Virus record (IMG/VR): IMGVR_UViG_3300045993_000189 | Coordinates: 1 to 31,029 of that record | Length of the DNA stretch: 31,029 nt | DNA from: a virus | Direction: 5' to 3' (one strand) | Part shown: positions 1 through 31,029 of the stretch, one piece after another | How the letters are laid out: each line of letters begins with the position of its first letter | Numbering within the stretch: position 1 is the first letter of the stretch | The notes under the pieces: generated by a model | Database searches by the model: none | Seen by the model: only the letters and a program-made list of their open reading frames with translations | Told to the model about the DNA's origin: nothing | Made by a program: the position numbers and the translations under genes

Positions 1-1
1 A

Positions 2-394
2 ATGATACTAGCTGCTGTTGATCTTCAAATGGAAATACACACCAAGCATATGATTAGAGCAAACACGATGCTTGCAATGGCTGAGAAGAAAATGCCACAC
101 GCATTAGGAGAATACGGCAAAGGTAAGTTCTCTGATGTATCCAATAAGATACTTGACTACCTAAGCCACAGGACACTTCCTGCTACCAGTTCAGACATAT
201 TCAAACTTGTTCACAAAGAATTGAACAAACATTCAGACTTAGCTGAAGTACTTAATTCTCTAAAGATGGCTGAGAGAATTCAAGTTATTCAGATAAGGGG
301 TAAGACAGGCTATATGCCATTGTTAAGACCTGCTGTTGAATGGCCTAAAGAATTACTTGATCTGGATTGGCTGACTGAGACTGAGATTATTTGA
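2..394 (+). CDS. C-terminal part of a probable phage replication protein (primase/helicase-type), 5' truncated by window
   Basis: The reading frame is open from the first base and stops at 392-394, so the visible 130 residues are probably the C-terminal end of a longer protein whose start lies outside the window. Residues about 45-105 look like a winged-helix fold: a helix around ILDYLSHR, then SSDIFKLVHKEL, then a recognition-helix-like LAEVLNSLKMAERI followed by a beta wing ending in GKTGY. Large phage primase/helicase or DUF3987-type ATPases often end in such a tail, but no ATPase motif is in view, so this is inference from position and shape. It is followed after 32 bp by the DHH phosphoesterase gene in the same direction. 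It could equally be the tail of another DNA-binding protein. Confidence 0.5.
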   Translation: MILAAVDLQMEIHTKHMIRANTMLAMAEKKMPHALGEYGKGKFSDVSNKILDYLSHRTLPATSSDIFKLVHKELNKHSDLAEVLNSLKMAERIQVIQIRGKTGYMPLLRPAVEWPKELLDLDWLTETEII

Positions 395-426
395 CCCCTG
401 AACTTAATATATAGAAAGAAATTACT

Positions 427-1419
427 ATGACAACTCTTTTAGATAAAGTAATGAAGTACAAAAATCCCCTTGTCATCTATCATGCTAATTGTGCCGATGG
501 TTATTCCGCAGCATGGGTATTCCGTCATGTGTCTAATCTGATAGAAGTAGATTTTGACTTTCATCCCGGTGTCTATTCTGAAACACCTCCTGATTGTACA
601 GATCGAACTGTCTATATGGTTGACTTCTCTTATAAGAGAGATGTTGTTATTAAGATGTGTGAGGATGCACTATCTGTTACCCTGATAGATCATCATAAGA
701 CTGCACTTGATGATCTCAAAGAGCTTGATGATACTTATATAGAGAAGAACAATTTCTTTTCTTATACAAGTCTTGAACATAGTGGTGCTGTTCTTGCATG
801 GAACTACTGGAAGAAGCATAATGGCTTGGAAGGTATGGGAGAGATGCCAGTTCTTCTAAAGCATATTGAAGATCGTGATCTATGGCTCTTTAAGTATGCC
901 AATACAAGAGAGATTATAGCAGCTATCTTTTCCTATGAATATACGTGGGAGAATTGGGACAAGTTAATGTCCTATAAGGACTCAGAATTAGATTCACTTG
1001 TGCGAGAAGGTTCCGCAATTGAACGTAAGCACTTCAAGGATATAACAGAACTCTTGAAGGTGACTCAGCGAATGGGAATGATAGGAGGTATTGAGATTCC
1101 AGTAGCTTCTCTACCTTATATCTTCTCCTCAGATGCTGGCCATATCATGGCTGAGATGTACTTAGGAGGTAAAGTATTTGCAGCTTGCTATTGGGACACA
1201 CCTAAAGGTAGAACATTCTCTTTGCGTAGTATGTCTCAAGGAATGGATGTTTCCTTGATTGCTAAAGAATATGGAGGAGGAGGGCATAAAAATGCTGCTG
1301 GATTCTCTGTTCCTAAAGAGCATATTCTTGCAACGCATGGATTAGGACTTGTTAAAAAAGAAACTATTGTAGCAGGAATAGAAGATGGTGCTTTTGTGAT
1401 AAGGAGCAAGAAATCATAA
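427..1419 (+). CDS. DHH/DHHA1-family phosphoesterase (NrnA/oligoribonuclease-like)
   Basis: This 330-residue protein has the complete motif set of the DHH superfamily. Visible are H19 and the NCADG motif (D24, residues 21-25), the second-motif D66 in VDFSY, the DHH triad itself at 88-90, the H146/D149 pair in HIEDRD, and the DHHA1 substrate loop GGGGHKNAAGF at 283-293. All metal-ligand positions are present, so an active Mn-dependent phosphodiesterase is expected. Relatives degrade short oligoribonucleotides, linear dinucleotides or cyclic dinucleotides; which of these it uses cannot be read from sequence. ATG 427 follows a purine-rich AGAAAG leader rather than a strong Shine-Dalgarno. The stop overlaps the next start (TAATG at 1417-1421), implying translational coupling. 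Nucleotide recycling is the plain role; removal of a host immune signalling nucleotide is a possible alternative. Confidence 0.93.
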   Translation: MTTLLDKVMKYKNPLVIYHANCADGYSAAWVFRHVSNLIEVDFDFHPGVYSETPPDCTDRTVYMVDFSYKRDVVIKMCEDALSVTLIDHHKTALDDLKELDDTYIEKNNFFSYTSLEHSGAVLAWNYWKKHNGLEGMGEMPVLLKHIEDRDLWLFKYANTREIIAAIFSYEYTWENWDKLMSYKDSELDSLVREGSAIERKHFKDITELLKVTQRMGMIGGIEIPVASLPYIFSSDAGHIMAEMYLGGKVFAACYWDTPKGRTFSLRSMSQGMDVSLIAKEYGGGGHKNAAGFSVPKEHILATHGLGLVKKETIVAGIEDGAFVIRSKKS

Positions 1420-1712
1420 TGGATAATAGTAAACCAGAACCAAGGAAAAGAAAGACTCTTACTCTTCATAAGCTCAATCCAGTAACAGAGTCTTTCAAGC
1501 GCCCAGATCATAATGATTTCTATACTTCTCCAGAACTCAAAGCTAAAAGCTTCAGTGGTTTACGGAAGAATGAACTCTCTATGGAATATGAGTTCTGGAT
1601 AGAAGGTGAAATTCGCGAGCGTGTTAGCTTTACAGAGATTAGGAATGATAATATGGCTATGAGCAAAGCACATGATAGAATCTTTAAACTTAAGAAGGAA
1701 GGACAGGAGTGA
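1419..1712 (+). CDS. Hypothetical protein, 97 aa
   Basis: I do not recognise this protein. It is very basic at the N-terminus (PEPRKRK at residues 6-12) and otherwise hydrophilic, with no membrane segment, signal peptide or cysteine. The second half (about 50-95) alternates charged residues and could be a small alpha/beta domain. Its ATG shares one base with the stop of the DHH phosphoesterase gene (TAATG), with an AAGGAG 12 bases upstream. Its own stop overlaps the leader of the next gene, so it sits in a four-gene coupled cluster. Function unknown; that it is a real gene is supported by the overlap spacing. Confidence 0.75.
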   Translation: MDNSKPEPRKRKTLTLHKLNPVTESFKRPDHNDFYTSPELKAKSFSGLRKNELSMEYEFWIEGEIRERVSFTEIRNDNMAMSKAHDRIFKLKKEGQE

Positions 1713-1714
1713 TT

Positions 1715-2035
1715 ATGTCTATATCTAATAGCAATAGCAAGAGTAGTAGCAAGAGCTTCAAATACAAAAGACCAGATGGTGAGATAGTAGAAGCTGTGCA
1801 GGCATCTATTATGGATGTTCAAAATAATAGCAATACCATACCAGAATGGCTAATGCCAGCCTTCCGCGGAATTGTTCTATTCTATGACGAGAATGATCTT
1901 CTGCAATGTCGAACTGGTAGAAAGACTATAAGAGTATATCTTACTGATTGGATTGTTAAGAATGAAGATGGTACTCTGTACATAGAAGAAGATAGGAATT
2001 TTAAGAAATATGAAGCCATCAAGGATTCTCAATAG
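1715..2035 (+). CDS. Hypothetical protein, 106 aa, serine/asparagine-rich N-terminus
   Basis: I chose ATG 1715 because AGGAG lies at 1705-1709, five bases before it; the in-frame GTG at 1709 would overlap that site. Residues 1-20 are a low-complexity Ser/Asn/Lys tract, probably disordered. The rest (about 25-95) looks like a compact beta-rich domain with alternating hydrophobic residues and many acidic residues. There are no membrane segments or recognisable catalytic motifs. The upstream stop (TGA 1710-1712) lies inside the ribosome-binding region, so translation is probably coupled. Its 3' end overlaps the next start by 26 bases. Function unknown. Confidence 0.72.
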   Translation: MSISNSNSKSSSKSFKYKRPDGEIVEAVQASIMDVQNNSNTIPEWLMPAFRGIVLFYDENDLLQCRTGRKTIRVYLTDWIVKNEDGTLYIEEDRNFKKYEAIKDSQ

Positions 2036-2282
2036 ATGTGCATGGCCAGGATGCCATATCAAGTTATATCCTAGAATATGGATATGCTTAGATCACTGGC
2101 CTTTCCTATCATCTGAGATACAAGAGGAAGTTCTTCACATATACGAAGTACATAAGTCAGTACCTTCCAGCCTTGGTTATCATTATAGGGAGCTAAAGAG
2201 AATACATAATCATTGGATGCTACAAAGGATTGAGGAATTAGAAGAAGAAGAATATCAAAGACGTAAATGGTCTGAGCCATAA
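2010..2282 (+). CDS. Hypothetical protein with Cys/His (zinc-binding-like) N-terminus, 90 aa
   Basis: Residues about 9-30 carry a C-x4-C ... C-x2-H arrangement (CAWPGC then CLDHW), the spacing of a small treble-clef or zinc-ribbon knuckle. The remainder is helical and ends in a highly acidic run (EELEEEEYQRR). ATG 2010 lies inside the preceding gene (26-bp overlap) with only a weak AGGAA 11 bases upstream, so the start is less certain than the frame. It is the last rightward gene before the terminator at 2285-2320. Small zinc-knuckle proteins in phages often modulate host factors or bind nucleic acid, but nothing here identifies the partner. Confidence 0.68.
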   Translation: MKPSRILNRCAWPGCHIKLYPRIWICLDHWPFLSSEIQEEVLHIYEVHKSVPSSLGYHYRELKRIHNHWMLQRIEELEEEEYQRRKWSEP

Positions 2283-2284
2283 AG

Positions 2285-2320
2285 AAAGCCTCTATATCTT
2301 AATTGATATAGAGGCTTTTT
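2285..2320 (+). terminator. Intrinsic terminator closing the rightward genes (possibly bidirectional)
   Basis: A perfect 14-bp stem, AAAGCCTCTATATC (2285-2298) with its complement at 2305-2318, closes a 6-base loop and runs into TTTTT at 2316-2320. It begins two bases after the last rightward stop codon and 35 bases before the end of the leftward 1844-residue gene. On the minus strand the tail is CTTTCTTT, a weaker U-tract, so it may also stop the leftward late transcript. Confidence 0.9.
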
Positions 2321-2332
2321 GCTATCTTCTTA

Positions 2333-2361
2333 GGAATCACAATTTTTGGAAGAATCACAAT
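2333..2361. repeat. Short direct repeat GAATCACAAT x2
   Basis: GAATCACAAT occurs at 2334-2343 and again at 2352-2361, an 18-bp period, just past the terminator and overlapping the last codons of the leftward gene. It is probably a small local duplication; no function can be assigned. Confidence 0.6.
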
Positions 2362-5300
2362 CCAATAGAATTATTCATCATATAGTTTATAGGATTGTTC
2401 GGTTTAAGCTTATTCACAAAGACTTCTTTCCCTGATGTTTCAGTCTGTCCTATTGCTGTATTATAAGCTGATCGCCAGCCAGTAGGGGTGCCGCCTTTTC
2501 TCATATAATCATGCGAGAATTTCTCTACTTGATCATCATCTAAAGATCCATTCCTTATTCCTGTCTTTAAACGATCTGTAAGCTCTTGTCTTGCATCCCT
2601 ATCCAAAGAACCATAGAAGGTATTAAGATGCATAGTCTCCCTTAGTTTAACTTCTTCTAATGGTCTTGTTCCTAATACTCTTGCTATCACTCCTGTTGGT
2701 GTCCATACTTCTTCTGGTATCTGTACAGTATTACCTGCTCTTGTAACAGAATATCCAGTAGCAACCTCAGACATACGTGCTAACGGGCGCGACATATTCT
2801 GTAGACTGAGTGCCTGCATCAAGGCTCTTCCTGATTGATTAGGATCTCCCTTTAAACTATCAGCTATTGAGCCAACAGCCTGAGTCACTTGCTTGGCAAA
2901 ATTCAAGGCTACAATATTATCACCAGTAATACCGGGGAATCTAAAGCTAGCATCTCCTCGTGTATTCAATCCTGTACCAGCCAAAGATGGAAGCCCATAG
3001 AGTACAGTATTAGCCATTGTATCAGGGAGGGCTCTATAGGTGCCAGTAGTAAGATCAACATTGTCATCTGAGAAATGATTACCAATAGCCTGACTCACGG
3101 CGGAGAAGCCTGGCATTGAGCTTGCACCGAATATTCCTGATTGAGTAAGAGCTGCTACACCAATAGCCTTGTAGTTTTTGAGCTCAAGTTGTCTATAGAT
3201 AGCCTGCCCCAAAGTCAAAGAGTATGTCTGGAATAGACCTAATGCAACACCAAGAGTACCCTGAAATAGAACTGGCCTCTGAGACGCATGGAAATTGCCT
3301 ACTGCTTTATCCATAAAATCTCTAGCAAAGATCATTACTCCTTCATCACCAAGCTCAGGATACAGCCTTTTAGCTAATACAAAGCCAGTAAACATAGTCT
3401 GCCTACGAACAAAGCTCTCACTCCAATCTGCTGGCTTAGACATGATCTCAACGAATCGTGAATCAAGTGCTTTCTCAATACTTGAAATTGCACCTTTATT
3501 CATTGATGCAACAGCTTTTAAGGTATTATTGGCTTCAGATACCAAAGGCGTAAAATAGCCCAATGCTTCAGCTTTTGTCCCTAAATGAGCAAAAGCAGGG
3601 CTATGGGAAGCTCTCATGCCTTCATACATGATTTGTACGCCTGAAACTTTTGCTGTTCCTTTTTGAATTCCCATGAATGTTTCAGGCATACTGGCTGCTT
3701 TTGCCAAACTTGTTAGAATAGGAAGAGACATAATATTCACAATAGGCTGGGCCAGCTCTCCTACACGAAGAGCAATCGTAGCAGCTAATGCGTTTGATGC
3801 AGATATGATTCGCTTTGAAGTATCAGGAGAATCCTCCAAACGGGATAGGCCAAACATGCTGGCAGCTTCTGCATTGAAGCCAGCCCATGGATTAACAATA
3901 CCTTTATCTGCCATCTCTTTTTCAAGAATTGAATAGTCCATTTTGGCAAGATCATTAGAAGATAGAGTCTTCTTGCCTCCTACGAATGTTTTCATAAGAG
4001 GAGTTACAGCAGTATCCCATATCTTATTAACTGCTCTAGAACCATAAGCAAGTCCTGTCTCAAAGCTACTATTCACATCTTTCCATGTAGTATATTCGCT
4101 CAAATTGCTATCTCCTAATAAAGCATTCTTCAGAATTTTAGCTGTATCTTTAGGCTTTTCAAGGAACTTCTTCACACCAGTAAGAGGCTGTGATGCAAAG
4201 GAACCTTGGCTAATAGCTGACATCTTATCAAGAGCACCTGTAATATCACTCATTGAAAGATCAGCCATGATACGCATCTGAGCATTGATGAAGTGCTGAT
4301 ATCCTCCAGCAATTTCTCCGAACACTTGATTGTCACTACGAATAAGAGCAGATCCTGATGAGCCAGATTTCTTAGCTGAGGAATCTGCTACCTTCATATT
4401 CATAACATCAAGACGACCATTCATTCTACTCCATTCTTCTTGTTCTACACCCTTCTCGTAAACTCTTATATTCTTATCCTGACCAGAAGCTACAAGTCTT
4501 GCTTTGTAATCTCTTACAATTTGTGTGTATTCTTCCATGGTATTTGCCCAAAGCAATTGAGTGCTATCTTCTGATAGATTGTGGACATAGGCTATTATCT
4601 TATTCACAGGATTGACTGAAGGAATCCAAAGACCTATATCAGATACATCCTTGATACCTTGAATCTTTCTATTGGTATTGATGAGACCAAGAAGTTCTGG
4701 TGACTTATCTTGCATCATCTGGATTGTCTCTTTTACTGAAGCTGACACAACAGAGTAAGTCTTGTCTTGAAATTTGACTGCCTCTAGAACAGTTACCTTC
4801 TTTCCATCCATTCCTATTTTCTCAACCTTCTGCATAAGCTGCCCAGTTGCAGAATCAAACATTCGCCACCCCGCTAGTCCAGCATAGATTTCTCTAAAGG
4901 TATTGAATTCTACTGTCTCAGCAGCACTAGCAGACATTTTGCTCATAGCATCTTTGAGTGGTATATTTACAGAATCAATATATTGATTAGCAATATGGCC
5001 TATCTGCTTTCCTACGGCTGAGATCATAGGCCCTAAGTCACCCATATTCCTTGCAAAGAAATCAAAGCTATTAATAAAGATATTACCACCTGTTTGATCA
5101 TTCCCTTTTGAAAGAGAAGATTTGATCATGTCAAGAACATATCTGGCGGAGGATGAGTCAGAGCCGGGAGAGAATAGATAATCTGCTAATTGAATAGCGG
5201 CCGGATTCTTAGAAGAATACAGAGAAGCAGCTGTTATCTCACCATTGATTGTTGTAAGAGAGCGATTATCAAGACCAGCATAAGCTTCTGCATATTGATT

Positions 5301-7889
5301 CTTTCTCTGATTTCCTTGAAGAACTAATGGCTGTCTTGCTTTATTAAGAGCTATATCAGCATCAGCCATCGTGCTAATAATGTTACCATAATTGTTTGAC
5401 TCTGTATTAAAATAGAGAATATCAGTAAAACTATCTAGTGTCTTATCTTTCCTAAGAGCATATGTCTTAACTATAGTAGGATCTGTATTGGTCTTGAGTG
5501 CTATTGATTCAAATGGAATACCTCTAGCAAGAAGAGCATCTATGTCATCTCTCTTAGCTGCAATTAACATTCCTTGTAGATCGGTGAGAGATGCTGTCTT
5601 AACACCCGCAGTTACAAGACCAGAGCTTTCTACTCTAGCTGCTTGTTCCCTAGCAAAAGATACTTTACCTGCTGTAGAAAGAGTAGCTTCTCCGTGACGC
5701 GCACCTTCTATAACAAGAATCTCATTAGTTTGACTGGTACCAGCAGAGTCTATGAAACCAGCAGCAATGTCATCTACATGAACCTTATACATTGTAATGT
5801 TACCAAATTCTCTGGCTTTTGATATGTCAGCTGTATAGCTTCTAACAGTATTTCGCCCAGCCTCTCTACCAGCTTCTCGTGCTCCGCGAAAGAGTAGAAC
5901 ATTACCATCTTTATCTGCTACATTCTGAAAATTACTTCTAAGTGCCTGTGATCCTTCTGAGTTGTACATTTGTGCAAAAGCTTCACCAGCTTTGTGTGCT
6001 TCTGCTTTAGCAATATCAGCAATACTAATATTGTCCATATCAAGAAGCTCACCTAACTTACCTTGCGCTTGTGCTCTATCAATCTTACGTGCTGTTGCTG
6101 CATAATCTGTATATGAACCGGTATAAGAACCTCCTCTAGAAAATTCAAATGCACCACGTCTTATTAAATCAAAATCTTTTTTACTACCACTTATCCATCC
6201 TGATATCATTTCAGATATATCATTGGATACTCCATTACCATATCTCCTTGGATCAGTTTCTTTAATTGCTTTAGCATTGGTGAATGAATCAACCTTAGCT
6301 TGATAAGTGGCAGGAACTCCAAGAGCAGCAGAATCTCCCTTGACAATCTTAGCAGGATTCACACTTGGAAGACTATCAACAACAGCGTCTGCGCCAGAAA
6401 CCTTAGCAGCCAACGCCGCATCAGCTTCTTTCAAGATAGCTTTCGTATATTCCTCACCTGTCCCTATCTTAATACCAAGAGTAGCCAACTCAGGATCTCC
6501 TCTCATTCTTGTGATAAGAGCTGTGATCATAGCAGTATCTGAAGGAGCTACTTCTAGCTTCTCAAGCTGCTTCAAACTCATGCCTTCTATCCGCTTCATC
6601 TGAGCAATAAAACTCCCTTGCATCTCAGCTGCACTTGAAGACATAAGCTCAAATGGTGCATCATAATTGGCACTCTTGCCATAGAATTTCCCAAGACCTT
6701 TAGCTAATTCTTCTGGAGTCTTATCAAGAACAACAGCGCCAGCATAATGCTTGAGATCAGATACTGTTCCATAGAGGCCAAGTTCTGGGAAGTATACGGA
6801 TTTTACAGACTTTGGAGCAATAGGCCCTTTAGGAGAGACACTAGTTGTAAGAGATGGAATAGCATCAAGTGGATTCTTAGGAGCGCCTAATATCCCAGCA
6901 GTCTTAAGATCAGAAGGTGCAACAGCTGATAGACTCTCTACCCCGAACATATCAGGATTGGTCATCATAGTCTTTTTGATAGACTCTTTGGCATCAAGAT
7001 CAAGTTCTCTGAGAGCAGGGGAGAGCATAGATTCAAAGCGATCATTAGCTTGTTTCACTTCTAGGAGCTGGAGTTTCGAGGCAAGGCTAGTTGTAAGATC
7101 ATTCTCTGGTGTCTTACCTATTAACTTAGCTTGAGTTACTATCTCTGCATACATATCTATATTTGCAGCTGAAGTTTGAAGAGCTACAGTATTTGACATA
7201 TCTGATAGAACAGACTTGGCTCTTCTCAAAGTATTATCTAATGCCACTTCTTTTATCCCTGAAGTAAGAGAACTCACAGCAAAGTGATCTGCTATTGCAC
7301 CAATACCTCCTCCTAGCACTCCACCAAATGCTACTGAGATTCCAAAATTGGTAAGAGGATCTTTCATATAATCCTCAACCATAGGAGATCCATTGAGAGT
7401 AAGAAGAATTGCTCCTTCCATAGCAGCTGCATCAATAGCCTGATTCACTGCTGTCTTAGCGTATATGCCGCGAATTGCGCTTCTATATGCTTTGGTTCCT
7501 TCTGCCCCCTGCGAGAAAGCTTCTGACACCTTGGCCATATCAGCTTCTCTCCCTAGCTTAGAGAACCAACTGACAGCCTTTGAACCATTACGCATAGCGT
7601 TCATTCCCTTTAGAGCAATAGCTCCTGGAACAAAGGATGAACCAATGAAAGATGCTGCATGAATAACATCAGGATGTTCTTGATAGACCCTTAGAGCATT
7701 ATCAGAAATACCAGAAAGAAGATCAGCAGTATCTACATTAGTGGTACCAGGAAGCGAGTTCCATACTGAAGCTCCAGCATCTACTACAGTAGCGGCCGCA
7801 CCCCCTAGCACATCGGAGACAAGATTATTCTGTGTGTCTTGTATGTTATTATGGTAGTCTAAGTTAATTTCCGCACTATAGTCAGCCAT
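2355..7889 (-). CDS. Giant internal virion/ejection protein with ADP-ribosyltransferase-like domain, 1844 aa
   Basis: This is the last and largest gene of the leftward block. It follows two smaller ejection-type genes, the order of T7 gp14-gp15-gp16, so it is probably packed in the capsid and injected with the DNA. The start ATG 7889 has AAGGA five bases upstream. Residues about 50-70 and 180-205 are Gly/Ala-rich and hydrophobic, plausible membrane-insertion segments. Residues about 655-735 resemble an R-S-E ADP-ribosyltransferase: FRG with R668, SYT at 684-686, then AREFG, a beta strand YKVHVDD, and NEILVIEG with E723 as catalytic candidate (E728 second). Near residue 1535 an RPVLFQG...LGLFQTY stretch matches a motif I associate with large phage polyvalent/internal proteins. 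No lytic transglycosylase domain is seen, unlike T7 gp16. The ejection role is inferred from context; the ART call rests on motif spacing. Confidence 0.82.
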   Translation of the reverse strand: MADYSAEINLDYHNNIQDTQNNLVSDVLGGAAATVVDAGASVWNSLPGTTNVDTADLLSGISDNALRVYQEHPDVIHAASFIGSSFVPGAIALKGMNAMRNGSKAVSWFSKLGREADMAKVSEAFSQGAEGTKAYRSAIRGIYAKTAVNQAIDAAAMEGAILLTLNGSPMVEDYMKDPLTNFGISVAFGGVLGGGIGAIADHFAVSSLTSGIKEVALDNTLRRAKSVLSDMSNTVALQTSAANIDMYAEIVTQAKLIGKTPENDLTTSLASKLQLLEVKQANDRFESMLSPALRELDLDAKESIKKTMMTNPDMFGVESLSAVAPSDLKTAGILGAPKNPLDAIPSLTTSVSPKGPIAPKSVKSVYFPELGLYGTVSDLKHYAGAVVLDKTPEELAKGLGKFYGKSANYDAPFELMSSSAAEMQGSFIAQMKRIEGMSLKQLEKLEVAPSDTAMITALITRMRGDPELATLGIKIGTGEEYTKAILKEADAALAAKVSGADAVVDSLPSVNPAKIVKGDSAALGVPATYQAKVDSFTNAKAIKETDPRRYGNGVSNDISEMISGWISGSKKDFDLIRRGAFEFSRGGSYTGSYTDYAATARKIDRAQAQGKLGELLDMDNISIADIAKAEAHKAGEAFAQMYNSEGSQALRSNFQNVADKDGNVLLFRGAREAGREAGRNTVRSYTADISKAREFGNITMYKVHVDDIAAGFIDSAGTSQTNEILVIEGARHGEATLSTAGKVSFAREQAARVESSGLVTAGVKTASLTDLQGMLIAAKRDDIDALLARGIPFESIALKTNTDPTIVKTYALRKDKTLDSFTDILYFNTESNNYGNIISTMADADIALNKARQPLVLQGNQRKNQYAEAYAGLDNRSLTTINGEITAASLYSSKNPAAIQLADYLFSPGSDSSSARYVLDMIKSSLSKGNDQTGGNIFINSFDFFARNMGDLGPMISAVGKQIGHIANQYIDSVNIPLKDAMSKMSASAAETVEFNTFREIYAGLAGWRMFDSATGQLMQKVEKIGMDGKKVTVLEAVKFQDKTYSVVSASVKETIQMMQDKSPELLGLINTNRKIQGIKDVSDIGLWIPSVNPVNKIIAYVHNLSEDSTQLLWANTMEEYTQIVRDYKARLVASGQDKNIRVYEKGVEQEEWSRMNGRLDVMNMKVADSSAKKSGSSGSALIRSDNQVFGEIAGGYQHFINAQMRIMADLSMSDITGALDKMSAISQGSFASQPLTGVKKFLEKPKDTAKILKNALLGDSNLSEYTTWKDVNSSFETGLAYGSRAVNKIWDTAVTPLMKTFVGGKKTLSSNDLAKMDYSILEKEMADKGIVNPWAGFNAEAASMFGLSRLEDSPDTSKRIISASNALAATIALRVGELAQPIVNIMSLPILTSLAKAASMPETFMGIQKGTAKVSGVQIMYEGMRASHSPAFAHLGTKAEALGYFTPLVSEANNTLKAVASMNKGAISSIEKALDSRFVEIMSKPADWSESFVRRQTMFTGFVLAKRLYPELGDEGVMIFARDFMDKAVGNFHASQRPVLFQGTLGVALGLFQTYSLTLGQAIYRQLELKNYKAIGVAALTQSGIFGASSMPGFSAVSQAIGNHFSDDNVDLTTGTYRALPDTMANTVLYGLPSLAGTGLNTRGDASFRFPGITGDNIVALNFAKQVTQAVGSIADSLKGDPNQSGRALMQALSLQNMSRPLARMSEVATGYSVTRAGNTVQIPEEVWTPTGVIARVLGTRPLEEVKLRETMHLNTFYGSLDRDARQELTDRLKTGIRNGSLDDDQVEKFSHDYMRKGGTPTGWRSAYNTAIGQTETSGKEVFVNKLKPNNPINYMMNNSIGL

Positions 7890-7927
7890 TTTATTTCCTT
7901 CTTTCTATTCTCTAAGATATTGCAGAA

Positions 7928-9895
7928 TTATGGAAGCTTCCGAAGTTGTCCTGTTTCAGGATCTACTAAAGAACTATTACTTGTATTATCCCATCCAACA
8001 AGAGCTCCCATGATATCTAGACTATTGGAAGAATTTTCTTGTATATGCTTTTTAATAACATCAACAATACCAGAACTTCTAGCTCTTTCAATTACAAGAG
8101 CTTTGACTCTTGCAGGATCAGGTCTTCCAAAAATACTATCTTTTTGTGACATAGAAGCTTTGTCCACTAATGCGTTAAATGCATATAGCTTAGCCAGAGC
8201 TCCATCATCTCTAAAGCTACCTACATAGGCATTAAGTACATTATCCATTCTTCTATTCTTTGCTATTCTAAGGGAATCTTGTTGAGCTCTTATGAAAGCA
8301 TCATCATTAATACCCCAAGAAGCAGTATCATCCATGAACTTATTAGTTGCTCCAGCTCTTTCCATCTCAAGTGCAGTATGGAATCTTTGAATTCTATTAT
8401 TCTCTTTATCGGTAGCATCCAAGCTCATCTTGCCAGTATTAAGAGCAAGTAATTCTTTCTTAGCTTCTTCACTACCTTCTTTCCCAGGATGTCTAAAAGC
8501 TATCATCTTCTTAGCAAAATCTGGAGCAAGAGCAGCTTCTCTGATTTTAATAAGTTTGGCTTCTATAATATCTTTTGATGCTCCAGGATTGTTTGTTATC
8601 TCACCTGCTACTGTTAGAGCAATAGCATCTGGATTTCCGGAAAGGGCTAGGAAGGGAAGCTCAGACTCCGGTGCGGCCAAAGCTTCTAATCTTACTTTGT
8701 TCTTTGTAGCTGCTTTGAAAAGATTAGCCATATCCTTGTCATCATTTCCGCTCTTCTCATATTGTGGATTGAGAATTGCTAGACGCTTACGTGCTGCTGG
8801 ATTAAGAGTGGAAAGAATCTCATCATTCTTCTCTTGTCTTATCTCTTCTCTCTTAGCTGCACTATCAGCTGCCCTGAGCTCAAGATTGGTGGATAAGTTA
8901 TCTTTCTTAATAGCAAGTGCTTCCATCCTTTTCATCTCAAAAGAAGCAGTAGCAAGGGTAGCTTTGAGAGCAGCTGAGTTTGTATTGCTCTCAAGAAATC
9001 GTTTGGATTCAAATTCAGCAGCAGTCCTAGCTGTATTGACTTGATTTCTAAGAACCTGTGTAATAGGGGAATCACCAATGCCAGGATAATACAATGGATC
9101 AGTCTTATCAGTTGACTCAGATTCCATAAGTGCCTTCTGAAGCTCAGGTACACCCAATTTACTAGAAGCAAAGTCATTAGCCATACCCTCAATCCTAGCT
9201 TGTTCTAGCGCAGCAGATTCCCTGATATTGGCCATAATACCTCTAGCAGCATCAGGATCTGTTGCTTTCTTCAGAAGCTCAACACTATTCAAGAGAGAAG
9301 AAGAAACATTAGGAGCTACTAGGGAAGGACCTTTATTTTCTGGTGAGATATTGGAAAGAGTTAATTGTCCTGAAGAATCTCTTGTAGCTGATACTCCAGA
9401 GCTTTCAGCCTGTGCTCTTGCATTGATTCTTTGCATTGCTCCAGTTGTATTTACAGACCCAGTCTTAGGTAGATTCCAACCATTCTTGTCAGCCTTGAGA
9501 GGATCTGTTTGAATAGCGTCTTGGCCAGAATCTTTAGGAGCTTTTCCACTCATAGCATCTTTGAAAAAAGGATCATTCTGCATCAGCCAATCTACTCTGT
9601 CTTGTACAGATGCAAGAGTATCATTAGGATCTTGTCCAGGAGTAGGAGCCACTATTGGATTATCCATAGAACCAAGCAGAGCTGCTATTGGATTCTTGGC
9701 CACGATATTTGCAATTGGCGCGCTTGCTGGTCCTTGGCTAGGAGGCGCGCCAATTCCAGCTTGTCTTGAACGATAGATAGCCCATTCCTCTGGTGAAGAA
9801 TATATAGATGGCTGCGAATTATCTGACCATTCTCCTACTGGTTCTAATGGCTTAGCAAGATTCAAAGTTGCTAGTACAGAGTCCATAATTCCCAT
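7928..9895 (-). CDS. Probable internal virion/ejection protein, 655 aa
   Basis: A hydrophilic, largely helical protein rich in Ala, Lys and Glu, with long stretches likely to be coiled coil (about 195-360 and 400-560) and a Pro/Gly-rich, probably flexible N-terminal 100 residues. It has no cysteine-rich or catalytic motif and no clear membrane helix. It sits between the 299-aa and 1844-aa genes, the position of T7 gp15 in the ejectosome gene order, and the size is similar; this placement is the main reason for the call. ATG 9895 has GGAG upstream at suitable spacing. The coding sequence contains an 11-bp perfect GC-rich inverted repeat at 9713-9755, described separately. Confidence 0.72.
   Translation of the reverse strand: MGIMDSVLATLNLAKPLEPVGEWSDNSQPSIYSSPEEWAIYRSRQAGIGAPPSQGPASAPIANIVAKNPIAALLGSMDNPIVAPTPGQDPNDTLASVQDRVDWLMQNDPFFKDAMSGKAPKDSGQDAIQTDPLKADKNGWNLPKTGSVNTTGAMQRINARAQAESSGVSATRDSSGQLTLSNISPENKGPSLVAPNVSSSLLNSVELLKKATDPDAARGIMANIRESAALEQARIEGMANDFASSKLGVPELQKALMESESTDKTDPLYYPGIGDSPITQVLRNQVNTARTAAEFESKRFLESNTNSAALKATLATASFEMKRMEALAIKKDNLSTNLELRAADSAAKREEIRQEKNDEILSTLNPAARKRLAILNPQYEKSGNDDKDMANLFKAATKNKVRLEALAAPESELPFLALSGNPDAIALTVAGEITNNPGASKDIIEAKLIKIREAALAPDFAKKMIAFRHPGKEGSEEAKKELLALNTGKMSLDATDKENNRIQRFHTALEMERAGATNKFMDDTASWGINDDAFIRAQQDSLRIAKNRRMDNVLNAYVGSFRDDGALAKLYAFNALVDKASMSQKDSIFGRPDPARVKALVIERARSSGIVDVIKKHIQENSSNSLDIMGALVGWDNTSNSSLVDPETGQLRKLP
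9713..9755. repeat. Perfect 11-bp GC-rich inverted repeat inside the 655-aa gene
   Basis: AATTGGCGCGC at 9713-9723 is matched exactly by its reverse complement at 9745-9755, separated by 21 bases that contain a nested TCCT/AGGA pair. GCGCGC runs are rare in this AT-rich window. The right arm forms GGCGCGCC. As RNA it would make a very stable hairpin in codons for the Pro/Ala-rich N-terminal segment. Confidence 0.85.
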
Positions 9896-9907
9896 GATGT
9901 TTCTCCA

Positions 9908-10807
9908 TTAGAAGGTATAATCGTTTACAAAAGATCCACCATTCTGCTCATTAACCATATCTATTAGAGCCTGATTGCTGGTGACTTGTGAATTTGCTTT
10001 GATATTATCTACAGTTCCGCCACCATACTGCACAAAGCTATTTGATGTACTAGGAGCTATATTACTATTACTTGCTCCATACTGTGTGTTCTGATTCTGA
10101 TTTTGTACACCAGTTGTATTACCACTTGTAGTTCCAGTAGTATTCGTTGTCTGATTATTGTTTGTATTAGTTGTACTATTAACAACAGAACCTTTTGAGA
10201 CAGCAAGAGCATTGATAAGAGCAGCAGTAGCAGGATCTTGAATACCTAAAAGCTGAGCAATGTTAGTGGTCATGCCATTGGATATTTGCCCATAGTTGAC
10301 AGCTGCTGTTAATCCTTGCGCAGACGCTGCCTGAGATGCTTCTAGTGCTGCTTTCTGTGTAAGAAGAGCACGCATAGAAGATTGTGAAGAACCAGCTCCT
10401 AATGAACCAGAGTTAATACCAGGAAGGACTTTCTCAAGAGCTTGTCGAATAGTCTGAGCAATAAGTCCTTGAGCATCATTGAAAGCAGAATCTTTAGAGT
10501 ATCCTGCTCTATTGTTTTGAACAGTCTGTATCTCTTGATTTCTAGTATTTCTATCTTGCTTCATAGCAGGAGTGCCACCAGAAGAAAGCTGAGCTATCAG
10601 ATTGTTCAAAGCAGCCAATTGCTGAGGAGTCATATTCTGAGTGTTATTAACGCTCGTACCTGACCCTGTCATTTCACTTGTGCTATTAGTGGATCCTTCT
10701 GTTGTTCCACTGCTGGAGCCTGAAGTCTGCTGTGATGTTGGCTTCAAAGCAGCAGCATTTATAGCAGTAGTAGCATATTTTGAGATTGGTGTACCAGCAG
10801 TAGCCAT
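9908..10807 (-). CDS. Probable small internal virion/ejection protein, 299 aa, Asn/Thr-rich
   Basis: The first of three consecutive ejection-type genes. Residues about 15-60 and 205-255 are low-complexity Ser/Thr/Asn/Gln tracts, probably disordered; the middle (about 100-200) is an Ala-rich helical region with ALIAQ-like repeats and a hydrophobic patch (INALAVSKG) that might help insertion in a membrane. Size and position match the T7 gp14 role (outer-membrane pore of the ejectosome), but no sequence signature proves this. Start ATG 10807 shares a base with the stop of the nozzle gene (TAATG), with AAGGAAG upstream, so the two are translationally coupled. Confidence 0.65.
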   Translation of the reverse strand: MATAGTPISKYATTAINAAALKPTSQQTSGSSSGTTEGSTNSTSEMTGSGTSVNNTQNMTPQQLAALNNLIAQLSSGGTPAMKQDRNTRNQEIQTVQNNRAGYSKDSAFNDAQGLIAQTIRQALEKVLPGINSGSLGAGSSQSSMRALLTQKAALEASQAASAQGLTAAVNYGQISNGMTTNIAQLLGIQDPATAALINALAVSKGSVVNSTTNTNNNQTTNTTGTTSGNTTGVQNQNQNTQYGASNSNIAPSTSNSFVQYGGGTVDNIKANSQVTSNQALIDMVNEQNGGSFVNDYTF

Positions 10808-13587
10808 TATCTTCTTCCTTGTGTAAAGCCTCGGAATTCGAGGTAGTTAATATCGTAAATGCCAGAAATTTCTATATTGCACCATCTACCAGGATATCCT
10901 CCATAGATAGTAGCTTTAGAAGCATCTTTAAAATCTTCTGTAATAACTAATCCAGCTGATAAATTCTTTCCTCCTAATGATGTTTCTATTTTCAATAGAC
11001 CAGTAGAAAGACTTTTGAAATGAACAGTAACTTCTTCAGGAGAAGTTGAGCCAAGTCTATCATATCCTACTTTGCCATATGATATATAAGAGTCAGAGGG
11101 ATATCTATCAAATAGAGATATTCTACCTTGAGAATCTACCATACCAGCGTCTATTCCAAAAACATTAGAAGGAACAACACCATTCTTTGTGGAGTTAATT
11201 GGGGAATAATCCAGAAGTTCTTTATAGCGTAAATTCATCTTACCCCATTTCTTCAGCTGAAGATCATAGACAAGAGCACCAACGAATGTAGGATAAAGAG
11301 GAGCAGGACTTCCTAGTTGAAGAAGGAAACTACTAGGTGGCAGAGTAATAGTTTGAGGAGGCCATATTACAGGAGTGCCTTCTATGATGGGTGGAATATA
11401 AGGAGTACCACATAATGAACCATTAGCTGTTGATATAGGAGGTTTAATACCACCAGACATTATCTGTCCTGCAGAATTTTTAGGAAAGATAGTAGGTTCA
11501 CTACATCCATCACTCTTAGGTATAGTTCCTATTGTTCCATCTTGTTTAGTGTAAGACCATCCAGTAATCTCACAATATCCTGTATCAGGTGTAGGATTAA
11601 TAACATCTACATCAACTACTTTATTATAAGCACTTACAGTAGTGGAGGTCTTATATACCATAGTCCATTCACGCATTATACCAAAGCCTGACCCCGTAGT
11701 AAGATAACAGGCACATCCTCCATCTGGATCATAAATAGGAGTATCCGGTTGTTGTGGTAATCCACATCCTAGCAATTGCACATTACTATTATTAGCTCCA
11801 TTATACGCAGCAAGAGAAGCTGATGGAGAATCAGCGGGATATAAACTTCCAGGAAGATTAGTATGCCATTGTCCGTACTTAGGAACTAATGGGCCACAAG
11901 CCAGCTGCTCTGACTTTACACGAATTAGATCAACCGCAGCAATAGCATATCGTGTAAGCCAGAATGAACATTTGCTCATACCGAATTTAGGGGCACTATA
12001 TTTTGCAGCAAAGCGTCCTATTTTACATTCATCATGGTTAGCAGGAGACTCTACACATGAGGTAGCTTCACCAGATATACTAACTGATTTTGATCTATTA
12101 GATATCTTTGTGATAACATCATTGAGCACTCTTTGCTCTTGTTCCCATATAGCACTCTGAGTTTGAATAAATCTTTCTATTGTCCATATACCATCTACAT
12201 ATGCTTCTACTCCTGTTACAGGAGTTTTATTGGTAGAAGTCTGACCTAGTTTATCTAGTCCAGCTACTGCTGGGGCCATATCGAAGGTAGAACCATCAGG
12301 CCAAGATACATGGCAAGGCTCAGAAGTCCATGTAATATTATCTGCATTTACAGCTCCTGCTCTACTAATCCAGCATGTCCATATAGGCTTAACACTTGTT
12401 CCTGATTTCTTATCTAATGGAGCAGTAGGAGGTTGTGATCCTGCTAATCCGCCATCTCCTATTCCACCAATAATAGGGCACAAGTCATTCTCATGCTCTA
12501 TTGGAGGAATATTTTCTATATTTCCGCCACCCGGGAATGTATAGTCTACTTCTGGAACTTCCTCTTCTGTTAATTGAATGTTACCTGTTATATAGTTTTG
12601 GTCAAGAATCTCAAGGAAAAGATAGCGTCCTTGCAGAATTTTAAGATAGACTGGTTGACCATAATCTTTAAGAAAGTCTGTAACCTCAGGAACAATAGTC
12701 TCTTCTCTTGCCATCTCAATCTTTTTAAGTCCTTCAGAGCTATATACGAAATGGATAGTATCTGGAGAAGCTACTGTAACTTGCCTTGGATAGGATATGC
12801 CAGCAGTTCCCAAAATTATTTGAGGCTTCCATTGGAATACAGAATCAAGACTCTGAGATATGTATACAATACTTTTGGTAGAATAGATAATGAATCCTGA
12901 CCCATGTTCTCTTATTGTGACAATCCTACCTTGTATATCTGCAAATTTTGAATTGCCGGCTAGAGTCTCTAGAGAAGGAGAGAAGTCTGCAAAGTCATCT
13001 AGATTAGCCCAACTAGTACTATCATCTGTATCCCAAAATGCTAATCTCCCAGATGCACGGAATATACCAACTTGAGCACTCATATTAAGAAAATTAGGAG
13101 CTACTTCAACTGCTGTAATTTTGGTAATAGAAGAATGATCAAATTTAATATATTTATTCCTACCCTGCATGTATGCGTACAGAGTATTAGCAATTATAAC
13201 ATAACTCCAATTATAATGCTTTTTTATATCTTCAGAAGCAATATAGGGTATAGTATTGATCCATGGGCCAGACGAATCTCCTTCTTTAAGCCATACACCA
13301 GATTCTGTTAAAGCTATTAAAATATTTTCATATGCAAGATTTTGATAGATGAAAACATAATCTATTCTTGTATTAAGAGCATCAATTGCTAGTTTCTGAG
13401 CTGTTCCAAAATAGCTCTTATATCCATAGCTTGTAGGAAGAAAATTATAGCCCTTATAAGCCATTACTGGAATTCTATTTTCAGGAGCATCCTCTCTACC
13501 TGATGTATGCAGAGATTCAGGGAAAGCATTAGGATCTACTGGAATGAATGTTCTAGTAATGTCAATGAATTTTGCAGTTTGGGCCAC
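10807..13587 (-). CDS. Tail nozzle/hub-like structural protein, 926 aa (P22 gp10/T7 gp12-like role)
   Basis: Residues about 80-310 show repeated beta-strand blades with FWDTDDSTSWANLDD, DFSPSLETLAG and GFIIYSTKSIVYI segments, the look of the beta-propeller of podovirus tail nozzle proteins. The middle (about 340-720) is Pro/Gly/Cys-rich with several spaced cysteines (for example GGCACYLTTG), an insertion that could be surface exposed. The C-terminal 150 residues are again beta-rich (LVYDLQLKKWGKMNLRYKELL). It begins with GTG at 13587 preceded by AGGAAG; no ATG in frame is close. It is placed between the 137-aa protein and the ejection proteins, as expected for a tail-tip gene. The family call is by pattern, not by alignment. 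Confidence 0.72.
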   Translation of the reverse strand: MAQTAKFIDITRTFIPVDPNAFPESLHTSGREDAPENRIPVMAYKGYNFLPTSYGYKSYFGTAQKLAIDALNTRIDYVFIYQNLAYENILIALTESGVWLKEGDSSGPWINTIPYIASEDIKKHYNWSYVIIANTLYAYMQGRNKYIKFDHSSITKITAVEVAPNFLNMSAQVGIFRASGRLAFWDTDDSTSWANLDDFADFSPSLETLAGNSKFADIQGRIVTIREHGSGFIIYSTKSIVYISQSLDSVFQWKPQIILGTAGISYPRQVTVASPDTIHFVYSSEGLKKIEMAREETIVPEVTDFLKDYGQPVYLKILQGRYLFLEILDQNYITGNIQLTEEEVPEVDYTFPGGGNIENIPPIEHENDLCPIIGGIGDGGLAGSQPPTAPLDKKSGTSVKPIWTCWISRAGAVNADNITWTSEPCHVSWPDGSTFDMAPAVAGLDKLGQTSTNKTPVTGVEAYVDGIWTIERFIQTQSAIWEQEQRVLNDVITKISNRSKSVSISGEATSCVESPANHDECKIGRFAAKYSAPKFGMSKCSFWLTRYAIAAVDLIRVKSEQLACGPLVPKYGQWHTNLPGSLYPADSPSASLAAYNGANNSNVQLLGCGLPQQPDTPIYDPDGGCACYLTTGSGFGIMREWTMVYKTSTTVSAYNKVVDVDVINPTPDTGYCEITGWSYTKQDGTIGTIPKSDGCSEPTIFPKNSAGQIMSGGIKPPISTANGSLCGTPYIPPIIEGTPVIWPPQTITLPPSSFLLQLGSPAPLYPTFVGALVYDLQLKKWGKMNLRYKELLDYSPINSTKNGVVPSNVFGIDAGMVDSQGRISLFDRYPSDSYISYGKVGYDRLGSTSPEEVTVHFKSLSTGLLKIETSLGGKNLSAGLVITEDFKDASKATIYGGYPGRWCNIEISGIYDINYLEFRGFTQGRR

Positions 13588-13601
13588 GTTATTTCTTCCT
13601 G

Positions 13602-14015
13602 TTAGATTTTAGATACTTGTCGAGCTAATGCCAATCCGGCCCATTTTTGAATCTGTTGAGCTACTACGAATCCAGCAGTATCATTATCTATTGATATTAC
13701 TCTAGCAACTCCTACCAATACAGTTGAAGTAACAATACAATTAGGAGGAACAAAAAGAGTATTGGCATATTCTATTCCATCTGTCACAGGATTGGTTAGA
13801 GTCTCTGCTGCGAATTCAATCAAACATCCTACTGGGGAAAAGAAAGTAGCTAGCTTCCAATTCAGGGGAATAATTAAAGCGGCAGCCACTCCTGTTCCTA
13901 AGAAGCTCTTAATTATAAGAGACAAGGGTCTTATCACATCAAGAGGAATAGCTTTTGAATCCTCTGTTGCAAAAGGATATAGTTGTTCTTTGATACCAGA
14001 TGTTGTGGCCATCAT
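13602..14015 (-). CDS. Conserved-looking phage virion-associated protein, 137 aa, unknown function
   Basis: The N-terminus reads ATEDSKAIPLDVIRPLSLI, a phrase I associate with small proteins of podovirus-like contigs, but no function is known to me. The body is beta-rich and mildly hydrophobic without a clean membrane helix. Two ATGs (14015 and 14012) are possible: AGAGG lies 4 bases before the first and 7 before the second, and the TGA of the holin gene overlaps both (ATGATG), so translation is coupled. It lies between holin and nozzle genes; a small tail or cell-surface component is a guess. Confidence 0.72.
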   Translation of the reverse strand: MMATTSGIKEQLYPFATEDSKAIPLDVIRPLSLIIKSFLGTGVAAALIIPLNWKLATFFSPVGCLIEFAAETLTNPVTDGIEYANTLFVPPNCIVTSTVLVGVARVISIDNDTAGFVVAQQIQKWAGLALARQVSKI

Positions 14016-14566
14016 TTATCCTCTTTCTTTGTAATAACGGTAGTTTTAAGAGGAGCCACAAGAGTTTGTATTGTTGCATCCTTATCTTTAGAGCTTCTTG
14101 TAGAGCCGAATTCGAAGTTATAGATATTATCAAGATAGCCCAAGAAACGTCCAAGAACTAATGTGATAATACCTTTACCATATTCATCCATCTCAGATTG
14201 CATAACAACCCATACAAGCCCAGCAATTACTATAACAGCTAGAAAGTACATAGTATCTGCTCTATAATTTCTAGTACCTGTTTGTAAGAATTGAATATCT
14301 CTTACTCTGGCACTTTGAATATCGGATAAGTAGGCAGCTTCTAATTCAGAATCAACTTTTAAAACAGCAAGATTAAATTCTACTTGTCTATCTGTACTAA
14401 ATTTCATCATCTCAAGAGCTTGCTCTGGTGTCTGAGCTCCTGTAACACTCTTAGCCATGCCAATGACTTTTTCTGCCACTGTAGTAGCTTTATCTCCTGC
14501 ACCGAAAAAGCGCATAAGGGATGGTGCAAATTGGGCAAGGGCTATTGCTATACTAATTGGATCCAT
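14012..14566 (-). CDS. Putative holin, 3TM gene-transfer-agent-type family
   Basis: The protein has a hydrophobic N-terminal helix (about 4-21), a charged middle with a DIQSARVRDIQF segment, then two membrane segments at about 106-123 (MYFLAVIVIAGLVWVVM) and 132-149, followed by FGSTRSSKDKDA. This arrangement, including the FGSxxSSxxK tail, is that of the GTA_holin_3TM group. It lies immediately after the GH108 endolysin gene in transcription order, the usual lysis pairing. ATG 14566 has AGGAG eight bases upstream. Expected role: pore formation in the inner membrane at the end of infection, releasing the endolysin. An alternative is a membrane-bound tail component, since the same fold occurs in structural clusters. 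Confidence 0.75.
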   Translation of the reverse strand: MDPISIAIALAQFAPSLMRFFGAGDKATTVAEKVIGMAKSVTGAQTPEQALEMMKFSTDRQVEFNLAVLKVDSELEAAYLSDIQSARVRDIQFLQTGTRNYRADTMYFLAVIVIAGLVWVVMQSEMDEYGKGIITLVLGRFLGYLDNIYNFEFGSTRSSKDKDATIQTLVAPLKTTVITKKEDK

Positions 14567-14611
14567 TATCTTTCTCCTGTTCTTTACATTTGTTAAAAGC
14601 TAGCAAAAATC

Positions 14612-15148
14612 CTATGTTCTATTCTTAATCCAGCCATAGAAGAAATCTTCTTGTGTCTCATTCTTTTCAGCAATATCAAGATATCTTGCAGCCTGTATCC
14701 CATTGAGAGCTTTGAGAAAAGTGGTCTCACCTTCTGTTTTTCTCCAGACAATGAACGCTTTGAAAGCTTCTATAGTTCGGGGGCCAATTCTTCCATCAAC
14801 AAAGATATTAGCATATTTAGCGCCTTTGGCATTGAAAGCATTTAGGAGACGTTGGAAGAAAATAGAAGCAATTGCTGGTCCCATATTCACACCAGTATCT
14901 ATGAGCTCTTCCCCGATATCTTCTGATATATCTGCAATCTTATCGAATTTGGGCTCAAGAATATATCTCTTGGTATATATCATCACAGCAAATTCTCTAG
15001 AAAGAAGTCTCATATCACCAGTCCAGCCATTAGCTCTTGCAACAGCTTCTGTGATTCCAAAATTAGTAGGACCACCTCTATCAGAAGGATGATTTACATA
15101 GCCCTTCTCCAAATCCAAAATAGAAGCTATAATTGGAGTAAGATTCAT
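14612..15148 (-). CDS. Endolysin, glycoside hydrolase family 108 (N-acetylmuramidase) with peptidoglycan-binding C-terminus
   Basis: The catalytic signature of GH108 is clear: E14 in LEKGYVNHPSDRGGPTNFGI, where family members read EGGYVNDPxDxGGxTxxGIT. The C-terminal part (about 88-175) matches the family's peptidoglycan-binding domain, with FQRLLNAF and VDGRIGPRTIEAFKAF (118-130). Length (178 aa) is typical. I start it at ATG 15148; the in-frame TTG 15169 would precede the stop of the upstream gene (15162-15164) and has no ribosome-binding site. The enzyme cleaves the glycan backbone of peptidoglycan. It has no signal peptide, so it relies on the adjacent holin for export. Confidence 0.93.
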   Translation of the reverse strand: MNLTPIIASILDLEKGYVNHPSDRGGPTNFGITEAVARANGWTGDMRLLSREFAVMIYTKRYILEPKFDKIADISEDIGEELIDTGVNMGPAIASIFFQRLLNAFNAKGAKYANIFVDGRIGPRTIEAFKAFIVWRKTEGETTFLKALNGIQAARYLDIAEKNETQEDFFYGWIKNRT

Positions 15149-15161
15149 ATCATTCTTTCTA

Positions 15162-15857
15162 TCAAACAATTCTATAAGAACAATAGGTGGGGCAGCCCCC
15201 AGTGTAGTTAGACTTAGCCCTAATAGTTACTCTAAGTTTAGTAACTGTGCTAAGATCTTTATTATATGTAAAAGCTAATGTATTACTATTATTTGGTACA
15301 GTATCAGGAACCCAACTAAATCCTGATGGACTGAGAGTTAATCTTCCTTGGCAATATAGAACAGCACCATTTTGATAGTAAGGAGCAATAGCTAATCCTG
15401 CTATATCTGGCCCATACTTAATAGCTGCGCAGAAATCTGATTTGTATATAGTTGAAAATACTGCTTGAACTACATTATTTGCATCTAAAAATTCTATAGT
15501 AGATTCTGGTAAATCTACATAGTAACAATGATTCCACGCTACTACATCAAAAATAGCATTAGGATCGTAGCTATCAATAATCTTAGGACCTATTGTTCCA
15601 GTATCAGCTACTCCGGCACTTCTATTATATGCAAATACTCCAACAGCAGTAGTAGCTCCAAAATTTGCTGCCCAATTAGGATCTGTTATAGCTGTAGAAT
15701 CATATCCAGCTCCCGTAGCATTTCCAGCATACGCCATAGCTGAGATAAGATAATTGCCTTTGTAGGCCAACCATAAACCAGCAGGAGGTGGAGGTGGTGC
15801 CATTCTGAAAGGATTAATTAAAAATCCATTCTGTTTATTCTTTATCAGTTTAGGCAT
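15162..15857 (-). CDS. Putative tail/fibre-associated beta-rich protein, 231 aa
   Basis: The N-terminus is short and basic, followed by RMAPPPPPAGLWLAY; such a proline run before a beta-sandwich domain is common in phage tip or adhesin proteins. The rest is Gly/Ala/Tyr/Asn-rich with alternating hydrophobic residues, predicted all-beta, and has four or five cysteines. ATG 15857 is preferred: GGAA lies 7 bases upstream, while the in-frame TTG 15863 would leave only 2. The stop of the collagen-like gene overlaps this region, so translation is coupled. No family recognised; assignment as fibre-associated rests on neighbours. Confidence 0.65.
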   Translation of the reverse strand: MPKLIKNKQNGFLINPFRMAPPPPPAGLWLAYKGNYLISAMAYAGNATGAGYDSTAITDPNWAANFGATTAVGVFAYNRSAGVADTGTIGPKIIDSYDPNAIFDVVAWNHCYYVDLPESTIEFLDANNVVQAVFSTIYKSDFCAAIKYGPDIAGLAIAPYYQNGAVLYCQGRLTLSPSGFSWVPDTVPNNSNTLAFTYNKDLSTVTKLRVTIRAKSNYTGGCPTYCSYRIV

Positions 15858-15859
15858 AA

Positions 15860-16612
15860 TCAAGTTCCAATCAGATAAACTTTAAGTCCTTTGGCAGAAC
15901 CATCCCCTATTGCTGTAATATCAATTGAAATCTCAGCATCATCTATGATGTCTGTTCCAGTAATACTATAAGGAGTAGTCGCAGTAGTGGAAGTTTTTTC
16001 TGTATTATCTATTGTTAATTTAGGAGATAAAATAGAAACACCATCTGCTTTGATATCTATGGTAAGCAAAGAGGCACCCGCTGCTTGCGCTGTTGTAAGA
16101 GACGCCCTAATACCAGTTATTCTAATCGCATATGGCATTCTAAAAGTGACCTTACCAGTTCCAACTGTTAGAGCAGTTATTTCATCAGAACATGCTACTG
16201 GGAGAACTTTAATAGCATTTGTGCCATTTGTGCCATTTGTTCCTTTCATAATAATGCCAGCAGGCCAAGCACCAGCAGCTTTAGGACCATATAACTTCAT
16301 AAGAACTGTATCTAGATAGAAATCACCATCTGCCCCTATGCCAGCCACTGGAGCTACTATTCCATTCAAAATAGACTTTCCAGCTAAGCCAGGATCTCCT
16401 GTTAAGCCTTTGTCTCCTTTAACTCCTAGACAAGGAAGCCATACTGGACCAATATCATTTGCTAGGAATAGGAAAACATTAGTATCTCTTTGCCATGCTA
16501 ATTTCCCTCTATCGGCAGAAGATAAAACAAGAGCAGCTAAGGCAGCGGCATCTGCTACCTCCCAATTGTGCAGAATGTGGTTCTCAAGAACTGGTACATT
16601 TTTATGGAGCAT
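15860..16612 (-). CDS. Tail protein with short collagen-like Gly-X-Y segments, 250 aa
   Basis: Residues about 63-80 (GVKGDKGLTGDPGLAG) and 124-132 (GTNGTNGTN) are Gly-X-Y triplets, typical of trimeric phage fibre stalks. Between them is a segment IGADGDFYLDTVLMKLYGPKA, common in phage fibre proteins with collagen-like repeats. The C-terminal 115 residues look like a beta-sandwich domain that could bind receptor or decorate the fibre. The start ATG 16612 has only a weak AAGAAG upstream. It lies next to the beta-propeller-like fibre gene, so the two may form one adhesin complex. Confidence 0.78.
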   Translation of the reverse strand: MLHKNVPVLENHILHNWEVADAAALAALVLSSADRGKLAWQRDTNVFLFLANDIGPVWLPCLGVKGDKGLTGDPGLAGKSILNGIVAPVAGIGADGDFYLDTVLMKLYGPKAAGAWPAGIIMKGTNGTNGTNAIKVLPVACSDEITALTVGTGKVTFRMPYAIRITGIRASLTTAQAAGASLLTIDIKADGVSILSPKLTIDNTEKTSTTATTPYSITGTDIIDDAEISIDITAIGDGSAKGLKVYLIGT

Positions 16613-16627
16613 TATCTTCTTTCTTGT

Positions 16628-18034
16628 CTATAAATTAATAATACATGTTTGAAATGTTTGCCCATTATCAATAGAGCGTTTAGGAGCATATTGACTATCC
16701 GTAGAAGGTGTAGGATAATTCTGATTAAAGCCAGAATATTTAGATAAGAAAATACTATTCCCCCTACTTACTCTATCAAATTGAGAAATACCTACTGTGG
16801 TTACAGTCATAGTCCAGACAGTACCATTACCAGTAGTATTCCATCTATTATTGCCCGTAGTATTATAGCCATAAAATTCTGTTCCTAATACCATAATATT
16901 CTGCAAAGAAACATTAACTGCTATTGCCCAAGTAATAAAATCAACACTGGATACTACTTGACTATATACCCCACTTGGTGTCTGATAATTAACAATGGCA
17001 GCATATCTTGAACCATTAAATACTATCTCTACAATATGAGCAGTTCCTGCATCTGCTCCTAATAGTGTATTCAAATTATTTGCTGGTTTATTCCATCCTA
17101 TCTTAGCATCAGGATCTGTTGTTATATATCCTAGAGAGGAGAACCAGAAATTATTGATCCATCTAATATGGCTGGGCCCTGTATTATAAGCTACCTGCCC
17201 ATCTGGATATACAGTATAGATAAATTCAAATGGCAGACCAGAAGCTGCGCCTTTATTAGTCCAAATAAGGCCATCAGTAGATGTGTATACTGTATTATAA
17301 GGTGCTGTTATTACCACAAATCTACTATTTGAACAACCAAACCATATTGGTCTATCAGTTCCAAAAGCTCCTGTTACTTCTTTTGCTATTATCCCATCAG
17401 CCCCTCTCCATACTTTTTTATTCTGATAGTCTATAACACAATAGACACCATTTACAGATAGAGCATTGAGAGGAAGGATAGAAATAGTAGCGTCCAATTG
17501 TCCTGTATTCGAACCCAATGATATCCAAGTATTCCCATTATCTCCACTCTCATAATATTTAGTGAATACAATATAGTTATTATTATTATATGTAGGTGCA
17601 GGACCTCCTTCGTAGTATCTAATAGATTTAGCAATAGTAATTTTATTATCAGTACTTCCTACTATCATCATATTAGCAAAATAAGGATTTTTTCCTACTA
17701 TTGATATATCAGCAGGATCTTCTGGAAGAGGGATAGGATTAGCTGGTCCAATAGGATCACTGATGAAAATACCAGTCAATTCCTTATGTGCAAGGTAAAG
17801 AACTTCTCCATCCATTAATGTTATAAATTCGAGGGAAGGAGAAGTAAGAGCCTCAAGAATGTAATGATATCTGGTAAGATTAATAAGAGCTTCTAAGAGT
17901 GCACGACTCACATGATAATGCTCACCGGGTAATCCACCTTGAATCTGCTGCGCGGCTAATTCATGAATTATACCTACAACACCAGCATCTCCTGAACCAA
18001 TAGGAGCGGCAAAAGTACCATTATATGCGGGCAT
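16628..18034 (-). CDS. Tail fibre/tailspike-like protein with sialidase-type Asp-box repeats, 468 aa
   Basis: Residues 33-50 (GGLPGEHYHVSRALLEAL) match the LQGGxxGEYYHL motif that recurs in phage tail fibres. The remainder carries several Asp-box-like turns, for example SGDNGNTWIS near 168, STDGLIWTNKG near 254, a degenerate one near 370 and SIDNGQTFQT near 457, spaced as blades of a beta-propeller. This suggests a surface glycan-binding domain; sialidase catalytic residues cannot be confirmed. ATG 18034 shares a base with the stop of the upstream gene (TAATG) with AAGGAA seven bases before it. Probable role: host recognition at the tail tip. Confidence 0.8.
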   Translation of the reverse strand: MPAYNGTFAAPIGSGDAGVVGIIHELAAQQIQGGLPGEHYHVSRALLEALINLTRYHYILEALTSPSLEFITLMDGEVLYLAHKELTGIFISDPIGPANPIPLPEDPADISIVGKNPYFANMMIVGSTDNKITIAKSIRYYEGGPAPTYNNNNYIVFTKYYESGDNGNTWISLGSNTGQLDATISILPLNALSVNGVYCVIDYQNKKVWRGADGIIAKEVTGAFGTDRPIWFGCSNSRFVVITAPYNTVYTSTDGLIWTNKGAASGLPFEFIYTVYPDGQVAYNTGPSHIRWINNFWFSSLGYITTDPDAKIGWNKPANNLNTLLGADAGTAHIVEIVFNGSRYAAIVNYQTPSGVYSQVVSSVDFITWAIAVNVSLQNIMVLGTEFYGYNTTGNNRWNTTGNGTVWTMTVTTVGISQFDRVSRGNSIFLSKYSGFNQNYPTPSTDSQYAPKRSIDNGQTFQTCIINL

Positions 18035-18810
18035 TATTTTGTTCCTTTAGCACTTGGAATAACAATGGTTGTAGATTCTGGAGGAGACGCCGCAGCCTGT
18101 GGAGTATTAACATAAACTACTTCTTTTTTATTCTGATTTGAATTCCAGAATGTCATAACAGCAATACCAACAGCTACAGCAGCAATTATCTTGGAAGTTG
18201 TGGCATCAGATCCTTCTTTGCTTCCTCCTGTAGTTGCACTTTTCTCTCCTTGTCTTTTAACTTCTGTTATTAGTTCAGACATCATAGGATCAGATACTCC
18301 TTGTCGACCAGTACTGACATTCTGAGCACGCTCGAGATCTACTAATCTTTTGTCAACAGAACCTTGAAATTGGGAAAGAAGCAGAGCTTGAGAAGATGCT
18401 GTCTGTGCAACAAGATTACGTAGAGTATCAGCAGATTGTGCTACTTGCAGGGCCAGAGTTGTAGCTGCTTCAGATTGTCTTTCTGAAGTAACAGCAGCCG
18501 CAGTAACACCAACAGCTATAACAGCATCAATTCTTTTTGATTCAGATAGAGCGAGTTCTCGAAGATAGAAAGATTCCATTTTGGAGAAGTTATTATCAGC
18601 TATCCTTAGATCACTTAATCTTTTATTATTTATTTCGAATACCACATCTCTTTTATCTTTAGATGCAGCCATTAACTCTTCTATTCTTTCATTTCCAAGA
18701 TTCCGTAGATCATCAATTCTATCAACAGCATTATCAAGAAAGAGTCTTACATTATCTGTTGGGTCTGGTTTTGCTTTTGGCTCTCTATCCTCATTTTCAT
18801 GTTCAGACAT
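18034..18810 (-). CDS. Coiled-coil virion-associated protein with C-terminal membrane anchor, 258 aa
   Basis: A charged N-terminus is followed by a long helical, probably coiled-coil region (about 20-170) including ALSESKRIDAVIAV, SERQSEAATTLALQV and a DKRLVDLERAQ heptad stretch, then a flexible Gly/Ser region and one hydrophobic helix at 206-222, with a short hydrophilic tail. This pattern is shared by unnamed proteins encoded beside adaptor and fibre genes in many podovirus-like contigs. The function is not established; a trimeric spike or a membrane-contacting tail component is possible. ATG 18810 has AAGGAG five bases upstream. Confidence 0.72.
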   Translation of the reverse strand: MSEHENEDREPKAKPDPTDNVRLFLDNAVDRIDDLRNLGNERIEELMAASKDKRDVVFEINNKRLSDLRIADNNFSKMESFYLRELALSESKRIDAVIAVGVTAAAVTSERQSEAATTLALQVAQSADTLRNLVAQTASSQALLLSQFQGSVDKRLVDLERAQNVSTGRQGVSDPMMSELITEVKRQGEKSATTGGSKEGSDATTSKIIAAVAVGIAVMTFWNSNQNKKEVVYVNTPQAAASPPESTTIVIPSAKGTK

Positions 18811-18857
18811 TATATCTCCTTCCTAAGATTCCTATTTCTTAAGAATCCCTAAGATCC

Positions 18858-19424
18858 CTAGGACTGATTCTGTAAGGTTGCTCTAAATGCTAGATAAGCA
18901 ACCACAGCATATCTTTCATGTTTGGCAGAAGAAGCATCATCCCCGATATTTGCAAAGACCTTGGCCATAGCTCTATCCAGCACGGCCGGCCAATTACCTT
19001 CTAATTGCCAGAACTCAGGAGCTGCATCTGTCAATATTGGAGGATACTGCCAATAGCCTATGTCTAGGGCCGCAGCAGTTGCTTTCATAGAGATTCTAAC
19101 AGCTGGGCCAGTTATATAGTACTTATCAACAATATCACAGCCTCTAATAAAGAGCTTTACCTTATCCAGAGTTGATAGATAATTCAATGTTCCAGCTCTT
19201 TTTATATACTGAAACTTTCTAAATCTTGGAAGATCTGAGAATGGAATATCCTGAGTATATTCACCCACAGAGATAGGAAGGGTAATTTCCGAAATATCCC
19301 TATCGAAGAAAGAGTCTATTGAGTAGAAATTAATAGCAGCATTAACTTCTCTACGTGCATCCAATATCTTATCTGGACGTTTTGTTACTCTGACTACTTC
19401 AGCCACTATCTCTGTGAAGTTCAT
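18858..19424 (-). CDS. Head-tail adaptor-like protein (P22 gp4/SU10 adaptor type), 188 aa
   Basis: The protein begins with FTEIVAEVVRVTKRPD, continues with ARREVNAAINFY and has a central block IGYWQYPPILTD (about 121-132), followed by the C-terminal helical RAMAKVFANIGDDASS. This helix / beta / YWxxPP / helix arrangement is what I know from podovirus adaptor (tail accessory) proteins, which form a ring below the portal. Size and place, shortly after the coat protein and before fibres, fit. ATG 19424 is preceded by AGGAA. No other family suggests itself. Confidence 0.75.
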   Translation of the reverse strand: MNFTEIVAEVVRVTKRPDKILDARREVNAAINFYSIDSFFDRDISEITLPISVGEYTQDIPFSDLPRFRKFQYIKRAGTLNYLSTLDKVKLFIRGCDIVDKYYITGPAVRISMKATAAALDIGYWQYPPILTDAAPEFWQLEGNWPAVLDRAMAKVFANIGDDASSAKHERYAVVAYLAFRATLQNQS

Positions 19425-19461
19425 GATATTTTCCTATCTTTCTATTCTATCCTATTTTCTC

Positions 19462-20088
19462 TTATTTCTTACTTTTATAAGCTTCTTGATCTTTCTTTCC
19501 ACGTACTGAGCTACTACCAGAGGGAACTTCTACCAGATCATGCTTCTCAGCGTATCTTGTCAAAGCATCCCATTGTTCTTCATTCTCTGGTACAAAATAA
19601 CCTGCTGCATCAGGAACCACCTTACCACCATCAGATGTATAGAATTGATTGAGACCTTTATTCTTGAAGCCGTTAGCAGGAACAGGAAGATCCTTGTCTG
19701 GAATAATAGTGCCATCATCTCCCTGAGTGTAGATAGTCTCATCAGTTTTGTTCGTATCCGCAGCCTTGTCAGCGTAGACATTGGGAGGAATAGTAGGAGT
19801 ATTGCTGCCACCTAGTTGATCATTGATAGCCTCATTCCATTCATTCTTGTCTGTCTTGACTCTGAGACTGTTTGGAATATTAGGAGAATCAACAGGGACA
19901 GAAGATTCCATTACGCCGGCAGCAGGAGTGGTTGGATGCCTGATAGCTTCATCCTTAGCTGCTGTATTGGATGATGCAAGAGTGGCAGCCGCGGTAGGAT
20001 CATTAATAGCTTCTTTTGCCTTGGCAGCAGCTTCTGCCTTTTTAGCTGCTGCTTCTTTGGCTTGTTGCATAATATTGCTTGTGGACAT
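19462..20088 (-). CDS. Hypothetical head-module protein, 208 aa
   Basis: I start it at ATG 20088 because AGAGG lies just upstream (seven bases); the frame is open to 20118 but without a start signal. Residues 1-45 are an Ala/Lys-rich helix (KEAAAKKAEAAAKAKEA), the centre is disordered-looking, and residues about 140-195 form a short domain with GLNQFYTSDGGKVVPDAAG and VPENEEQWDALTRYAEKH. It is the first gene after the coat-protein terminator, so it is probably expressed at lower level than the coat protein. Possible roles are capsid decoration or head completion; none is shown by sequence. Confidence 0.68.
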   Translation of the reverse strand: MSTSNIMQQAKEAAAKKAEAAAKAKEAINDPTAAATLASSNTAAKDEAIRHPTTPAAGVMESSVPVDSPNIPNSLRVKTDKNEWNEAINDQLGGSNTPTIPPNVYADKAADTNKTDETIYTQGDDGTIIPDKDLPVPANGFKNKGLNQFYTSDGGKVVPDAAGYFVPENEEQWDALTRYAEKHDLVEVPSGSSSVRGKKDQEAYKSKK

Positions 20089-20128
20089 TCTAGTACCTCT
20101 ATATTTTAAAAAGAACAAAAGAAAATAA

Positions 20129-20185
20129 TAAAAAGCCTACTACCCTACATTGTTTCGAAAGGAGAAGATCGTGTAGGGTAGTAGG
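20129..20185 (-). terminator. Leftward intrinsic (attenuating) terminator after the coat gene
   Basis: On the minus strand a perfect 14-bp stem, CCTACTACCCTACA (20185-20172) with its complement (20149-20136), closes a 22-base loop and is followed by CTTTTTATTATT. It begins 12 bases after the coat stop codon and sits in the longest spacer of the head module. It probably caps the coat transcript with partial readthrough to adaptor and tail genes. Confidence 0.88.
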
Positions 20186-20196
20186 AGGGCAACAAA

Positions 20197-21408
20197 TTAG
20201 ACGATAGCAGCAGCTGCTGTGATACCGGTAACATAAGCGCAGGCATATGGATTAATGAGTTCAACAGCCAATTCTGTTGTGAGGGAGCCACCTACTGCGT
20301 CAATACCTTCTGTTCCAGTATCTTTACCTGGACCAACACCATATTCTTCTGGTACAGTATCACGTCCTTCCATATAGGCCAGTTTAAGAGCTGGCATATC
20401 CATGACTAATGCGATACCAGTTTGTCCAAGACCATTGAATAGTGGATGCTCTACCATGTCGATAGTGCCTTTGTAGAAATCAAAGCTACTAAATTTCATA
20501 CCAAAGGATGTTGCACTGTTTTGCATCGTAACTTGACCAGATCTACGCCCAATAGCGTTCATAACCTTTATAGCTACAGAATCTCCAAACATGACACGCC
20601 CTTTAGCGTTGCCCAGATTAGTAGAAGTCTGGAAAGCAGGTTCCATCAAGGATACAAGCTGATCGAATGTGGTAGTAGCTGCTGCAACATTCACATTAGC
20701 AGGAGCATATTGTCTCATTGAGTCAATAACACCTTGCGTAGCATGGATAGGAGTATTGCCAGTAGTATCCATCTTGGCTTGGCCCCAGATGATAGCTGAT
20801 TCAATATCCACTGAGTGGAACATAGCACAATCACCACGATTCTCTGCTACGTTGCTAATACCCATCTCAGCATAGGATGCTCTTGCAGTATCAGTAAGAG
20901 CCCATGCATTACGGAAGATCTGTGTATAGTTAGGAACATACTCAGTAGAGAGGCGGCGTGGGACTGGACGGAATGAACCTTCTTCAAATGCTGTACCAGC
21001 TTGAACAAGAGTATCTCCGATATTCATAGCGGCTGCTGGCACACGACCAAATGCGCGAGAAACAGCTAATGTTGTTCCATTAGTAACAGCAGTGACACGG
21101 ATATTCTCATTTGTCCTTTTATTCCAAAAGATCATACCCGGTACAATACCAGCTGTAGAAGGAACAACAACAGAACCATCACCAATCAAAACACCTACTG
21201 CAAGCACAGATGTGAGAAAGGCCATGGTCTTTGAGAAGTATCCATGGGTAGAAGATTTGGCTCTGGAGCGCCCAGATTGCGATGTAAGCGCAAAGATAGG
21301 AGCTGAGCCATTAGGGAAGCGCCTGAGAATCTGTGATGCAAATGATCTTGCATTTAGTTCAGCAGGATTGCCTGTAAGAGAATTGAAGATACCGGATGCG
21401 ATAGGCAT
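20197..21408 (-). CDS. Major capsid protein, SU10/DUF5309-like
   Basis: The 403-residue protein lies directly after the scaffold gene and before a strong hairpin terminator, the position of the coat gene. Features matching the SU10-type coat family are YVPNYTQIFRNAWALTDTA in the first half, an E-rich helix with RGDCAMFHSVDIESAIIWG, a central domain with RVMFGDSVAIKVMNAIGRRS, and the C-terminal ending TTELAVELINPYACAYVTG. ATG 21408 is preceded by AGGAA six bases away. Expected to form the icosahedral shell with the HK97 fold. Confidence 0.9.
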   Translation of the reverse strand: MPIASGIFNSLTGNPAELNARSFASQILRRFPNGSAPIFALTSQSGRSRAKSSTHGYFSKTMAFLTSVLAVGVLIGDGSVVVPSTAGIVPGMIFWNKRTNENIRVTAVTNGTTLAVSRAFGRVPAAAMNIGDTLVQAGTAFEEGSFRPVPRRLSTEYVPNYTQIFRNAWALTDTARASYAEMGISNVAENRGDCAMFHSVDIESAIIWGQAKMDTTGNTPIHATQGVIDSMRQYAPANVNVAAATTTFDQLVSLMEPAFQTSTNLGNAKGRVMFGDSVAIKVMNAIGRRSGQVTMQNSATSFGMKFSSFDFYKGTIDMVEHPLFNGLGQTGIALVMDMPALKLAYMEGRDTVPEEYGVGPGKDTGTEGIDAVGGSLTTELAVELINPYACAYVTGITAAAAIV

Positions 21409-21446
21409 TATGATTTCCTATAATTTAAAATAGAAGATATTAAGGA

Positions 21447-22241
21447 TTAGCTATCATCCTGGGCAAAATAGGCATCCCAATCAGTAGGAGCCTGTTTATC
21501 CGTGGATGACTTGCTTTGAGCAGAAGGATTAATAGCCTTGTTCATCTCTGTAATATAAGTACGAGACATGTCAGCAATTTCTTCTGGAGAGGAGTCAGGA
21601 TGCTGGCGCTGAATATTCTCAGCAATCATAATCAGTTGCTTACGAACAACTGGATTCTTGAAGTTAGGAGTGCCTGTAAGTGCGTTAACAGTAAGCTCCC
21701 GTTGAACTTTAGAAGTAAATCCTTTGCTATTATATTCATCTCTTGCATCAGAATATTTTCCGGTAAGAGTAGCACTATGTGATAGAGCAGATTTGTATGC
21801 TTGTCCTGCAACATGTTGCATCATAGCCATTAGAGCATTAGCATCACCGCTTGTAGCTTTCTGCATCATTTCGGGAGGGAATCCCTTTGTGAAATCGTTA
21901 GCTGCAACGGCACCATCTAATGCTTTATCATCAAGAGAGAACACAGGAGCTTTTTCTGCTGCTGCTGGATTCTCATACATCTTACTAAAAGCTGCTAATG
22001 GATCAACTTCTTGGGGAGTTTTGCCAGCATTAGGATCACTTCCTTGACCTTGTCCATTACCTTGTCCTTGTGCTTGACCTTGTTTATTCTGAGCTGCTTG
22101 GCCAGTATCTTGTCTTTGAGTGTCATTAGGCCCTTTATCCATTCCTGGGCCATATGGCTGGCCAGAAGGTGGCTGAATTGGAGGATTATTTCCAGAAGAT
22201 TCAGGGGAACGGAATGGATTGAGAGATGCAAGAAAAGACAT
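21447..22241 (-). CDS. Scaffolding protein
   Basis: The 264-residue protein has a Pro/Gly/Gln-rich, disordered N-terminus (QGQAQGQGNGQGQG near 52-65) and a helical second half (FTKGFPPEMMQKATSGDANA, then LMAMMQHVAGQAYKSALSH) ending in a charged tail. This is the usual look of a phage scaffold that is excluded from mature heads, and it lies just before the coat gene. ATG 22241 has a strong AGGAG six bases upstream. There is no Ser-His protease signature, so cleavage by this protein is unlikely. Confidence 0.83.
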   Translation of the reverse strand: MSFLASLNPFRSPESSGNNPPIQPPSGQPYGPGMDKGPNDTQRQDTGQAAQNKQGQAQGQGNGQGQGSDPNAGKTPQEVDPLAAFSKMYENPAAAEKAPVFSLDDKALDGAVAANDFTKGFPPEMMQKATSGDANALMAMMQHVAGQAYKSALSHSATLTGKYSDARDEYNSKGFTSKVQRELTVNALTGTPNFKNPVVRKQLIMIAENIQRQHPDSSPEEIADMSRTYITEMNKAINPSAQSKSSTDKQAPTDWDAYFAQDDS

Positions 22242-22258
22242 AAGATTCTCCTTTTAGA

Positions 22259-22510
22259 TTATAAGACTTTTTTAATCTCTTGAATGGATAGAAGTGTCTC
22301 TATAACTTCTAATCTACCTTTAACTACAGCTTGGCGTCTAAGATAAGATTCTGCAGATTCATTGATATCAGGACTTCCTAAGATAATATCTGTTATATTC
22401 TGATAAGCCAAAGAACGAAAGTATTTCTTGACAGTGGGATCAGATAGATGCTCATTAACTATAGTCTGTTCAGCATCATTAAGAAATATAAAAGGAATAA
22501 TTTGTGCCAT
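22259..22510 (-). CDS. Hypothetical protein between portal and scaffold, 83 aa
   Basis: A small helical protein with no membrane segment. Residues 1-45 (IPFIFLNDAEQTIVNEHL, then DPTVKKYFRSLAYQNIT) and 55-83 form two helical halves linked by Asp-Ile-Asn-Glu. ATG 22510 is preceded by AGGAG at ideal spacing. The position between portal and scaffold is shared by unnamed small genes of related phages. Function unknown; a role in assembly of the portal or scaffold is only suggested by location. Confidence 0.72.
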   Translation of the reverse strand: MAQIIPFIFLNDAEQTIVNEHLSDPTVKKYFRSLAYQNITDIILGSPDINESAESYLRRQAVVKGRLEVIETLLSIQEIKKVL

Positions 22511-22522
22511 TAATATTCTCCT

Positions 22523-24538
22523 TTAGGGAATGCCGGGAGGAGATACAGGGATAGGAGCTTGCATTTCGGGGGCAGACGCTGTCTGATTACTAGCAGCCAT
22601 AGGAGCTCCTAATGCCGGAGGGGCAGGAGGTGTTGCTATTCCATTATCCATAAGTCCCGCGGGGGCAATAGCAACAGGCTTATAATTAGGATCATATTCT
22701 TCTAATCCTCGCACGCCACCAAGTTGCATCATATGAGCAAATATTCCTGGAAGGGAAGCACCATAAGCTTGTTGCAGAATAGGTGATGTCGAGATCATCT
22801 GGAGACCTGTTGTCAGCATATCCAAAGAAGCAAGCTTAGATTTTGGTGTATATCCATCAGCTACTTTGAAAGCTAAGACCTGCTTTCTTAAGACAGCAAT
22901 ATCCACTGTTATTGTCTCCCCAGATTTCTGGGAAATAAGAACAGCATTTTCTCCATATTGAAAGATATTAAGAACAAAGATAGATTTCATTGGTCCAAAT
23001 ACCTGATGCTCCAAAGTCAAAGCTGGCAGGCGAAGCCTGTTATTGGATCCAGCCATAGTATCATTCCACTCAATGACACTCTTATTTCCCTTCTGGAATT
23101 GTCCTTGCTGTGGATTATTAAGACCATGAAGCTCTTTGGAAAAGCCTACTAGAACCTGAGCATCACCTATTACATTCTCAAGACCTCTATTATCAAAAGG
23201 AAGCTGCTTATAAGCATCATCTATCTTCTTGTTCGAGAGCTGAGAGATATGCACAGGAATCTTAGGAGCAGGTCCTTTAGCATTTACATCTTTGGGATTT
23301 ATCAGTTCAGGTATATATAAAGCCCTATCAGATACAGCACGACGAGCAGAAGCGAAACGTATATTGAATAAGGTAGAAGCTGCTTCTTGGAAAGGAATCT
23401 CACCCTCAGCAACAGACTGAGTTTGATATCCAAGACCATCCTCCAAAGGCTGGCCAAATAGGATAGGAAGATAGTCATAAGCGGATATGATCCTTTTAGC
23501 TGAGATAAGAAACATTCCGTTTATGATAACGAACTTCCAAATCTGAGGAGTATTCTTTTGAGGTGCTGTTATACCCATATCAGCAGGCATAATTCGGGCA
23601 TAGAGTACAAAGCGCTCATATTTTGAACCATATGATCCTGTTGTTCTATTCTTGCCTGTACCAACTGGATCAAAATAAGCATCCCAATTAACTCCTGTTT
23701 TCGAATTATTAGTAGAACTCACATAGGCACTTATATCTGGGTCTTGTCTATAGTTGCTTCCTGGAGTAGTAGATACCGCGGTGGAAGAGGCCATAGCTGG
23801 GCCGGCATTATATACCTCTCCCTTAAGTGTTAGTTTATTGAGTTCTCTCTTAAGCTTAGTCTTAGAAATTATCTCAATATATCCTGCATAATCTCCCAGT
23901 TCTGCTACATCACCGGGTGCAACATCTATATCTCTAACAACATTTCTTGGATTAAGTCTTTTAAGTCTGGTGAAAGATTTTACATCTCTATTGATCTTCT
24001 TTCCTGTACCAGATTCAAAATCAGCTCCAACAGAGAATTGATCAATACCATCCCAATCTGTTTCAATGGCAGAATAGTTGTATTTGATACCATCTCGAAT
24101 AAAGAGCATAAGTTGCCGAGCATATCCTCCTAACAGTGCATGATCATCAAGAAGTGTCTCGAGTTGTTCTGCGTATTTTCTATTAGAAGGATTTGATACA
24201 ACAGGGAACATTGGTGTGCCTGATAAGAATACATCAGCAATATAGGCCACATAGGAATCCACTTGGGAAACAACAATAGGAGGAGTTACGTCATCCTCAG
24301 CAAAGGTATTTCCGCAGCCAACATCACCAAGTCTGCTAACATCTTGCCCATTAGATCCTTCTTTGGTGGAAGCTGCTTTAAATCGCGCATACGCTATATC
24401 AATAGCATCCATTTTGGTCTGCATATCTGTAAACTGCTTATGAACAGTTAATACACCTTCAGCAAACTGAAGAACACTACGTTGAGCTTGTACTGAGAGC
24501 TTGAGTGTTTTGCCTATTTGAGCTTCTGTTGGAGTCAT
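22523..24538 (-). CDS. Portal protein
   Basis: A 671-residue protein immediately downstream of TerL. It has an N-terminal helical part, DVTPPIVVSQVDSYVAYIADVFLSGTPMFPV (about 95-125 from the longer start), an LLDDHALLGGYARQLMLFIRDGIKYNYSAIE region, then crown and stem parts (KLKRELNKLTL; FGQPLEDGLGYQTQSVAEGE) and a Pro/Ala-rich disordered C-terminus. These are typical of podovirus-type portals. I use ATG 24538 because the earlier in-frame TTG 24574 has no ribosome-binding site. The expected role is the dodecameric DNA channel at one vertex. Confidence 0.87.
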   Translation of the reverse strand: MTPTEAQIGKTLKLSVQAQRSVLQFAEGVLTVHKQFTDMQTKMDAIDIAYARFKAASTKEGSNGQDVSRLGDVGCGNTFAEDDVTPPIVVSQVDSYVAYIADVFLSGTPMFPVVSNPSNRKYAEQLETLLDDHALLGGYARQLMLFIRDGIKYNYSAIETDWDGIDQFSVGADFESGTGKKINRDVKSFTRLKRLNPRNVVRDIDVAPGDVAELGDYAGYIEIISKTKLKRELNKLTLKGEVYNAGPAMASSTAVSTTPGSNYRQDPDISAYVSSTNNSKTGVNWDAYFDPVGTGKNRTTGSYGSKYERFVLYARIMPADMGITAPQKNTPQIWKFVIINGMFLISAKRIISAYDYLPILFGQPLEDGLGYQTQSVAEGEIPFQEAASTLFNIRFASARRAVSDRALYIPELINPKDVNAKGPAPKIPVHISQLSNKKIDDAYKQLPFDNRGLENVIGDAQVLVGFSKELHGLNNPQQGQFQKGNKSVIEWNDTMAGSNNRLRLPALTLEHQVFGPMKSIFVLNIFQYGENAVLISQKSGETITVDIAVLRKQVLAFKVADGYTPKSKLASLDMLTTGLQMISTSPILQQAYGASLPGIFAHMMQLGGVRGLEEYDPNYKPVAIAPAGLMDNGIATPPAPPALGAPMAASNQTASAPEMQAPIPVSPPGIP

Positions 24539-24582
24539 TTCTATAATTCTTTCATTTCTATTCTTACAGATCAAAAAAGGAA

Positions 24583-26100
24583 TCAGAATGGAGTATTATT
24601 TCCAAGGACAGTAGCCTGCACAGACCATTTTCCTTGTGCCTTGAGATTTCTTATAAGATCCCAATATTCTGTTCTTACATCAAGGCCATAAGCTACAGCA
24701 TCAAGAATGTCATCTTTATTCTTTTTCTTACCTATCTTATACTTCATAGCCTGCCAAGTAAAAGCAGATCTTACAGCAGCGAAAAGATAGTAGTTCATCG
24801 CATAGAGTTCTGCTATGAATAGACGAATACGAGCTTCCTTAGATCGACCAGCAGGTTTCAAGGGAACAACTTGTATTCCAGTAATGCCCCATTCATTGAT
24901 ATACTTTCTTATCCAGAATAAAAGAGTCTGTTGATAGCCAGTTTCCTCTATACCTATTAGGGAACCACCATGGTGCATACAGAGTTGAAGTGCTCGGATA
25001 ATAATCTGTTCAGGATCTTTTATGCCAGCATCAAGCTCAGCTACCATTCCTTTACCATCAAATACATAATGAACTACTATCACATTATCATCAGAATTAT
25101 CTCTGAAGCCTGCCGGGTCAATTGTCAAGAATACACCATCAGGTACAATATCCTCTTCTTCTTTTTCGAGCTCAGGGAGAGAATCTAGTAAGAGGGATAT
25201 AGCTCTTGATATTGGATCATTCATAACCTCAGCAAACCAAACATCAGCTTCACCCATTGCCTCATCGTGGAAGTAAGATTCCATGAGTTCATCAATAGAA
25301 TGAAGCTCAGGCCATAAAGGTTCACCATTTTCTTTGATAGCACCTGTTATTAGAGATATCCATGAAGGATTATTCTTGAGTTGGAAGAGGATACAATCCT
25401 CAGAATACATATTTCCAACATAGATTATAAGTCTATTCGAGCGCGGAGCTATGATCTTGAACATAGCAACTAGCCACTTTCTAAACTTCAAGCGATCTGT
25501 AGGAGACTCGTCATTTTCCTTAGTCTGTGCATCATCACAAAAGATAACATCAGGCCTTCTATGTTTGATGTTGATACCACGAATGGCAGTATCTGCTCCT
25601 TTAGCTGCTAGAATAACTGAGCGATTATGATACTGACACTTCTTAAGTTCTTTGTTATCCGTAGATAGCTGCCTATCCCAATCTCCGTAGACAAGCTTAG
25701 CATTATCAGAACAGAGCATATCATTAACATCAGATAATAGCTCTTGGGCAAGGGGAGAGGTTGCACAGATAATAACAATAAAACTCATCATATCATAGAC
25801 TATAAGATATGCTATTATTATTTTGATAAATGTTGTCTTAGCATGTCCACGTGGAAGCCCGAGCGCGAATCTTAGAATCTTTCCAGCAAGAACAGCATCT
25901 CTTGTTGTTAGAATTTTGAAGAGTCCCACATAGAAGTCTGGAAAAAGATAGACTATAACATCTGGAATCATTAGAGAGGCAAAGAAATTAAAATCTATGC
26001 GCCCACGCTCATATGCATCCTTAGGATCAACATCTATTAGCTTTGTCTCAAAGATTTGATTATCAGATAGGGAGGAAGATTCTAGTAGTAATTCGGCCAC
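24583..26100 (-). CDS. terL: Terminase large subunit
   Basis: All catalytic motifs are visible in this 505-residue protein. Walker A is GLPRGHAKTT (81-90), Walker B is DVIFCDD (184-190), and a coupling-type GNMYSEDC lies near 229. The RNase-H-like nuclease has D328 in TIDPAG, E385/E386 in GIEETG and D463/D464/D467 in KKNKDDILDAVAYG. It packages DNA into the prohead with the small subunit. The start is GTG 26100 with a weak AGAAAG leader; an upstream in-frame stop (26112-26110) rules out a longer form, and an out-of-frame ATG overlaps it (TATGTG). Confidence 0.96.
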   Translation of the reverse strand: MAELLLESSSLSDNQIFETKLIDVDPKDAYERGRIDFNFFASLMIPDVIVYLFPDFYVGLFKILTTRDAVLAGKILRFALGLPRGHAKTTFIKIIIAYLIVYDMMSFIVIICATSPLAQELLSDVNDMLCSDNAKLVYGDWDRQLSTDNKELKKCQYHNRSVILAAKGADTAIRGINIKHRRPDVIFCDDAQTKENDESPTDRLKFRKWLVAMFKIIAPRSNRLIIYVGNMYSEDCILFQLKNNPSWISLITGAIKENGEPLWPELHSIDELMESYFHDEAMGEADVWFAEVMNDPISRAISLLLDSLPELEKEEEDIVPDGVFLTIDPAGFRDNSDDNVIVVHYVFDGKGMVAELDAGIKDPEQIIIRALQLCMHHGGSLIGIEETGYQQTLLFWIRKYINEWGITGIQVVPLKPAGRSKEARIRLFIAELYAMNYYLFAAVRSAFTWQAMKYKIGKKKNKDDILDAVAYGLDVRTEYWDLIRNLKAQGKWSVQATVLGNNTPF

Positions 26101-26134
26101 ATACGCTTTCTATTCTATTCCATCATTCCTAATA

Positions 26135-26374
26135 TCAGTCCTCCCTTAAAGTTTCTCTCTCAATCGAATCTTTCTTCATTTTCTTGATAAGAGCCTCAGA
26201 AGTAGTCTCTTTGGTAAGGCCAAAAAATTCCGCGTTGGAGTAGATTCTTTTTATCGCGGAGGATAGTATTTTGTTCCGCCGCCCCACTAGGGAGATTTCT
26301 TCTTTTCTTCGGAGAATATCATCTTTCTTATTAGAAATAGGAGTATCCTTATCAATTTTTAGAGTATCAGTCAT
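26135..26374 (-). CDS. Hypothetical protein between terminase subunits, 79 aa
   Basis: A highly charged small protein (many Lys, Arg, Glu) with helical segments, ILRRKEEISLV and SEALIKKMKKDSIERETL, and no cysteine or membrane helix. ATG 26374 has AAGGA at seven bases. It lies between TerS and TerL; small genes here may assist DNA packaging or be unrelated insertions. I do not recognise it. Confidence 0.7.
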   Translation of the reverse strand: MTDTLKIDKDTPISNKKDDILRRKEEISLVGRRNKILSSAIKRIYSNAEFFGLTKETTSEALIKKMKKDSIERETLRED

Positions 26375-26448
26375 ATTATAATCCTTAGCATCTAAGTGCC
26401 AAAGCGTCTGTGCCTTCGGCTACTCTATTCTAAACTTTTTATTAAAAA

Positions 26449-27012
26449 TCAGAGTTCCATATTCTTCTCAATCATAGCAGCATCAATAACACCAGAAGCA
26501 GTAGAAGCAGCAATTCTTCTCTCTTTTATCCTTGTAAATAGATCCTTAACCCCATCAGAAGATAGAGGTGCCAGCAGTTGCTCGTTAATTGCTAGAATCT
26601 CGCCATTGGAGCTCATTTGAATTACTGGCGCAGCAGGAATAGCATGGGCAGGGAGTGTGAGTTGTACAATATGTACATTTGTTGTACCCTGTTGAGGCAA
26701 AGGATTCTTTCTCTGATATGTATCACTCCTAATACGTGAGACAACCTCAAGAGCTCTTGTAATAGCAGGAAGTTCAGAATTAGGGATAGTATCTCTCATA
26801 GCGTTTATAAGATCAGATTCCAAGCCCTGATAGCGTTTGTCCATCGTCTCCTCAACAGGCTCGATAGAATCCAACATCTTTGCTCTTAATTGTTCTTTAA
26901 ATTCTTCTTCACCCGCCAGTTGTGAAATATATCCAGGTGAGCATCCTACCAAGGAAGCAACCTGAGAAGGTCTTAGACCAGCAGCCAGATAGTTTAAGAT
27001 TTTATCCTTCAT
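26449..27012 (-). CDS. terS: Terminase small subunit (putative)
   Basis: The N-terminal 35 residues form a helix-turn-helix (ILNYLAAGLRPSQVASLVGC then SPGYISQLAG), as in many small terminases that recognise the packaging site. The middle (about 55-95) is helical, with RALEVVSRIRSDTYQRKN as likely oligomerisation helix, followed by a beta-like stretch (VHIVQLTLPAHA) and a helical C-terminus. It is upstream of TerL with one small gene between. ATG 27012 has AGGAG eight bases upstream. A transcription regulator is the alternative, but location favours TerS. Confidence 0.75.
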   Translation of the reverse strand: MKDKILNYLAAGLRPSQVASLVGCSPGYISQLAGEEEFKEQLRAKMLDSIEPVEETMDKRYQGLESDLINAMRDTIPNSELPAITRALEVVSRIRSDTYQRKNPLPQQGTTNVHIVQLTLPAHAIPAAPVIQMSSNGEILAINEQLLAPLSSDGVKDLFTRIKERRIAASTASGVIDAAMIEKNMEL

Positions 27013-27350
27013 ATTATAAGCTCCTGTTCCTTCTTATCAGTCTCTGAGTAATACAATAAATTCTAAGCAACATCAAACATTCTAACATAGTACTTAAGTT
27101 TTCAATCTGGTTCAGTAGGCAATAGAGGAATAGTGGCAATATAGTCATCAATAATAGCTCAAAGATAATAAGAATAGTCTAATATTATATAGAAGGATGG
27201 GAAAAAATTTAGGAAAATCGGAGAGGAGCTATTGACATAGAGGATCGGCTAGGAAAATAAAAAGCCTCCATAGCCCCTCCTAAATCGTATAGGCGTAAAA
27301 AAGCCCCTTGGATTAGAAGGGGCTTTGATTGGTCTAGGATTCTAGAGGGC
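27013..27350. other. Intergenic region upstream of TerS
   Basis: No conventional gene is seen in these 338 bases. They hold the terminator at 27297-27326. A possible leftward 20-codon ORF (27271-27209) follows an unusually good AGGAGG site four bases from its ATG, but nothing else supports it. A weak leftward promoter candidate is ATTGAA-N16-TAGAAT around 27115-27085. Some promoter is needed here if the terminator is efficient, because TerS and everything after it lie downstream. Confidence 0.6.
27297..27326 (-). terminator. Strong leftward intrinsic terminator
   Basis: On the minus strand AAAGCCCCTT pairs perfectly with AAGGGGCTTT across a 7-base loop, and the stem runs into TTTTTT (27302-27297). 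It lies 24 bases after the stop of the 193-aa gene and separates the first two leftward genes from the terminase/virion block. Confidence 0.92.
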
Positions 27351-27932
27351 TTAGAGTTCTGCTTCTTCAGTAGAACATGCTTCAATCACCGATTCAATTG
27401 GACGCTGAAGTCTTTCGAGAACATCTTCTTCTAAGGCTGAAGCGAACTCTTCGACATAAGCTTTCATCTTCTCCTTATTCTTAGTTGACTGCAAGCTGAG
27501 AGCAGCTTTATTGCCAAAAAGAGTAATCAAGGTATTCTGCACATTCTCAGTCTTACCCTGCTTTGTAATCCATTCTGCAAAGCTCCGTTTAGCTTCCTGA
27601 TAAGCCAGCAAAGCAGCACCACCACCACGGATACCTTCAGCCGTGAATTCTGCCCAAGTCTCTGGAATCTTCAGTCCATCCTTCAGATTAGCTGTGCCGC
27701 TGATAAGCTTGTTCCGAGCAGTAGCCTTCACGTAAGAGAGAATAGCCGACATAAGCCAGTTCGCTTCTGGTGCATCATATACGGGAACTCCTTCCTCTTC
27801 GCTGGTGATAGCGGCGCCCATGAATGGAATAACATCTGCAAGCAAAGGTGTAGTAACTGCAACTTCACCCTGTTTAACGTATTTATTAGTTTTAGGATCT
27901 TTCTTCGATACGTCCATTTGAAATTTAAGCAT
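27351..27932 (-). CDS. Conserved-looking phage protein, 193 aa, unknown function
   Basis: I start it at ATG 27932, six bases after GGAG (the in-frame TTG 27944 overlaps that site). Residues 1-90 contain GEVAVTTPLLADVIPFMGA and YDAPEANWLMSAILSYVKATA; the C-terminal half is helical and charged (GGAALLAYQEAKRSFAEWI, ALEEDVLERLQR). The phrases recall proteins found near the edge of the structural block in podovirus-like contigs, but I know no function. A small hairpin (CTAGG/CCTAG) lies in its leader near 27960. It is cotranscribed with the 77-aa gene from the promoter at 28286-28313 and ends in a strong terminator, so it belongs to a short separate transcript that is probably abundant. Confidence 0.75.
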   Translation of the reverse strand: MLKFQMDVSKKDPKTNKYVKQGEVAVTTPLLADVIPFMGAAITSEEEGVPVYDAPEANWLMSAILSYVKATARNKLISGTANLKDGLKIPETWAEFTAEGIRGGGAALLAYQEAKRSFAEWITKQGKTENVQNTLITLFGNKAALSLQSTKNKEKMKAYVEEFASALEEDVLERLQRPIESVIEACSTEEAEL

Positions 27933-28010
27933 TCTATTCTCCAACTATCTAACAATCTAGGAAACTGCCTAGTCAGTGTGGGTTGAACCCGTCTAACATT
28001 CATTGTAGCA

Positions 28011-28244
28011 TTATTCTATTGGTTCGAATAGCGTCTCCTTTGTATATATTGGTTCAATGGTGAATTCACTTTCAGGAGTGTATTCTATTCGAGTCTCTAA
28101 TGCTACTGCTTGATCCTCCTCTCTTTTTCTATCATCTTGAATAAGAGCATCTATTATGATCTCTGCAATCTCCATATCTGCCGCAATTGCCATCCTAGTA
28201 CCACTCACCAGAACTGCAAAGCAATTTGCTTTTTTATCTGCCAT
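28011..28244 (-). CDS. Hypothetical acidic protein, 77 aa
   Basis: The first leftward gene behind the near-consensus promoter. The N-terminus (CFAVLVSGTRMAIAADMEIA) is a short beta-helix, and the C-terminal half is acidic and Ile/Glu-rich (RIEYTPESEFTIEPIYTKE). It has no membrane helix and one cysteine. ATG 28244 has AGGAG five bases upstream. Its strong promoter and small acidic nature would suit an early host-interaction protein, but that is inference. Confidence 0.7.
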   Translation of the reverse strand: MADKKANCFAVLVSGTRMAIAADMEIAEIIIDALIQDDRKREEDQAVALETRIEYTPESEFTIEPIYTKETLFEPIE

Positions 28245-28285
28245 ATATTCTCCTGTTTCTATTTTCGAACCCTGCGAGAGTCTTA

Positions 28286-28313
28286 ATTATATGTCGTTTT
28301 ATCTGTCTGTCAA
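28286..28313 (-). promoter_or_regulatory. Near-consensus sigma70 promoter, leftward
   Basis: On the minus strand TTGACA (28313-28308) and TATAAT (28291-28286) are both perfect and are separated by 16 bases. The start point should be near 28279, giving a 35-base leader to ATG 28244. Nothing else in the window is as close to consensus, so host RNA polymerase probably starts here at high level. Confidence 0.88.
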
Positions 28314-28325
28314 TCCTTTATCTGT
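28298..28325. promoter_or_regulatory. Direct repeat flanking the -35 box, possible operator
   Basis: TTTATCTGT occurs at 28298-28306 (in the promoter spacer) and 28317-28325 (just upstream of the -35 box), a 19-bp period. Two sites on one DNA face around the -35 element would suit a repressor or activator dimer. Confidence 0.5.
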
Positions 28326-28360
28326 TCAAAATTTGTAATATTCTGTATCTTCTGTCCATC

Positions 28361-28498
28361 TTATCCCAGAAACCATTGCATACACATTATGGATATGAGG
28401 ATCGCTATAACCCACATAAGAATGTAATCCGCAATTGAGATTCTCCTATTCATTCTGTCTCTTTCCTGTCTCGCCTTCTGTTCGCTGCTATAGAACAT
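28361..28498 (-). CDS. Small single-pass membrane protein, 45 aa
   Basis: A 45-codon leftward ORF not obvious in a standard scan. ATG 28498 has AAGG six bases upstream (AAGGCAGAATATG). Residues 1-19 are hydrophilic and strongly charged (SSEQKARQERDRMNRR), and residues about 20-44 form one uninterrupted hydrophobic helix (YILMWVIAILISIMC) with Trp near both ends. This is the topology of a small inner-membrane protein with the charged N-terminus in the cytoplasm. It lies upstream of the 28313 promoter, so it needs another promoter, for instance TATAAT boxes at 28581 or 28965. It could be an antiholin, a superinfection-exclusion peptide or a membrane-targeted host inhibitor; none is proven. Confidence 0.55.
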   Translation of the reverse strand: MFYSSEQKARQERDRMNRRISIADYILMWVIAILISIMCMQWFLG

Positions 28499-28586
28499 AT
28501 TCTGCCTTCTTTCTAGTATCTATTGAATTCTATCGTTTACTGGATGATGATTCTATTTTCTCCTTCCTGTTGCCCATTATACGCCT

Positions 28587-28604
28587 ATTTTGAGCCATTT
28601 TGAG
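28587..28604. repeat. 10-bp-period repeat ATTTTGAG x2 next to a TATAAT box
   Basis: ATTTTGAG lies at 28587-28594 and 28597-28604. On the minus strand these are CTCAAAAT copies occupying the -35 area of TATAATGGGCA (28581-28571). A related ATTTTGGC pair lies near 29487-29505 at the other edge of the region. Confidence 0.55.
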
Positions 28605-28715
28605 TATTTTTCCCAGTTAAATTATAATATTCTATCTCCAGCAATCCCGTTAAGTATTACAGATTCTAATTATATCTGCCACTTTTGCTTAACATTGAAC
28701 AGACTTTTATTAGAA

Positions 28716-28737
28716 GCGACAGAATCTAACCTATTTC
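28716..28737 (+). repeat. 22-bp direct repeat, copy 1
   Basis: A 22-base sequence starting GCGACAGAA and ending CTAACCTATTTC is repeated at 29374-29395 with a single mismatch (T/G at position 10). The second copy forms the inner edge of the right-hand inverted-repeat arm. Confidence 0.85.
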
Positions 28738-28945
28738 CAAGTGTTGTTTTTATACCAAGCAATATTCTAGAAATTCATAGGTTCTAATATAAAACTCGCT
28801 CCCGCAATGCCATATGGACGCAGTGACATATTACTTTTTAAATACAGTAGATTCTAACTTCTCATTCAAATAGGCTATATTCCCTTATAAATACTCTATT
28901 TTCTCCTCACTATTATCTGAAATTTCCATGCCGGATGTACGATAT

Positions 28946-29022
28946 TGCCTTTTTTGCCTATTATACCACTTTAGACCCCTATACCCCTGTACCCCCATCT
29001 GGGTGGAAATAGCCTATATTCT
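28946..29022 (-). repeat. Left arm of 77-bp G-tract inverted repeat
   Basis: Read leftward, this arm aligns without gaps to 29379-29455 read rightward; 54 of 77 bases agree by hand count. Conserved blocks are CTATTTC, GGGGGT, AGGGGT, AGGGGTC, ATAATAGGCA and a second AGGCA. The most variable stretch lies directly before the TATAAT. Confidence 0.85.
28960..28988 (-). promoter_or_regulatory. Promoter-like element in left arm (leftward)
   Basis: TATAAT (28965-28960) is preceded by TGG, giving an extended -10 (TGnTATAAT). Seventeen bases upstream, where a -35 box would lie, is AGGGGT (28988-28983). The same AGGGGT-N17-NATAATAGGCA layout occurs in the right arm. Confidence 0.5.
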
Positions 29023-29062
29023 ACGGGATAAGCTACTAGCTTCTATGAATGCTCCTTATAGA

Positions 29063-29098
29063 CTAGTGGATATCTCTTCTTGCTAGTGGATATCTCTT
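29063..29098. repeat. Paired direct repeat, 20-bp period (pair 1)
   Basis: CTAGTGGATATCTCTT occurs at 29063-29078 and 29083-29098, exactly 20 bp apart, 16 of 16 identical, with unrelated 4-bp spacers. Confidence 0.9.
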
Positions 29099-29212
29099 AA
29101 GGTATCTATATTTAGAGGATAGAATAGGGTGGTAGAAGAAAATGTATTTTAATTACCTATTTATATTTTTGTCTCATGATGTATAAGAACTCTTTATTTG
29201 GAGGACACAGGC

Positions 29213-29299
29213 ATGGAAGCGCATTATAACTTCCCCTTATACCTTATTGAGGAGCCTTATACCTTAGATTTACCCATAGGATTAGACTATTACCCATAG
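29213..29299 (+). CDS. Possible 28-codon leader peptide
   Basis: An ATG at 29213 has GGAGG eight bases upstream, the best ribosome-binding site in the region, and the frame stays open for 28 codons to TAG 29297. The peptide is acidic and rich in Pro, Leu and Tyr (PLYLIEEPYTLDLPIG). It overlaps two of the 20-bp-period repeat pairs, whose period is not a multiple of three, so they are not protein repeats. It may be a regulatory leader peptide or chance. Confidence 0.3.
   Translation: MEAHYNFPLYLIEEPYTLDLPIGLDYYP
29235..29266. repeat. Paired direct repeat, 20-bp period (pair 2)
   Basis: CCTTATACCTTA occurs at 29235-29246 and 29255-29266, 20 bp apart, identical in all 12 bases. Confidence 0.88.
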
Positions 29300-29302
29300 G
29301 AT
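29270..29302. repeat. Paired direct repeat, 20-bp period (pair 3)
   Basis: TTACCCATAGGAT occurs at 29270-29282 and 29290-29302, 20 bp apart, identical in all 13 bases, three bases after pair 2 ends. Confidence 0.88.
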
Positions 29303-29340
29303 ATTCTCGGGGAGCCTTCGGCACTGGCTAGGAGGGATAC

Positions 29341-29371
29341 TATTAGGAGCGATTACTAGATATTAGGAGCG
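29341..29371. repeat. Paired direct repeat, 20-bp period (pair 4)
   Basis: TATTAGGAGCG occurs at 29341-29351 and 29361-29371, 20 bp apart, identical in all 11 bases, just inside the right inverted-repeat arm. Confidence 0.88.
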
Positions 29372-29373
29372 TA

Positions 29374-29395
29374 GCGACAGAAGCTAACCTATTTC
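29374..29395 (+). repeat. 22-bp direct repeat, copy 2
   Basis: This is the partner of 28716-28737, with 21 of 22 bases identical. It overlaps the first 17 bases of the right inverted-repeat arm, so the far-left copy is a partial third copy of that element. Confidence 0.85.
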
Positions 29396-29455
29396 ACCCA
29401 AGTTGGGGGTGTAGGGGTGTAGGGGTCCTACCCACGATAATAGGCAGTTCAGGCA
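29379..29455 (+). repeat. Right arm of 77-bp G-tract inverted repeat
   Basis: Reads rightward with three G-tracts (GGGGGTGTAGGGGTGTAGGGG is split here as GGGGG, GGGG, GGGG at 4-base spacing) and ends ATAATAGGCA then AGGCA. It is 54/77 identical to the left arm on the opposite strand. The 356 bp between the arms contain all four 20-bp-period pairs. Confidence 0.85.
29413..29441 (+). promoter_or_regulatory. Promoter-like element in right arm (rightward)
   Basis: GATAAT (29436-29441) lies 17 bases downstream of AGGGGT (29413-29418), mirroring the left arm exactly. A start near 29449 would transcribe toward the rightward genes at 29698 and 29977. Confidence 0.42.
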
Positions 29456-29523
29456 GAATAGCATTATGGGATTCTAGTATTTAAATATTTTGGCATTTTG
29501 GCATTTTTGACGGGAAAAAATAG

Positions 29524-29568
29524 TTGACATCGGGTAATATTGTCAGGGAAAACTATGGTAGAATTATA
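29524..29568 (+). promoter_or_regulatory. Candidate rightward promoter with inverted repeat
   Basis: TTGTCA (29540-29545) followed by 17 bases and ATTATA (29563-29568) is a moderate sigma70 match. A perfect TTGACA at 29524-29529 lies too far from any -10. TGACA (29525-29529) and TGTCA (29541-29545) form an inverted repeat with 11 bases between, possibly an operator over the promoter. Confidence 0.38.
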
Positions 29569-29585
29569 GTTGCGGAAATTATGAG

Positions 29586-29628
29586 ATTCTGCCATTAGAA
29601 GGAGCTTCTATTAAGAGAATAGCTTCTA
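29586..29628 (+). other. Hairpin-rich untranslated leader of the rightward genes
   Basis: TAGAAG-GAG-CTTCTA near 29596-29610 is a 6-bp stem with a 3-base loop, and CTATT-AAGAG-AATAG follows it as a competing 5-bp stem. AGCTTCTA occurs twice (29603-29610 and 29621-29628). This may structure the early mRNA leader. Confidence 0.4.
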
Positions 29629-29664
29629 CTAGGATAATAGAATTCTGGCAACAGAATAGATAGT

Positions 29665-29979
29665 AATAGATACCAATAGAAACACATAAGGAATATTATG
29701 CTGACAATTAGACTTCCTGCAAGAACTGAAACTTCTGCTTTAACGGGTAAGATAGTAATTACAAAAGATGCTAGAGTGCAAGCAATAACAGAATCTGATG
29801 CTAGTAGGATACTGGCTGGCTATTTGGATAATAAGATTCCAATGCTAGTCTGGCTCAAAAATACTTATAATCTCGACTTGAGGGATGCTAAGGATATTTG
29901 TGACATTATCACCACTGGAGCCATTGTTAGGAGAAACTAGAATCCAATAGATACCAAAATATATACAAGGAATATTATG
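29665..29979 (+). promoter_or_regulatory. Duplicated gene leader with identical ribosome-binding sites
   Basis: AATAGATACCAA (29665-29676 and 29946-29957) followed about 20 bases later by AAGGAATATTATG precedes both rightward genes; the distance to ATG is 33 and 31 bases. The shared leader suggests common translational control or origin by duplication. Confidence 0.75.
29698..29940 (+). CDS. Small protein resembling the ribosomal L7/L12 C-terminal domain, 80 aa
   Basis: Residues about 49-72 (KIPMLVWLKNTYNLDLRDAK then DICD) line up with the L7/L12 CTD signature KVxVIKxVRxxTGLGLKEAKDLVE: the hydrophobic strand, the L-x-L before a charged pair and AKD are kept, while the G of the GLGL loop becomes N and D. 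Full L7/L12 has an N-terminal dimer domain and hinge; this protein instead has a basic beta-rich N-terminus. It is the first rightward gene of the early-looking unit, with AAGGA five bases before ATG 29698. Possible roles are binding a translation factor or a phage partner; no function is known to me. Confidence 0.7.
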   Translation: MLTIRLPARTETSALTGKIVITKDARVQAITESDASRILAGYLDNKIPMLVWLKNTYNLDLRDAKDICDIITTGAIVRRN

Positions 29980-31029
29980 TCAACCAATAATGATACTAAT
30001 ATGAATGCTCTAGCAGTGGCATTCGCGGAATCCTCTAAAAAGATAGAGTCTGGTATTAACCAAAGTTCTGTCAAAGACAAACAGAATGTCAATGGCTCTT
30101 CTAAGAAGGATAAGAATAAGAAGAATGGCTCAAAGGCTAAAATGGAAGGGACTAGCCTGTCCGCGAAATTACTAGAAGCTCCAGCGAAACACATAGCATA
30201 TAATGCTAAGACACAAAGAGTATCTAGAAGGCTTCTAATAGCCAAACATAATGAGATGATGACATGCGTCTGTGATGTTACTGGTATTGTATCTCTTCTT
30301 AATATTCCACTTATACCTTTGGCTTCTGGTGGAAAGAATCAGATTATCCTTACATGGAATAGTCCTCTATCTGAAGTAGATAATTGCCGTGGAATAGCTC
30401 AAGCTGGTGATTCTTATCTTAGACTCTTGGATACTCAGACTCTGGCAGGAATACTTATTGTCTTAGCTGACTCTTATTCTTTATTCAGATATCAGCCTTC
30501 TGACTCAGGAGCACAGAAGAACGCTATCCTTAGAACAGCAGGAAAGGATGTTATCATAAATACTATTCTGATAATTGAGGATTGGATAAATTCTGCCTCT
30601 GTTATTAGTGTACCGAAATTAAGTATGATAATGGATACCATCGTAGAAGAAGGTGGAATTGCTGCTAGGATTACTGAATGGCTTCGAATTGTTGTAGAGA
30701 TACTCTATAAGAAGGCTGAAGATAGAGTACAAGGTGAAGATGAGTTTCATAATGCTAAGCTTGTAAAGGTTGGAAAACCAGAATATATAAGCAAGCAGAA
30801 AGCAGCTCAGAACAAAGACAAGAAAGCACAGAAGTCTAAAGACTTTGCAAAGACTCAGGCTATATGGAAAGCTCAGAGAGAGTTCAAAGCAGACAAGAAA
30901 GTAGCAAAAGATCTGATAAATAAATTCGCATCAGAAGCTGGAATAACACCTAAACTCAAAGGTGTATTAGTATCTATCTTTACTGAAGATACTCTCTTGA
31001 CCTTGGATGCTATGACAAAGACAAGTTTT
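29977..31029 (+). CDS. Lysine-rich hypothetical protein, 3' truncated by window
   Basis: The frame opened by ATG 29977 (AAGGA five bases upstream) stays open to the last base, giving at least 351 residues. Residues 1-55 are Ser/Asn/Lys-rich and probably disordered (SSKKDKNKKNGSKAK). Residues about 88-105 contain TCVCDVTG, a CxC that could begin a metal site. Residues 130-230 are a helical domain with IAQAGDSYLRLLDTQTLAGI. Residues about 265-310 are a Lys/Gln-rich charged helix (KQKAAQNKDKKAQKSKDFAK). No enzymatic motif is seen. Position behind the early leader suggests a DNA-binding or replication-associated early protein, which is inference. Confidence 0.78.
   Translation, partial: MSTNNDTNMNALAVAFAESSKKIESGINQSSVKDKQNVNGSSKKDKNKKNGSKAKMEGTSLSAKLLEAPAKHIAYNAKTQRVSRRLLIAKHNEMMTCVCDVTGIVSLLNIPLIPLASGGKNQIILTWNSPLSEVDNCRGIAQAGDSYLRLLDTQTLAGILIVLADSYSLFRYQPSDSGAQKNAILRTAGKDVIINTILIIEDWINSASVISVPKLSMIMDTIVEEGGIAARITEWLRIVVEILYKKAEDRVQGEDEFHNAKLVKVGKPEYISKQKAAQNKDKKAQKSKDFAKTQAIWKAQREFKADKKVAKDLINKFASEAGITPKLKGVLVSIFTEDTLLTLDAMTKTSF

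Follow-up and report, generated by a model that had tools for sequence, protein, structure and literature searches.

Plasmid and lambdoid iteron origins usually have a single array of 17- to 22-bp iterons on one side and a recognizable Rep or O gene. In phage P4, the sites ori1 and crr lie kilobases apart, are bound by the alpha protein, and are both needed. Repeats are also found at packaging and partition sites: terminase small subunits are rings able to bind repeated sites, and in P1 and SPP1 repeats flank the packaging cut, while parC consists of arrays of about 10-bp repeats, with short tandem iterons in blocks. The haloarchaeal chromosomal origin oriC1 has an AT-rich region, a G-rich inverted repeat, and, outside that repeat, inverted initiator boxes (PMC3936714), and its described parts include inverted ORBs, G-strings, and an internal G-rich inverted repeat (PMC3936714, PMC4010727).

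Here we describe an element found at corresponding sites in about 20 diverged phages. We lean toward reading it as an origin of bidirectional replication in which paired iteron arrays flank an unwinding core. It resembles oriC1 in the arrangement of an AT-rich core, an inner G-rich inverted repeat, and outer inverted initiator boxes, and the box sequences of such origins likewise vary from one origin to another, each fitting its own initiator. It differs in having 9-bp tandem iterons in place of single ORBs, in an inner tract that is either G or C, and in belonging to phages of bacteria. An archaeal Orc1/Cdc6 origin was rejected and membership in the oriC1 class fails because the Orc1/Cdc6 C-terminal domain (Cdc6_C, PF09079) was absent in 12 of 12 genomes, with positive controls; we regard the likeness as one of layout only. 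With plasmid and lambdoid iteron origins, the element shares tandem direct repeats of a fixed period (here 9 bp), an AT-rich region adjoining them, and repeats specific to the replicon, but its 9-bp units form two inverted arrays, and no Rep was recognized. As in P4, short iterons occupy two separate sites (both required in P4), whereas the arrays of the element face outward around one core.

The window, by which we mean the whole stretch of DNA analyzed, is a 31,029-base virus record and covers part of a podovirus-type phage of about 43–45 kb. Its recognized genes encode a terminase, a portal, a head protein, a DHH phosphoesterase, and an 1844-aa protein whose counterpart in Polaromonas phage Tiera is annotated as structural. 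The window genes match those of Tiera (67% in the terminase) and EBPR podovirus 3 (56%), and the PaMx41/PaP2 group (Fredfastierviridae) is more distant (42%). The terminase of the window is common to 44 environmental loci. A relative of PaP2, Shea, is known to persist as an episome (PMC13348215). The inverted repeat is positioned in the sole large intergenic region, between early genes on the plus strand and late genes on the minus strand, and no ORF of at least 60 aa is found between its arms. With this, and with the recurrence of the element at the corresponding site of about 20 diverged phages, the arms are unlikely to be transposon ends.

We scored ungapped inverted repeats as matches minus mismatches, with dinucleotide shuffles as the control. 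The pair of gap-free 77-bp arms reported in a preliminary description of the window was confirmed (Table 1): it scores 31, in comparison with a mean of 13.0 and a maximum of 21 among 200 shuffles of the intergenic region, and is the strongest inverted repeat in the window, the runner-up in any 1.5-kb slice scoring 17. The three G-tracts described for each arm are real, and perfect copies of AGGGGT-N17-NATAATAGGCA occur in the window only at these two places. A third, partial copy proposed at 28582–28571 is at chance level: the window has 7 sites matching ATAATAGGCA with one mismatch, where 4.6 are expected. The description had also seen the pattern of protein-bound DNA in the arms and, judged by their sequence, they do look like paired, symmetric, protein-bound sites.

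Table 1. Positions of the element and its neighboring features in the window.
Feature	Position	Strand	Remarks
Conserved neighbor gene, phrog_15550 family, 197 aa	27351..27944	-	
First late-side ORF, 77 aa	28011..28244	-	No Pfam match
Perfect sigma-70 site, TTGACA-N16-TATAAT	28286..28313	-	12/12 consensus; upstream of first late-side ORF, outside element
Late-side 9-bp iteron array, TATAATAGG CAAAAAAGG CAATATCGT	28939..28965	-	Lag-9 P = 0.004; includes block first described as -10/start
Late-side arm, reads outward (leftward)	28946..29022	-	54/77 identical to other arm
Late-side G-tracts	28996-28992, 28987-28984, 28979-28976	-	5, 4, 4 G; 8-9 bp apart; inner side of iteron array
Core, 356 bp	29023..29378		Cores of relatives 144-427 bp
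Four direct-repeat pairs, CTAGTGGATATCTCTT, CCTTATACCTTA, TTACCCATAGGAT, TATTAGGAGC	29063..29370	+	Inside core; each pair spaced exactly 20 bp
Most AT-rich core stretch	29133..29192		34/40 A+T; proposed unwinding element
Early-side arm, reads outward (rightward)	29379..29455	+	54/77 identical to other arm
Early-side G-tracts	29405-29409, 29414-29417, 29422-29425	+	5, 4, 4 G; inner side of iteron array
Early-side 9-bp iteron array, GATAATAGG CAGTTCAGG CAGAATAGC	29436..29462	+	Lag-9 P = 0.096 alone; includes block first described as -10/start
Early gene, C-terminus lost at window end	29977..31029	+	Family in all relatives aligned

The outer part of each arm, beyond the G-tracts, is an array of 9-bp repeats that runs past the 77 bp and was missed in the preliminary description; NATAATAGGCA, described there as a -10/start block, consists of the first 9-bp unit and two further bases. 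The periodicity test was prompted by 9-bp units seen by eye, and its input was all arms of 20 genomes. In the pooled arms, the signal reached z = 12.6 at lag 9, z = 6.8 at lag 18, and z = 3.3 at lag 27; at lag 9 it was kept under shuffles preserving the A/T-G/C pattern (z = 9.5), and across the 20 genomes the lag-9 peak had no counterpart in the cores and was weak in the outside flanks. For the window, the two arms combined gave P = 0.0036, mostly from the late-side arm. Examples of the units in relatives are CGAACATAA CGAACATTG AGTACATCG in Tiera, GGTAATCGA GGTAATCGA GGTGATTCA in L073, and GGCATGATC GGCATGACC in L012, and in most relatives the inner side of the arms has a run of either G or C. 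Among other repeats, a perfect 72-bp tandem duplication at 43928–44072 of Tiera (L063) lies in the outward arm region and includes the G-tracts and part of the iteron array, and an 8-bp tandem repeat, ATTTTGGC, is found at 29487–29507 of the window, directly outside the early-side array. A 66-bp match to a Vibrio phage at 29465–29530 is AT-rich and has an unrelated context.

The equivalent region of the relatives was scanned in the same manner, with ungapped inverted repeats compared against dinucleotide shuffles. A repeat was listed for 22 regions (the window and 21 relatives), which represent fewer than 22 independent lineages since L011 and L013 are close to L010; 21 of them exceeded their own shuffle maximum and one (L073) equaled it. 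Several phages are related, and counts of genomes are not counts of independent events. The score was 36 against a shuffle maximum of 14 in L018, 27 against 17 in L084, 26 against 14 in L010, and 26 against 17 in L092, and only narrowly above the maximum in L012, L014, and L080. The repeat of L028 scored 17 ungapped (shuffle maximum 18) and 20 gapped; L007, L071, and PaMx41 have weak or gapped versions only, and the shuffle-controlled scan found no inverted repeat at the equivalent region of L082, L097, and L098. When whole loci were scanned (10 loci and Tiera), the element was the top spaced repeat in each, the next best usually scoring 13–17.

The arm sequences are matched inside one phage and unlike across lineages: the arm-to-arm score averaged 22 within genomes and 13.5 between genomes, the between-genome exceptions being mostly related pairs such as L076/L077. 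Using the best repeat of each region introduces selection into the arm comparisons, which is countered by the shuffled controls, the comparison between genomes, and the scans of whole loci. The architecture is conserved in kind while the sequence is not, and both arms change in step between phages. The conserved phrog_15550 gene beside the element is inverted in L015, L028, PaMx41 (L064), and PaP2 (L066), and the element stays put. With this inversion, the element of L015 and L028 lies between two co-directional genes, yet it is kept; PaMx41 and PaP2 also have something similar between co-directional genes, with a left array of period 10 (P = 0.002), but the arrangement is statistically weak.

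Each core examined among the relatives contains a stretch with 32–37 A+T in 40 bases. In 16 of 21 genomes, against 4.1 expected, the core has a motif close to TTTATGTGTGTA with A/T-rich sequence after it; the window core fails the formal motif test, with TATACATCATGAGACAAAAATAT on the minus strand of its most AT-rich stretch being a weak counterpart. The window core has 127 lag-20 matches, above the maximum of 122 in 2000 shuffles, and this signal was not seen family-wide in the pooled relatives.

A symmetric replication origin whose G-rich strands can fold had been the second choice of the preliminary description. The origin is, in our judgment, the best reading of the element, while the folding was not borne out: no four-tract G-quadruplex motif (G-tracts of at least 3, loops up to 12) was found on either strand, and the tract on the outward strand is G in some relatives and C in others. 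We count in favor of the origin the recurrence of the layout in relatives despite its changing sequence, the paired 9-bp arrays, the AT-rich core with its motif, the non-promoter nature of the arms, the retention of the element between co-directional genes in L015 and L028, the likeness in layout to oriC1, the episomal persistence of Shea, and the near-complete contigs, whose breaks are scattered over many places and never fall within the element. In the mechanism that we propose, a phage-encoded initiator would assemble on each iteron array and bridge or strain the DNA between the two arrays; the AT-rich core would then melt, and one replisome would be loaded toward each side, moving the same way as early transcription on one side and late transcription on the other. 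Iterons may differ in sequence between phages because of coevolution with the cognate initiator. Base skew shows a switch, or a cumulative minimum or maximum, close to the element in several genomes. In L015, L028, and PaMx41, however, it tracks the coding strand, so replication and transcription are not separated and we do not use skew as origin evidence. A DnaA-dependent oriC was rejected, as one perfect DnaA box against 1.1 expected is no excess, and so was a structured RNA, with no Rfam match up to E 0.5.

Symmetric binding for another purpose would look alike. The arms could be paired operator or enhancer arrays, where a phage regulator binds both 9-bp arrays, loops the core, and times early and late sigma-70 transcription; we consider this unlikely. 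Repressor/operator pairs typically show fast-changing, self-matched sites such as these, the element lies between the early and late units in most relatives with sigma-70-type promoters outside it, and in L023 and L028 a promoter begins 2–14 bp past the early-side arm. Sigma-70 scores average 10.5 beyond the late-side arm, the shuffles averaging 8.75, and the sites lie at +9 to +632 bp. The perfect sigma-70 site of the window, read in the direction 28313–28286 and more than 600 bp from the arm, is probably the late promoter of this phage, and the same arrangement, with a late-side promoter outside the element, is found in most relatives. The variation in the arm-to-promoter distance, from about 9 to 632 bp, argues against a role as operators, as does the retention of the element in L015 and L028, where inversion of one flanking gene removes the need for a promoter on that side; the AT-rich core with its own motif would also be left unexplained. 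Words resembling AGATTCTAAY come back at intervals of about 60 bp in the stretch that separates the late promoter from the late-side arm (28661–28857).

A pac site, with the terminase small subunit wrapping the DNA on both arrays and cutting between them as in P1 or SPP1, appears improbable. Repeats lie on either side of a central site in these pac sites too, and terminase rings could bind the arrays; the element is about 1.5–2 kb from the terminase genes, and it is within this region that the records of PaP2 and PaMx41 happen to begin. Packaging runs in one direction, however, and has no need of two equal arrays in inverted orientation; the P1 and SPP1 sites have no conserved AT-rich motif core, and that of the element is left unexplained. 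The contig breakpoints, many and outside the element, argue against a fixed physical end in it and not against headful packaging, as a permuted headful phage would show likewise.

The preliminary description had favored divergent promoters with a nonstandard -35 box, and AGGGGT-N17-NATAAT is indeed present in both arms of the window phage. This now seems very doubtful: promoter scores within the arms of 21 genomes were 5.85 in comparison with 5.4–6.1 in shuffles, sigma-70 -35/-10 pairs in the arms were not above the shuffled background, and a perfect sigma-70 promoter is found elsewhere. A search of relatives for the AGGGGT/NATAATAGGCA pair, a check named in that description, found it absent in those retrieved, which in part refutes the description by its own standard, although the architecture is nonetheless conserved. 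A block that looks like a -10 box when a single genome is read can turn out to be a different sort of repeat unit. A partition centromere of the ParR/parC type, which would serve episomal persistence as seen in Shea and which the short tandem iterons in two blocks resemble, is similarly far-fetched, as no adjacent ParM/ParR or TubZ/TubR gene was recognized among the annotated or scanned neighbors and parC repeats are direct whereas those of the element are inverted.

Returning to the replication origin, we infer that the protein binding the arms would be an initiator and not a terminase, a repressor, or a partition protein. The search for such an initiator found neighboring conserved proteins without a known fold or family, and the product of the early gene at 29977..31029 can be named, speculatively, as a candidate arm-binding protein. 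Together with its homologues, it forms a conserved early protein of 350–480 aa with a conserved C-x2-TG motif. No known domain was found in it in the Pfam comparison, and neither the truncated protein nor an 80-aa ORF retrieved relatives when used as a query. For both the 435-aa early protein and the protein of the phrog_15550 family, structures modeled with AlphaFold from input in which the rows from named phage records were left out had no match in the PDB. More tentatively, the element could represent an undescribed class of phage origin, with two outward-facing 9-bp iteron arrays, inner G/C tracts, a conserved AT-rich motif, iterons replaced jointly in both arms, and an initiator of no known family, the 29977 protein being one candidate.

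In the open-access literature, we found no origin or initiator for Tiera, EBPR podovirus 3, PaMx41/PaP2, or the environmental relatives. The element would be the first candidate origin for a little-studied phage group, and it is precisely placed. Since the two arms vary jointly under a constant layout, the phages provide a natural series for the coevolution of an initiator and its DNA site. An oriC1-like layout without the oriC1 initiator would, if true, be a case of convergence.
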